A stretch of DNA of 41,528 nt from a virus, in IMG/VR virus record IMGVR_UViG_3300009164_000147, positions 1 through 41,528 of that record. One strand, written 5' to 3'. How positions within the stretch are numbered: the first letter of the stretch is position 1; every line of letters begins with the position of its first letter. The notes below the pieces were generated by a model, which made no database searches, was not told where the DNA came from, and saw only the letters and a list, made by a program, of their open reading frames with translations. Of this stretch, positions 1 through 41,528 are shown in pieces. Made by a program: the position numbers and the translations under genes.

Positions 1-1
1 C

Positions 2-385
2 AAGGGAATCGAATACTACGAAACCGTAGGTAACAAACTAATCGGCGAGACACTCACTGACATAGAGGTGGACAACATCTTCAAGAAGATGTGGTCACTA
101 CCATCTGCGATTGAGCAATCACCGTATGCCATGCTTAGCACTGGACAGAAGCGACAGTTCAACTCAGCGATGACGGCACGTGATACAGCCAAGAGCATCT
201 ACAAAGGTGCGACTGGTACTCAAGAAGAACTGTACGGCACAGCGTTCGGTGCGTTCCAAGCAGTGGTTGAGTATGCCGATCACTTCAGTCACAAGTCAGA
301 AGCAACCCGAGCCGAGCGCATCATCAACGGTTCGGCTGACCGTATCAAGAACAAGGCACTAGCCTTGCTAACGAAGGGAGCGTAA
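2..385 (+). CDS. DUF932 phage/plasmid-like protein, C-terminal part (continues from window right end)
   Basis: This reading frame is open from position 2 with no start in the window, so it is the 3' part of a gene (127 residues). The sequence resembles the C-terminal end of the DUF932 (TIGR03299) family: a segment ending in LTDIEVDNIFKKMW, then a YGTAFGAFQAVVEYADHF block and a closing run of the ALALL type. The N-terminal part lies at the other window end (40932-41528). If the last base of the window and the first base are the same C, the two halves join in frame as ...PVTY-KGIEYY... and give about 326 residues, which fits the family. The molecular role of DUF932 is not established; it is common in phage early regions. 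The next gene starts in the TAATG overlap at its stop. Confidence 0.85.
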   Translation, partial: KGIEYYETVGNKLIGETLTDIEVDNIFKKMWSLPSAIEQSPYAMLSTGQKRQFNSAMTARDTAKSIYKGATGTQEELYGTAFGAFQAVVEYADHFSHKSEATRAERIINGSADRIKNKALALLTKGA

Positions 386-591
386 TGAATAACGAAGACC
401 TGTACGTCCAGCCTCACATCTCGGTGAGGCTGGCGCAGTACATTCAGAAGGCACTCGATTACCTACACATCTATGCACAAAAGATGGATGAGCCAAGTGT
501 GATCGAGCCAGAGCTACACAAGGAAGCGGACGAAGCAATGGTTGACATCATGCTTGACGCACCACTACCAGAGGAGACATCTAATGGGTAA
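385..591 (+). CDS. small acidic phage protein, unknown function
   Basis: 68 residues. The start ATG overlaps the stop of the DUF932 gene (TAATG), so the two are translationally coupled. The protein is acidic and mostly helical in appearance (LAQYIQKALDYLHIYAQKM, then an E/D-rich tail). No cysteine motif, membrane segment or recognisable domain is visible. It is one of a run of short overlapping genes at the end of the rightward operon. I do not recognise the family; coding status is supported by the tight packing with both neighbours. Confidence 0.7.
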   Translation: MNNEDLYVQPHISVRLAQYIQKALDYLHIYAQKMDEPSVIEPELHKEADEAMVDIMLDAPLPEETSNG

Positions 592-811
592 GTTAATCAA
601 CAAAGACACGATCGGTGTTCGCACTGGGGGTATGAAAATTACCCCCATTGCGGGCTGGTCGTGGTATTGTGGACACCACGATTCGTACGGCATCGGAGAT
701 GATAGAGATGAGATTGTCTTTATGTTCGGTGCTCACATTAAATACCATGAGATAGACGGTGATGTATGTGAACCGTACTACAAGGAATGGCAAGTAAAGG
801 AGGAAGCATGA
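584..811 (+). CDS. small phage protein, unknown function
   Basis: 75 residues from the ATG at 584, which has a GAGGAG ribosome-binding site at 571-576 and overlaps the previous gene by 8 bases. The frame is open further upstream (from 542), but that longer start has no good ribosome-binding site. The protein contains a tryptophan/glycine/histidine-rich centre (GWSWYCGHHDSYGIGDD) followed by an acidic beta-rich part. No known domain is recognised. Its stop overlaps the next ATG (ATGA). Confidence 0.65.
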   Translation: MGKLINKDTIGVRTGGMKITPIAGWSWYCGHHDSYGIGDDRDEIVFMFGAHIKYHEIDGDVCEPYYKEWQVKEEA

Positions 812-939
812 TACATCTAGCAAGTGTTGTTCTTATCTGTGCGTACTGTAACTCAGAGATAGAACGAACCACGGAACTAGCAGCACGTGAAGCACTAGCT
901 GAACACCAGCAGTACGTGCAATGTATTAAGAACTACTGA
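808..939 (+). CDS. small zinc-finger-like protein (CxxC...HxxxxxC)
   Basis: 43 residues; the start overlaps the preceding stop (ATGA) and its own stop overlaps the next start (TGATG). It has a C-A-Y-C pair at residues 11-14 followed about 20 residues later by H and C (EHQQYVQC), the spacing of a small C2HC zinc finger. Many actinophages carry mini-proteins of this layout, with unknown targets. Zinc binding is inferred from cysteine spacing only. Confidence 0.6.
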   Translation: MIHLASVVLICAYCNSEIERTTELAAREALAEHQQYVQCIKNY

Positions 940-1259
940 TGGGCAAGCCACGTCCAACAGAAATAAAACTAGTAGCAAAGCTACTAGACCCAGACACTGA
1001 GAACTCCGAAGATGCTACAGACCTAGCGATTGAAATCATTGAGGCACTAGATAACTCTAGGCTTAAACGAGAATCGTTTATTGTTGTAGCAAGGTTAACG
1101 GACTGGTCTCCCTTGCAGGCATGGGGAGAATTCAATACCCGCTTACAAGCGGAGAAATTTTTTCCACATCTCGCATCACCATCACCATCTGGTGGCAAGG
1201 GATCGATAGCGAAACTCGTTAACCCTGATGAGTTCCTTAAAATGATAGGAGATAAGTAA
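939..1259 (+). CDS. conserved-looking phage protein, unknown function
   Basis: 106 residues, starting in the TGATG overlap with the zinc-finger-like gene. The N-terminal half is helical and acidic (DPDTENSEDATDLAIEIIEAL). The centre looks structured (FIVVARLTDWSPLQAWGEF), and a short glycine/serine linker (SPSPSGGKG) leads to a final helix. No catalytic motif is seen and I do not recognise the family. It is coupled to the next gene by a TAATG overlap. Confidence 0.65.
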   Translation: MGKPRPTEIKLVAKLLDPDTENSEDATDLAIEIIEALDNSRLKRESFIVVARLTDWSPLQAWGEFNTRLQAEKFFPHLASPSPSGGKGSIAKLVNPDEFLKMIGDK

Positions 1260-1429
1260 TGTTCTACAACGGATTCACTTTACTCATGCAGATCTTTGCT
1301 GGTGCTACCATGTTCTGGGTTGGTCGTTACTACGGCTACTCCAAGGGAGAAACTGAGATGTACGTTAGATGTCAGCGAGCACAACAAACAGTAGACGAAT
1401 TCTTTTCCGACGTTAGTCGGAAGGGATAG
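1259..1429 (+). CDS. small single-pass membrane protein
   Basis: 56 residues. Residues 5-22 form one hydrophobic stretch (FTLLMQIFAGATMFWVG), so it is probably a single-pass inner-membrane protein with a charged C-terminal tail. The start overlaps the previous stop by one base. It is the last gene of the rightward operon: its 3' end overlaps the converging glycosyltransferase gene by 17 bases and an intrinsic terminator follows at 1443-1471. Its size and position would suit an accessory lysis or superinfection-exclusion protein, but nothing in the sequence proves that. Confidence 0.6.
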   Translation: MFYNGFTLLMQIFAGATMFWVGRYYGYSKGETEMYVRCQRAQQTVDEFFSDVSRKG

Positions 1430-2177
1430 GTTCAGAATCAAGGGCGGGGGCTATTGCCTCCGCCTTTTTTTCTGTCTCCTCCGCGACCAGCTGCGTGATC
1501 CAAAATAATTTATAGTACTCATAGTCATACGAGAATCTCTTCATGTGTTTAACTGTCGCGCCTGTATGTGCGTGAAGAGGGACGCCAGCTTGCTTCATTA
1601 ACATGAAGAACTGAATGTCTTCCGATACAAACTGAGCATCAGTACCACCAGAAGAATGCTCAACAAAGAATGGCTTGTCCTTACCATGAAACTCTTTCAT
1701 CTTGTCGGCTGCTGATCGGTGCATCAAGAAGAATCCATAGCCAGCATAGTCACACTTGACTATGGCGTTGGGCTCAAGAGGATGTAGGTATGACATCTGA
1801 TGGATGTCATCTGGATGTGCCATGAACAGGCATGGGTACGGAGACATCAACGCTTGTTCATTCTCCTTGGAAATAAAATATGTACCGCTAACGGCAGGCA
1901 TCGTCTTAGCATCAGCTATATCCCAAATTTTTTTCAGCGCATCATTGGTTACATGTATGTCGCTATCTACCCACAAGATCCAATCAAAGTCTGAGGCATA
2001 CCAAGTATCGAATGCTGTTTGTCGTTGACGTCCGATCTGATTACCTTGTACACGCTGGGCTCCTCTGATTGGCAAGCCCGAGGTAAGAACTGTATAGACC
2101 AAACCCTCTGCGAACTTGCCATCTACCATTCCATTGTCGCACCACGTAAGCATCATCTTCTCGCTAGCCTTGTGCAT
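1413..2177 (-). CDS. GT-A type glycosyltransferase (family 2-like)
   Basis: 254 residues from the ATG at 2177, chosen because GGGGAGG sits 5 bases upstream; an in-frame GTG at 2198 has no such site. The core motif WVDSDI (DSD at residues 71-73) is the metal/nucleotide-sugar-binding DxD of GT-A enzymes. It is followed by a GYGFFLMHR strand (146-153) and an SEDIQFF acidic motif (185-191) where acceptor/catalytic residues lie in family 2-like phage enzymes. It should transfer a sugar in the cytoplasm to a virion protein, DNA base or host-surface precursor; the acceptor cannot be read from sequence. It is the last gene of the leftward early operon and overlaps the FmdB-like gene by 14 bases. Confidence 0.8.
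   Translation of the reverse strand: MHKASEKMMLTWCDNGMVDGKFAEGLVYTVLTSGLPIRGAQRVQGNQIGRQRQTAFDTWYASDFDWILWVDSDIHVTNDALKKIWDIADAKTMPAVSGTYFISKENEQALMSPYPCLFMAHPDDIHQMSYLHPLEPNAIVKCDYAGYGFFLMHRSAADKMKEFHGKDKPFFVEHSSGGTDAQFVSEDIQFFMLMKQAGVPLHAHTGATVKHMKRFSYDYEYYKLFWITQLVAEETEKKAEAIAPALDSEPIPSD
1443..1471 (+). terminator. intrinsic terminator of the rightward operon
   Basis: GGCGGGGGC (1443-1451), loop TATT, GCCTCCGCC (1456-1464; one G-T pair), then seven T at 1465-1471. This is a textbook rho-independent terminator on the + strand, 14 bases after the last + gene. It lies inside the 3' coding end of the opposite-strand glycosyltransferase gene. Confidence 0.88.
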
Positions 2178-2340
2178 GGTTACCTCCCCAACCGCCACCT
2201 TTGAAATGAATAGAAGGCGGTGTGAATACCTTCGTTAAAGTTACGTTGCACTTGTCACACTTAGGGAACTGATCCCCATCCATGATACGCATCTCTACTA
2301 CGCTATCGCATAGCGTACATTTGAAATCGAATGTTGCCAT
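2164..2340 (-). CDS. FmdB-like zinc-ribbon protein
   Basis: 58 residues. The layout is that of the FmdB/CxxC regulatory-like zinc ribbon family: MATFDFKC start, a CTLC pair at 8-11, a second CDKC pair at 28-31, and the closing PPSIHFKGGGWGG signature seen at the end of bacterial FmdB-type proteins. The family is thought to bind zinc and possibly nucleic acid, but its role is not settled. The start shares the TAATG overlap with the sigma-like gene upstream. Confidence 0.82.
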   Translation of the reverse strand: MATFDFKCTLCDSVVEMRIMDGDQFPKCDKCNVTLTKVFTPPSIHFKGGGWGGNHAQG

Positions 2341-2978
2341 TAGTACGGTGTTGCTCCTCCCAGTTTATCGGCTATGTCTTTAATACCTTTAGCAATCAGT
2401 TGCTCAACACGTTGAGGTGAGATCTCCCAAGCTAGTGCTATCTCAGCCAACGGTTGGTCGTTAACAAACCGACAGGTAAGAATGCCCTGCATTCTTGCGT
2501 CAAGCTTCTTCATTGCTGCGTCTACATCAGCGATCATTGCTGCTAAGTTGTTACCCTCGTTGGCTAGTCGCTTGACCTTGACACCATGTACATCTGGATC
2601 GAATACTTGGTTAGCCAAGTATGCCTCATCAGTACCAGCAACTTTGATTAGGCTCTCGATTAACTCGAGGCGATAGAAGTATTCATCGCCGAGCTCATAC
2701 CCTAAAGCTTTAGCTTTCTCCTTACGCGCATACCGTTCGCCAGCCCTACGTATGAATGTATGAAACGCTTTGTATCCCTGCTTCTTCTCAATAGGATCTT
2801 CACGAATAAGATAATCATTAACCTTATCCTTGCGCTTCCATGCGTACTCATTCATTGCTTGCTTAACATCTTCAAGCTCGATGAATCGGTAGTAACGTTT
2901 AGATAAATGCCAAGCAATGCCCGATGTTATCTCGTTGATCTCTTGCCATACTGGGTGGTCTCGTGTTAGCTCAGGCAT
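2340..2978 (-). CDS. sigma-70-like / HTH transcription factor
   Basis: 212 residues from the ATG at 2978, which overlaps the endonuclease VII stop by 8 bases; the frame is open further upstream but inside that gene. An N-terminal helical block (ITSGIAWHLSKRYYRF with IELEDVKQAMNEYAWK) resembles sigma region 2. The C-terminal block (QPLAEIALAWEISPQRVEQL, about 177-197) is a clear region-4-like helix-turn-helix. It could redirect host RNA polymerase to phage late promoters or act as an ordinary HTH regulator. The linker between the two blocks is longer than in ECF sigma factors. Its place at the end of the early operon fits an early-to-late switch, but this is inference. Confidence 0.62.
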   Translation of the reverse strand: MPELTRDHPVWQEINEITSGIAWHLSKRYYRFIELEDVKQAMNEYAWKRKDKVNDYLIREDPIEKKQGYKAFHTFIRRAGERYARKEKAKALGYELGDEYFYRLELIESLIKVAGTDEAYLANQVFDPDVHGVKVKRLANEGNNLAAMIADVDAAMKKLDARMQGILTCRFVNDQPLAEIALAWEISPQRVEQLIAKGIKDIADKLGGATPY

Positions 2979-3258
2979 ACTGCCTGACCAAGTACGTATG
3001 TGCAGCAAGTAGCAGGTCGGGATCATCGCCAAGTAAACCCAGTGCTCTGTTGTGATTAGAGCAGAGCAACCCACGCACCTTACCAGTGCGGTGATCGTGA
3101 TCTATATCCAGCGCACGAACTGATGGGCTAGCACCACAGATGTAGCAACCACCACCTTGTGACTCAAGCATGTCTTCGTAATCCTCTACCGTAATTCCAT
3201 AAGAACGTATGCGTGATCCACGTTGTTCTTCGTAAGTTTTATTTCTGTTGCGTGGCAT
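2971..3258 (-). CDS. recombination endonuclease VII-like HNH/His-Me finger nuclease
   Basis: 95 residues from the ATG at 3258 (GGAAGA ribosome-binding site); an earlier in-frame start at 3276 is less likely. The family pattern is YGITVEDYEDMLESQGGGC, then CYIC (38-41), DIDHDHRTGKVRGLLC (52-66) and SNHNRALG. The DHDH at 53-56 gives the catalytic and metal-binding residues. The usual fourth zinc cysteine of the LLCxxCN motif is a histidine here (H69). T4 gp49-type enzymes resolve branched DNA before packaging; a nicking role is also possible. The window also has a separate Hjc-type resolvase. Confidence 0.85.
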   Translation of the reverse strand: MPRNRNKTYEEQRGSRIRSYGITVEDYEDMLESQGGGCYICGASPSVRALDIDHDHRTGKVRGLLCSNHNRALGLLGDDPDLLLAAHTYLVRQYA

Positions 3259-3556
3259 ACTTCTTCCAGATACCACGCTCTACCATCAACGCAATGATTG
3301 CGTAGTTGGCTATGTCAATGAAGCTATCTTCGAGAGCTTCATTGTTTGGTTCAATGGAGTTGTATATAAGATTCTTTAGTCGCTCTAACTTATCGGACAT
3401 ACGAACCATCAACCCATTGGTCGCACCACCAGGTGCGTTCCAAATGTTAAGTGGACCGTAATCGATTTGCTTTAAGACCAAGATAGATAGAAGCTCATCA
3501 TAAATATCCTGAGCATCTTCTTGGAAGTTATCGATGGTTAGTTTGTTCGTCGCCAA
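3239..3556 (-). CDS. all-alpha NTP-pyrophosphatase-like / DUF1599 family protein
   Basis: 105 residues. The KQIDYGP motif near residue 29, the MVRMSDKLERLKNLI helix and the EDSFIDIANYAIIALM helix match the phage 'nucleotide modification associated domain 1' (DUF1599) family, related to MazG-type all-alpha NTP pyrophosphatases. It probably acts on nucleotides in the cytoplasm. The start is a TTG at 3556 with AAAGG about 8 bases upstream; no better ATG exists ahead of the conserved part. It overlaps the endonuclease VII gene by 20 bases. Confidence 0.7.
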   Translation of the reverse strand: MATNKLTIDNFQEDAQDIYDELLSILVLKQIDYGPLNIWNAPGGATNGLMVRMSDKLERLKNLIYNSIEPNNEALEDSFIDIANYAIIALMVERGIWKKYATQQK

Positions 3557-3567
3557 CGGAGCACCTT

Positions 3568-4215
3568 TCAGTTGTTAATTGCATTAACTAAATCAGCTAA
3601 TGCTTGCGCTCCTTGGTTAACAATTATACTATTGACATCGCTATCTGGAGGTAACGACACGCGGACAGCTTGAGGTATTGCATCCTGCAATCGACGTGCT
3701 AGTTCCTGCCCTGGGTTAGAGCCATCCTCTTTAGCATCGTTGTCAGTACAGATTACGACAGTACCAATGCCATCAAAACACCTACTAAAATAAGGCTTCC
3801 AAGCATTAACACCAGCAACGGCAACAGCAGGGAACCCAGCAAGAGTCGCACTAATCGCATCTATCTCTCCTTCTACTACCAACACTTGGCTAACCGCATT
3901 AAGTATTGCGCTGACGTTATATAGGTGGTGCTTCTGACCAGTAGGTATCATGTACTTAGGATCTCCGCCATCAATGCGACGGAACTTAAACCCAACTACG
4001 CCAGCCTCTGTTATGTAGGGGATAGATAGGTGATGTCTAAGTCTGTCCTCGTGACCAGGTGCTACCTCTGCCACATAACCTAGTAAAAATTTTTCGGCTC
4101 CATCAAGGATTCCACGCTGTGTTAGGTAAGCCTCTGCTGGTGAACCAGCAAGGCTGTCATGGTACTGGTGTGCTGCTTTAGTCCAGAGATCTATGAGCTT
4201 GGGGTTAGTCTTCAT
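3568..4215 (-). CDS. DNA primase, TOPRIM catalytic part (split primase)
   Basis: 215 residues. The TOPRIM fold is shown by VLVVEGEIDAI (catalytic E near residue 115) and the later VVICTDNDAK acidic motif that binds magnesium. The N-terminal 100 residues resemble the RNA-polymerase subdomain of DnaG (YLTQRGI, then SIPYITEAGVVGFKFRRIDG). There is no zinc-binding domain in this protein: that domain is encoded separately at 4739-5065, with the Ntn-hydrolase gene between the two. It should make RNA primers together with the zinc-finger protein and the helicase. The start ATG overlaps the upstream stop (ATGA) and has a GGAG site. Confidence 0.87.
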   Translation of the reverse strand: MKTNPKLIDLWTKAAHQYHDSLAGSPAEAYLTQRGILDGAEKFLLGYVAEVAPGHEDRLRHHLSIPYITEAGVVGFKFRRIDGGDPKYMIPTGQKHHLYNVSAILNAVSQVLVVEGEIDAISATLAGFPAVAVAGVNAWKPYFSRCFDGIGTVVICTDNDAKEDGSNPGQELARRLQDAIPQAVRVSLPPDSDVNSIIVNQGAQALADLVNAINN

Positions 4216-4742
4216 ACTTTCTCCTGCCTGTGTGTAATGAATGGAGGTGCAGTATACACATCATTGCGAGCAGCAATCTGCATTGCTTGCTTCCATGTCG
4301 CACCACCTGCTAGTGCGCCGAGTGCGAAGCTTGACCCTGACCCTGCGCCATACAGCCCATCATCACGCAGGTAGACAGAGTAAGAGTCATCTACTTGGTA
4401 GATCGTGCCGTTGATTGCAAGTATGAATTCAAATCCAGAGTCAGCATCATCCTTGTCTGGAACCCAACCTGATTCTTTAATACATTCTCTAATGCTTGGA
4501 GCTACAGTTGTAATCATGAAGTGATACATGTCTTTAATGTTAACTGGTATAGCTGGTGGTTTCCATACATGTTGTATCACATCACATGGTTGTACATCTC
4601 CAGCACCTGCAACCAACCACTTACCCCGCTTGCTAATCTTAGTAACAATCGGATGTGAGTATGGTCTACCACCTGCAGTGGTACGTGAATCGGCTGCAAG
4701 AATGCAGCCGTTGTCTTGTTGGATACCAATGATAGTTGTCAT
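4212..4742 (-). CDS. proteasome beta-subunit-like Ntn hydrolase (HslV/20S-type peptidase)
   Basis: 176 residues starting MTTIIGIQQDNG, from the ATG at 4742 that overlaps the previous stop (ATGA). After removal of Met the first residue is Thr, as in active proteasome beta subunits. Counting that Thr as 1, AADSRTT places Asp17 and Arg19 exactly, and VTKIS gives the catalytic Lys (34, one insertion from the canonical 33). A GSGSSFALGA motif and ARNDVYT near the end match the Ser129/Asp166 regions. There is no propeptide. It is probably an N-terminal-nucleophile peptidase assembling into rings; HslV, 20S beta and Anbu-like origins are all possible. It lies between the two primase parts. Confidence 0.82.
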   Translation of the reverse strand: MTTIIGIQQDNGCILAADSRTTAGGRPYSHPIVTKISKRGKWLVAGAGDVQPCDVIQHVWKPPAIPVNIKDMYHFMITTVAPSIRECIKESGWVPDKDDADSGFEFILAINGTIYQVDDSYSVYLRDDGLYGAGSGSSFALGALAGGATWKQAMQIAARNDVYTAPPFITHRQEKV

Positions 4743-5065
4743 CGAGACCTCAACCTTGGCGGTGTCCACCGCCCACTCTTCTTACTGCGACGATTGTGGA
4801 CAATCGGAGTAGAAGATTCCTTGCCAATATTTTTTTCAGCCCATGACCGAGCCTCTGGGTATGCTAGATGTTCACGAGCCATGATGATCTGTATACCAGC
4901 ACCACCACTGCTACATGCATAGCATACCCAGACGCCCTTCTCTGAGTTCACCGAGGCAGACTTACGAGAGTCATCGTGTACTGGACACAGGATTGACTTC
5001 TCACCTTGCGGTAAGTCCAATCCGTAATGATTGAAGACTGCTTCAAGAAACTCAGGCTGGTTCAC
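4739..5065 (-). CDS. DNA primase zinc-binding domain protein (split primase)
   Basis: 108 residues. This is the CHC2-type zinc ribbon of DnaG primases on its own: CPVH at 27-30 and CYAC at 48-51, separated by a basic strand (SRKSASVNSEKGVWV), then GGAGIQIIM and a helix typical of the family. The C-terminal 25 residues are basic and disordered. It should recognise template trinucleotides for the TOPRIM protein at 3568-4215. The start is GTG at 5065 with AAGGAA upstream, directly abutting the transglycosylase stop. Confidence 0.85.
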   Translation of the reverse strand: MNQPEFLEAVFNHYGLDLPQGEKSILCPVHDDSRKSASVNSEKGVWVCYACSSGGAGIQIIMAREHLAYPEARSWAEKNIGKESSTPIVHNRRSKKSGRWTPPRLRSR

Positions 5066-5443
5066 TTAATACCAATTCCTTTCTTGATGGAACTTGTATG
5101 CCTTGCACCAAGATCCGTATCGATGTAGAACATATCCGTGTGCTTCCGTTGCTTGTTTGAACACTGACCAATGTGGTTGTCCCCACATTAGTTGCCAAGC
5201 CCCAGTCGCGGACGAACGCTTGTTCTTCGCTTCCAATCGGTAACGAGATTCTTTGTACGCTATCTTCAGCGAGCAATCTATTTCCGATTTGTTTGTAGTC
5301 AATGTGCTTATCGCATAGCGAAGCTTCTGCTTCGGCTCCATCACTGAAACTTTTTGTTCCATTGATATCACTGGCGCAATTGCTTGCGCTGGTGCTGCGA
5401 CTATCATCATTGATGTTGCTACGGTCATTACCATTAACCGCAT
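5066..5443 (-). CDS. secreted transglycosylase-like (SLT/lysozyme fold) protein
   Basis: 125 residues. Residues 1-21 are a clear signal peptide (hydrophobic core MVMTVATSMMIVA, AQA cleavage site). The mature part has a CSLKIAYKESRY motif carrying the candidate catalytic Glu, then ATGAWQLMWGQ and an RYGSWCKAYKFHQERNWY ending. This is the layout of small actinobacterial transglycosylase-like domains that cut peptidoglycan glycan strands. The two Cys may form a disulfide. It is exported, yet encoded among replication genes and far from the lysis cassette. The start has an AGAGG site. Confidence 0.75.
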   Translation of the reverse strand: MRLMVMTVATSMMIVAAPAQAIAPVISMEQKVSVMEPKQKLRYAISTLTTNKSEIDCSLKIAYKESRYRLEAKNKRSSATGAWQLMWGQPHWSVFKQATEAHGYVLHRYGSWCKAYKFHQERNWY

Positions 5444-5481
5444 AGTTACCTCTTTTCAGTTGGTAAGTAACTGTCACCTTC

Positions 5482-5835
5482 TTACCTATGTCCATTGTAA
5501 CCTGCCTGTTTTAGCAGATCAGCCCAGAGCCATGCGGGCATTACCGCGTATGACTCTGAGACATTTGTAGTGCCACGCTTTTTTATTAGCACCACGCCAG
5601 TCTCAGCATCAGCATGAGTCATCTCATCCGATAGCTCTTGAAGATAGCCACTGAGAGTGATCTTCTTTTCGTTCTTACATTCTATTACTACGCCGTCGAT
5701 ACCGTCAATGTCTCCGACATCGTCGTGCCGACCAGCACCATACGCACGTTCAGCGCATGGAAATCCATAGGAGACTAACCACTTAACTACATCACGTTCG
5801 TACTGTGAGCCTTTGCGTTTGCTTGGTGTTGTCAT
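5482..5835 (-). CDS. Holliday-junction resolvase (Hjc-like, PD-(D/E)XK)
   Basis: 117 residues. The pattern is GSQYERDVVKWL (Glu13), AYGAGRHDDVGDIDGI (Asp42), GVVIECKN (Glu52, Lys54) and a later VVLIKKRGT strand, as in archaeal/phage Hjc-type resolvases. It cuts four-way junctions in the cytoplasm before packaging and may overlap in function with endonuclease VII (2971-3258). The start ATG overlaps the WhiB stop (ATGA). Confidence 0.85.
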   Translation of the reverse strand: MTTPSKRKGSQYERDVVKWLVSYGFPCAERAYGAGRHDDVGDIDGIDGVVIECKNEKKITLSGYLQELSDEMTHADAETGVVLIKKRGTTNVSESYAVMPAWLWADLLKQAGYNGHR

Positions 5836-6101
5836 AAATAGTCACTCACTAATATCTGTTCGAGGGTAATGTTTCTTTTTGATCTAAGCTTTAATCTTTC
5901 TCGCGGTGTTAATCCACCCCATAAACCATGTGCCTCATGTAGTACCGCCCACTCTAAACATTCTTTTCTTATCGGACATCCAGAACAAATTTTTTTACCA
6001 AGTTCATAAACGGAAACATCTCTTTCGTTCTCTTCATTAGTGAAGAAGAATTCAACTCCGACTTCCTTGCACCGAGCTTGACTGAAGTCTGGATAATTCA
6101 T
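5832..6101 (-). CDS. WhiB-family iron-sulfur transcriptional regulator
   Basis: 89 residues from the ATG at 6101, preceded by GGAGG 9 bases upstream. It has the four WhiB cysteines (C11, C39, C42, C48 in CSGCPIRKEC), which hold a [4Fe-4S] cluster, then the GLWGGLTPRERL turn and a basic C-terminal stretch (RSKRNITL) that could touch DNA. WhiB proteins occur only in actinobacteria and their phages and act on the principal sigma factor, so this is the strongest host marker in the window. It may redirect host transcription early in infection. It overlaps the upstream gene by 50 bases. Confidence 0.93.
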   Translation of the reverse strand: MNYPDFSQARCKEVGVEFFFTNEENERDVSVYELGKKICSGCPIRKECLEWAVLHEAHGLWGGLTPRERLKLRSKRNITLEQILVSDYL

Positions 6102-6603
6102 TGATGAGATCCTCCATTGGTAGTAGTTGATTAGCATCCATCACTAATCGAATGCCGTAACCATAGTCATGCTTGTAATGATTTGCAAGAAATAATTCTC
6201 GTGTTACCCAACCAACTATAGTAAACTTACTATCTACATGTGGTATCTGTTTGTCACCAAAGAATTGAACCAGCACTGCATAGTCCGATACAAATAACTC
6301 TGGTGCATTAAAGATTAATTTGTCTAGCGTCGACGTCTTGACTTGTATATTTTTTCCCAGTGATGTAGATAGGTCGTGTCCATTATCGCCACTCGGCGAA
6401 ATCGATCTGTCCACTTCAAGCCCAAGTCCCTTGCCACACGCCACCTCACCCAGCTGACCCATAAGGTTAACCGAATACGACGAATTGTTTTTGTCAAACT
6501 TCTTGTCAACAACTTCATATTGTTTCTTGTTCTCTCTAACTCGGTGGACAAAGCGAAGCGCGTCCATGATTTCATCTTCGGTTAATTCAATATCTATTGC
6601 CAT
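6052..6603 (-). CDS. PD-(D/E)XK superfamily nuclease-like protein
   Basis: 183 residues. MGQLGEVACGKGLGLEV (Glu53), SGDNGHDLST (Asp77) and KNIQVKTST (Gln87-Lys89) give the spaced E...D...QxK signature of the PD-(D/E)XK fold. The rest is beta-rich with no second domain. Likely roles are a restriction-like or structure-specific endonuclease; the exact family is not recognised. The 3' end overlaps WhiB by 50 bases and the start overlaps the helicase stop by 10. Confidence 0.65.
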   Translation of the reverse strand: MAIDIELTEDEIMDALRFVHRVRENKKQYEVVDKKFDKNNSSYSVNLMGQLGEVACGKGLGLEVDRSISPSGDNGHDLSTSLGKNIQVKTSTLDKLIFNAPELFVSDYAVLVQFFGDKQIPHVDSKFTIVGWVTRELFLANHYKHDYGYGIRLVMDANQLLPMEDLINELSRLQSSSVQGSRS

Positions 6604-7427
6604 TGGCGCATTGTTCTTGCTCGTTGTAATTCAACAGGTGAGTTATATAAAGTCATGTGGCTTGCCTCCGCTGACAGAGAGATGTAAGTCTCTGCTGTTG
6701 GGTCAGCCTTACCATGTCGGTTCTTCACTACAGCAACGCGGTAAGCGTTTGCCTGTCCGTCTAGTGCAACACTAAGAACCAACTCTGGTAACGCTGCAAC
6801 CTTACCCATCAATGCTTTACGCGGAGCAGGAAAGTTAGGCTTGGACATCTTCTCGTTCTCGGATACGTGATGCAGAACGATAAATGCTGACTCGTATTCA
6901 CGAGCCATGTAATGGAACGCTGACATTGCATCACGCAACGCAGTCCATTCATTGTCGCTTGTTGAAGCGACATTCATTAAGTTGTCTACAAAGATCGCTT
7001 GTGGAGCAGAGCCGTGCAGTTCTATCCAAGCTTCTATTTCTTCTTCGATATCATCTAACGAAGGCGACGGATCAAAGTTGAATCGAACATGCCCTGCACC
7101 ATCAGCGAGTGCGTCTTCCAAAAGGACTGACGCCTCAGAGTCCATCATCTTCTCAACTTGTGCTACTTCTTTCTCCATAAGGATTGCCCCTGCACGAGTG
7201 GCGATTGTTCGGGAGTCAGAGTCAGCTGAGAAGTAGAGCGAAGGAACTTTAGATTGAATTGCGTACCACAGTGCAAGTAGTGTCTTGCCACCACCAGGTT
7301 GTGCTGCTATCAAATGCAATTGCGCTTGACGAAACACCACCTGTGATTGAGTAAGTTGAGGCAAGATCTCTGGGAGCATATGCCCAACAGGAGATTCAAC
7401 CCCCACTACCTGCAACAGTGAACGCAT
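6594..7427 (-). CDS. RecA-fold ATPase, DnaB-like replicative helicase
   Basis: 277 residues. Walker A is AAQPGGGKT (about 41-49), Walker B is AIFVDNL (144-150), and IVLHHVSE near 183-190 matches the sensor/H3 region of DnaB/RepA-type hexameric helicases. There is no DnaB N-terminal primase-interaction domain, so it corresponds to the helicase C-domain only, like short phage helicases. It probably unwinds the fork with the split primase. RadA-like or other RecA-fold roles remain possible. Its start follows the previous stop by two bases. Confidence 0.75.
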   Translation of the reverse strand: MRSLLQVVGVESPVGHMLPEILPQLTQSQVVFRQAQLHLIAAQPGGGKTLLALWYAIQSKVPSLYFSADSDSRTIATRAGAILMEKEVAQVEKMMDSEASVLLEDALADGAGHVRFNFDPSPSLDDIEEEIEAWIELHGSAPQAIFVDNLMNVASTSDNEWTALRDAMSAFHYMAREYESAFIVLHHVSENEKMSKPNFPAPRKALMGKVAALPELVLSVALDGQANAYRVAVVKNRHGKADPTAETYISLSAEASHMTLYNSPVELQRARTMRQWQ

Positions 7428-7429
7428 TG

Positions 7430-7903
7430 TTACTTAGCCCAGATTGTTTCTGCTTCTACTGCACCTGGAGTGAAAGGCTTTGGTCCCTTAGCTGGATCAA
7501 ACCAACCAATGTAAGCCTTGCCAGCCTTGGAAGTACCCTTCTTCTTTGCGTACTTACCTCGACCGTCTGGTAATGCTGGTGCATCTGGATGTCCATATGT
7601 CCATTCATTACCGTAGCGATCCACGATTACTTCAATTGCTGCAGCAGATGTGCCTGCTGCAATTGGAGTTGGATTGAGACCAGCATCTTGTAGCACCTGA
7701 ACTGCTGCAGGTGTGGCAGCAAATGCTCCACCTGATGCACCGCCTGAGCGGTTGTTCAATGATTGCTGTAGCGCAGTAGCCGAAGCAATTGCTTCAACTG
7801 CTGCTGTTAGATTTGCGGAGAACTCACTAACACTATTACCGCGAACGGTGAATAGATCAGTTGAGTTCAACTTGCCTGTAAACGAGAACATAGATTCAGT
7901 CAT
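7430..7903 (-). CDS. unknown protein next to helicase, possible ssDNA-binding accessory
   Basis: 157 residues. An N-terminal beta-like part (MFSFTGKLNSTDLFTVRG) is followed by an alanine-rich linker (about 45-85) and a conserved-looking basic end (DRYGNEWTYGHPDAPALP, then KYAKKKGTSKAGKAYIGWFD). No cysteines are present. The position between the Cas4-like nuclease and the helicase suggests a replication/recombination partner such as a single-strand binding protein, but I see no OB-fold signature and do not assign it. AAGGAG lies 9 bases before the ATG. Confidence 0.55.
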   Translation of the reverse strand: MTESMFSFTGKLNSTDLFTVRGNSVSEFSANLTAAVEAIASATALQQSLNNRSGGASGGAFAATPAAVQVLQDAGLNPTPIAAGTSAAAIEVIVDRYGNEWTYGHPDAPALPDGRGKYAKKKGTSKAGKAYIGWFDPAKGPKPFTPGAVEAETIWAK

Positions 7904-8573
7904 CTAGTTCATCTCCTTTTCTTTTTCCCTGGATTTGTAATGGGAAATCTTTGCTACCCATCGCAGGACATTGTGCTGTAAAACTGCACATCCTGCAAGA
8001 GTCACCGACTGATGGCGGGAACCAACCTTCCCAGACGGCATGGTTCATCGAGCCAAATACGTAATCAAAATATTCCATCGACAGATGTGACAGGTCAATC
8101 AATTCATCGAGCTCGCCTTTGCGAGTCATGAAGAAGGCTCCCCACTTAGGGCGGATGCCATAGCTGCGCTCAATACCAGAAGCGTAGAGACCTGCTTGTA
8201 CTGCACCGAACGGCGTCCTGGAACCTGTCTTGTAGTCCACGATCACCAAGTCTTCCCCTACTTGATAGATCGCATCAACTACCATGCGTACTGGTGTTCC
8301 CCCGAAGTGAACATCAGCAGCCCATTCAATTCCAGGACGTCCGTCGGGCATAGTTGCGATCTTCCAACCAGATTGTTTGTACCAGTTATAGTACGTCTCA
8401 ACCTGCTTGAGTCCATCGCTCTGCCAGAAAGGCAGATCTTCCCCATCAGGACGTAAGGTGGTCTTACGTCCTGCAGTCTTCCACTCCGAGGAGGGAATGC
8501 CTGTCTTCTGTTCTGTCTCCAGAACAGCATCATTAAATACTTCAGCCCACTTAGTTGTCAAATCTATATTCAT
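7896..8573 (-). CDS. Cas4/RecB-like exonuclease, catalytic C-terminal part (split gene)
   Basis: 225 residues. It holds the RecB-family motifs MVVDAIY (Asp), LVIVDYKTGSR (D-x-K), a Q/Y helix (GAVQAGLYASGI) and the C-terminal cysteine triad CRMCSFTAQC for the iron-sulfur cluster. The first cysteine and the GxxxH motif that family members carry at the N-terminus are missing here and lie in the separate protein at 8747-8941. The two parts would need to associate to form a full enzyme that degrades or processes DNA ends. This is a phage recombination nuclease; no CRISPR array or other cas gene is present. Confidence 0.8.
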   Translation of the reverse strand: MNIDLTTKWAEVFNDAVLETEQKTGIPSSEWKTAGRKTTLRPDGEDLPFWQSDGLKQVETYYNWYKQSGWKIATMPDGRPGIEWAADVHFGGTPVRMVVDAIYQVGEDLVIVDYKTGSRTPFGAVQAGLYASGIERSYGIRPKWGAFFMTRKGELDELIDLSHLSMEYFDYVFGSMNHAVWEGWFPPSVGDSCRMCSFTAQCPAMGSKDFPLQIQGKRKGDELDD

Positions 8574-8781
8574 CGGGGTTCCAATCTGGGTGGTCTACTG
8601 GGGTGGGTGCTGTCATTGGTGATCCACATGTGGCGCAGAAAGAATCTAAGAACCACATGACTAGTTCATAATCTGAGAAGATTGCCCTGATAACTTGGAT
8701 GTTGCTTCCGCAATTTATACACTCATTGCTTGGCACACCACGTTGGTCAATCCCCTGTGGACTGTTGTCGGTAGAGCTCAT
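8551..8781 (-). CDS. small double-CxxC zinc-ribbon protein inside the split nuclease
   Basis: 76 residues with CINC (21-24) and CATC (49-52), the spacing of a zinc ribbon, and a TPVDHPDWNPDEYRFDN ending. It starts inside the 3' end of the nuclease N-terminal gene and ends inside the 5' end of the nuclease C-terminal gene (34- and 23-base overlaps), so the three form one tightly coupled unit. It might be a structural partner of the split nuclease or an unrelated insertion. Confidence 0.65.
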   Translation of the reverse strand: MSSTDNSPQGIDQRGVPSNECINCGSNIQVIRAIFSDYELVMWFLDSFCATCGSPMTAPTPVDHPDWNPDEYRFDN

Positions 8782-8941
8782 GGTTTAACCACTCCAACAT
8801 TGAATGGACGGCGGAACCAGCAGCAAGGTATACTGCAGGCTTTTCTGGAACCATGGCTACTTTACTCAGATAGTATTTCTGAGGGCAGGACTGCCACGTA
8901 GAGAGCTGACTAAAGGATCTATGAGGAGGAAGTTCATTCAT
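8747..8941 (-). CDS. Cas4/RecB-like exonuclease, N-terminal part (split gene)
   Basis: 64 residues. RSFSQLSTWQSCPQKYYL matches the start of Cas4/RecB-type phage exonucleases, with the first cluster cysteine (C19) and the fixed tyrosines. YLAAGSAVHSMLEWL carries the GxxxH motif whose histidine (H46) belongs to the active site. The frame stops where intact relatives continue into a helical region. The ATG at 8941 has no clear Shine-Dalgarno sequence and a hairpin (8957-8983) sits just upstream. It is the first gene of the leftward early operon. Confidence 0.75.
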   Translation of the reverse strand: MNELPPHRSFSQLSTWQSCPQKYYLSKVAMVPEKPAVYLAAGSAVHSMLEWLNHELYRQQSTGD

Positions 8942-8956
8942 GCCAGAAGGATACCA

Positions 8957-8983
8957 GTCGTTACCAAGATTACTTGGAACGAC
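8957..8983 (-). promoter_or_regulatory. leader hairpin before the early operon
   Basis: On the minus strand GTCGTTCCAAG, spacer TAAT, then CTTGGTAACGAC: arms of 11 bases with one bulge. It ends 15 bases before the ATG of the first early gene, which lacks a strong ribosome-binding site, so it could be an operator or a translation-control stem. Function is inferred. Confidence 0.45.
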
Positions 8984-9039
8984 ACGCCTTTGTTTATTAC
9001 CAGTATGGGTATAGGGTTGAGGGGTGGTGGGAGGGAAAG

Positions 9040-9059
9040 GCTTGCCTGATGGCAAGCCG
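9040..9059. repeat. 8-bp perfect inverted repeat
   Basis: GGCTTGCC, loop TGAT, GGCAAGCC. It lies between the late terminator and the early operon start. Read leftward it is followed by TTTCCC, a poor U-tract. It may be a backup terminator for late transcripts or a leader element. No convincing sigma-70 promoter could be picked in 8984-9072. Confidence 0.4.
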
Positions 9060-9072
9060 TGGTGAAAAAGGG

Positions 9073-9107
9073 AAATAAAAAAAGAGGGGGACGATTAAGT
9101 CCCCCTC
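9073..9107 (-). terminator. intrinsic terminator of the late structural operon
   Basis: On the minus strand the stem GAGGGGGAC / GTCCCCCTC (9 perfect pairs, 9084-9092 with 9099-9107, 6-base loop) is followed by a run of seven T (9077-9083), then ATTT. It lies 11 bases after the last late gene (9119-9334) and isolates the late from the early leftward operon. Confidence 0.93.
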
Positions 9108-9118
9108 CTCTTCTAGCC

Positions 9119-9334
9119 CTACCATTCTGGTGGAGCAACTGCGAGCGCATCCAGCGTGGCTATATTGATGCACCCGACTGCTGGGATGTCATAGCGACGC
9201 TGCAACCCTTTGAGTATTTCTTGTAGGGGAGCGTCTAGCCGATCATCACCAGCAACATTAAGAGCTACACGTACTTGTGTAACCAATGGCGATCTTTCTT
9301 CTGGTTGTACTAATGATAAATATTTTTCAATCAA
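9119..9334 (-). CDS. small protein with peptidoglycan-binding-like repeat
   Basis: 71 residues. LQRRYDIPAVGCINIATLDAL resembles half of a PG_binding_1 unit (LQ...G...G.I...T..AL), so it may bind cell wall as an accessory tail or lysis protein. It is too short for a full domain with catalytic part. The start is TTG at 9334, sharing the bases TTGA with the upstream stop; no ATG alternative exists near it. It is the last gene of the late operon. Confidence 0.5.
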   Translation of the reverse strand: MIEKYLSLVQPEERSPLVTQVRVALNVAGDDRLDAPLQEILKGLQRRYDIPAVGCINIATLDALAVAPPEW

Positions 9335-11238
9335 ACTACTACTTCTTCTGTGTCGATTGTTTGCAATTGCAATGTGACGATACCGCCGAACCCGCTTGCA
9401 AAAGTGGGAGGTGCAGTCTGCTCAAATTGAATAGCACGGATAACACAGATTCTTTCTTCTCCTGAGTTGAAATCTTGGTAGAGTACTGCACCGCCATTCT
9501 GCTCAATAGACTCAAGGTATTGGATTCTCTCCCATGGGCTGGAGACTCGTATGTTTCCATTTGGATCTCTCTCTTCCTCATAGCAAAGCAAAGGTATTGT
9601 GATTGTTCGTGAACGTAGCGGTGATGGCAGAGCACGGATCTGCCATTCAGTTAACGTTGGTCCAAGTGATGATGTAGTTGCATTCCGTGAGAAGTTAAAT
9701 GTAACTTGGAATACGTCAGATGGTGAGATGTAACTAGCAAGTGCTGCTTCGGTCTTTGGACCAAATGGAATAGTTCCAGTTGTTAATAACTGGTCAGCAT
9801 TATCATCAAGGTTAAATCCAAGTGTTCCAGTAGAATCTGAATTTGATTTAATACTTAATGACACTGGTTGCTTTTTTTCTCCAGTACCCCATCGAATTAA
9901 TCCAGAGCTAAGGTAGCCTGAAGAAGCAAGATCGGTTGCATGCTGTACCCATGTACCAGATGATGATGTAATAAATTTTAATCCAGTGGTTCCAACAAAA
10001 GCTACACCGTTAGGAACATTACTATCTGTCACAAGATCTGGTGCATAAGCATAACCGTTATCAATAGTCTGACCAAGGTTAAGACGCCACAACCCAGCAG
10101 AACCTGAGACAAGATTTGATCTTGTCGCATACACATATGTTTGATCTTGTGCTACATCTTTTACGTCGCCTTCAATGTTGATAGGACCGTAAGTAAATGA
10201 TTGGTTATCTGTTCCAATGGTTCCAATACGTAAACCTTTTGTTGTTGCAAGGATTACAAACTCATTAAGATATGTTCGCATTTGATTAAGCGTTTCACCA
10301 CGAGGTAGCTCAGCAATAATAGTTGGTCCAACAATTGCAGCGGTAGGTGAGGTTGGATTAATTGTGTACATTTGAACACGTGATATAGCACCTTGTGTGT
10401 AGCCAACTATGACAGCACCTGGCAGTTCTGCAATTGAATTAAACGCTATGGATGTATTAGTAAAGGTAAATCTTACATCTCCATTAGCCATAGTATTTGG
10501 TGGGCTAGTTGGGTTTCTTGCCAACTCATAGAGATGCATATCTGTTGAATCGTGCATAACGCCAGCAACAATTCTATCTTTGACATAGGCAATAGATTGA
10601 ACTGTTTGAGTAGTGGCTGCAGCAGCTTTAGAGTATAACTTTGTTACGGCTAATGCTGTGGTTACCTGATAGATGCCATCGTTAGTTCCTACTAATGCGT
10701 ACGTTCCATCTGTAGTTAAAGTTTGTGCAGTTGTTGATGTACCTAATGATGTTGATGTGGTTGTTGATCCATTGTAAAATTTAACAGCACCGCCAGAAAT
10801 ATAAAACGTTCCGCTAGATACCGTGGCAGGGCTACTGGCTGCAGAAGTTGTTAGGTTTGTTGTAGCAGGTAGAAGTTTTAATTCACCAAGAGTCCATGGG
10901 TCTACGTTGTTTGATTCGTAGTAGCGATAGAGATCACTACTATCAGCATCATAGTATTGCTCGCCCGCACCATGATGCCATGATGTAGCAGAACGTAGCC
11001 ACCAGTTAGTCAATGACTGTTCACCAGTTAACTGACCTTGGTCAATACGTTCCTTCTGGTAAGTCGTAGTAATACGACTGATACGGTTGTTGTCAGATGC
11101 AGCCGATAGCCACGGTGTATTACCGATAGCATAGCTTGCAGCAAAGCCTTCTCTGCTGTAGCGAACCAACGCTGTAGGCACGTTAGTGCTAATAGCAATA
11201 GGTAGATCACCTTTAAGATACTTGTTGGTAGTTGCCAC
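9331..11238 (-). CDS. tail protein, putative minor tail/receptor-contact beta-propeller-like
   Basis: 635 residues, GTG start at 11238 with AGGGG upstream. The N-terminal 110 residues contain aromatic-rich motifs (NWWLRSATSWHHG). The middle is a long series of beta-strand repeats with TDGTYALVGTNDGIYQV- and AYVKDRIVAGV-type blades, suggestive of a beta-propeller. The C-terminal part (about 450-635) is a jelly-roll-like region (IRWGTGEKKQPVSLSIKSNS, then ITIPLLCYEEE). There are no enzyme motifs. It is probably a tail-tip or receptor-contact protein; exact family not recognised. Confidence 0.6.
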   Translation of the reverse strand: MATTNKYLKGDLPIAISTNVPTALVRYSREGFAASYAIGNTPWLSAASDNNRISRITTTYQKERIDQGQLTGEQSLTNWWLRSATSWHHGAGEQYYDADSSDLYRYYESNNVDPWTLGELKLLPATTNLTTSAASSPATVSSGTFYISGGAVKFYNGSTTTSTSLGTSTTAQTLTTDGTYALVGTNDGIYQVTTALAVTKLYSKAAAATTQTVQSIAYVKDRIVAGVMHDSTDMHLYELARNPTSPPNTMANGDVRFTFTNTSIAFNSIAELPGAVIVGYTQGAISRVQMYTINPTSPTAAIVGPTIIAELPRGETLNQMRTYLNEFVILATTKGLRIGTIGTDNQSFTYGPINIEGDVKDVAQDQTYVYATRSNLVSGSAGLWRLNLGQTIDNGYAYAPDLVTDSNVPNGVAFVGTTGLKFITSSSGTWVQHATDLASSGYLSSGLIRWGTGEKKQPVSLSIKSNSDSTGTLGFNLDDNADQLLTTGTIPFGPKTEAALASYISPSDVFQVTFNFSRNATTSSLGPTLTEWQIRALPSPLRSRTITIPLLCYEEERDPNGNIRVSSPWERIQYLESIEQNGGAVLYQDFNSGEERICVIRAIQFEQTAPPTFASGFGGIVTLQLQTIDTEEVVV

Positions 11239-11247
11239 GATTTACCC

Positions 11248-11754
11248 CTATTTCTTAGACGGACAGTGCTGACAGCATTTAGATGTATCTTCTGCTGGGT
11301 ATGCTTTCTTTGTTGGGACTGCAGCAACTGCTGCTCTTACTTGGTTAATCAACTTAGGTTGATTCATCCACCAGAACCATGGGCTAGTGTCGTTACCCAT
11401 GCCATCATTGATAGATATATGAAGATGCTTGTTGTGCTTATTACTACCTGTGTAGTTGCGATCACCTTGCTTAGCACGTTCCTTTGACCAGATCTTGCCA
11501 GTAAAGATTAAATACTTAACGCGCTTGTCTTCTTTAAGCTTCTGAAAAATATCAAAGCAATCAATACCGTTAGCAGGATCATGTGTCAGATCTACTGCTA
11601 GCCCAGTATTGTGGTCCGAAGTCGGGCTTTGCTTGACATGTGCAGCAGATGGTAGAAGACCATCGCTGGCTTTCTTTCTCTTTGGTTTCAACGCCGTCGC
11701 TTGCCGAAGCACAGCAATCGCAGCAGGTGTGGCTTTCTTGGCTACAGGTATCAT
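11248..11754 (-). CDS. endolysin, M15-type D-Ala-D-Ala/L-Ala-D-Glu peptidase
   Basis: 168 residues. SDHNTGLAVDL (His48, Asp55) and NKHLHISI (His110/His112) form the zinc site of M15/VanY-like peptidases, which cut peptide stems of peptidoglycan. There is no signal peptide, so release depends on the holin encoded two genes upstream (11954-12142). The C-terminus ends in a cysteine cluster (SKCCQHC) with no recognisable wall-binding repeat. The start ATG overlaps the upstream stop (ATGA). Confidence 0.82.
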   Translation of the reverse strand: MIPVAKKATPAAIAVLRQATALKPKRKKASDGLLPSAAHVKQSPTSDHNTGLAVDLTHDPANGIDCFDIFQKLKEDKRVKYLIFTGKIWSKERAKQGDRNYTGSNKHNKHLHISINDGMGNDTSPWFWWMNQPKLINQVRAAVAAVPTKKAYPAEDTSKCCQHCPSKK

Positions 11755-11954
11755 TCACGATTCTTTCCAGCTACTAGTTCGTATAAGCTGTCAACGCGGA
11801 GTTCTAATCTATCGAGTGAGTCACGCATCGAGCTTCCCGAATTTGGTTTCAATTCTGTGAGGTAGTGCTTAACTAACCAACGAACTGAGCCAGCAAAGCT
11901 GGCAACTATTGTGGCAGTGGCAACAGCCAAGCCAGCCCATTCGTTGGTAGACAT
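11751..11954 (-). CDS. small membrane protein of the lysis cassette
   Basis: 67 residues. Residues 6-27 form a membrane segment (WAGLAVATATIVASFAGSVRWL) and the remainder is a charged helix (DSLDRLELRVDSLYELVAG) likely to form a coiled coil. Placed between holin and endolysin genes with one- to four-base overlaps, it may be a second holin, antiholin or spanin-like regulator. The exact role is not recognisable. Confidence 0.65.
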   Translation of the reverse strand: MSTNEWAGLAVATATIVASFAGSVRWLVKHYLTELKPNSGSSMRDSLDRLELRVDSLYELVAGKNRE

Positions 11955-12142
11955 TACTCCGAACCGCGCCCGAAGTCTGTTGAAGATCCGTCAAGCCACT
12001 TAAGTACTGGTCCGAGGAATCCTGTTAGAGCTGCTGTTCCTAGAACCTTAAGGTCTGTCTGACCAGCAAGGTACAGAGCCACAGCAGCTGATGCTGCTGC
12101 GCGGAACCAAGACAATGCTATTGCTTGAAACTTTGCGTTCAT
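11954..12142 (-). CDS. holin
   Basis: 62 residues with two hydrophobic helices (about 6-25 and 31-47) and the ending WLDGSSTDFGRGSE. That ending matches actinophage holins, which end in a WLDxxDxxFGRG-type motif. It should form membrane lesions that let the endolysin out. AAGGAG precedes the ATG, and the stop overlaps the next start (TAATG). Confidence 0.75.
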   Translation of the reverse strand: MNAKFQAIALSWFRAAASAAVALYLAGQTDLKVLGTAALTGFLGPVLKWLDGSSTDFGRGSE

Positions 12143-12358
12143 TTATTTCTCCTTAGTTTTTCTACCCCAAGATATTTTATCCCAGATTCTTTCATGCCAG
12201 TAATAGATACCGACCTTTACTATTGTTTCCCAAAAAGCAATAAGTGCTGAGAGAGTTCCTTCACCAGTAATAACAAAGACAACAGCAAAGGAACTTAACG
12301 TTCCAAAGATTCTGTAGCTGAGTGACTTGGTAAATGAACGAGCCTTAGTTACTTTCAA
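12143..12358 (-). CDS. DUF2061 membrane protein
   Basis: 71 residues. It matches the DUF2061 pattern: an RSFTKSLSYRIFGTLSSF start, a membrane helix, TGEGTLSALIAFWETIVKVG and the ending YYWHERIWDKISWGR. It is a two-helix inner-membrane protein of unknown function. From memory, DUF2061 is sometimes found next to or fused with APS-kinase-type proteins; here the CysC-like gene is directly upstream. The start is TTG sharing TTGA with that gene's stop. Confidence 0.8.
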   Translation of the reverse strand: MKVTKARSFTKSLSYRIFGTLSSFAVVFVITGEGTLSALIAFWETIVKVGIYYWHERIWDKISWGRKTKEK

Positions 12359-13101
12359 ATTCCCAGTTCTTTTCTTTTCTGTGTAGCAGAAATAGATTGA
12401 AGTTCTTGGGAAAGTTCTACCTGTTCAATCTTGTATCCAACATCACGTCCATAAACTATGTTCGTAATGTTTGGAAACTTCACAACGAAAGATGACCGTT
12501 CTTCGGCTCTGATCCGATTGGCAACTTCAGAATAAGAGAGAGGGTCTTTCTCGCTAGTGCCTTGAGTATCTCTAACACCAATAACAACCTGTGCCGTACG
12601 CTCATGTGCCTTCTCCAGTAGTGCGTGATGACCCTCATGCCATGGTTGATAACGACCAAGCAGTAAGGTGGTAGGTGCTTTCCAATCGTGTAGATTAGAT
12701 TGAGCAATAATTAAATCTGTTTGAGCTTCGCTATTGTAAGATACAAAGCGGTAGTCAAACTCAGTAGGTGCTTCCCATAACTTGTTGGTATCTTCGAAGC
12801 GACCTTCGGCAATAGTGTCCATCCAGATACAGATGTCAGGCTTACCAAATGCTGCACGTGTAGCAGCGGTAGGGCAGATGAAATCAATAACAACATCTAG
12901 ACCTTGGCTAGATAGCATCTTTGCCATCTCGCCCATACGGCGAGCATGTTCGACCCTATCCTCTGGTGTGAAACCAAGATCGGAGTTGATCGTTGCTCGT
13001 ACGTAGTCAGCGTTTAGATGTACCGCATTGATGCGGTCAGCTAAAGAAGTGGCAAGCGTTGTCTTGCCACTGCCAGGTAGACCAATGATTTGAATAATCA
13101 C
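12355..13101 (-). CDS. APS-kinase-like (CysC) domain fused to nucleotidyltransferase
   Basis: 248 residues, GTG start at 13101. Residues 1-130: Walker A GLPGSGKTT (7-15), LNADYVRATINSDLGFTPED and RVEHARRMGEMAKML, the APS-kinase pattern that makes PAPS from APS and ATP. Residues 143-248: LLGRYQPWHEGH (HxGH at 155-158) and ISATQKR (237-243), the two signatures of the NMNAT/cytidylyltransferase fold. The second domain is too short for a normal ATP sulfurylase, though the domain order is that of PAPS synthetases. Substrates are unproven; nicotinamide or sugar nucleotides are alternatives. It is coupled to the sulfotransferase-like gene by a one-base overlap. Confidence 0.78.
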   Translation of the reverse strand: MIIQIIGLPGSGKTTLATSLADRINAVHLNADYVRATINSDLGFTPEDRVEHARRMGEMAKMLSSQGLDVVIDFICPTAATRAAFGKPDICIWMDTIAEGRFEDTNKLWEAPTEFDYRFVSYNSEAQTDLIIAQSNLHDWKAPTTLLLGRYQPWHEGHHALLEKAHERTAQVVIGVRDTQGTSEKDPLSYSEVANRIRAEERSSFVVKFPNITNIVYGRDVGYKIEQVELSQELQSISATQKRKELGI

Positions 13102-13925
13102 TATGCAATAATCTCGTTATAGATTTCTGTTATTTCTGTAATGGAATCTAAAAGATTAATATCTTTTAGCTTTTCTTTTGCAGCATTAAGAGCCTCTTGA
13201 TTGCCAGCTGGTGTTAAGTAGAAAGACTCACTACTTCTTTGCGCCAAAAATTCTTTAATAGGGTTAGCGTCAAATGGCTGTGGAGTTAATCCTAAAACTT
13301 TACCAATAGCATTTGTTATTTTTTCTGGGGTAGCTATCGCATCTTCAAACTTGAAGATGAGTAAGTTACTCTTATTGTTTTTAATAGCTATAAGCATCTT
13401 CTTGTCTTCAAGAATTCTATGCTTGATCTGTTCATCTGTTTCAAGCTTAAAAGCAATGATGCTTGATGCAAGAGAATCAACAGGGTTACGAACTACCGTT
13501 ACAGTAGCATCAAAATTATCTAAGCCTTTTGAGAAACTTTCAAAGTTGTGATGGTGCATGTAACCCCATCGTTGAAACGCTTGAGGAAATGCTTGGTTAA
13601 TGACAGCCATAGTCCAGTTATTTCCTGATCGAACTACAGAGTCAAACATAATAGATGGCTTTGTTGGCTTGGTAACCCCTACCCAGGAATCTCTGTAAGA
13701 ATATTTAGTTTCATCTATTTTAAAGATGTCATTAACTGGGTCGTAAATATCTCCAATTCCAGCAAACTTATTTCTAATGTTGGCATTGTACGAAGTTTGT
13801 ATCCAGGTACCGCCAAGACCTAAATCGTTTGCAAGAAATTCTTGACCTCGGTGTTCTTCGTCATTGGTAACTACAAGTACCTGGGTTACAATATTATTCT
13901 CATCAACTTGTGCAAAATGTGCCAT
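13101..13925 (-). CDS. virion-domain/sulfotransferase-like fusion protein
   Basis: 274 residues. Residues 1-70 (MAHFAQVDENNIVTQVLVV, then HRGQEFLANDLGLGGTW and AGIGDIYD) are a domain I know from tail/structural proteins of environmental phages. Residues 90-274 look like a P-loop sulfotransferase. SVVRSGNNWTMAVINQAF (97-114) stands where the 5'-phosphosulfate loop lies. TVVRNPVDSLASSIIAF (143-159) matches the 3'-phosphate-binding RNPxDxxxS motif. It would transfer sulfate from PAPS to an acceptor, perhaps while attached to the virion. The fusion is unusual; a degenerate, non-catalytic sulfotransferase fold is possible. Confidence 0.7.
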   Translation of the reverse strand: MAHFAQVDENNIVTQVLVVTNDEEHRGQEFLANDLGLGGTWIQTSYNANIRNKFAGIGDIYDPVNDIFKIDETKYSYRDSWVGVTKPTKPSIMFDSVVRSGNNWTMAVINQAFPQAFQRWGYMHHHNFESFSKGLDNFDATVTVVRNPVDSLASSIIAFKLETDEQIKHRILEDKKMLIAIKNNKSNLLIFKFEDAIATPEKITNAIGKVLGLTPQPFDANPIKEFLAQRSSESFYLTPAGNQEALNAAKEKLKDINLLDSITEITEIYNEIIA

Positions 13926-14848
13926 TATGGTGTCACGCTCCCTGTACCTGTAAATTTGTAATAACGATATCCACCAGTAACATAAACAGTTGGTGAGCCA
14001 GTTGTTGATGTCATAGCATCAAAAGTATCTGGATAGCGAATAATTACTATTCCACTACCACCTGCTCTAGCAGGTTCAAGTCCAGCACCACCTGTATAGC
14101 CACCAGCAGCACCACCACCGCCACCAGTGTTTGCAGTTCCTGCTGTAGAAGTTAACATTTTTGAACCAGATGGTTCTCCACCACCTGTACCGCCACCACC
14201 TGAACCACCATTAGCAACAATACCTGAACTAAGATAGTAAGTTGTGTAACCACCACCGCCACCACCTGCGTAAAAACCACTTACACCTGATGATGTTGCT
14301 GTAGCCCAAGATGAATAAGCATTAGAACCAGCACCACCTGAACGACCTATACCTTGTGGTGTATCGCCAGTGCCACCAACTGCGCCAGCACCACCACCAC
14401 CGCCACCGCCTTGGTTACCCACACCACCATTATTTCCTTGTCCTGATGTTCCAGCACCTACTGCGCCGTTTTGAGTTGAACCACCACCTGAACCACCGCT
14501 TTTACCAGGACCACCAGCAGCACCTTTACCACCACCACCGCCAAGAACTAAAGTTGCTGTCCCAATGCGCGAATCAGCACCATTTGTTCCATCACCCGAT
14601 CCAGTACCAGCAGCACCACCAGCACCAACTGTAACAGTTGTTGCACCAGCAATAGTTAATGAAGAAAAATAAAGAAAACCGCCAGCACCAGCTCCTGCTC
14701 CTGAGTAATATGCAGCATTAGTGCTACCGCCACCACCACCACCAGCAATAACAAGTGCTTCAACTACAACACTTTTTACATATGCAGGGTTTCCTGCCAG
14801 CATACTATTGTATCTTAAACCACCAGATAATTTTGCAACAGGAGTCAT
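13925..14848 (-). CDS. glycine-rich tail fibre / adhesin
   Basis: 307 residues, mainly glycine in runs (AGGGGGGST, then GGGGGKGAAGG) between short beta segments, closing with GGSGIVIIRYP and a small C-terminal domain (residues 275-307, TGSPTVYVTGGYRYYKF). Phage adhesins of this type form polyglycine-II sandwich tips that bind host surface polymers. It follows the 100-residue beta protein and precedes the sulfotransferase-like gene with a TAATG overlap. Confidence 0.7.
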   Translation of the reverse strand: MTPVAKLSGGLRYNSMLAGNPAYVKSVVVEALVIAGGGGGGSTNAAYYSGAGAGAGGFLYFSSLTIAGATTVTVGAGGAAGTGSGDGTNGADSRIGTATLVLGGGGGKGAAGGPGKSGGSGGGSTQNGAVGAGTSGQGNNGGVGNQGGGGGGGAGAVGGTGDTPQGIGRSGGAGSNAYSSWATATSSGVSGFYAGGGGGGYTTYYLSSGIVANGGSGGGGTGGGEPSGSKMLTSTAGTANTGGGGGAAGGYTGGAGLEPARAGGSGIVIIRYPDTFDAMTSTTGSPTVYVTGGYRYYKFTGTGSVTP

Positions 14849-15150
14849 TAAGAAATCTCCACTCCGCTAATATGAAAGTTAATAGTTGTAGCAGTTGCTA
14901 AACCCTTAATTGTTTTTGTAGTTGCAAGGACTTGCTTTAAGTCAATAGTTGTTGAATCATTAGCACCAACGGTAACAAGTGTTGCAATAGATACATCATC
15001 AAGAAGTAGTGTAAAATTTCCTACGGCTGCTGCTGTATTAGTTACTACAATATTAGTTACTACTGTAGTTGTTGCTGATGGTACTGTGTATAGAGTTGTA
15101 CTGGATGTTGCTGCTGCTCCACGGAACAGTGCTTTAGTTGTTGTAGCCAT
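14848..15150 (-). CDS. small beta-rich virion protein
   Basis: 100 residues, threonine/valine-rich (TTLYTVPSATTTVVTNIVVT, then FTLLLDDVSIATL). It is a single beta-sandwich-like domain without cysteines, similar in style to phage decoration or fibre-attachment proteins. It lies between the long fibre gene and the glycine-rich adhesin, so it probably belongs to the fibre assembly. AAAGG lies upstream of the ATG. Confidence 0.6.
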   Translation of the reverse strand: MATTTKALFRGAAATSSTTLYTVPSATTTVVTNIVVTNTAAAVGNFTLLLDDVSIATLVTVGANDSTTIDLKQVLATTKTIKGLATATTINFHISGVEIS

Positions 15151-15167
15151 TAGTTACTACCTTTCGT

Positions 15168-16868
15168 TTAGAGTGCGCCCATAAGAAGTAGTGCCAGTTC
15201 ATCTGCCACACTTCCTGGACCGTTGAGTACTACGTCGGTTAATCCTGAAATTGTTGATACCGTCACACCAGATGTAACTACTGTTGTGCCAAGTGTTGGT
15301 GCTAAATACCCAGCAACAGAAGCCCACTGAGTTCCTGTTGCTGTTGATTGTAAATATTGACCATTGGTTCCAGACGAAGCACCCGCTGTTAAGGTCCCAG
15401 TAAGTGTTGCATTATTGAGGGTTAATGCTGCAACAGTTGTTACTGTTGTGGCAGATGGTATAACCGTGCTGCCAAGCGTTGGTGCTGAGTAAATACTGGT
15501 AGTAGCGATCTGAACCCAAACAGATCCAGACCATACATACATATTGTTAAGTGCTGAGTTCCAATAGATAGCACCTACAAGAAGTGTGTTGCCATCATTG
15601 TCTACGGAAGGAGCAGATGCCTTGCTACCTAAGTAGCGATCATCAAAGTCGTCATAAGTTGTAGCAGCAGACGATGCTGACGTGGCAGCAGAAGCAGCAC
15701 TTGTTGCTGCTGCTGTCTGGCTTGTCAATGCTGATGATGCTGAAGTAGCTGCGCTCGCAGCAGACGTTGCTGCCTGTGCTGCTGATGTGACTGCTGTCGC
15801 AGCACTGCTTACTGCAGTTGCTGCTGATGTTACTGCCGTTGCTGTGCTTGCTACCGCAGTAGCAGCAGAAGCTGATGCAGTGGTAGCACTAGCAGCAGCA
15901 CTGGTTGCGCTAGTTGCTGCAGAAGTTGCTGACGTAGCAGCAGCTGCAGCCGAGTTAGTTGCTGTAGTCGCAAGGCTTGAGATTGTTGCCACTGATGCAG
16001 CAGCGGTTGTAGCAGAAGCAGCAGCCGAAGTGGCTGATGTTGCTGCGCTGGTTGCAGAAGTTGCTGCTGAGTTCTGTGATGTTAATGCTGATGACGCACT
16101 GGTTGCTGCACTTGAAGCACTGATACCAGCTGATGTAACACTAGCAGCCATTGTACTTGCATACGTAAATGCACTTGATGCTGAGGTAGCAGCAGAGCTT
16201 GCTGACACAGCAGCAGATCCTTGGCTAGTTAGCGAACTGGATGCACTAGTGGCAGCAGATGAGGCAGAGGTAGCAGAACTTGATGCTGACACTGAAGCAC
16301 TGCTTGCTGAAGCAGCAGCCGATACTGTCTGCGTATCGATGTAACCTTTAGTAGCAGCGTCAGATGTATTGGTAGGTGTTGCGAGTCCAGTGATTACTGC
16401 ACCTGTAATTGTTCCACCAGTAATGGTTGCTGTTGATGTAAACGCACCAGAGATTGTGGCTGCGTTAATAATAGGAGCGGTGAGTGTCTTAGTTGTTAAG
16501 GTCTGTGCTCCACCTGTGCCAACGATATCTCCAGTTACACCGTGGTGACCAGAGGTTGCTACTTCGTGTTGGCGAGACTCGGTAAAGTCTCGAGCCGATA
16601 CACCGTGTTCAACGTTAGCACCGAAGGCGTGTGCCTTAGCACCCGATACATCAATGTTGCGAGTGATCTGATAGGCAGTACCTACCAGACTGGTGACTTC
16701 AACTACTTCTTCATTGGCTGTATCCTTTTCAAGAATGAGTGTGTATGGATACGATGAAGGTAGATTGCTTGCAGCAGCAAGTGTTAAGCTTGTTGCTGAA
16801 GAACTGATTGATGCAGCAAGAGTCGTTTTAGCTGCGGTTGAACTATAGAAACGTAATTGGGTTGGCAT
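15168..16868 (-). CDS. tail fibre with long Ala/Ser/Thr repeat stalk
   Basis: 566 residues. An N-terminal attachment domain (1-180) has a beta module ending ARDFTESRQHEVATSGHHGV. Next comes a stalk of about 230 residues (about 180-410) built of Ala-Ala-x-Ser-type repeats, then a small domain (DDFDDRYLGSK, YWNSALNNMYVWSGSVWV) common in fibre proteins. Two copies of an APTLG(S/T)TV unit lie near the C-terminus. It is probably a trimeric receptor-binding fibre. The serine/threonine-rich stalk is an obvious candidate for modification by the downstream glycosyl- or sulfotransferase-like proteins, but nothing proves that. Confidence 0.75.
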   Translation of the reverse strand: MPTQLRFYSSTAAKTTLAASISSSATSLTLAAASNLPSSYPYTLILEKDTANEEVVEVTSLVGTAYQITRNIDVSGAKAHAFGANVEHGVSARDFTESRQHEVATSGHHGVTGDIVGTGGAQTLTTKTLTAPIINAATISGAFTSTATITGGTITGAVITGLATPTNTSDAATKGYIDTQTVSAAASASSASVSASSSATSASSAATSASSSLTSQGSAAVSASSAATSASSAFTYASTMAASVTSAGISASSAATSASSALTSQNSAATSATSAATSATSAAASATTAAASVATISSLATTATNSAAAAATSATSAATSATSAAASATTASASAATAVASTATAVTSAATAVSSAATAVTSAAQAATSAASAATSASSALTSQTAAATSAASAATSASSAATTYDDFDDRYLGSKASAPSVDNDGNTLLVGAIYWNSALNNMYVWSGSVWVQIATTSIYSAPTLGSTVIPSATTVTTVAALTLNNATLTGTLTAGASSGTNGQYLQSTATGTQWASVAGYLAPTLGTTVVTSGVTVSTISGLTDVVLNGPGSVADELALLLMGAL

Positions 16869-16871
16869 TCA

Positions 16872-17771
16872 TCACCTCTGATACTGGATTATGTTGAGGA
16901 AGTTGGCTTGCTGCTTTGCAACCTCTTCCGCAAGGCGGACGGAGTAAAGCTGGAAAAGATATTTAGCAGTAGTAGTAGATGCACCAGCAGATACTGGTTG
17001 ATCTAATGCGTCTGCTGAAACTGATGTGGCAATAACCTTGCCTGGGTCTACCGTTGAAAGAAGGCGATACATAGCACCAAGACGTACAACGTCTTCACAT
17101 GATGCTGGCAATCCACTGACTGTCAACTCTTGATTAGCTGTGATGGTTGTTGGGTATGCTGTGTACTGCACGTTAACTCGAGCACCACCCATAGGTGCTT
17201 CGTTAAGCACAATAGCCTGACCGTATGTGTTTGTTGTTTCGTTATAGTAGTTGGTATCAATACGCCATCTCTTAATAAGAGCCCATACTCCAGTTGAATC
17301 TGGAAGTTCCCATGAGACACCAGTAATATCTACTACTTCATCTGGGATTGAGTATGCGTATTGTGAACCAGTAAAATCAAAATCTGTTTCTTTAATGACA
17401 GGGAAATTCATTCCCTTAATAGTTTCAAGTATCGCTCGTTTAACTTGTGTCCTTGGGAATAAAGGATTGTTTCTTACGACTGAGCCAGATACGTGGCTAG
17501 TTGCTGTGGTTCCACGCCATCCCCTACCAACAGGATTAGCTGTGGTTCCAAGGATTGATAACGTACCACTTGCTGCGATAGACTTTTTTACGTATAGCAG
17601 TTCATCATCGATCTCGATGATTCCCTTACTAATAGCAGTTGCGTCATCAACTGCAATAGATAAATCATTGCTGTTGGTAACGTTAAGTGCAATCGTGACT
17701 GATTCCTGGTTACGGACATAGCCATTCATCTCACCAAGCGTTTGTTCTGTTAATTGATTTAACGTAGCCAT
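16872..17771 (-). CDS. putative connector / tail-adaptor structural protein
   Basis: 299 residues. The N-terminal part (1-105) is a beta module with IIEIDDELLYVKKS and GRGWRGTTATSHVSG. It has the same style as the N-terminal beta module of the fibre at 15168-16868 (RG/H/G motifs). The C-terminal part is helical (CEDVVRLGAMYRLLST, then QLYSVRLAEEVAKQQA) as in head-to-tail connectors. It lies between capsid-proximal genes and the fibre. Exact family is not recognised; a tail-tubular role is plausible. Confidence 0.6.
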   Translation of the reverse strand: MATLNQLTEQTLGEMNGYVRNQESVTIALNVTNSNDLSIAVDDATAISKGIIEIDDELLYVKKSIAASGTLSILGTTANPVGRGWRGTTATSHVSGSVVRNNPLFPRTQVKRAILETIKGMNFPVIKETDFDFTGSQYAYSIPDEVVDITGVSWELPDSTGVWALIKRWRIDTNYYNETTNTYGQAIVLNEAPMGGARVNVQYTAYPTTITANQELTVSGLPASCEDVVRLGAMYRLLSTVDPGKVIATSVSADALDQPVSAGASTTTAKYLFQLYSVRLAEEVAKQQANFLNIIQYQR

Positions 17772-18013
17772 TATGCTTGTAACGCCTTTCCTGCTTTATC
17801 AGACATACGGACAGCCGACTGGATGTCCTTCATCTTGGTTGATGCTGGCTGAATGCCATCTTTTCTTGCGTTTCTATACGCATCAAGTTCTCTATTAGCC
17901 AGCTTGTTTGCTGCATTAGATAGCGGATCTGTGATACTGAAGTTGGCTGCTTTGGCGCACTCGCCCCAGTTAGCATGGTCTTGGGTCTTACAACCTGATC
18001 TACAATTAGACAT
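17771..18013 (-). CDS. small cysteine-containing phage protein (CRSGCKTQDH type)
   Basis: 80 residues. It opens with MSNCRSGCKTQDHANWGEC, a short cysteine/histidine cluster (C4, C8, H13, C19) that I have seen at the start of small proteins near capsid genes in environmental phages. The rest is helical and basic (ANRELDAYRNARKDGI). It probably binds a metal and is a small structural or assembly protein; the function is unknown. Confidence 0.65.
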   Translation of the reverse strand: MSNCRSGCKTQDHANWGECAKAANFSITDPLSNAANKLANRELDAYRNARKDGIQPASTKMKDIQSAVRMSDKAGKALQA

Positions 18014-18260
18014 TGAAAACGTAATCTCCGTATCCCGCTGCTGTTAATTCTGTTGCTTCTGCATCTGTTATGACGTTGTCATAACCACCACGTAATACGC
18101 GCTGGTATGTTTTTAGATCTGAATCTTGTGGGACAACAATTGTTTTCCAAACGCCATTAGCTTTAACAACGGTCTTACCAATAGGATAAGAAACAAACCA
18201 TAGGTCATACTCACGACCAGGTCTGTACTTGTATGTTGGTCCACGAAATACCTTTGCCAT
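18006..18260 (-). CDS. small structural-region protein
   Basis: 84 residues from the ATG at 18260, which overlaps the upstream stop (TAATG) and has AAGGTG before it. The in-frame start at 18284 would lie inside the upstream gene. It has a beta-rich N-terminus (YKYRPGREYDLWFVSYPIG) and a C-terminal helix-turn segment (TDAEATELTAAGYGDYV) suggestive of a head-completion-like fold. No assignment is made. Confidence 0.6.
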   Translation of the reverse strand: MAKVFRGPTYKYRPGREYDLWFVSYPIGKTVVKANGVWKTIVVPQDSDLKTYQRVLRGGYDNVITDAEATELTAAGYGDYVFNV

Positions 18261-18535
18261 TACCATTTCACCTTGTCTGCCCAATAGGCTGCCGACATAA
18301 CACCTTTAGATATATTCTTTGCGTGTCTAGCCTTAAATGATTGGCGTCGTTGACGATACTTGCTTGTCTCACCAGATTTCTGTGGTGAACCAGAGACACC
18401 TTGCTGACCAAAACGAATAGTCTTAACTTGTGAGCCTGACTTGGCTACAACAACGTGAGACTTTTTTGGATGGTTAGGTGTTGCCTTTGGCTTATTAAAG
18501 CCAGACACACCTGCTCGTTTTAGTCTTGGGTCCAT
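18260..18535 (-). CDS. conserved basic phage protein (MDPRLKRAGVSGFNKPK type)
   Basis: 91 residues, strongly basic. The opening MDPRLKRAGVSGFNKPKATP, the middle TIRFGQQGVSGSP and the ending KARHAKNISKGVMSAAYWAD form a pattern I recall as highly conserved in many marine and freshwater phages (T4-like and others). Its role is unknown; nucleic-acid contact in the head is plausible from charge. It starts directly after the 52-residue basic protein gene. Confidence 0.75.
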   Translation of the reverse strand: MDPRLKRAGVSGFNKPKATPNHPKKSHVVVAKSGSQVKTIRFGQQGVSGSPQKSGETSKYRQRRQSFKARHAKNISKGVMSAAYWADKVKW

Positions 18536-18694
18536 TTACTTCTTCTTTGCTGCTCTCATGTTGTCAACTAGGTTTGGATATGGTCGTCCAGCAGACTTAG
18601 CTGCTGCTTTAGCTGATGCCTTTTGGGCAGCAGTTAAAGGCTTAGAAACTTTTTTAGGGTTTGGTTTATCCCAGACTTGCTTTTTCTTTGGCAT
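18536..18694 (-). CDS. very small Lys/Ala-rich basic protein
   Basis: 52 residues (MPKKKQVWDKPNPKKVSK, then alternating Ala/Lys). It abuts the next gene exactly and its ATG overlaps the stop of the 17-residue open frame upstream. It resembles histone-tail-like basic peptides packaged with phage DNA, but no family is recognised. Confidence 0.6.
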   Translation of the reverse strand: MPKKKQVWDKPNPKKVSKPLTAAQKASAKAAAKSAGRPYPNLVDNMRAAKKK

Positions 18695-18747
18695 TAGCAC
18701 TTACACTTTGACTTAGCTTTGCCACACTTCTTACACATCTTGGTCAT
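18694..18747 (-). CDS. 17-residue Cys/Lys peptide (CxxC...CxC)
   Basis: MTKMCKKCGKAKSKCKC, then stop. It has AGAGG before its ATG, overlaps the 3' end of the acidic 70-residue gene, and ends in a TAATG overlap with the 52-residue gene. The CKKC and CKC groups could hold a metal ion. Genes this short are easily chance, but its packing suggests it is translated. Two further in-frame ATG codons lie just upstream. Confidence 0.45.
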   Translation of the reverse strand: MTKMCKKCGKAKSKCKC

Positions 18748-18943
18748 CTTCATCCTCTTCTTCATAATCATCCATGTCGTTATCGAACATTGGTGCGGGA
18801 AATTCCCACTCTGGTAACTGGCGTAGTAATAAATCCCAAGCTTCACCATCTGAAAAACCAGCGTCCATAAACGCTTTATACATTTCATGTGCTTCGAAGG
18901 CATAAGCCTGAAGCGGTGTTATTAGATCGAGATCTTCATTCAT
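18731..18943 (-). CDS. small acidic protein downstream of the capsid gene
   Basis: 70 residues ending in a very acidic tail (DNDMDDYEEEDEDDQDV). The N-terminal part is helical (LQAYAFEAHEMYKAFMDAG) with FSDGEAWDLLLRQLPEWE. AAGGAA precedes the ATG. As the first gene after the capsid gene and its hairpin it may be a head-assembly or DNA-mimic protein; no domain is recognised. Confidence 0.65.
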   Translation of the reverse strand: MNEDLDLITPLQAYAFEAHEMYKAFMDAGFSDGEAWDLLLRQLPEWEFPAPMFDNDMDDYEEEDEDDQDV

Positions 18944-18958
18944 AGTTTCCTTAAAGTA

Positions 18959-18984
18959 GAGAGGGGCAGTTGCCTGCCCCTCTC
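18959..18984 (-). terminator. post-capsid hairpin (attenuator or processing stem)
   Basis: A perfect 11-bp stem, GAGAGGGGCAG / CTGCCCCTCTC, with a TTGC loop, begins 8 bases after the capsid stop. In the leftward direction it is followed by TACTTTAAGG, not a T-run, so it is more likely a partial terminator or mRNA-stabilising stem than a full stop. Confidence 0.6.
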
Positions 18985-18991
18985 CGCCAAA

Positions 18992-19966
18992 TTAAACAGC
19001 GATGCTTGACTTGGTCTTGATAACGTAACGTGCTTCTGTACGGAAGACGTTCCATCCAAGTAGACCCTTCCAACCCGCTGGGCGGAAGCGCATCAACTTA
19101 TCTGTAACTGGACCGATAACAGTCTTTGGCTCGTATGAGACAGCCTCAAGAAGAGCCTGCTTTCCAAGAAGAACTGTTCCGTATACCTTTGATGTACCAG
19201 AACCTGATAGGGCTTCGGCACGAGGTGTTTCGATATAGCGAACCTGATCGAAGATTCCGATTTCGCCAGACCATAGGTTACCTACACCTGCTTCGGTGTA
19301 TGTGTGAGGAAGCTGCCATACGGCAGATCCTGATGTTTGTGCTTCAGAACGAAGATCGTATGAAACATCTGGGTGGATTAGTGCAGTGTAAAGACCGCCT
19401 TCGCGTGTCTGTACATTTGCTCCACGTAGCTTTGCAACACCACGGCGAGCAAGTGCTGCTGTGAAGTTAGGAGCTGAAGTTGAAGCAGAAACATCTTGTC
19501 CGTTGACAGTTGATTCGTCAGCAGAAGTTGTTCCTGTATAACGACCTGTTGCTAGAGCTGTGAGCTTAGTCCACACAAGTGAGTCTAATGAATCACGCAT
19601 GTTGAAAGACAACATGTCTGCAACTGCTGGGTCGATTGCTGAAAGAGACTCAAGAGCAAGACGCTCAGTTGTTAGAACAGCATTACCATACTCGTTCACT
19701 GTTACGTGAACTCGGTTGGTGTTGCTGAGCTCTACTGCATCTGGATCTTGTGTCTGTGTTAGTGCTGATGTTTGGCGTGATAGATCTGTGTAGACCTGAA
19801 ATACGACAGTGTTACCTGGGTTTGTTACATCGACAGGACGCTTGTCCGCAAACTTGCGGAACATTGGTTCTGAACGAAGGTTAAACTCAATGTACTTGTC
19901 ATACGCCGTTTGGATCAAGTTCGACATCGTCGATGTCGTTGTTGACGTGGCTGGTGTTGTTGGCAC
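18992..19966 (-). CDS. major capsid protein (HK97-fold, N4 gp56-like)
   Basis: 324 residues. The pattern SNLIQTAYDKYIEFNLRSEP near the start, VTVNEYGNAVLTTERL, a Ser-rich loop, and YTALIHPDVSYDLRSEAQ with RFRPAGWKGLLGWNVFRTEA toward the end match major capsid proteins of the N4-gp56 type, which use the HK97 fold. It directly follows the scaffold gene and is followed by a strong hairpin, as highly expressed capsid genes often are. GAAGGA lies upstream of the ATG. The exact family call is from pattern memory. Confidence 0.83.
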   Translation of the reverse strand: MPTTPATSTTTSTMSNLIQTAYDKYIEFNLRSEPMFRKFADKRPVDVTNPGNTVVFQVYTDLSRQTSALTQTQDPDAVELSNTNRVHVTVNEYGNAVLTTERLALESLSAIDPAVADMLSFNMRDSLDSLVWTKLTALATGRYTGTTSADESTVNGQDVSASTSAPNFTAALARRGVAKLRGANVQTREGGLYTALIHPDVSYDLRSEAQTSGSAVWQLPHTYTEAGVGNLWSGEIGIFDQVRYIETPRAEALSGSGTSKVYGTVLLGKQALLEAVSYEPKTVIGPVTDKLMRFRPAGWKGLLGWNVFRTEARYVIKTKSSIAV

Positions 19967-19999
19967 GTTTAATTCCTTCTATTAGGGTTGATTGGGTTG

Positions 20000-20455
20000 T
20001 TATCGCCTTAAGAAGTTAGTGAGTTCTTCAGCTGAACCAGCATTGCTGATCAGTGAAGCAATGTCTCTACCCACAGTTGGGTCGACATCACCATCTTCAA
20101 AATCCGACATTTGCTCAAATGCTTGAGCATCAGGGTCTTCAGACTCTGATTCATCAACGGCAGTAATGCCAAAGGCATCGCCGTATTCATTTAACCATTC
20201 AGCTACTGCTTCCTCGTCGGCTTCAATATCCGATGGAATAAATGCTGCGATTCTTGGATTGAGACCAAAGCCTTCTAGGACTTCTCCGATTGCTGCTTCG
20301 TGACTGTATGTCTGATACTCCTCAAGCTGTGAATCTCTTTCCTTTAATTGCTTGGAAAGTTGATCTACCTGCTTGCGTAGTTTCTTGACAAGATCAGTAC
20401 CGCTACTGAAATCTTCCTCGTCTTCGTATACTTCGTACTCGTTGTATTCTGCCAT
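20000..20455 (-). CDS. capsid scaffold protein
   Basis: 151 residues from the ATG at 20455, which has GGGAG upstream. The upstream in-frame extension to 20560 lies in a non-conserved gap. It is very acidic at the start (YEVYEDEEDF), then has a coiled coil (KLRKQVDQLSKQLKERDSQL, about residues 25-50), and ends in a short helical, arginine-terminated tail (ELTNFLRR). This is the usual make-up of scaffolds, whose C-terminus docks into the immature capsid. It sits immediately before the capsid gene. Confidence 0.8.
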   Translation of the reverse strand: MAEYNEYEVYEDEEDFSSGTDLVKKLRKQVDQLSKQLKERDSQLEEYQTYSHEAAIGEVLEGFGLNPRIAAFIPSDIEADEEAVAEWLNEYGDAFGITAVDESESEDPDAQAFEQMSDFEDGDVDPTVGRDIASLISNAGSAEELTNFLRR

Positions 20456-20595
20456 TGCGTTTCTCCCTATTAGTTGTTGGACCCTCATCGGGTTTGCACC
20501 ACACGTACTCCTCACTAGGGGAAGTGATTCATAGACGTGATGACTGCCAGACTTATACACATCACCAGGGCTGGTAGATCTGGGATGGAACCTAG
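20456..20595 (-). promoter_or_regulatory. 140-bp gap upstream of scaffold/capsid
   Basis: This is the longest gap inside the late operon. Leftward it holds a TATAAG hexamer with no good -35, short inverted repeats (ACCAG/CTGGT) and the scaffold ribosome-binding site. An internal promoter boosting scaffold and capsid expression would fit, but the sequence signal is weak. No gene is seen. Confidence 0.3.
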
Positions 20596-22257
20596 TTATA
20601 CGTCAGCTTTTTTAGCACGACGTCCGAGAGACGTCGTATCAATTGCTGACTTTTGTGCAAACATCGCACGTTCTTTAGAAGCCAATCGCTTCTTCTTCAT
20701 TGTTACATCTGCGCCACCTGCAAGAGCAAGCTCTTCACGAGCTAGATCTTGAGTGCCACTTTGTTCGCCGTAAAGTTTTGTAAGTCTTTGGTAATCGGCT
20801 TGGTTAGCAGCTGCGGTTTGGAATGCTCCTTCTGCTTGAGCACCTTTGCCAGCATTGTAAATTTCTTCAGAGAATGCTTTATCTGAGAGTTGGTTAGCGC
20901 GAGAAGCAGCACCACCAATTTCAGCAGAGCCGTACATGCGCTTAGCTTCCTCTGTTGTGTACTTAAACTTAGAGTTAACCAAGTCAAAAGCTTTTTCGCT
21001 ATCAAGCATGTAGGCTGCGAGTTCGCCCTCTGTCCAACCATAGTAATTCTTAAGAGCATTCTTTGTGTTGGAGTCAGCATTCTGTAAAGCATTTCTTGCA
21101 ATGTTGACACGGTCTGTTAACTCACCAACGCTTACAGAGTTTTCAATAAGGCGACGGAAGTCATCTTGTGTGTCATAAAATCCTTCAGGTAATCCTGCGC
21201 TAGCTAGGATTTCTCTGTATCCTTTTTCTGCTTCAATGTATTCAAATGGCTTAAGCAGTCTGTCACCAGGACGACCTTTGCCATCTTTCATACGCTTAGC
21301 AATTGTTTCGTTAGCAGCAAAGCGAGTCTTGTACGCATCGCTGTCGTAAATACTATTAAGAACTTGGGCATCAGTCGGCATGATATTCTCTTCATACACT
21401 TTGTCGATAGATCCCATAAGTGAATTCATGAACTCTGTTCCAAGACCAGTGTTCTCAAACATCTTAAGCACAGAGTCACGAGCACCAAAGTCCTTGTATG
21501 AATCAACCATCTGACCCATAGTTCCGTCTGACATAACTTGGTAGACCTCTACCACTCCACCAGTTTTACGTACAGTCTTTTCGTATGCAACTGTTGGCTT
21601 GTTGTTTTCTATCATTGCTGCTTGCATGTTAGCAATTTGCTTAAGCAAATCTGCGATCTGTGTATCAATGTTTGACGTTGCTGCTATTACTGGATCAACT
21701 GGAGCACTGGTTACATATGATGTTGAGAATGGCGTACCAGTGTCAAACTCTGTTGTTGCTGCAGTACTTGTGTCAGTTGAGGTACTTGTGTCAGTTGAGG
21801 TACTTGTGTCTGTTGAGGTACTTGTGTCTGTTGAGGTACTTGTGTCAGTAGAGGCTGTACTAGTAGCCGTAGCAGTAGCAGTAACCGTAGGTGTTATTGT
21901 GCTGGTAGATGTATTTGCTGAAGTTGCTGTATTTTTTATTACAGCTTTAGCTGGCTCTGTATAAATCTTTGTACCAGACCAGATCATTGCGCCGTCTTTA
22001 TATTTAGCGTTATTGTCAATGGTTGGATTTATAGCCAACAGTTCCTTGACTGTCATGCCATTGTCTTTAGCAATCTTCCAGAATGTATCTCCTGGTTTTA
22101 CTGTAATAAATTCACGTGGAGTTGCTGCAGCTGTAGCTGCATTTGCTTTAGATGCAGCAGAAGCATTGGCTTCACTTGCTGTCAAATCAGCAAGTGCTGA
22201 AGCAAGTGCTGAAGATGATCCGCTATTATCAAACATATTGTCGGTTATACGCGCCAT
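20596..22257 (-). CDS. virion protein with N-terminal LysM domain
   Basis: 553 residues. Residues about 50-100 form a LysM domain (VKPGDTFWKIAKDNGMTVKE, ending NNAKYKDGAMIWSGT) that binds peptidoglycan. It is followed by a Thr/Ser/Ala linker containing five TSTSTD hexapeptides. The remaining 350 residues are helical with GWTEGELAAYM- and EEIYNAGKGAQAE-type segments and no enzyme motif. It lies between the large ejection-type proteins and the scaffold, so it is probably an internal or tail virion protein that engages the wall during entry. Confidence 0.65.
   Translation of the reverse strand: MARITDNMFDNSGSSSALASALADLTASEANASAASKANAATAAATPREFITVKPGDTFWKIAKDNGMTVKELLAINPTIDNNAKYKDGAMIWSGTKIYTEPAKAVIKNTATSANTSTSTITPTVTATATATSTASTDTSTSTDTSTSTDTSTSTDTSTSTDTSTAATTEFDTGTPFSTSYVTSAPVDPVIAATSNIDTQIADLLKQIANMQAAMIENNKPTVAYEKTVRKTGGVVEVYQVMSDGTMGQMVDSYKDFGARDSVLKMFENTGLGTEFMNSLMGSIDKVYEENIMPTDAQVLNSIYDSDAYKTRFAANETIAKRMKDGKGRPGDRLLKPFEYIEAEKGYREILASAGLPEGFYDTQDDFRRLIENSVSVGELTDRVNIARNALQNADSNTKNALKNYYGWTEGELAAYMLDSEKAFDLVNSKFKYTTEEAKRMYGSAEIGGAASRANQLSDKAFSEEIYNAGKGAQAEGAFQTAAANQADYQRLTKLYGEQSGTQDLAREELALAGGADVTMKKKRLASKERAMFAQKSAIDTTSLGRRAKKADV
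21764..21853 (-). repeat. five tandem 18-bp repeats coding TSTSTD
   Basis: Five consecutive 18-base units, GTACTTGTGTCAGTTGAG on the + strand with one or two changes, start at 21764, 21782, 21800, 21818 and 21836. Read leftward they encode a flexible Thr/Ser/Asp linker after the LysM domain. Slippage could vary the linker length between isolates. Confidence 0.9.
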
Positions 22258-22261
22258 CTAT

Positions 22262-23653
22262 TTACCCCAAGAATCCAAAGTCGCGGAGGATAGTATTGGC
22301 AATACCTGTCTTCTCCTCTTTTGCTGTACTTGTAAAGTCAAAGTTTCCAGAACGACGAGCCATCTTCTTTGTATCGTAAAGGTTCATTGTTGTAACATTT
22401 CCCTTTTCGTCTGTGTAGTTAAGTGCTCGTTGAACAAAGTCATTGTTAAGTGACAATGACTTACGGTCAACTTCCCATGTATTTGCAATAGCCTCAAGCC
22501 ATGGATCTGCTGCTTCACGTAATGTTTGACCTTGTGTAAGCTGGTTGGTTAAACCAGGAAACATAGACATAGCTTGCTTCTGAAGTTCATTGTCAATATC
22601 TTCTGGGTTTGTTGTACCAGAAATAAGACCCTTGATGCTATTTCGAAACCATCCATCAAATCGTTCGTTGGATACACTAGAATCAAAACCATATTCATAG
22701 GCTCGCTTGTACAGTTCATTAGATACTGTCTCTAACTTTCCAGTTAGATTGAAAATTTGCTTGCCACCAATGATGCTTTTTTTACTAAAGTCAATTGAGT
22801 TAGCCATAATTTTATTAAGGAACTCTTGGTCGTATCGAATAACTTTACCGTTTGCATCGATGATTGCTGACTGCATCATTTGCTGGGCATACTCAATAGC
22901 CTGTTGTGCTGTAATTTTAATACCATTGCCCATGAACTGCTTAACAATATTGCTTGCGTTAAGTTGTAGATCGGCAGCAAACTGACCTGGGTTGCTTTCC
23001 TTGGCAAAAACAAATGCACGTTGCTTATCTGTCTGGTTTTTGTACCACAATGTTCCTTGAATCATCTGAGTCATTAGTGTTTCAGATGTAATACCACCAT
23101 CAAGGATCTCTTGAAGAACTTTAGAAAGACTGTCATCTGCACCGATAACACCTGCAGCAATACCAAACTTGGCTGCAAGCGTAGCCTTGTCAAGTGTATC
23201 AACTTTCGTTGGTGCGCCTGTAGAGACTGTAGTTTTGACAGGCGAACTTGTAGAGGATACAACTTTGCCAACGGTATTAGTTGCCGTTGATGTAAGTTGA
23301 AGCTGCTTAAAAGCTGGAGTATTACCAGTTGAATCAATTTTATATGCTTGCAATGGTGAATCGGGGGCTGGGCTAGAACCAGTGGCTGTGCGTTTGTTAC
23401 CAGTGTCAGTAGCCGAAAAAACTCCCCAGTCTGGGCTATAAACAACAGCACCATTTTTGTAAAGTTCTTGTAACTCAGCATAGAGTTTATCGTATTCAGC
23501 GTAATCTGCTGCAGATGTTGATGACTTAAAAGTTTTACCTTTATCTGGACCAACGCCAGCGGTTCCACTGCGTGACTTTGTTGAGATTTCATTTAGTCGG
23601 TTAAGAATCGCAACAGCACGAAGGCTCATTGCAGTTGGCTCATTAGCTGCCAT
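22262..23653 (-). CDS. large virion protein, unknown
   Basis: 463 residues. The N-terminal third is polar and low-complexity (SSPAPDSPLQAY). The rest is helical with AAKFGIAAGVIGADDSLSKV and QQAIEYAQQMMQSAI-type segments and no visible catalytic residues. With its two neighbours it forms a block of three genes between the LysM protein and the 1658-residue protein. It is probably an internal/ejection virion protein; no family recognised. It overlaps the next gene upstream by 11 bases. Confidence 0.55.
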   Translation of the reverse strand: MAANEPTAMSLRAVAILNRLNEISTKSRSGTAGVGPDKGKTFKSSTSAADYAEYDKLYAELQELYKNGAVVYSPDWGVFSATDTGNKRTATGSSPAPDSPLQAYKIDSTGNTPAFKQLQLTSTATNTVGKVVSSTSSPVKTTVSTGAPTKVDTLDKATLAAKFGIAAGVIGADDSLSKVLQEILDGGITSETLMTQMIQGTLWYKNQTDKQRAFVFAKESNPGQFAADLQLNASNIVKQFMGNGIKITAQQAIEYAQQMMQSAIIDANGKVIRYDQEFLNKIMANSIDFSKKSIIGGKQIFNLTGKLETVSNELYKRAYEYGFDSSVSNERFDGWFRNSIKGLISGTTNPEDIDNELQKQAMSMFPGLTNQLTQGQTLREAADPWLEAIANTWEVDRKSLSLNNDFVQRALNYTDEKGNVTTMNLYDTKKMARRSGNFDFTSTAKEEKTGIANTILRDFGFLG

Positions 23654-24467
23654 TGCCTACCACCTGTCCAATCGCGTTAGGATCTTTAAGTAACTTTTCG
23701 ACAAGACCTAGGAATGTGTTTGCTGCAAATGACTCCGCATAGTCTGGTCGAGACATTGCAAAGTTACGAGCAAACATGGTTGGATCAAATCCAGTCTTTG
23801 CTGTTTGGTTTGTTGTAGATGAACCTAAAGTATTTTTTCCAGAAGGAGCTTTGGTCGTAGTAGTTCCTTCAGTAACTGAGGGATCTTTCTTTGCCTCTGC
23901 GTTTACGGCTTTGGTATACTCGTCAATTTCAGCTTGTGTCGCTCTGCGACCAAGCCTGCGTTCCATCTCATCACTAATCTGTTGAGCAGCAGATGAACCG
24001 CTGTACTCTGTCTTCTGTGTATTCTTAAATGCTGATGTTCCATACTTTGGTCCAGCAGGAGCAGTGCCAGCATAATCTGAAGGACGCATAAGGTTGAAGT
24101 AATCAACTGGGTTTCCGTTAGCTGTTCCTGGAGACTGTGTCCAATTGACAGCATCTTTCCAAATTGCATCTACTTCTTTGTCAGTTACTTTACGACCAAG
24201 GTTGTATTCAATACCAGACTTAATTATGCCGTACTTAGCACGATCGTTTACTCGAAGCGCAGCGAGTGCTCTGATTGCTTGAGCAGAACCACCTGGTACT
24301 GGCATTGGCTGACCACTTGCATCAGTTAACCAAGGAAGATAGATAGGGGCAATGTCTGTTTGTACGTTACCGTATTGATTAGTTGCTGGAGTTTTTCCAT
24401 TATTAAAATCATATGGATACTTATCGACGGCATCTGGGATGCCATCAAAGTCACTATCTTTAGCCAT
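23643..24467 (-). CDS. virion protein with N-terminal calcium-loop motif
   Basis: 274 residues. It starts MAKDSDFDGIPDAVDKYPYD, a DxDxDGxxD calcium-binding loop like those of thrombospondin type 3 or dockerin repeats. A globular part follows (IRALAALRVNDRAKYGIIKS), then a second helical unit (EMERRLGRRATQAEIDEY) and a Thr/Ser linker. Two related helix pairs (LGRKVTDKEVDAIW and LGRRATQAEIDEYT) suggest an internal duplication. It is probably structural. Confidence 0.55.
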   Translation of the reverse strand: MAKDSDFDGIPDAVDKYPYDFNNGKTPATNQYGNVQTDIAPIYLPWLTDASGQPMPVPGGSAQAIRALAALRVNDRAKYGIIKSGIEYNLGRKVTDKEVDAIWKDAVNWTQSPGTANGNPVDYFNLMRPSDYAGTAPAGPKYGTSAFKNTQKTEYSGSSAAQQISDEMERRLGRRATQAEIDEYTKAVNAEAKKDPSVTEGTTTTKAPSGKNTLGSSTTNQTAKTGFDPTMFARNFAMSRPDYAESFAANTFLGLVEKLLKDPNAIGQVVGNGS

Positions 24468-27400
24468 TAGGGACTGCCACCTTTTCTATATCTAGTTCTG
24501 GCATTGATTCAAGCCAACGCGCAGCAAACGCTGCAAACCCATCGCTTGCACCTTGGACAAATTTGTAATGGAAGTTATTCAAAGAAGATGAAAACCCTTG
24601 ATCTCTTGCTGTTGTTGAACCAAGTTGTCCGTAGCCTGCTCGGAAGTTTTCTACTTGACCAATCCAGTATGAAATCTCAGCCCACTTGCCACCATCGATT
24701 GGATCTACATATTTGCGCCATACAGGATCGTTAGCAATTTTCTTTAGCGTTGGGAATGTTTGATCCCAGAACTTTCCTTGTTGTACAGTGCGGTCGTTAA
24801 TCCATCCTGGATAACTAGCTTTAATATCGGCAACTCTTTCGTCAAACCTTCTTTTGACTCCAGTGTATTCATAAGCAGAGCTCTGCGTTGAATTGATTCC
24901 ATATTGAGCCATCTCACCGTTACGTGCGTCGACTGCGAAATTGTAAGAAACCCAACCAAGACGAGCATCAGTCTCGTCCTTGATTTCTTTCTCTGTCTTC
25001 TGACGTGAAAGCTTTGTCAAGGTTCCAGGGAAGTTTAGGTTCTTATAGATTTCAGCAACCTCTGTTGAGTAATCAACAGCAAGATCTCCGTAACCGCTTG
25101 ACATCATACGTGCGTACAGTGGATCTACGTTTGCGATAGAAGCAAGTAGGTCACGGTTGCTACGAATCATTTTGATGTCATTGACAGTAGATGCAACTCC
25201 AGCAATATTTTTTTGGTGTGAGCCAAGGAATGCCAGTCCATCTATTCCCCAGTCCGTCATCATTGCTCTGTCAGCAGCTGCATAATCTCCCTTGTTTTTT
25301 TCAAGAAGATCTGCGTAGTACGCTTTAGCTGATCGAGTTACTGGGTCAAACGTTGTAGAGATTGGCATATTGAACTGAACAATTGCCTTAATTAAATTAA
25401 GATTTGATGCAGCTTTTCCTGCTTGCTCCATTGTGGGAGCGTTACCAACGCGACCTTCACGATGCCATTGTGCGTAAGCAACTTGCCAATTGGTATATAC
25501 CTGATCCATGTATCGTTCACCTGTTGGGAACAATGACTCTAGATACGCTGGCTTAATAGCATTAAGTGCGGTCGTTGCTAAGTTACCTCCGCCTGTAACG
25601 TATCCACCGTAGAGAATGCTATTCTCGTAGAAGTCGTTACCAAAAGTATTACGTAGAAACGTAACAACCTTTTCGCCGTCTGGAGTTTTCCATAGTGGGC
25701 TATTGAGTTGACCTTTAATAAGAGATGAAACAAGAACGCTGCCAAACCAAGCAACGCTTGGATCTGCAATCATGAACTCCATTTGTTTTGGATTCCACTT
25801 GAGTCCACCACCACGAGGATCTGTGTATGGGGATAAAGCTGCTGCTGCAGCTTTTCCGATTATTGGAATGTTTTCAATCTTTGTTGTAATGTTTGCAGGA
25901 ATTGGATAGCTAACAGATACGACTGTCCCTGGTGGAACATCAGACATTGACTTGTATGTGTTTCCTTCTTGGTCAGTATATGGTTCAAATGATGAAAGCG
26001 AATCTTGTATACTGTTATACCAATAAGCATTCATCGGGTTCTTAGCCATAAGCTTGAGTGCAACTGCCTGGCTGTTAAAGAATGCCATTGGGAATGCCAT
26101 CGCATACCGCGCTGTATACATTCCGTTAGTTAAACGACGTGATGAATAAAGAGTATCTTCAATTCTTTTAACTGCGTTACGCATTGCAATCTGACGGAAC
26201 TGATGGTTGACTACTGCATCAGATGGATCTACACCAGTACGACGAGCGGACTTGATGAGGTATTCCATTTCTTCTTTTGCGTAGATCATAAACATTGGGT
26301 TACGTACTAACTTGTTTTCAGCTGCACCCAATATGCGCCATGCTGTTCCTTGAGCATTAGCAACACGTGATACCAATCGCTCACCCTTGCTTAGATCAGC
26401 AAGACTTACGTTTGGTCCATCAATTTCTGGAAGAAGGTCTGGTCGAGACTTAAGAAAGTTCTCTACTTCTTTAACGGTTACTGGTCGCTCTAAAGCGATT
26501 CTGCGTAGTTCATCACTTGGTATAAGCTTCTGAAGATATGCACTTGTCTCACTTGTCCATGACAGGAAGTCATCTTGTGTAAGAGTTCTTCCAGCATCAG
26601 ATGACATACGACGGCGGTATTCTTTGCCAGCCTCAGTCTTGTACAAGAAATTTAATATTGCTTGGTCAGACTCACCACGAAGCATCATGCCAAGAGGCAT
26701 GTCAAGTTCCTGACGGATCTGTCGGTTAAGCACGTGAGCGATAGCGTTGTAATAAGCCTTGCCGTCTTCACGTTGTATCTTTACCCATTGCTGACTGCGA
26801 GCACGTACATTCATTGACGCTTCTGATTCAAATAGTTTTGAATACAAACTAGATGCTGAATCAATTTCGTCTAAGTACACAGCTGTACCACGTACGTTGG
26901 GATCTCCAAGACCTTTAATATTGTAGTCTTTCCCATCAACCGTAATGACATCTGCTTCTTTGCCGATGTACTTACGTTGCAGTAGATCACCTTCACGGCG
27001 AATTGCGCCTGATATTGATGATCGATTCTTTTCAATAAGAATTGATAAACCAGTTACCGCATCAGATGCAAGCTTTGCTTCATCTGCAAACTTTGTATAT
27101 TCTAATTGCGCTTGGTATAACTTGTAATCTGCCTCATGCTTAGCAGCAGTAGCTGCTGCTTTAGAAGATGGGCTTGCTGCTTTTAATGCTGCCTCTGCCT
27201 TATCTGCATTAAGTTTGGCTGTTTGCCATAACGCTGTAGCGTCCTTCTCAACCTTAGCGGTTGCTTCCATTTTCATAATCAATGGGTTTAGTTTGCCGTA
27301 GGCAACGTCAATATCTTTAAGGATCGCCTGCTCTGCTTTACGAGAAGCGTAGCTTGCTGTTCCTGGTACGTATCGACGTGCAAGTCTAGTTCTTTTTGTG

Positions 27401-29436
27401 GAGTTCTCCAGCATGTTACCAAAACCAGGAATTGCGTTACGTACTAACTCTGAACTTTCAAGAGCCATAGAACCACGCATGAATGGATCAATGATTGCGT
27501 TCTTTGGAATGTACGCAACACGTAAAAGATTAAGGTTATTGAAAACCATGTTAGCGATATCAAAGAATTGACCAGCTGCCATGCCGTATTTACCTGCGTA
27601 CGTACGAGCAATCGTTCCCTTGCTTATGCCAGAACGTACTCCCGCACGTGCCTGTGTACCAAGGATAACTTCCATCTCGAGTTTACGGAAGTCAAGCATA
27701 GGCACGTTGTTAACTTCTGTTGTCTGTGAACGAAGTTGAATAATATTAAGACTGCCGTCTTCATCTGGGATAAGACCTTGCTTCTGAGCAAACTCTGTTG
27801 CCGTGGTACGGCGAGAGTCTGCTGCTGCATGGAGCTTTTCAACCATTTTAATAAGTTCTGCGTCAGTACCTATGCCACCAATTGAACGAACGTTGTATTG
27901 CTTCGCAAGGCGAAGCATAACTTCCTTTTCAATTGCAACTAGTACACGAGCCTGGTCACTGTTAGTCGTAGCAGAAAGAAACTTCTCAGCCATCTGACGC
28001 TTAAACATTTCGCCTTGCTTACCTTTAAGGAATTGAAGACGATTGAGTTCTGAAAGAACATCGTTAACCGCTTCGCCTTTACGTGGGTTAGAAATGTTGA
28101 TGTAACCCTGTGGTCTAGCATCACCTGCCCATGTGATAACGCGAACAACGCGGTCGTATGGTGAGGATTGGTATACTTTTGTGCGCCATCCATTTTTTCC
28201 TGGATCGTCACCAAAGATTTTTGCGCTACCAAAGCGAGCACCAGAGCGTACCTTGCTAACAGACAACGCAACTGACTCAACCATACCAAATCGTCCTGGT
28301 ACATAACCAGTTCCACGATCACCAACGTTTGCCTTGCTTGCCCAGTCATCTAACTGTGCAGCAAAGTTTCTGTCTTTACCTTTTAAGTCGTTGATAATTG
28401 CTTGGTATCGTGGTGCTAAGTTCTCTGTAAGAACTTCATCGTGAATCTTGCTCCAGTCGCTGACTGGACCGAAATCTTTGAACCCATAATTGTCAAGATG
28501 GTCAGCACTGAGTGCTTGTTTCTGGAAGAAACGATCAAATGCTGCTGCGTCACCACGTTCTGCCTTGAGATAATCGGCAAGATCCAAGTGGTTGTCAATA
28601 CGAGAGACAATTGTTGCTGTACGCAGCGGGTTATTTGTTTCAGCAATAAGGGGATTAGCCTGCAAACGCTGTACGTTACGCTCTCTGACTGCATCATCCA
28701 TGTAAACAGCAAGACCGCTAGGCGCATCTGTTAATTTTCCAGCATCAGCCCAGGCAACAGCCTCGTCCGCCTTGGTAGAAAACTGCTGCATGTCTTTTTC
28801 AGTAACAATACGTGAAGTTCCACGTACTTTTACCATAGCTGCCTTCGTGGCAGCACCTGTTATCTTGCTCATTACGCCATTGATAGCAAGATCTGTTGAA
28901 CCAGATGTTACGATTCCAAAGAATTCATCACGGAATGCTTTGTCTCGCTGTTGCTGGTCAAAGATATCAAAACTTTCTTTGGCTACTGTAGGCAACATGC
29001 TTTCAGGTAGTGGTATATATTCGGCAAAGCTTCTTGTAACAGCCTGACCCATTGAAATATTTTTAGATTCATTAACTGCCAACTGAAAAGCTTTAGGAAT
29101 TCCAGTGATTCCGCCTGGTTGTTTTTCTAATGCTTCAGGTAACAACGCTGCTGTTGTAACAACACGTTGTGCTGGTTGAATAACACGTGTGTACAGATTT
29201 TCCATGACACGCAGTGCTGGATTAACAGCAAATCCCAATGGACCCTTTTGCGCTTTTTCAATCTGCTTGCCAATAAATGGAAGGACTGCTCCTTCTACAC
29301 CGCCAACTTTAGTCCCATCATCAAAGTTATTTTTCTTAAAAGAATCTACTTTTGATAGTGGCTTTTGCGGTACTGGTTGTCCATTAACAGATGGTCCAAG
29401 TCCAGAGAAATCAAATGACTGTCGGTTGTCCGCCAT
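24460..29436 (-). CDS. very large virion protein, putative DNA-ejection/internal core protein
   Basis: 1658 residues, the largest gene. It is mostly helical. Residues about 715-840 form a long coiled coil (KVEKDATALWQTAKLNADKA and following). There are moderately hydrophobic patches (YTARYAMAFPMAFFNSQAVA) but no clear membrane helices, and no transglycosylase or protease motif that I can see. Size and place between portal and capsid parallel the internal core proteins of short-tailed phages, which are ejected to form a channel. A tape-measure role is less likely because no tail-tube gene is recognised. Confidence 0.6.
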   Translation of the reverse strand: MADNRQSFDFSGLGPSVNGQPVPQKPLSKVDSFKKNNFDDGTKVGGVEGAVLPFIGKQIEKAQKGPLGFAVNPALRVMENLYTRVIQPAQRVVTTAALLPEALEKQPGGITGIPKAFQLAVNESKNISMGQAVTRSFAEYIPLPESMLPTVAKESFDIFDQQQRDKAFRDEFFGIVTSGSTDLAINGVMSKITGAATKAAMVKVRGTSRIVTEKDMQQFSTKADEAVAWADAGKLTDAPSGLAVYMDDAVRERNVQRLQANPLIAETNNPLRTATIVSRIDNHLDLADYLKAERGDAAAFDRFFQKQALSADHLDNYGFKDFGPVSDWSKIHDEVLTENLAPRYQAIINDLKGKDRNFAAQLDDWASKANVGDRGTGYVPGRFGMVESVALSVSKVRSGARFGSAKIFGDDPGKNGWRTKVYQSSPYDRVVRVITWAGDARPQGYINISNPRKGEAVNDVLSELNRLQFLKGKQGEMFKRQMAEKFLSATTNSDQARVLVAIEKEVMLRLAKQYNVRSIGGIGTDAELIKMVEKLHAAADSRRTTATEFAQKQGLIPDEDGSLNIIQLRSQTTEVNNVPMLDFRKLEMEVILGTQARAGVRSGISKGTIARTYAGKYGMAAGQFFDIANMVFNNLNLLRVAYIPKNAIIDPFMRGSMALESSELVRNAIPGFGNMLENSTKRTRLARRYVPGTASYASRKAEQAILKDIDVAYGKLNPLIMKMEATAKVEKDATALWQTAKLNADKAEAALKAASPSSKAAATAAKHEADYKLYQAQLEYTKFADEAKLASDAVTGLSILIEKNRSSISGAIRREGDLLQRKYIGKEADVITVDGKDYNIKGLGDPNVRGTAVYLDEIDSASSLYSKLFESEASMNVRARSQQWVKIQREDGKAYYNAIAHVLNRQIRQELDMPLGMMLRGESDQAILNFLYKTEAGKEYRRRMSSDAGRTLTQDDFLSWTSETSAYLQKLIPSDELRRIALERPVTVKEVENFLKSRPDLLPEIDGPNVSLADLSKGERLVSRVANAQGTAWRILGAAENKLVRNPMFMIYAKEEMEYLIKSARRTGVDPSDAVVNHQFRQIAMRNAVKRIEDTLYSSRRLTNGMYTARYAMAFPMAFFNSQAVALKLMAKNPMNAYWYNSIQDSLSSFEPYTDQEGNTYKSMSDVPPGTVVSVSYPIPANITTKIENIPIIGKAAAAALSPYTDPRGGGLKWNPKQMEFMIADPSVAWFGSVLVSSLIKGQLNSPLWKTPDGEKVVTFLRNTFGNDFYENSILYGGYVTGGGNLATTALNAIKPAYLESLFPTGERYMDQVYTNWQVAYAQWHREGRVGNAPTMEQAGKAASNLNLIKAIVQFNMPISTTFDPVTRSAKAYYADLLEKNKGDYAAADRAMMTDWGIDGLAFLGSHQKNIAGVASTVNDIKMIRSNRDLLASIANVDPLYARMMSSGYGDLAVDYSTEVAEIYKNLNFPGTLTKLSRQKTEKEIKDETDARLGWVSYNFAVDARNGEMAQYGINSTQSSAYEYTGVKRRFDERVADIKASYPGWINDRTVQQGKFWDQTFPTLKKIANDPVWRKYVDPIDGGKWAEISYWIGQVENFRAGYGQLGSTTARDQGFSSSLNNFHYKFVQGASDGFAAFAARWLESMPELDIEKVAVPNG

Positions 29437-29590
29437 CTACTGGTCCTTCCGTCTTATCCGTTAATTCGTTTAGCAAAGCAATACGATCTTCGTCGGATTC
29501 GAAAGGGAAGCGAGCTAAATCCCAGGCAACTGGAGCCATATCAAATCCAAGGTACTCAAGGTTTTCTTCAAATTTTTGAAAAACCTTCAT
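29411..29590 (-). CDS. small acidic protein ahead of the large virion gene
   Basis: 59 residues (MKVFQKFEENLEYLGFDMAP, then FESDEDRIALLNEL). The ATG at 29590 shares ATGA with the previous stop and has AGAGG upstream; the 3' end overlaps the large gene by 26 bases. The packing supports translation. Acidic and helical; function unknown, possibly an assembly chaperone. Confidence 0.6.
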   Translation of the reverse strand: MKVFQKFEENLEYLGFDMAPVAWDLARFPFESDEDRIALLNELTDKTEGPVDGGQPTVI

Positions 29591-30000
29591 TGAGTATTAC
29601 CTCTTAGGTAGCGTACAAACGCTTTCATAGTTCCAGTTGACTCGGTTGTGTCAGCATAAGCTGCCATCAATGGCATGTACTTAGCCAATACACTTAAATC
29701 TTCCTGCATAGTTTCTGCAGAACTTTTTAGCCCTAACATTTCTCTTCCTGGTCCTGGACCAGCATCGACTCCTGCGGTAACAGGTTCGTTTGGTCGGTTA
29801 GTTGGCGCAGATAATGGGATAATGCCAGCCATTGGGTCGGAAGACTTTGCCATTGGTGCTCCAGCCTGTTGTGCTTGGAAATCCCTTTGCTCGCCATAGG
29901 CTGCATCGGGAAGTCTTTTAGCACCTTGTGATGGAGGTAGGTCCGTACGCTTAGAAAGCTTTCCAGGACCTGACACTTCACCAGGTTGCATCATTGACAT
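29587..30000 (-). CDS. small proline-rich virion-region protein
   Basis: 137 residues. Residues 1-90 are polar, Pro/Gly/Ala-rich and probably disordered (AAYGEQRDFQAQQAGAPMAK). Residues 95-137 are helical (DLSVLAKYMPLMAAYADTTE and MKAFVRYLRGN). No domain is recognised; it belongs to the late operon between portal and capsid and is likely structural. Confidence 0.55.
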   Translation of the reverse strand: MSMMQPGEVSGPGKLSKRTDLPPSQGAKRLPDAAYGEQRDFQAQQAGAPMAKSSDPMAGIIPLSAPTNRPNEPVTAGVDAGPGPGREMLGLKSSAETMQEDLSVLAKYMPLMAAYADTTESTGTMKAFVRYLRGNTQ

Positions 30001-30008
30001 TAGTTACC

Positions 30009-31460
30009 TTATTTCTTTGGAAGTTTCACCGTTGTACCAGCCCAGATCATATTTCCGCCTTTGTACTTGGCGTTTGTCTTGAACTTGGTATTAGCTGCCA
30101 TAAGATCAGAAAGCTTTACGCCTTCGTTCTTTGCAATTTTTGAAAGATTGTCTCCACGTTTTACAACGTAGACATTAGATGTAGATCCGCCTGCTCCTGG
30201 TGTTGTTCCACCAGATGATCCGCCTTTGCCCCCACCAGATGAACCACCTGATGAGCCACCTGATGAGCCACCAGCTGCTGCCTTGCCAGCAGCAGGGCGA
30301 GTCTTCGAGCCCTTCTTGTAAGCATCAGTTCCTGGAACTAGGCTTTCACCGTTAGGACCATAACGAAGACCTTTATTTTTTGCAGCTGTAGCTTTAGCAA
30401 TTTTTGCATTAAGTTCATCCATACGTTGGCGACGTGTCTTACCTACTAAACCAAACGATACGAGAGAAGCAAGTTGACCTACTTCAGATCCAACACCTTC
30501 TCTAAAAGAACCACCTGCGTTATCTCGCTTGTTGCCTTGGATGTCAGCTAGTTTATTCTTAAGTCTAATAATTTCTTTTGCATCTTTAGCAGTTGAACCT
30601 TTAGCCAGTGAAATAGCTTCGGCTCCTACTGCAAGTGCTGCTGATCCTTTAACAAACTTCTTTGTCTTGCTAAGCTTTTTAGGAGTAGAACCGCTACCAG
30701 GAACTGGCTTTGCAGTAACTGTCTGTACGCTCTTTCCTTTAGTTGAAACCATTTCGCCCTTTGGGCGAAGTGCAACAGTTTTAGATGTAGAAGGCTTGCT
30801 TGCAAGTCTTTCTTTTGTCTTCTTTAGGTAATCATCTTCCATCTTTGTAAGCGATGCGTCTGTTGGACGTGTTACCTTTGGTGTCTTAATTGACTTTGAC
30901 TTGACAGGCTTAGTTGCTTTTTCTTGTTCAAACAAAGCTTTATTCATTGCTCGCTTAGGAGCAACGCCTTCTTTAATCAAAGCGTCATATCTTATCTGAC
31001 CAGTTGCGTTAAGAGACTTACCTGCTGCAAATCCTTTAGTTGCTGGCTTATTTACACCAGGCTTCTTAGGAGCAGACTTGGTTGCCTTCTTTCCTGTTGG
31101 GCTTTTTTCAGCAGGTGCATCTGCTTTAGCAGGAGTAGCTGTCTTCTTAGGCTTATCTTCTACGCCATACTTACGATCGATTGCAGCTTTAGCTTCACGA
31201 CGGTCACGAGCAAAACGCTCTTGAGCGGTTTCCGTAGGCTTAGTATTAATCTTATTGCCACGATCGTCGGTAATATAATTCTGCTTTGCTTCAGATTTAA
31301 CTTCGCTAAGAGCTTTTTTGTCATCAGCGGAAATCTTTAACGTACGATCTTTTAATACTGCTTTAGTTTTTCCAGTTGAGAAAGCACCTTTAGCGTCGGC
31401 AACGGCAGCTTTACGCGCTTGCTTAAACTTTCTAGGAGCTTTTGGTTTCTTCGCTGCCAT
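30009..31460 (-). CDS. basic virion protein with C-terminal LysM domain
   Basis: 483 residues. The N-terminal 260 residues are lysine-rich with Ala/Pro/Thr (KATKSAPKKPGVNKPATKG), as in DNA-binding or internal head proteins. A short hydrophobic segment follows (KGSAALAVGAEAISLAKG), then a Gly/Ser linker and a C-terminal LysM (residues about 431-483, VVKRGDNLSKIAKNEGVKLS with NAKYKGGNMIWAGT). The LysM copy is closely related to the one in the protein at 20596-22257. It may bind peptidoglycan during DNA delivery. Confidence 0.65.
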   Translation of the reverse strand: MAAKKPKAPRKFKQARKAAVADAKGAFSTGKTKAVLKDRTLKISADDKKALSEVKSEAKQNYITDDRGNKINTKPTETAQERFARDRREAKAAIDRKYGVEDKPKKTATPAKADAPAEKSPTGKKATKSAPKKPGVNKPATKGFAAGKSLNATGQIRYDALIKEGVAPKRAMNKALFEQEKATKPVKSKSIKTPKVTRPTDASLTKMEDDYLKKTKERLASKPSTSKTVALRPKGEMVSTKGKSVQTVTAKPVPGSGSTPKKLSKTKKFVKGSAALAVGAEAISLAKGSTAKDAKEIIRLKNKLADIQGNKRDNAGGSFREGVGSEVGQLASLVSFGLVGKTRRQRMDELNAKIAKATAAKNKGLRYGPNGESLVPGTDAYKKGSKTRPAAGKAAAGGSSGGSSGGSSGGGKGGSSGGTTPGAGGSTSNVYVVKRGDNLSKIAKNEGVKLSDLMAANTKFKTNAKYKGGNMIWAGTTVKLPKK

Positions 31461-31462
31461 GT

Positions 31463-31837
31463 TTATCCTCTTCCTATGTAGCCAAATTGGGAGCCGATTG
31501 TTTTCTTAGGTGTTGGCTTAGGTGTTGGCTTAGGGGTTACTGTTGGTTTTTTAACCTTTGGCTTAGGCTTAACAGTTGCTGTTGAAGTATCCACTGGTGG
31601 AAGAATTACCTCTGGTGTTTTTGTTACCTTGGGTGTTGGCTTCTTAGTTACTGTTGGCGTTGGCTTTGGTGTTGGCTTTACCGTAGTAAAGGTAGGCGTT
31701 GGCACAGGTTGAGGTTTCTTGGGAGGAGTATCTCTAATATATTCTTTTGGAAAAGAATATAAACCACCTTTAGGAAGTGAACTCATCGGTTTCCAAGTTT
31801 TTGTTTTAGTGTCGTAATACCATCTAGTGTCAGCCAT
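31463..31837 (-). CDS. Pro/Thr/Lys-rich repeat protein
   Basis: 124 residues. A short folded start (MADTRWYYDTKTKTWKPM) is followed by about 80 residues of PTPKPTP-type repeats and the ending GSQFGYIGRG. Low complexity and strongly basic, it is probably an extended linker or spacer protein in the virion. It follows the small basic gene upstream by 23 bases. Confidence 0.55.
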   Translation of the reverse strand: MADTRWYYDTKTKTWKPMSSLPKGGLYSFPKEYIRDTPPKKPQPVPTPTFTTVKPTPKPTPTVTKKPTPKVTKTPEVILPPVDTSTATVKPKPKVKKPTVTPKPTPKPTPKKTIGSQFGYIGRG

Positions 31838-31860
31838 AGCCGTCCTTTACCTAATTAAAA

Positions 31861-32166
31861 TTACTTGTTGTAGCCTGATGTGAAGTTCTTGGCTGCATTC
31901 TTAGCAGTACGTGCTGCCATTCCAGCAACCTTGCCTGGAAGCTGTACGTTTGCCTTTACTGCTCCGCCAACAAACTTAGCTGCTTCGTTTACAGGGTTGA
32001 TTGGTCCTAGAACTGGCTTGGACTCTTTAATAACCTTAACGATCTGTGCAGCTTCTTTTGCAGTTACTCGATAGCTATTTGTAATAGCCTGAATTAACGC
32101 ATTGTCTTTCTTTACTGGTGTCTTGTACGCAGGCTTTGCTGGTCCAGACTTACGCATTTGCGCCAT
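31861..32166 (-). CDS. small basic virion-region protein
   Basis: 101 residues, basic, with a helical centre (ALIQAITNSYRVTAKEAAQI) and an alanine-rich amphipathic end (KVAGMAARTAKNAAKNFTSG). No known domain. One of several basic proteins between portal and the large virion genes; possible head or DNA-contact role. Confidence 0.55.
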   Translation of the reverse strand: MAQMRKSGPAKPAYKTPVKKDNALIQAITNSYRVTAKEAAQIVKVIKESKPVLGPINPVNEAAKFVGGAVKANVQLPGKVAGMAARTAKNAAKNFTSGYNK

Positions 32167-32186
32167 GTTATTATCCTTTTCTTTAA

Positions 32187-32336
32187 TTACTTAAGTTTGT
32201 TATTGTTGCCTTTGATACCCTTTGGGGTAACGCCTTGCTTTACCATTCCGCCACCGACTACTTTGCCTGCTGGCTTCTTGCCCATAATTGCTGTTGAGAC
32301 GTTTGCTTTTGCTGCTTTTCCTTGCTTTCCGAACAT
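32187..32336 (-). CDS. 49-residue Gly/Lys-rich basic peptide
   Basis: Starts MFGKQGKAAKANVSTAIMGK and ends KGIKGNNNKLK. AAGGAG lies 7 bases before the ATG at 32336, and the gene fills the gap between the portal gene and the 101-residue protein. Basic and probably unstructured; function unknown. Confidence 0.6.
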   Translation of the reverse strand: MFGKQGKAAKANVSTAIMGKKPAGKVVGGGMVKQGVTPKGIKGNNNKLK

Positions 32337-32350
32337 TTGTTTCTCCTTAG

Positions 32351-34111
32351 TTATGCTGGGATCTGACGAGTTACTCTCGCTGCTAGATTTGGATTTCCTC
32401 CACCTGTTAGACCTGCAAGAAGTTCTTGCATAGCTGGTCTACCTTGAGGAAGTTGTGGTGCTTGTCCTCCACCCATTGCAGGTTCAGGAGGTGCTTCTGG
32501 CATTCCTGGTTGTCCTGCTGGTGGTTCTGGTACTGGTTCTGGTTTGAAAGCATTTGCTACAGCATCTTCAAGAGGGATACCCTTCTTGCGATCTGTAATA
32601 ACACTTGCCATCTTTTCTACAATTTTCATCGGATCTTGACCTTGCATTACCATTTGTGGAATTGCTGCAGCCATTTGAGATACGGAAGCTTTAAGCGCAT
32701 CACGCATCTCTTCGATGTCAATTGCTCGCTCTTCTTCACCAGCGTTAAGCGAGATAGGAAGGTTGCGACGCAACATTCCGCGAGAGATTAACTTATCTCC
32801 ACGAGCTTGTAGACCCCATACCAATGCGCGGTTAGGATCTAATCCTGCCATAAGACCGTACTCAACGGTCACGCCAAAGTTTCCATTGATGTCGGAAGAT
32901 GGCTTGTACTTTAACTTGTAAGGAACTCCGTTAGCAGTTGCTGATACTTCACGAGTGATATCAGGGAAGTATGCTTCATCAATTGCGAATGCAAATGAGA
33001 TTGCTTGTCCGATTGCCTCACCAAGAATTGATTGGTAAATCTTTACCTGTGAATCGTAACCTGCCATCAAAGCCTTTACGCCTTGACCAGTAACTACTGA
33101 TCCTTCTGCTTGTCCTGCACGTGCTTGAGGGAAACGTGTTCCCAATTTCATTTCGTCCGCTAGGACATTGTTCTCCGCAAACGCGTACTGAGGTACGTCC
33201 AGATTGATACGACGAATTTTTTCAGGGGAGTTAGAACGGATGACTGAATCAGGACCAATGGATAAAGAAGTAACATCATTGGGAAGAGCAAGAGGAGCTT
33301 CAACAGACTTCTGAACAGCTTCCATAGTAAGGAGAGCAAGTCGCGCTTTCGCTGCGTAAACAGGTAGTACATCGTCGAATTGACCCCTGGTCTCGCCATC
33401 CAAAGAAGGGCGTTGAGCAATTGCAATTGGGACGACGCCTGCTTTGTTCGGTGTTGTCGCAAGTACTAAACCTCCACGATCTGGTAAAAATAGAACAGTT
33501 TTTTGTTTATCTGTCCAACGTACGACCTGCAACAAACTGTTGCCATCGCCACGTGTGTAAGTATTTGATTGGAGAATTGCATCAGCATGCTCGGGGAAGT
33601 GAGCAGCTAAGTCTCCAGCTTTACGGTGATATAGACGAGCGTAGGTGTTAACAACACCGAAGCGATCCATATCGTAATAAGCACCCATTGAATTTTCCAC
33701 ATGGATGTGTGGTCGCTTGTCCTTAAAGTTTGGTTCAACTCGTAAAGGAACGAAGCCATAGGTTGCTAACTGATCTGCGCCACGCAGTAGTTCCGTTCCA
33801 AGCCGAGATGACGCAACATAATAGTTGGCAATCTTGGTTCGCTTGTCAGCCTTGGAACGCTGGTTATCATCAAGAGATGAATCGCCAGCAGCAGTAATGG
33901 TAGGTAGAACACCGACTTGTTCAGCAACATCTCGAGCAACAACGTCAATAAGGTTAGCAATGATAGGACGTGACCAGATTCCCTCTGGGAATAGCCCACG
34001 GAATACTTGATCGGCATTACCCGCTCTAACCAAAGCAACCTCGCGCATGCGCTTGTCGCGCTCGGAGTTACGAGCTTTTAAGTTCTCTAATGCTGTTACA
34101 AGTTCTTTCAT
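32351..34111 (-). CDS. portal protein
   Basis: 586 residues. The N-terminal WSRPIIANLIDVVARDVAEQ, TELLRGADQLATYGFVPLRV and ENSMGAYYDMDRFG segments match actinophage portal proteins. A helical stem/crown region follows, then a C-terminal Pro/Gly-rich tail (PEPVPEPPAGQPGMPEAPPE). The portal forms the dodecameric DNA channel at the capsid vertex and docks the terminase encoded just upstream. The start lies 4 bases after the terminase stop. Confidence 0.87.
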   Translation of the reverse strand: MKELVTALENLKARNSERDKRMREVALVRAGNADQVFRGLFPEGIWSRPIIANLIDVVARDVAEQVGVLPTITAAGDSSLDDNQRSKADKRTKIANYYVASSRLGTELLRGADQLATYGFVPLRVEPNFKDKRPHIHVENSMGAYYDMDRFGVVNTYARLYHRKAGDLAAHFPEHADAILQSNTYTRGDGNSLLQVVRWTDKQKTVLFLPDRGGLVLATTPNKAGVVPIAIAQRPSLDGETRGQFDDVLPVYAAKARLALLTMEAVQKSVEAPLALPNDVTSLSIGPDSVIRSNSPEKIRRINLDVPQYAFAENNVLADEMKLGTRFPQARAGQAEGSVVTGQGVKALMAGYDSQVKIYQSILGEAIGQAISFAFAIDEAYFPDITREVSATANGVPYKLKYKPSSDINGNFGVTVEYGLMAGLDPNRALVWGLQARGDKLISRGMLRRNLPISLNAGEEERAIDIEEMRDALKASVSQMAAAIPQMVMQGQDPMKIVEKMASVITDRKKGIPLEDAVANAFKPEPVPEPPAGQPGMPEAPPEPAMGGGQAPQLPQGRPAMQELLAGLTGGGNPNLAARVTRQIPA

Positions 34112-34115
34112 AATG

Positions 34116-36005
34116 TCACAATCTCACAGCTCGCTGTTGTGCAGCGAGATCATCTAGGTTGATGATGTATCTTGATTCAATCTCACCACGAGGTGTATAT
34201 TGATTGTTGATAAAGTTTGGTACGTTAGTCGAAGTTAACAAAGTTTCTCTGGCTACAATCTCACAGAACCATAACGCCATCACGGCGTCCATCTTGAGCT
34301 TCTTGCCCTGTACTCCTGGTTGCCAGGTTACTAATTGTTCTATTAACTTTTTAATGTGTTCATTCTTCGAGCTGTCTGGTAACTCAATTAAGTTATCGTC
34401 AGCATGCTTGAAGTTATTGTTGAGACCGTCCCGCTTAGTAACGGTTCCGAACAATGGAGCCAGAGAGGCTACGCCAAACTCTGGATCTTGTTTATTGTTT
34501 CCTGTGTAGTGAGGTCGATATGCAATACCTCGGGTCGACAGGAAGTTACGAATCTCTTCGTCTTGTGTAAGGAAAAGCTGAAAAGCATTTGATTCCACAA
34601 TGACCGTATGCGGTTTATACGCATCGGTCCATTCCCGAATAAGAGAACGAATTGCTGCAGGTGTAGGAGCTGTCATGATGTGAACATCTAAGACGTAGCG
34701 TTTATGTGACCTGCGGTCAACCGCATAGGCGATAGCAGCGGTATCACCAGACATTGCTGGGTCGATACCTATAACCCTATAAAAGTTCTCAGGGTTCTTG
34801 GGATGTCCTGCTGCGCCTGCAACTAAAGCACCCGACTTTCTCATTCCATTTACTGCGCCTCTGACGCATGTCGGGTCGAAGATTGCATTCTCCGCAATAT
34901 CGAGGTTCTGGTATACCAGAGACCACTTAGATGGTCCTGCCTCATTACGGACCGCCGTTAGACGCGGTCCTGTCCATCGATCAAACAAACCATTCTCGTC
35001 GGGTACGTCAGTATCCGTAAGAGGTTGTTCGGTCTTTTCCCAAAGACATTTCCAGTCTTCAGGCTTGTCTGCATATTCTAAGACTGCAGGCATGGACAAA
35101 TATGACCAAGGCAATGTGCCGTCGGTGTAGTGCTGTGGGTTGCGGAGCTCTTTATATAAGTCAACCGCCGAGACTCGTGTACCAACTACAAGTAGTTGAC
35201 CACCACCTGGCGGAAGACGTGAAGCTACTTCCTGGCGAATCCACTCCTGTTGCTTAGCCCACTCTGAAGCATTACTTAGAGTGACCACGTCGTCAAGAAC
35301 GATTAGGTCTGCACGGTTTCCGTAAACCTGTCCACCCATACCGATAGCTTCGAGTGAAGGGTCTTTAGCATCGTTATCGCGGATGTCGCCACCAAGATAG
35401 ATCTTGGTTGCTGACCACTGATCTGCGGTAGCTTTGTATCCATCTGCTGGACCAAATGCTGCCTGTAGGTCAGCGTACCTCGGATGCGTCAAGCGTTGCT
35501 TGATCGCATACAAAAACTTCTTTGCCTGCTCTTGGGTCTTGGAAATAACCATGACCGAAATGTTAGGATTCTTAACCAGACGGTAAGTAACGTAGTTAAT
35601 CGTGATCGTCATCGTCTTGGCGTGGTTAGGTGGTACGTTTACCAACAAGCGGGATAACCCCGCTGACCCCTTTTCGTAGACCATGCTGTCATGTAACCAA
35701 GAAGGATCTTTGCCTTCTAGCATGTCTACCACGTTCATCATGTGGGGTGGTACTTTAGTTCCCAGGTATTTCTCAGAGAACTCCGCAAATCCAGATAGCT
35801 CAGACCGAGCGTTATCAGCGAGGTCTGCAGTTCTAAACCGAGCATTATCCATATAAGCTGAGAAGCCCTCGGCTTCTCGGCGTTGGGTGTCATACCAAGA
35901 GCGAGATCGCCCGATGACCTTTAGGGCGTCGGCAATTGTCCTGCCTTGTCTTACCAAATCGATTAGTTCTTTGCGAGCTTCTTCTGGTGATAAGTTTCTT
36001 TCCAA
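34116..36005 (-). CDS. terminase large subunit with TerS-like N-terminal HTH
   Basis: 629 residues from a TTG at 36005 with GGAG 6 bases upstream; an in-frame GTG at 36059 lacks such a site. ATPase: Walker A variant NVPPNHAKT (about 123-131) and Walker B LIVLDD (about 234-239). Nuclease: GIDPAMSGD, VIVESNAF and KMDAVMALW, the three RNase-H-like acidic motifs. Residues about 15-60 (TIADALKVIGRSRSWYDTQR) look like the DNA-binding HTH of small terminase subunits, and no separate TerS gene is seen. It packages DNA into proheads. Confidence 0.88.
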   Translation of the reverse strand: MERNLSPEEARKELIDLVRQGRTIADALKVIGRSRSWYDTQRREAEGFSAYMDNARFRTADLADNARSELSGFAEFSEKYLGTKVPPHMMNVVDMLEGKDPSWLHDSMVYEKGSAGLSRLLVNVPPNHAKTMTITINYVTYRLVKNPNISVMVISKTQEQAKKFLYAIKQRLTHPRYADLQAAFGPADGYKATADQWSATKIYLGGDIRDNDAKDPSLEAIGMGGQVYGNRADLIVLDDVVTLSNASEWAKQQEWIRQEVASRLPPGGGQLLVVGTRVSAVDLYKELRNPQHYTDGTLPWSYLSMPAVLEYADKPEDWKCLWEKTEQPLTDTDVPDENGLFDRWTGPRLTAVRNEAGPSKWSLVYQNLDIAENAIFDPTCVRGAVNGMRKSGALVAGAAGHPKNPENFYRVIGIDPAMSGDTAAIAYAVDRRSHKRYVLDVHIMTAPTPAAIRSLIREWTDAYKPHTVIVESNAFQLFLTQDEEIRNFLSTRGIAYRPHYTGNNKQDPEFGVASLAPLFGTVTKRDGLNNNFKHADDNLIELPDSSKNEHIKKLIEQLVTWQPGVQGKKLKMDAVMALWFCEIVARETLLTSTNVPNFINNQYTPRGEIESRYIINLDDLAAQQRAVRL

Positions 36006-36079
36006 TTGGACTCCAGTGTCTGTAGTAGTACAGAGGGGTCTGGGCAGAAGTATCCCCACTCATGCATATATAAACCATC

Positions 36080-36100
36080 AGGCAGGCATTAAGCCTGCCT
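36080..36100. repeat. 8-bp perfect inverted repeat in the late leader
   Basis: AGGCAGGC, spacer ATTAA, GCCTGCCT. It lies between the two possible terminase starts and the operator-like repeat at 36112-36135. It has no T-run in either direction, so it is an RNA leader stem or protein-binding site rather than a terminator. Confidence 0.5.
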
Positions 36101-36111
36101 TCCAAGGCTCA

Positions 36112-36135
36112 ATAAGTATTTCGCCTTATACTTAT
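36112..36135. promoter_or_regulatory. operator-like inverted repeat before the late operon
   Basis: ATAAGTAT, 8-base spacer, ATACTTAT: a perfect dyad in an AT-rich stretch about 107 bases upstream of the terminase start. The leftward strand also reads TATATAAG / TATAAG here, so it could cover a -10 region of the late promoter, but no matching -35 was found. Binding protein unknown. Confidence 0.45.
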
Positions 36136-36180
36136 ATAGGGGTCTAGAGCGTCGGCGTGTTTCAAGGGGCTTGGTAAAGT

Positions 36181-36286
36181 TTTTTTATTTATTTATAAAA
36201 GTGCTGGTCAGAGCTGGTTTTCTGGTCAAAATTATTTAGCTGATAGTGGGTGAGGGGGAGGGGGGCGGTATTAAACAACAGGGGGG
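36181..36286. other. non-coding AT-rich stretch with CTGGT repeats and G-runs (candidate origin/packaging site)
   Basis: The gap 36006-36408 holds no gene. It contains an AT-only run (36181-36200), three CTGGT motifs (36204, 36214, 36222), then G-runs GGG, GGGGG, GGGGGG and GGGGGG (36248-36286) on the + strand that could form a G-quadruplex. Terminase-adjacent non-coding DNA is where pac/cos sites often lie; origins often have AT tracts with iterons. Both roles are inferences. Confidence 0.4.
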
Positions 36287-36305
36287 TCGGCATGGGTACA
36301 CGCAC

Positions 36306-36335
36306 AAAAAAAAGCCCCACGCATAGGCGTGAGGC
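36306..36335 (-). terminator. intrinsic terminator 2 after the small leftward gene
   Basis: Leftward stem GCCTCACGC / GCGTGGGGC (one A-C mismatch, CTAT loop) followed by eight T. It is the distal one of two tandem terminators that stop transcription of the 36409-36675 gene before the terminase operon. Confidence 0.88.
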
Positions 36336-36361
36336 AGGGTAAAACATTGCGCGCGCATGCG

Positions 36362-36393
36362 AAAACCCCCGCATCCATGGGCTGGAGCGGGGG
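36362..36393 (-). terminator. intrinsic terminator 1 after the small leftward gene
   Basis: Leftward stem CCCCCGC / GCGGGGG extended by TCCA / TGGA over a one-base bulge, then TTTT. It begins 16 bases after the stop codon. The T-run is short, which may explain the second terminator downstream. Confidence 0.75.
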
Positions 36394-36408
36394 CGTCCGC
36401 GAACTATC

Positions 36409-36675
36409 CTATAAACCGACTCGCTTCATGATTACGCGGAACTTATCGGTCACAATTCTTAACTCTCTCACGCCTCGGTTCTCGCTGATGTCATACACGA
36501 TACCTACGCGCCCCTTGCCTATGTGTACAAGGTCGCCCAGACTCGCGTGGTTGAGCGTGTTCAACTCGAAATCGGGGATGTGATTCAGGCTTGGTACTCC
36601 GTACTCCTTGCGTACCTCCAGCACCTCCGCCTTCAGGTCTGTGAGTATGTCGTCGTGTGTCCATGCTGTGTTCAT
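36409..36675 (-). CDS. small leftward gene with its own promoter, unknown function
   Basis: 88 residues from the ATG at 36675 with AAAGG 9 bases upstream. The frame is open to 36834, but the extra N-terminus is only the GTCATG repeat read as MTH units and it lies across the promoter, so it is rejected. The protein has a helical start (ILTDLKAEVLEVRKEYGV), then a beta-rich SH3-like half (LGDLVHIGKGRVGIVYDISE). Monocistronic, promoter-proximal and flanked by control DNA, it may be a small regulator. Two terminators follow. Confidence 0.65.
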   Translation of the reverse strand: MNTAWTHDDILTDLKAEVLEVRKEYGVPSLNHIPDFELNTLNHASLGDLVHIGKGRVGIVYDISENRGVRELRIVTDKFRVIMKRVGL

Positions 36676-36726
36676 GCTGTGTGCCTTTCGTGTTTGATGC
36701 TGGAAGACCACCTCCCAACGACAAAC

Positions 36727-36755
36727 ATCTTCCCACAGATTCAGCCCAATGTCAA
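36727..36755 (-). promoter_or_regulatory. sigma-70-type promoter for the 36409-36675 gene
   Basis: Leftward -35 TTGACA (36750-36755, perfect consensus), 17-base spacer, -10 GAAGAT (36727-36732, 3 of 6 including the key A and T). Predicted transcripts would begin about 45 bases before the ATG at 36675. Confidence 0.6.
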
Positions 36756-36784
36756 AAACCGAGCGTAAATCCTCGGTGTGTTGG

Positions 36785-36835
36785 GTCATGTCATGTGTCA
36801 TGTCATGCCCGCCTTGGTGTGTCATGTGTGTCATG
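36785..36835. repeat. six GTCATG direct repeats upstream of the leftward promoter
   Basis: GTCATG occurs at 36785, 36790, 36797, 36802, 36821 and 36830, partly overlapping. They lie 30-80 bases upstream of the promoter at 36727-36755 and on the far side of the divergent rightward operon. Iterated sites like this usually bind a regulator or initiator protein; the binder is unknown. Confidence 0.6.
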
Positions 36836-36893
36836 TGATGCGCCTTGATGCGGGCGCATACGCGCTGTGATGCGAGCGCAGGAGTTGCTAAAC

Positions 36894-36940
36894 GGCAGGC
36901 TTCTCGCGTGAGCTACGCGATCGCATGCCTGTCTTTTCTT
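36894..36940 (+). terminator. nested hairpin with T-rich tail in the divergent control region
   Basis: Outer arms GGCAGGC / GCCTGTC (one G-T pair) enclose a perfect inner stem TCGCGT / ACGCGA with a GAGCT loop; TCTTTTCTT follows on the + strand. It may stop rightward read-through from the left or act as an attenuator before the rightward operon. Another inverted repeat (ATGCGCC / GGCGCAT, 36838-36859) lies upstream. The gap 36676-37014 holds no gene. Confidence 0.4.
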
Positions 36941-36944
36941 GATA

Positions 36945-36974
36945 ACAAATGGAACATTTGTTTGATAAAGGGGG
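36945..36974 (+). promoter_or_regulatory. GAA-spaced inverted repeat plus ATAAAGGGGG, copy 1
   Basis: ACAAATG-GAA-CATTTGT (36945-36961), flanked on both sides by TTGATAA, then ATAAAGGGGG (36965-36974). It is 53 bases upstream of the first gene of the rightward operon (37015), a place expected for an operator/promoter. A second copy of the same arrangement is at 37375-37403. A normal sigma-70 -10 box is not visible. Confidence 0.5.
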
Positions 36975-37014
36975 TCGAATCAAATTGGCTCGGCACTTTA
37001 CCGAAAGGAACACC

Positions 37015-37260
37015 ATGAGAACAGTTGAAACCAAGACACTAGTCGGCGTCGTAAAGAACGGCGTTGTTCATGTGTCGAAGCCAGATGATAAGCGTATCTT
37101 CGCAAAGGTACGCATCACCACTAACACCGCTAAATCTTCGAAGAAGATTGAAGCAATCCTCTCAGCCTTCAAGGCATACCCGAACTTTACCACAGTTCTG
37201 GATGAAATCCAGAAGGTTGAACCAAACGCATACCTAACACTGAAGGGAGGTCGCGCCTAA
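37015..37260 (+). CDS. first gene of the rightward operon, unknown function
   Basis: 81 residues from the ATG at 37015 with AAAGGA 6 bases upstream; the upstream in-frame extension would run over the control region. It is basic, beta-like at the start (TKTLVGVVKNGVVHV) and helical at the end (KKIEAILSAFKAYPNFTTVL). No known domain. As the operon leader it may be a small regulator or host-takeover protein; this is inferred from position only. A TAATG overlap couples the next gene. Confidence 0.65.
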   Translation: MRTVETKTLVGVVKNGVVHVSKPDDKRIFAKVRITTNTAKSSKKIEAILSAFKAYPNFTTVLDEIQKVEPNAYLTLKGGRA

Positions 37261-37376
37261 TGTTTTATTGGGGAGACTATGTAGCAATGGCAATCGCACT
37301 ATTCATGACTGGCTTTACGGCAGGAATCTATGTCGCTCGTAAGGCAGTGCGTGATTGGCTCTCGCGTCAAAGATAG
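37260..37376 (+). CDS. 38-residue single-pass membrane peptide
   Basis: Starts MFYWGDYVAMAIALFMTGF; one hydrophobic helix (about 7-25) and a basic tail (VARKAVRDWLSRQR), so probably in the inner membrane with the tail in the cytoplasm. The start overlaps the previous stop by one base. It resembles the 56-residue membrane protein at the other end of the operon (1259-1429) in layout. Function unknown. Confidence 0.6.
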   Translation: MFYWGDYVAMAIALFMTGFTAGIYVARKAVRDWLSRQR

Positions 37377-37403
37377 CAGACGAAGTCTGCTTATAAAGGG
37401 GGG
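37375..37403 (+). promoter_or_regulatory. GAA-spaced inverted repeat plus ATAAAGGGGGG, copy 2
   Basis: AGCAGAC-GAA-GTCTGCT (37375-37391), then T and ATAAAGGGGGG (37393-37403). A second stem, GGGGAC / GTCCCC (37400-37405 with 37417-37422), overlaps its end. It fills the gap before the zinc-knuckle gene at 37450. Same arrangement as at 36945-36974. Confidence 0.5.
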
Positions 37404-37449
37404 ACGGCAAATCGCTGTCCCCTCTCAACCAATCGAAAGGAGCAACACC

Positions 37450-37677
37450 ATGTCAACAAACACTTATCTCGCAGTGGATTGCCGTATGTGTAAGGAAATC
37501 ACACACATACCCTGTACTGATGAACAGTTAAAGGAACTCGAAATGCCACGCTCAGAGAGACGCTACATACAAGACATCTTCCCCGATTTATCTATCGGAG
37601 ATAGAGAGTTGCTTATCTCTAGCACATGTAATACCTGCTGGCAAAAGTTGTTCGGCAGTGAAGATGAGGAGGAATAA
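37450..37677 (+). CDS. small double-CxxC zinc-knuckle phage protein
   Basis: 75 residues from the ATG at 37450 with AAAGGAG upstream. CRMC (11-14) and a late CNTC pair before the acidic end, with YIQDIFPDLSIGDRELLIS between them, make a pattern I recall from many environmental phages. It probably binds zinc; target unknown. The upstream in-frame extension runs through the hairpin region and is rejected. Confidence 0.72.
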   Translation: MSTNTYLAVDCRMCKEITHIPCTDEQLKELEMPRSERRYIQDIFPDLSIGDRELLISSTCNTCWQKLFGSEDEEE

Positions 37678-37679
37678 AA

Positions 37680-38039
37680 ATGGGAGCAAGAATCAACTTC
37701 GTAATGAAGGCGTATGAGAATGAGCAAGCACATGTCACCCTCTACTCACACTGGGGGGAAGGGTCATGGAGAGCCGACTTAGGTATGGCTTTATCCAAGG
37801 CAGCACCACGCTGGACTGACCCATCCTATGCGATTCGTATAGTTGTTTCACAACTAATCGGTGACCAATGGCACAAGGAGACAGGCTTCGGCTTGTTCAC
37901 AAGCGTTGACGGCGAAGACTTAGGTGACTTCACCGTTGTCCTTGATTTTCCAAATCAAACCGTCAATGATACAGGGAATGAACATTCGTTCAGTTCCTTC
38001 GTCGAATACCAACAAGAAGTGGAGATGTATCATGCCTAA
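37680..38039 (+). CDS. conserved-looking phage early protein, unknown function
   Basis: 119 residues. MGARINFVMKAYENEQAHVT, YSHWGEGSW and YAIRIVVSQLIGDQWHKETG are well-ordered beta/alpha segments of a type seen in phage early regions (HVTLYSHWG, SQLIGD). No catalytic motif. It overlaps the next gene by 8 bases. Confidence 0.65.
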   Translation: MGARINFVMKAYENEQAHVTLYSHWGEGSWRADLGMALSKAAPRWTDPSYAIRIVVSQLIGDQWHKETGFGLFTSVDGEDLGDFTVVLDFPNQTVNDTGNEHSFSSFVEYQQEVEMYHA

Positions 38040-38643
38040 TTGGGTAAATAACTCGGTCGTAATCTTTGCCAAGCCAGAGGTAATCGCCAAGATGAAGGAG
38101 CAGTTGTCTGCTCCCTATGAGGCACAAGAGTACGACTGGCAGACTAAAGAGTCCAAGACTGTAACGGTTAATGAACCGTTCAGTTTCTGGAACATCATCA
38201 AGCCCACGAATCTAGCCGAGTACTGGGACTATGACGGTACAACACAGCGACACGAAGACCACTGGTACAGGTGGAACTGTGACAACTGGGGCTGTAAGTG
38301 GGAGGCTAAAGATGTCGAAGAACACAGCGAAGATGAAGGTGAACTCGTCTTCACATTCTCCACGCCATGGAGCGTACCCGAGCTAGCCTTGCTAGAACTA
38401 TCACGACAATACCCAACAGCATCCATTGAGAATGAGTACGACGAGGAGACAGGCTGGGGTGGAGAGACTCACTATGTGAACGGAGTGGAATCTATCGTCG
38501 AGGAATACAACTACCGTTGCTATGCCTGTGACATGAGATGGTCTGGTGACCCAGATGAACTCATGTTCGACGACGACGGACAACACAACTGCGAAGCAGA
38601 CAAAGAGAAGGAACAACAACTACTAACAGAGGGAGCAATCTAA
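38032..38643 (+). CDS. YubB/DUF1281 ferredoxin-like-fold protein with C-terminal cysteine cluster
   Basis: 203 residues from the ATG at 38032. MPNWVNNSVVIFAKPEVIAK is the typical start of Api92/YubB-like proteins (ferredoxin-like fold), found on phages and plasmids with unknown function. The body is Trp/Asp/Glu-rich (WYRWNCDNWGCKWEAKD, then GWGGETHYVNG). The C-terminus carries CYAC and HNC, a possible zinc site absent from shorter relatives as far as I recall. The start overlaps the previous stop by 8 bases. Confidence 0.7.
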   Translation: MPNWVNNSVVIFAKPEVIAKMKEQLSAPYEAQEYDWQTKESKTVTVNEPFSFWNIIKPTNLAEYWDYDGTTQRHEDHWYRWNCDNWGCKWEAKDVEEHSEDEGELVFTFSTPWSVPELALLELSRQYPTASIENEYDEETGWGGETHYVNGVESIVEEYNYRCYACDMRWSGDPDELMFDDDGQHNCEADKEKEQQLLTEGAI

Positions 38644-38930
38644 TGGGAAGCAACACAGCACACGACCTAGTAGAGAATGTCATAGACATTCGCCAGTCAA
38701 TAGCAATACATCTAACAAGCAACCACTATCCGCCAGTACCAGTGAGCATGGTCGAGCCATGTATCGAGGCTATCTATGCGGTATCGGAGGGCAATACTCA
38801 CAAGAGTATCGGGCTACCAGAGGGTGTGAAATGGCGGGGCTATCCTACGGCTCCCGCCTACACGATAGTCGAGGCTCATCATCTCGGTCCATGGTGTGAC
38901 TATGACGATCGTGATTGTGATGACATGTAA
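38643..38930 (+). CDS. small early protein, unknown function
   Basis: 95 residues; start overlaps the previous stop by one base. A helical first half (DLVENVIDIRQSIAIHL) leads to a Pro/Tyr/Gly segment and the acidic end WCDYDDRDCDDM. Unrecognised. A GAA-spaced hairpin lies 16 bases after the stop. Confidence 0.6.
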   Translation: MGSNTAHDLVENVIDIRQSIAIHLTSNHYPPVPVSMVEPCIEAIYAVSEGNTHKSIGLPEGVKWRGYPTAPAYTIVEAHHLGPWCDYDDRDCDDM

Positions 38931-38946
38931 TACATACGCATTCTTT

Positions 38947-38965
38947 AGCATAGAGAATCTATGCT
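38947..38965 (+). repeat. GAA-spaced inverted repeat, copy 3
   Basis: AGCATAGA-GAA-TCTATGCT, an 8-bp perfect stem with a GAA spacer, followed by CTTGAATAACCC. It lies in a 70-base gap, 35 bases before the ATG at 39001. It shares the GAA spacer and AGCA...TGCT ends with copy 2 but lacks the ATAAAGGGGG tail. Confidence 0.55.
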
Positions 38966-39000
38966 CTTGAATAACCCAACCAAACCGAAAGGAGATAGCA

Positions 39001-39135
39001 ATGAATCCGTTAGACATAGTACTGAACAGACTCGAAGACCTAACCGATACCCACCCATTCCCAATGACGCGTGACCACTGTGAACATTGTTCAGCATGGC
39101 TCGTCATTATGGAAGTATGTAGACCAGAGGAGTAA
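39001..39135 (+). CDS. 44-residue peptide with CEHC motif
   Basis: Starts MNPLDIVLNRLEDLTDTHPF and has CEHC at 27-30 and a further C40. GAAAGGAG precedes the ATG and the next gene starts two bases after the stop. Probably a small metal-binding peptide; unknown function. Confidence 0.55.
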   Translation: MNPLDIVLNRLEDLTDTHPFPMTRDHCEHCSAWLVIMEVCRPEE

Positions 39136-39136
39136 G

Positions 39137-39859
39137 ATGCTATCGCTAATCAGAAGCAATGACCGCAAGGTTACCAACCTAGTCACGCCAAGTGGCAAGA
39201 CATCAGCAATCGCCAACACCTTTGGCTTACCAGCAGGCAAGGCATACTCATGTCCCGATGCGACCAGCATCTGTGAGAAAGTATGTTATGCGGGAAAGCT
39301 CGAGCGTGTATACAAGGGAGTGAGGGATGTCCTCCTTCACAACTGGAATCTATTGAAGGACGCAGACGTCAACCAAATGGTTGACTTACTTGATGACATG
39401 ATGATCGACTTCATCAAGGATTGTGAGAGACGGAATGCCCCGAAGTTATTCCGCATCCACTGGGACGGCGACTTCTTCAATCAAACATACGAGTATGCGT
39501 GGCAGAAAGTAATCATGATGTACCCAGATGTACAGTTCTGGTGCTACACACGAGTACGATCTGCTGCTTACTCACTATCAGGGCTAGACAATCTCTCGCT
39601 GTACTACAGTACAGATGATGAGAACAAACACATTGCCGAACAAGTTCGCAATGAAACAGATACGAAACTAGCGTACCTATCCACCACATTCCAAGATGCG
39701 GAGGATGAAATGGTGCGTATCACTGGCAAGGTAGGTGCTAAATGTCCAGCACTTACCAAGCAAATCCCACTCATCTCGACGAGTGGCTCAGCCTGTGTCA
39801 GCTGCGGGCTATGTGTCTACGGCAAAGCCGACATCCGATTCAGCGCAACCAAGAAATGA
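39137..39859 (+). CDS. gp88-like phage protein (L5 gp88 family)
   Basis: 240 residues from the ATG at 39137 with AGGAG upstream. SGKTSAIANTFGLPAGKAYS, CPDATSICEKVCYAGKLERV and the ending ACVSCGLCVYGKADIRF match the mycobacteriophage L5 gp88-type family. It has several conserved cysteines at both ends that may hold a metal or iron-sulfur cluster. The family's role is unknown. A mid-region FRIHWDGDFF motif is conserved-looking. It is in the same operon as DUF932, a frequent pairing in actinophages as I remember it. Confidence 0.75.
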   Translation: MLSLIRSNDRKVTNLVTPSGKTSAIANTFGLPAGKAYSCPDATSICEKVCYAGKLERVYKGVRDVLLHNWNLLKDADVNQMVDLLDDMMIDFIKDCERRNAPKLFRIHWDGDFFNQTYEYAWQKVIMMYPDVQFWCYTRVRSAAYSLSGLDNLSLYYSTDDENKHIAEQVRNETDTKLAYLSTTFQDAEDEMVRITGKVGAKCPALTKQIPLISTSGSACVSCGLCVYGKADIRFSATKK

Positions 39860-39866
39860 GGAACAA

Positions 39867-40172
39867 ATGAACGCATCATTCCGTATCGAGCAGGTTAACT
39901 TCCTGCTTTCGCAGTACCGAGAAGCAACACACCGTCCAGCCATGCTTGATCTTGCTATCTGGCAGACGCTTGAGACATACTACACACAGCCAGATGACTG
40001 GAACATAGTGATCACATCAACACGAGAAGAAGCCTTCGATCGTATGGTCAAGGATGGGTGGACTGTGAACATGGGTGACCACTTCTTCGGGCTTGACTAC
40101 GAAACAATCGACGAACTTGTTCTTGAGTACCTCAAGAACAACCAACTAGTAACCAACATAGAGGAGGAATAA
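39867..40172 (+). CDS. small early protein, unknown function
   Basis: 101 residues from the ATG at 39867 (GAGGAA upstream); an earlier in-frame start would lie inside the gp88-like gene. Helical start (FRIEQVNFLLSQYREATHR), then a compact alpha/beta part (NIVITSTREEAFDRMVKDGW) and an acidic end. Unrecognised. Confidence 0.6.
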   Translation: MNASFRIEQVNFLLSQYREATHRPAMLDLAIWQTLETYYTQPDDWNIVITSTREEAFDRMVKDGWTVNMGDHFFGLDYETIDELVLEYLKNNQLVTNIEEE

Positions 40173-40173
40173 C

Positions 40174-40626
40174 ATGAGCACAGTACAACAGTTCGAAGCA
40201 GAGGCGTTTAACGCTGAGATAGGCACACTAAAGGAACGCATCGACGCACTCACCGTTGACCTTGCCACATGGCAGAGCATAGGTGAGGAGCACCGACGCA
40301 AGGTGAAGAGGTTGTTCACCAAGGTGAATGACTACATAGATGAGAACGATTGCGAAGAAGATGGTGACATCAGCCTGTCAGAACTAGATGACATACTGAA
40401 TGACGTGTACAACAATCGCCTTGTCTTCGACAAGCTCTTCGAAGTACAGATCACATACACACTGGATGCTACGTTCGAGATCCGTGCTAAGAATGAAGAC
40501 GAAGCAAGAGAGATAGCCGACGAGATCGGTATCTGTACTGACCCAGTGTTCGACCATGAAGATGACCCAACCGAATGCGCGATTAATGAATCACGTGTCG
40601 GATACCTACAACGAAAGGTGAACTAA
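40174..40626 (+). CDS. coiled-coil/acidic early protein
   Basis: 150 residues; GAGGAGG precedes the ATG. Residues about 15-60 form a coiled coil (GTLKERIDALTVDLATWQSI, then a basic stretch), followed by an acidic helix pair and a beta/alpha unit (FEVQITYTLDATFEIRAKNE, EAREIADEIG) of the type seen in phage 'DpnD/PcfM-like' small domains. Function unknown. The stop overlaps the next start by one base. Confidence 0.6.
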   Translation: MSTVQQFEAEAFNAEIGTLKERIDALTVDLATWQSIGEEHRRKVKRLFTKVNDYIDENDCEEDGDISLSELDDILNDVYNNRLVFDKLFEVQITYTLDATFEIRAKNEDEAREIADEIGICTDPVFDHEDDPTECAINESRVGYLQRKVN

Positions 40627-40892
40627 TGACAACGCTAACAATCACACCACGAATCGGTGACACCTGTGCCAATGGGGCTGTCATCGTAGATCTCAAGCGG
40701 GCATGGGATGAGTCGGGCTACGTAGCCCTCTGCCTATGGACGCAAGACACACAGTCACAACCTCACACCCGAACAGCTGACCCATACGTAACGTGGTTCA
40801 TCCGTCAGACTGACGATGGAATCCGCTGCTACTCAGGTCACTACTTCGATCAACTATCAGACGCCCTAATTGATTACATCAAACGCATCTGA
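40626..40892 (+). CDS. small early protein, unknown function
   Basis: 88 residues: beta-rich with ITPRIGDTCANGAVIVDLKR and YVTWFIRQTDDGIRCYSGHY, then a short C-terminal helix (QLSDALIDYIKRI). Looks like a single compact domain. Unrecognised; coupled to the previous gene by a TAATG overlap and 39 bases ahead of the DUF932 gene. Confidence 0.6.
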   Translation: MTTLTITPRIGDTCANGAVIVDLKRAWDESGYVALCLWTQDTQSQPHTRTADPYVTWFIRQTDDGIRCYSGHYFDQLSDALIDYIKRI

Positions 40893-40931
40893 TACACTCA
40901 CACCTACAACCCAACACGAAAGGAAATACCC

Positions 40932-41528
40932 ATGACAAACCTAACAATCAACTCACGCCGTAATGCTTACAGCATTATCGGTGAAGAAGTAACAGCAACA
41001 TCAGCACGAGACGCAGCCACACAGGCTGGGCTCGACTGGCATGTATCACTAGCCGACGTCCAAGCGTTGGCTGTATCCGACACAGGTGTTAGCCAACTCG
41101 AAGTGCCTAACACTTTCGCTACTGTCCGTACCAATAACGACAACACACAGTCAGTGCTTGGCACTGTCGGTGGACGATACAAAGTATTCCAAAATGCGGA
41201 GATGTTCTCAGCACTGGACTTACTCGTTGACTCTGGCGATGCTCGGTATGCCTATGCTGGTGAGGTGAAAGGCGGAGCACAGGTGTACATGGTGCTCGAG
41301 CTACCACGTGGTGTGAAGATTGGTAACGATGAGCATGCTGCTTACCTCGTTGCTCGTACCTCACATGATGGATCGACTGCCTTACAGATAGCACCTTCGG
41401 TGCGACGTCTCCGTTGTACCAACCAGATTGCTGGCATCTTCTCTAAGTCAGCAACCTACACACTCAAGCACACAACCAACGCTGAGTTCAAGATCGAGGA
41501 CATCAAGCGAATCATCCCTGTTACCTAC
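40932..41528 (+). CDS. DUF932 phage/plasmid-like protein, N-terminal part (runs off the window end)
   Basis: 199 residues are in the window, open to the last base. AAAGGAA precedes the ATG. VSDTGVSQLEVPNTFATVRTN-like text and LGTVGGRYKVFQNAEMF are the core DUF932 motifs, with GGAQVYMVLELP and PSVRRLRCTNQ further on, then TLKHTTNAEFKIEDIKR. The missing C-terminal third is encoded at 2-385. DUF932 proteins are common on phages and plasmids with no proven activity. Confidence 0.88.
   Translation, partial: MTNLTINSRRNAYSIIGEEVTATSARDAATQAGLDWHVSLADVQALAVSDTGVSQLEVPNTFATVRTNNDNTQSVLGTVGGRYKVFQNAEMFSALDLLVDSGDARYAYAGEVKGGAQVYMVLELPRGVKIGNDEHAAYLVARTSHDGSTALQIAPSVRRLRCTNQIAGIFSKSATYTLKHTTNAEFKIEDIKRIIPVTY

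Follow-up and report, generated by a model that had tools for sequence, protein, structure and literature searches.

A proteasome-like Ntn hydrolase gene between the two genes of a DnaG-type primase in a clade of freshwater actinophages

The primase DnaG of bacteria is composed of zinc-binding, RNA-polymerase, and helicase-binding domains, whereas the primase encoded by the viral DNA described here is found as two polypeptides instead, one carrying the zinc-binding (CHC2) part and the other the TOPRIM/RNA-polymerase part. The gene of a proteasome-like N-terminal nucleophile (Ntn) hydrolase lies between the two primase genes. This locus raises the question of how a peptidase gene came to be located between the parts of a replication enzyme, and whether the peptidase serves that enzyme; the initial annotation regarded the arrangement as an insertion into, or a cut of, an ancestral primase gene. 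The DNA analysed (the window) is a viral record 41,528 bases long, and the fetched relatives are ~39-42 kb in length; the window is therefore probably near complete.

All three genes are on the minus strand, and the open reading frames and their coordinates are those given in the initial annotation, with separate CHC2 and TOPRIM genes and a 176-residue Ntn protein encoded between them. The CHC2 zinc-binding subunit (4739..5065, 108 aa, GTG start) matches PF01807 (E = 9e-11) and PHROG 360 'DNA primase' (1e-23). The HslV/BPH-like Ntn hydrolase (4212..4742, 176 aa, ATG start at 4742) matches PF00227 (1e-4) and PHROG 1040 'peptidase HslV family' (1e-28), and the TOPRIM/RNA-polymerase-domain subunit (3568..4215, 215 aa) matches PF13362/PF13155 (~1e-8) and PHROG 849/47 'DNA primase' (~1e-28); both assignments are also supported by the predicted folds. 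The ATGA stop/start overlaps reported for both joints are indeed present, at 4739..4742 (CHC2 to Ntn) and 4212..4215 (Ntn to TOPRIM). Among 169 loci with Ntn between the primase genes (between loci), the CHC2-to-Ntn offset is -4 in 87, and the remaining loci have other offsets. A longer Ntn ORF of 185 aa (GTG at 4769) is not the gene, because the 'MTT' at 4742 is conserved and places the catalytic Thr directly after Met. A Shine-Dalgarno-like AGGAGA (4220..4225, minus strand) is located 4 nt before the TOPRIM ATG, indicating independent initiation; of the 169 between loci, 168 have 4 nt or more of SD-like sequence at this start.

As had been proposed from the sequence, the two parts complement each other as pieces of a single DnaG-type primase and are arranged in the domain order of an intact primase. 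The zinc ligands C27, H30, C48, and C51 of CHC2 are present in 68 of 68 unique sequences of the clade formed by the between loci. In TOPRIM, the EGEID motif (E115, E117, D119; 3859..3873) is invariant in alignment A5, and this motif, the DND motif (D158, D160; 3736..3744), and the third acidic site D193 (3637..3639), all on the minus strand, are found in 76 of 76 clade sequences (scored as E115, D119, D158, D160, and D193). The AlphaFold2 model of TOPRIM, built from input rows of the window and fetched viral contigs, has a pLDDT of 95, with the DnaG RNA-polymerase domain as best Foldseek match (E about 1e-11); profile searches agree with the Foldseek assignments of both TOPRIM and Ntn. Bacterial DnaG has the same zinc ligands and TOPRIM residues and the same fold of the RNA-polymerase domain; its C-terminal helicase-binding domain is not found here, the TOPRIM protein ending after the RNA-polymerase core at 215 aa. 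PADLOC matches of the primase parts to DnaG-like domains of RT defence systems reflect shared domains only and were set aside.

Each of the two domains, zinc-binding and TOPRIM, is a conserved polypeptide of its own in which no key residue is missing. The gene order CHC2-Ntn-TOPRIM is retained in 96 distinct loci, and all three genes are under purifying selection, with dN/dS (omega) of 0.03-0.24 across the three in same-clade comparisons where computable (0.07-0.24 for CHC2 and 0.04-0.17 for TOPRIM; dS was saturated in the comparison of Ntn of locus L213). Loss of key residues throughout one part, which would speak against two working parts, was looked for, and the key residues of all three proteins proved to be 100% conserved in the between clade. 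The order retained in 96 loci, the low omega values, and the complete conservation of key residues together argue that the three-gene order is not a matter of chance. With purifying selection and complete zinc and catalytic residues, both primase parts look functional from their sequences, in line with the initial annotation. The CHC2 and TOPRIM proteins would meet in trans, the zinc subunit probably reading the template for the TOPRIM subunit. A passage in PMC6163395, citing Corn et al. 2005, describes crosstalk in trans between DnaG primase subunits, and on that account a two-polypeptide primase is mechanistically plausible. The likely partner of the primase is a DnaB-like helicase encoded on the same strand and in the same gene cluster (6594..7427, minus strand, 277 aa; PHROG 243, E = 3e-76). 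This helicase consists of the RecA domain alone, so that helicase and primase are both without the usual interaction domains.

The Ntn protein has T2, D18, K35, G48, and S135 invariant in 77 of 77 clade sequences. Its AlphaFold2 model (pLDDT 92) contains helices at residues 50-58, 72-90, 137-145, and 150-160, and the nearest Foldseek matches are BPH, Anbu, and HslV. With HslV and BPH (group I proteasome homologs) it has in common the fold, the Thr after Met, the equivalents of D17/K33/G47, and the lack of a propeptide; in profile alignment to both families, T2, D18, K35, and G48 fall at the equivalent positions, at about 20% identity to the solved members. The protein is probably an active N-terminal-threonine peptidase, made without a propeptide. 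No HslU-type AAA+ unfoldase was recognised among the scanned proteins of the 41.5-kb window, and the host may supply such a partner. Two other proteasome homologs, PPH and AAH, have been linked to phages (Fuchs, Alva and Lupas, PMC8665760) and are, like the window Ntn, proteasome homologs in tailed phages. Assignment to PPH was rejected, PPH being about 140 aa without helix H2 (PMC8665760) as against 176 aa and a predicted H2 in Ntn. A connectase ligating the primase halves was likewise rejected: the model has neither the two-helix S3-S4 insertion nor any helix before residue 50. No Ntn relatives were found by a scan of the genome collection, and none came from host genomes.

The nearest cultured relatives, found by helicase search, are the Planktophila phages E7 and F5 (LanE43-AprE7/AprF5, OX376640/1; PMC10202952), which are related freshwater actinophages with partial synteny to the window, and both carry an Ntn gene. 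The window also encodes a WhiB protein (5832-6098), a sigma factor (2340-3074), and a glycosyltransferase (1413-2198), all on the minus strand; this set matches that reported in phages of 'Ca. Nanopelagicales' (PMC10202952), of which E7 and F5 are the two isolates, and the window has the set in common with these two. Also on the minus strand are a DUF1599 'nucleotide modification associated' protein directly after TOPRIM (3239-3556), which is conserved in the clade, and an apparent bifunctional protein with an APS-kinase/polynucleotide-kinase-like domain followed by a cytidylyltransferase-like domain (12355-13101).

Elsewhere in the phage family, the Ntn gene occupies other positions. It directly follows the portal gene in Planktophila phage F5 (L145, 3201-5534), in L061 (1763-4086), and in L216 (2587-4934); it is found beside lysin genes in L063 and L065, and near purA and dUTPase genes in L059. 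The position directly after the portal gene is a usual place for head-maturation proteases. The Ntn might therefore be the head-maturation (prohead) protease of the phage family, its place beside the primase being accidental; the portal-adjacent copies favour this, as does the failure to recognise any other protease in the window. The window Ntn, however, sits among replication genes, and the window encodes a capsid protein of the Phage_capsid_3 family and, separately, a scaffold-like protein; we regard a prohead protease as rather unlikely, though deserving consideration.

To place the locus among its relatives, sequences were fetched from IMG/VR by Ntn and by TOPRIM and combined with annotated isolates, and an HMM census yielded 264 distinct CHC2-TOPRIM segments, which are mutually related, so that the counts are not independent. 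CHC2 and TOPRIM are on separate ORFs in all 264, unlike a DnaG-type primase in its single-polypeptide form. In 168 of them the two genes overlap with no Ntn between and TOPRIM is always in the +1 frame of CHC2 (for example L002, L053, L142, L144, L264, and L371), the overlap being 80-310 nt long and 140-159 nt in 128 of the 168. In the other 96 the genes are separated, every time by the Ntn gene; separation without Ntn was found in 0 of the 264. An intact primase at this site, for which the relatives were compared, was likewise encountered in 0 of the 264 distinct loci, in a census seeded with split TOPRIM and short peptide patterns that distant fused relatives could escape. The parts are thus always separate yet always linked, contrary to what would be expected had they been unlinked genes throughout.

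The overlap class takes in phages of Mycobacterium, Gordonia, Streptomyces, and Cutibacterium as well as Planktophila phage E7 (L144), while in F5 the Ntn gene lies far from the primase. As judged from these sequences, the usual state in actinophages is a pair of overlapping genes in which TOPRIM is read in the +1 frame relative to CHC2. Pairs in cluster A mycobacteriophages and other actinophages (e.g. Zimmer 57/56, HINdeR 53/52, Kumquat 58/57, Ponzi 30/29) resemble the window in having CHC2 and TOPRIM on separate polypeptides in identical order and in frequently having genes for a DnaB-like helicase and a Holliday junction resolvase nearby; their TOPRIM is about 30-43% identical to that of the window. 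In these pairs, unlike in the window, no gene separates the two, and their +1-frame overlap amounts to about 134-180 nt. The window retains the order of a CHC2-only gene followed by a TOPRIM-only gene (PHROG 360 and 849; alignments), but the +1-frame overlap and direct adjacency have been replaced by Ntn between the genes and stops in the unused frames. For cluster A phages the two-gene overlap has been published, in a single genome note (PMC8032465); a search of the literature for split primases in phages gave no results. In TOPRIM trees the between state forms one clade (SH-aLRT 100) nested inside the overlap lineages; the clade is freshwater, and the overlap is resolved in 96 of its 96 distinct loci. 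Since 168 of 168 relatives without the insert already have two overlapping genes, the split is old and ordinary.

The constant +1 relation of the frames is compatible with a +1 ribosomal frameshift in the overlap lineages that would make a fused primase, the ancestral product, later lost by the between clade. Such a frameshift appears improbable: TOPRIM starts have SD-like sites more often than the control does, fusion would need a shift well upstream of the CHC2 stop, which is located about 50 codons inside TOPRIM, and in the between clade fusion is impossible and yet both parts remain under selection.

It could also be supposed that Ntn acts on the primase, trimming, removing, or joining its halves, and that its position reflects this role. 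The gene is kept in 96 of 96 between loci, lies close downstream of TOPRIM (<=700 nt) in 47 more, including sister lineages, and is ATGA-coupled to both primase genes in the window; connectase, a proteasome relative, is a protein ligase (PMC8665760). We nevertheless consider the idea quite doubtful, as the model is without a connectase-type helical insertion, the gene is also found at the portal, lysin, and purA/dUTPase positions given above, and it is absent within the fetched stretch in 85 of 168 overlap-class loci. The Ntn family is present in 16 of 23 whole records; it was not found in the other seven of the 23 searched, which comprise Streptomyces and Mycobacterium phages and five others, two of the seven being isolate phages with full genomes. 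Because Ntn is widespread and positionally mobile in the phage family, a primase-specific role is unlikely, and Ntn more probably has a general phage function than one in primase maturation. A version in which Ntn limits, activates, or removes one primase subunit, thereby timing phage DNA replication and for that reason returning repeatedly to the locus, is equally hard to credit; if true, a phage replication enzyme would be governed by its own operon-encoded threonine protease.

That Ntn inserted into an intact primase gene and so split it in this lineage, as the intact-primase domain order and the presence of both domains in the PHROG 47 profile might suggest, is highly improbable, since the primase already consists of two overlapping genes in all 168 relatives that have no Ntn between them, TOPRIM is provided with a conserved start and an SD-like site of its own, the two-gene split is published for cluster A, and every overlap would have to be secondary, which the TOPRIM trees make unlikely. 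The part of the original proposal that stands is that a rearrangement put a foreign gene at the joint. We therefore favour, with good though not full confidence, a two-subunit DnaG-type primase with an unrelated passenger Ntn gene, in which the split is old and the overlap was later resolved by duplication.

Apparent traces of such a duplication are found at both ends of the Ntn gene. In overlap-class locus L264, the CHC2 frame ends in SRYVPPRLRRG before its stop and the TOPRIM frame reads DTFLLGSV; in another overlap-class register the corresponding peptides are SGRYIPARYSD, also followed by the stop, and ATFLLGTV. The window CHC2 tail, SGRWTPPRLRSR followed by the stop, is in register with the overlap-class tails, but a stop codon interrupts its +1 frame; the window TOPRIM keeps its whole N-terminus, and there the other frame is likewise interrupted. 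In all 165 between loci, both copies have stops in the frame that they do not use. As each copy keeps one frame, the overlap segment exists twice and was very probably duplicated during the rearrangement. Resolution of the overlap was very probably a single event in one clade of freshwater actinophages, in which about 150 nt of overlap DNA was duplicated, the upstream copy then keeping only the CHC2 tail frame and the downstream copy only the TOPRIM N-terminus. Because Ntn is often directly or close downstream of TOPRIM in sister lineages, duplication of TOPRIM across Ntn is the simplest path: from the order CHC2/TOPRIM-Ntn, TOPRIM would have been duplicated across Ntn and the body of the first TOPRIM lost. 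A plain insertion of Ntn with a duplicated flank is also possible, because the slot in L213 holds extra ORFs and a divergent Ntn; the Ntn tree does not resolve a single clean descent of the between Ntn from a downstream Ntn.

Between CHC2 and TOPRIM of L213 (6531-7738), the most basal clade member, there are about five extra small ORFs besides the divergent Ntn, and the L085 group has one additional ORF there; the slot accepts further genes and in this respect looks like a cargo site. An ORF family of ~68 aa occurs directly after Ntn at two genome positions (L085:3883-4089; L112, between Ntn and TOPRIM; L228:536-727). It was rejected as an obligate Ntn partner: it follows Ntn in 56 locus hits, many of which overlap, and is found without a nearby Ntn in L244, L268, and L292. 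One contig of 82,688 bases (IMGVR_UViG_3300027754_000069; L017, L048) contains two different copies of the primase-Ntn locus, with Ntn 95% and 89% identical to that of the window; the assembly may have joined two phage genomes here.

Under the preferred reading, a two-subunit primase, the CHC2 tail is what remains of the stretch that once overlapped the TOPRIM N-terminus. Residues 99-106 of the window CHC2 (4748..4771, minus strand) form the motif RWTPPRLR, a new candidate docking peptide. In the clade the motif RWxPPRLR is invariant apart from x, with R, W, P, P, and R in 68 of 68 sequences; its codons vary synonymously except that of Trp, and the linker directly before it varies freely. In the between clade the tail is overlapped only by the four-base ATGA and the Ntn ribosome-binding region. 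An invariant motif with synonymous changes beside a variable linker, and hardly any overlap, argues for selection on the tail at the protein level. The motif is present in 51 of 51 between tails and 49 of 119 overlap tails, compared with about 0.3 after shuffling. In the overlap class the motif arises when the codons of TOPRIM T-F-x-L-G are read out of frame; it is partly forced by the TOPRIM frame there, and the function of the tail is argued from the between clade only. From its sequence pattern, RWxPPRLR on a variable basic linker is likely a docking element, binding either TOPRIM or the DnaB-like helicase.

Actinophage genomes with annotated overlapping 'two primase' genes number well over a thousand, and the between clade is a natural test for them: fusion by frameshifting is impossible in this clade, which indicates that such pairs can work as two separate polypeptides and that the halves of the primase need not be one protein. 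The locus is also a rare clean case in which an overlapping gene pair was resolved by duplication, each copy keeping one frame, and it singles out the short invariant CHC2 tail as the likely contact holding the split primase together. The gene of the proteasome-type peptidase proves to be common in freshwater actinophages and to change its position among them, and in cultured relatives, the Planktophila phages, the peptidase can be studied.

Follow-up and report, generated by a model that had tools for sequence, protein, structure and literature searches.

A candidate PAPS-dependent sulfation cassette beside the tail fibre genes of a tailed virus

Gene organization around the fibre gene

Open reading frames and profile searches place six genes on the minus strand at positions 12143–16868 of the window (the whole stretch of 41,528 nucleotides that was analysed), in the order given by a preliminary description of this DNA; all features located below are on the same strand. 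The fibre gene (15168–16868) encodes a Ser/Thr/Ala-rich protein of 566 aa that matches phrog_38058, tail fiber protein, at 6e-124. It is followed by a gene for a small, putatively beta-rich protein of 100 aa (14848–15150; phrog_1276, function unassigned, 2.7e-6), homologues of which follow the fibre gene in L002, L003, L087 and L091, and by one for a glycine-rich adhesin-like protein of 307 aa (13925–14848; Gly_rich_2, 2.4e-11; phrog_863, tail fiber assembly, 4e-6). Gly_rich_2 also matches 46 of 117 control neighbours. Next are a 274 aa protein (13101–13925), which appears to be a fusion of an N-terminal domain (N-domain) recognized by phrog_7759 and a sulfotransferase recognized by its predicted fold; a 248 aa fusion of APS-kinase and nucleotidyltransferase domains, here called KIN (12355–13101; APS_kinase, 2.7e-16; CTP_transf_like, 6.3e-6); and a predicted membrane protein of 71 aa (12143–12358; DUF2061 profile, 1.2e-15). 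Adjacent frames overlap by 1–4 bases or abut, as had been said of most of these genes, except where 17 bases separate the fibre gene from the next.

Further downstream, at 11248–12142, lie genes for proteins of 62, 67 and 168 aa with no assigned family and a weak VanY match in the last; their homologues are found in L005, L085 and L091. The two smaller proteins are putatively of lysis type; that of 62 aa (11954–12142), called a holin in the preliminary description, matches only one PHROG of unassigned function (9.9e-5). The fibre is, by position only, a candidate substrate for sulfation. Its Ser/Ala repeats were considered as modification sites and set aside, as such repeats may equally be ordinary fibre sequence.

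The predicted enzymes

The identity of the 274 aa protein as a sulfotransferase is weak by sequence and clear by predicted structure. The N-domain occupies approximately residues 1–75 (13701–13925; phrog_7759, 4.1e-21), and in most of the other virus loci read it is a stand-alone protein of 84–134 aa. The sulfotransferase domain corresponds to residues 78–274 (13104–13694; AlphaFold model m1b4e381ecc61). With Sulfotransfer_1 the protein scores 14.5 bits (E 0.024), below the Pfam gathering score of 22, and NCBIfam returns no sulfotransferase match either for it or for four of the five other sulfotransferase-type proteins tried. The model of this domain nevertheless has the sulfotransferase fold: all 50 of the PDB matches listed by VIA are sulfotransferases (Z 12.2–10.0), and the best Foldseek match is at 7.8e-5. 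Loop motifs of both expected kinds are also present, VVRSGNNWT at residues 97–105 (13611–13637) resembling a 5′-phosphosulfate-binding loop, and RNPVDSLAS at residues 146–154 (13464–13490) resembling a 3′-phosphate loop; we take these to be the 5′-PSB and 3′-PB (PAPS) loops. In a seven-row alignment, R99 of the former and R146, N147, P148, D150, S151 and S154 of the latter are invariant. The predicted fold and both loop-like motifs are common to this domain and to the cytosolic and tyrosylprotein sulfotransferases (Sulfotransfer_1 fold), from which it differs in its low identity (8–14% among the matches listed) and in its fusion to a domain of the fibre cluster.

Among six relatives tried, only that of L013 passes the Pfam Sulfotransfer gathering score (30.7 bits); of the fused relatives, L015 has a Pfam sulfotransferase match of only 0.0019, and L003, L004, L014 and L136 have none at E ≤ 0.1. 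Relatives matching beyond residue 100 occur in four of 52 loci – L082, L083 and L084 (all three at 100% identity; the L084 copy is cut short) and L015 – and in a second set of 80 loci L136 matches the fusion fully, with L149 and L167 matching to residues 120 and 102. The relatives in L003–L006, L013 and L014 were found as neighbours of KIN.

KIN begins with an APS-kinase-like domain (residues 1–141; 12679–13101) carrying the Walker A motif GLPGSGKT (13060–13083). The APS_kinase profile gives 60.4 bits against a cut-off of 21.1, aligning profile positions 4–91 of 152, and the full-length equivalog TIGR00455 gives 60.8 bits, short of its cut-off of 138.7. In most of the 32 rows of the KIN alignment the Asn of the usual APS kinase motif ENIRR is replaced by His or Gln. 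By sequence the domain matches 3uie (5.1e-14), and VIA matches 1–30 to the KIN model, which bear on residues 1–141, are all APS kinases or proteins with an APS-kinase domain (Z 18.1–15.1), the top match covering 141 residues at an rmsd of 2.2; below these are a sugar kinase (14.8), gluconate kinases (14.7 and lower) and, lower too, shikimate kinases. Judged by its sequence, the domain is a divergent relative of CysC and not a standard CysC, and it is closest to APS kinases both in sequence and in predicted fold. The enzyme identities put forward earlier are in this way supported by family, fold and motif, that of the 274 aa protein by predicted structure.

The remainder of KIN (residues 142–248; 12358–12678) is an HxGH nucleotidyltransferase (NT) domain with the motifs YQPWHEGH (12628–12651) and ISATQKR (12373–12393); YQPWHEGH and ISATxKR are invariant in all 32 rows. 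Its nearest likeness is to NMN adenylyltransferases, with a best NCBIfam score of 30.4 bits, below the cut-off of 127, and PF01747 (Sat, ATP sulfurylase) is not among the best 25 of the 31 Pfam families matched by KIN. Comparing the profiles of the NT domain and Sat would not tell their functions apart, since these sequences and the other candidates for comparison are members of a single superfamily. The proposal made here is that the domain would work like a sulfurylase; membership of that family is not claimed.

It is the gene context in SAR11 that suggests that the NT domain makes APS. Stand-alone copies of the domain adjoin the APS reductase genes (aprB-aprA) in these bacteria. Scoring as negative the sub-threshold aprA fragments in G069 and G135, aprA exceeds the cut-off in 31 of 80 SAR11 genomes, and the NT domain is present in 28 of these 31 as against 11 of the 49 others (Fisher p 1.7e-9, from counts made by eye and uncorrected for kinship), while Sat is found in three of the 31 and CysD in none. 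Of the 28 genomes that have both, 14 show no NT domain closer than 5 kb to aprA on a shared contig. Passages of PMC5069961 on Ca. Pelagibacter ubique give aprA as present and sat and cysDN as absent.

If the NT domain makes APS, KIN may be a PAPS synthetase of 248 residues. Like KIN, the PAPS synthetases PAPSS1/2 have an N-terminal APS kinase and a C-terminal nucleotidyltransferase of the HxGH kind; they differ from it in length (approximately 600 aa), and KIN departs from them in its PF01467-like C-terminal domain without the PF01747 match and in matching the APS-kinase profile only partly. The whole KIN model matches 1x6v in VIA at Z 15.9, but the rmsd of 16.9 over 238 residues means that the two arrange their domains differently. 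A wider reading would make the NT domain a new compact ATP sulfurylase, KIN a one-gene, 248-residue phage PAPS synthetase powering exchangeable, fibre-decorating sulfotransferases, and the stand-alone NT protein encoded next to APS reductase the final step still missing from SAR11 sulfite oxidation. We put this forward tentatively, with the odds leaning somewhat against it; if true, the SAR11 lead would close a gap that has been reported in how a dominant ocean bacterium metabolizes sulfur.

The DUF2061 protein scores 58.1 bits against a Pfam gathering score of 23.1, and its gene starts with TTG and overlaps KIN by four bases. Among 78 testable virus loci, 67 have DUF2061 within 1.5 kb on the downstream side of KIN, and none of 127 control loci has it. 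It is a conserved partner of KIN. Its role is perhaps in anchoring or in sulfate supply.

Conservation of the locus and pairing of KIN with sulfotransferases

A conserved neighbourhood in related viruses had been set beforehand as a test on which the proposal could fail, and the same gene order was found; as relatives keep this order, a chance array of genes is unlikely. In 11 loci compared (picked by eye, with L003 and L136 alike), a sulfotransferase-type gene is present in all seven with KIN and this fibre chassis and in none of the four without KIN. The type varies: the window, L003 and L005 have the fused form, L002 a Sulfotransfer_2 type (22.7 bits against a cut-off of 22), L007 a stand-alone GFPRSGN type and L020 a Sulfotransfer_3 type (1.6e-11). 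The sulfotransferase is fused to the N-domain or directly follows it in the window, L003, L005, L007 and L020.

More broadly, 18 KIN loci were read through one gene at a time, and 11 of them have a sulfotransferase-like gene within four genes of KIN. In five of these the gene scores above a cut-off of a Pfam sulfotransferase family (L002, L009, L010, L018 and L020), in four it falls below at E ≤ 0.01 (L007, L011, L016 and L017), and in two it has no Pfam match, being recognized as a homologue of the window protein (L004) or by motif (L012). No such gene is seen within four genes of KIN in the other seven, among them L022, which is cut by the contig end. Among 128 cluster representatives of KIN neighbours, Sulfotransfer_2 matches five, Sulfotransfer_1 four and Sulfotransfer_3 two, possibly overlapping, as against none of the 117 controls. 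These controls are 117 of 335 clusters, 33 of the 150 drawn having been left out (mostly large, opposite-strand or second members), and come mostly from L085–L152 with some from L166, L177, L180, L186, L206 and L213. PF13469 is found at E ≤ 0.01 in nine of 48 KIN records (five over the cut-off) and in one of 45 control IMG/VR records. PF03567 is found in only four of the 48 whole KIN records (one over the cut-off), and Pfam alone therefore underestimates the sulfotransferases.

Genome contigs L223 (1.8e-25), L225 (1.1e-10), L231 (5.8e-11) and L237 (6.2e-6) also have a sulfotransferase within two genes of KIN, and L220 has a near-threshold one (1.3e-4) at that distance. A 195 aa protein of L085 with one sulfotransferase-loop-like string, in which Pfam finds nothing, was not counted. 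KIN is present in nine known phage records, five of which cover at least 80% of it; in the two of these that were looked at, both Stenotrophomonas phages, it sits among DNA-metabolism genes, unlike its context in the window. A nucleotide search of known phages with 12143–17771 gave short matches only, in seven records (six to the fibre gene and one to the glycine-rich gene), none spanning most of the query.

A proposed sulfation route and its rivals

The best explanation of these observations, to which we give about two chances in three, is that this tailed virus carries a PAPS-dependent sulfation cassette, set between its fibre gene and the small genes downstream. The NT domain of KIN would probably join ATP and sulfate into APS, as the SAR11 context suggests, and the APS-kinase domain, to judge from its family and fold, would phosphorylate APS to PAPS; the neighbouring sulfotransferase would then, perhaps late in infection, transfer the sulfuryl group of PAPS onto a hydroxyl of some molecule in the infected cell. 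Because the N-domain stands alone beside fibre-type genes in most other loci, we infer that it may guide the enzyme to the fibre or a fibre glycan, and the sulfated target is possibly the virus's own fibre. The sulfation module of the preliminary description therefore stands as regards its predicted enzymes, its kept neighbourhood and the pairing of KIN with different sulfotransferases, and is weakened by the seven of 18 KIN loci without a nearby sulfotransferase.

The target may instead be the host envelope or capsule, sulfation then blocking superinfection or helping lysis. The module does end in a predicted membrane protein, with small genes then following, and in SAR11 locus L233 a SIS-domain gene of sugar-isomerase type (7.9e-11) stands beside KIN, with similar arrangements judged by eye in L235 and L236, which fits surface polysaccharides; the attachment of the sulfotransferase to the N-domain in five of the loci described above points back to the fibre, and we regard a host target as rather unlikely. 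The loci without a nearby sulfotransferase, and the Stenotrophomonas phages, would suit KIN as an auxiliary metabolic gene feeding PAPS to sulfur assimilation or other uses of the host, with the sulfotransferase a separate gain. That KIN pairs repeatedly with different sulfotransferases, and that the best 25 of the 58 families matched by its neighbours include no PAPS reductase, make this improbable. A shade more improbable still is that KIN is a kinase-adenylyltransferase like HldE or NadR, activating a sugar or nucleotide beside sulfotransferases that are chance neighbours: the likeness of the NT domain to NMN adenylyltransferases and the SIS-domain gene of L233 speak for it, but both sequence and fold place the kinase nearest to APS kinases, the pairing with sulfotransferases recurs, and the NT gene adjoins aprB-aprA in SAR11.

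Two papers count sulfotransferase genes of phages among the auxiliary metabolic genes (PMC10580990, PMC8290583), and one calls their role unclear (PMC10580990); the portions of these papers that treat them name each gene singly and mention neither a donor-making enzyme nor a fibre cassette. The preliminary description knew of no phage system of this kind, and none appeared among the titles and abstract openings listed from the literature searched, which takes in few subscription journals and no bioRxiv. If the sulfation cassette is real, the virus encodes, beside its fibre genes, a pathway that turns sulfate into a sulfated product, and phage sulfotransferases acquire a concrete role.

A glycosyltransferase gene elsewhere in the window had been proposed to supply the acceptor sugar. 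The gene is there (phrog_34859, 2.9e-87), with a frame of 1413–2198 in place of the claimed 1413–2177, and its position in the window lends the proposed partnership no support. In L087 and L091, both without KIN, homologues of this glycosyltransferase (45% and 52%; Pfam matches sub-threshold) fill the slot of the sulfation genes, which suggests that the two are alternatives and not partners. Phage fibre or capsid glycosylation genes are comparable in that the glycosyltransferases of these two loci take the slot, and differ from the sulfation cassette in chemistry and donor. A slot that swaps sulfotransferase types and a glycosyltransferase looks like a site of surface-chemistry diversity, with a bearing on adsorption and on escape from recognition by the host.

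Gene content of the probable sulfation array

The virus record of 41,528 bases encodes a major head protein, portal, terminase, primase and replicative helicase. The closest relatives of the terminase are two unassigned phage records followed by Streptomyces phages, so an actinobacterial host is possible. All of the genes listed in the preliminary description are found, in the order proposed there and on the minus strand (12143-16868): the fibre, a small protein, a glycine-rich adhesin, a 274-aa sulfotransferase-like fusion, a 248-aa protein, here called KIN, that joins an APS-kinase-like domain to a C-terminal cytidylyltransferase-like one (NT), and a 71-aa protein of family DUF2061.

The 274-aa product joins an N-terminal domain (N-domain; phrog_7759) to a C-terminal part with only one, sub-threshold, Sulfotransfer_1 match. 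A model built from its alignment with six relatives has a mean pLDDT of 78, with higher confidence in the C-terminal half. For residues from about 78 to 274, all 50 of the VIA matches listed are sulfotransferases (Z 12.2 to 10.0, identity 8–14%), and Foldseek agrees on this fold (best E 7.8e-5). The sequence contains VVRSGNNWT and RNPVDSLAS, which we take to resemble the two PAPS-binding loops. Among the relatives, that of L013 passes the Pfam Sulfotransfer_1 cut-off (2.6e-7), that of L015 has a sulfotransferase match below cut-off (0.0019), and those of L003, L004, L014 and L136 have no Pfam sulfotransferase match. From the predicted fold, the loop-like sequences and the Pfam results for its relatives, the protein is taken to be a divergent sulfotransferase.

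By sequence, the kinase part of KIN resembles APS kinases of known structure (3uie, 5.1e-14), and APS kinases or proteins with such a domain occupy the first 30 rows of its VIA fold matches (Z 18.1 to 15.1), followed by a sugar kinase (14.8), gluconate kinases (14.7 and lower) and shikimate kinases. Walker A residues G7 and P9-T14, LGF and DR residues and an RR pair are invariant across 32 aligned KIN relatives. As judged from sequence and modelled fold it is an APS kinase relative, and we call it divergent because it misses the APS kinase equivalog cut-off (60.8 versus 138.7 bits) and the Pfam APS kinase profile reaches only position 91 of 152.

Conserved neighbourhood and exchange of sulfotransferases

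A scan of IMG/VR with KIN returned at least 600 stretches, at least 596 of them encoding KIN relatives; the analysis used the best 80 loci. In 78 of these the sequence extends 1 kb or more downstream of KIN, and 67 of the 78 have DUF2061 no further than 1.5 kb downstream. It was not found in any of 127 loci with the N-domain that lack KIN; DUF2061 is thus tied to KIN. The papers found to name this family treat other topics, judging by their titles. A sulfotransferase-like gene is present within four genes of KIN in 11 of 18 loci inspected gene by gene (by Pfam five over cut-off, four below and two unmatched) and was not found within that distance in L019, L021, L022, L023, L025, L026 and L029. 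The neighbourhood that the preliminary description had proposed as a possible phage sulfation module is kept in related viruses, and the main idea of that description withstands this check of its own. Among 128 cluster representatives of genes within three of KIN there are five Sulfotransfer_2, four Sulfotransfer_1 and two Sulfotransfer_3 matches, and there are no sulfotransferase matches among 117 representatives (of 335) neighbouring the N-domain in control loci without KIN. Across whole records, Sulfotransfer_3 at E ≤ 0.01 is found in 9 of 48 with KIN (five over cut-off) and 1 of 45 IMG/VR controls, the two sets being unmatched in record size.

Eleven loci with similar fibre and downstream genes, picked by eye, give the best support for KIN as the source of PAPS for neighbouring sulfotransferases. 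Ahead of KIN and DUF2061, the window, L003 and L136 carry the fused N-domain/sulfotransferase, as does L005 after a gap. KIN and DUF2061 are instead preceded in L002 by a separate HIPKT-type sulfotransferase (Sulfotransfer_2, 1.2e-4, barely over cut-off) and in L007 by a separate GFPRSGNSF-type one (Sulfotransfer_1, 0.0092, below cut-off). The more distant L020 also has KIN and DUF2061 in this slot, preceded by a Sulfotransfer_3-type gene (3885-4769, 1.6e-11) that lies between the N-domain and KIN, on the other strand from KIN and the fibre genes, and which may be a sign of exchange. None of the three genes was found in the slot of L085, L086, L087 and L091, and the whole records of L085, L087 and L091 have no PF13469 match; in L087 and L091 the slot holds homologues (45% and 52%) of the window's glycosyltransferase (1413-2198). 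Across the loci with KIN, the sulfotransferase is swapped while the donor-making gene is kept.

The nucleotidyltransferase domain in SAR11

By sequence, NT is nearest to NMN adenylyltransferases, with no cut-off passed. Sixteen loci were kept from a KIN scan of bacterial genomes; three of these (L223, L225 and L231) have a sulfotransferase close to KIN, and L220 has one whose match is near-threshold. In L231 (6001-6736) KIN is split over two overlapping frames (132-aa kinase, 115-aa nucleotidyltransferase), with glycine-rich and N-domain-like genes before it and a Sulfotransfer_1 gene (5.8e-11) directly after. In SAR11, reached via L229, kinase and NT are fused, separate neighbours, or reduced to NT alone, depending on the genome, and a Sulfotransfer_1 gene (6.2e-6) adjoins the fused KIN of L237.

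In five SAR11 loci (L257:6998-7390, L258:6977-7357, L259:6995-7375, L260:6992-7372 and L262:6977-7357) a lone NT gene immediately precedes a membrane-protein gene, which is followed by aprB and aprA. In L257 both aprB and aprA exceed NCBIfam cut-offs and the membrane protein matches weakly; by position its gene would be aprM, which PMC2211403 describes as preceding aprBA. Of 80 SAR11-family genomes, 31 have aprA over cut-off; NT is present in 28 of these (in 14 of them no more than 5 kb from aprA on one contig) and in 11 of the other 49, two of which hold aprA fragments (Fisher p 1.7e-9, on counts made by eye and ignoring kinship). Sat (PF01747) occurs in 3 of the 31 and 4 of the 80 genomes, CysD over cut-off in none and six, respectively, and PF01747 in none of ten cellular genomes carrying KIN or its parts. 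PMC5069961 gives Ca. Pelagibacter ubique as having aprA and lacking sat and cysDN; its table assigns cysC to the strains that have aprA, and its text also counts cysC as absent. Since APS formed from sulfite needs a sulfate-releasing enzyme, and NT is present in aprA genomes from which Sat and CysD are mostly absent, NT is a candidate for the missing sulfurylase of SAR11, and the best placed for releasing sulfate from APS. In reverse it would make APS, and the fused KIN would then be a complete PAPS synthetase. This reading leaves unexplained the other SAR11 contexts of the kinase/NT pair, which by eye include Rieske-type and crotonase-like genes and sugar genes.

Candidate target and other settings of KIN

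A supply of PAPS outside cells is unlikely, so sulfation would be expected during infection, acting on something made or present in the infected cell. The main rival for the target is the host envelope. The N-domain is a stand-alone protein in most virus loci read, often beside glycine-rich fibre-type genes (Gly_rich_2 matches 46 of the 117 control neighbours), and its fusion to the sulfotransferase points instead to the fibre itself or to a glycan that it carries.

Phage sulfotransferases have been published as auxiliary metabolic genes, with their function termed unclear in PMC10580990. Among the literature matches listed (titles and beginnings of abstracts, from sources other than bioRxiv and most subscription papers), none presents a phage module that pairs donor synthesis with a sulfotransferase next to fibre genes. 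Each reaction type is already known; the compact KIN enzyme and the cassette are new forms of known types.

Other neighbours of KIN include 2OG-Fe(II) oxygenases, Asp/Asn hydroxylase-like proteins and tryptophan halogenases (3 of the 128 representatives). Halogenase genes (PF04820) lie near KIN and DUF2061 in two phage loci (L028:2680-4233, 3.2e-104; L063:7024-8577, 7.3e-105). In L019, L026 and L029, HAD-type and glycerophosphodiesterase-like genes were seen by eye upstream of KIN. A KIN homologue (about 42–43% identity) also occurs in two Stenotrophomonas phages (L133:6001-6732 and L134:5989-6729), where it sits amid DNA-metabolism genes, beside either an oxygenase and a phosphatase or a NADAR protein and a methyltransferase.
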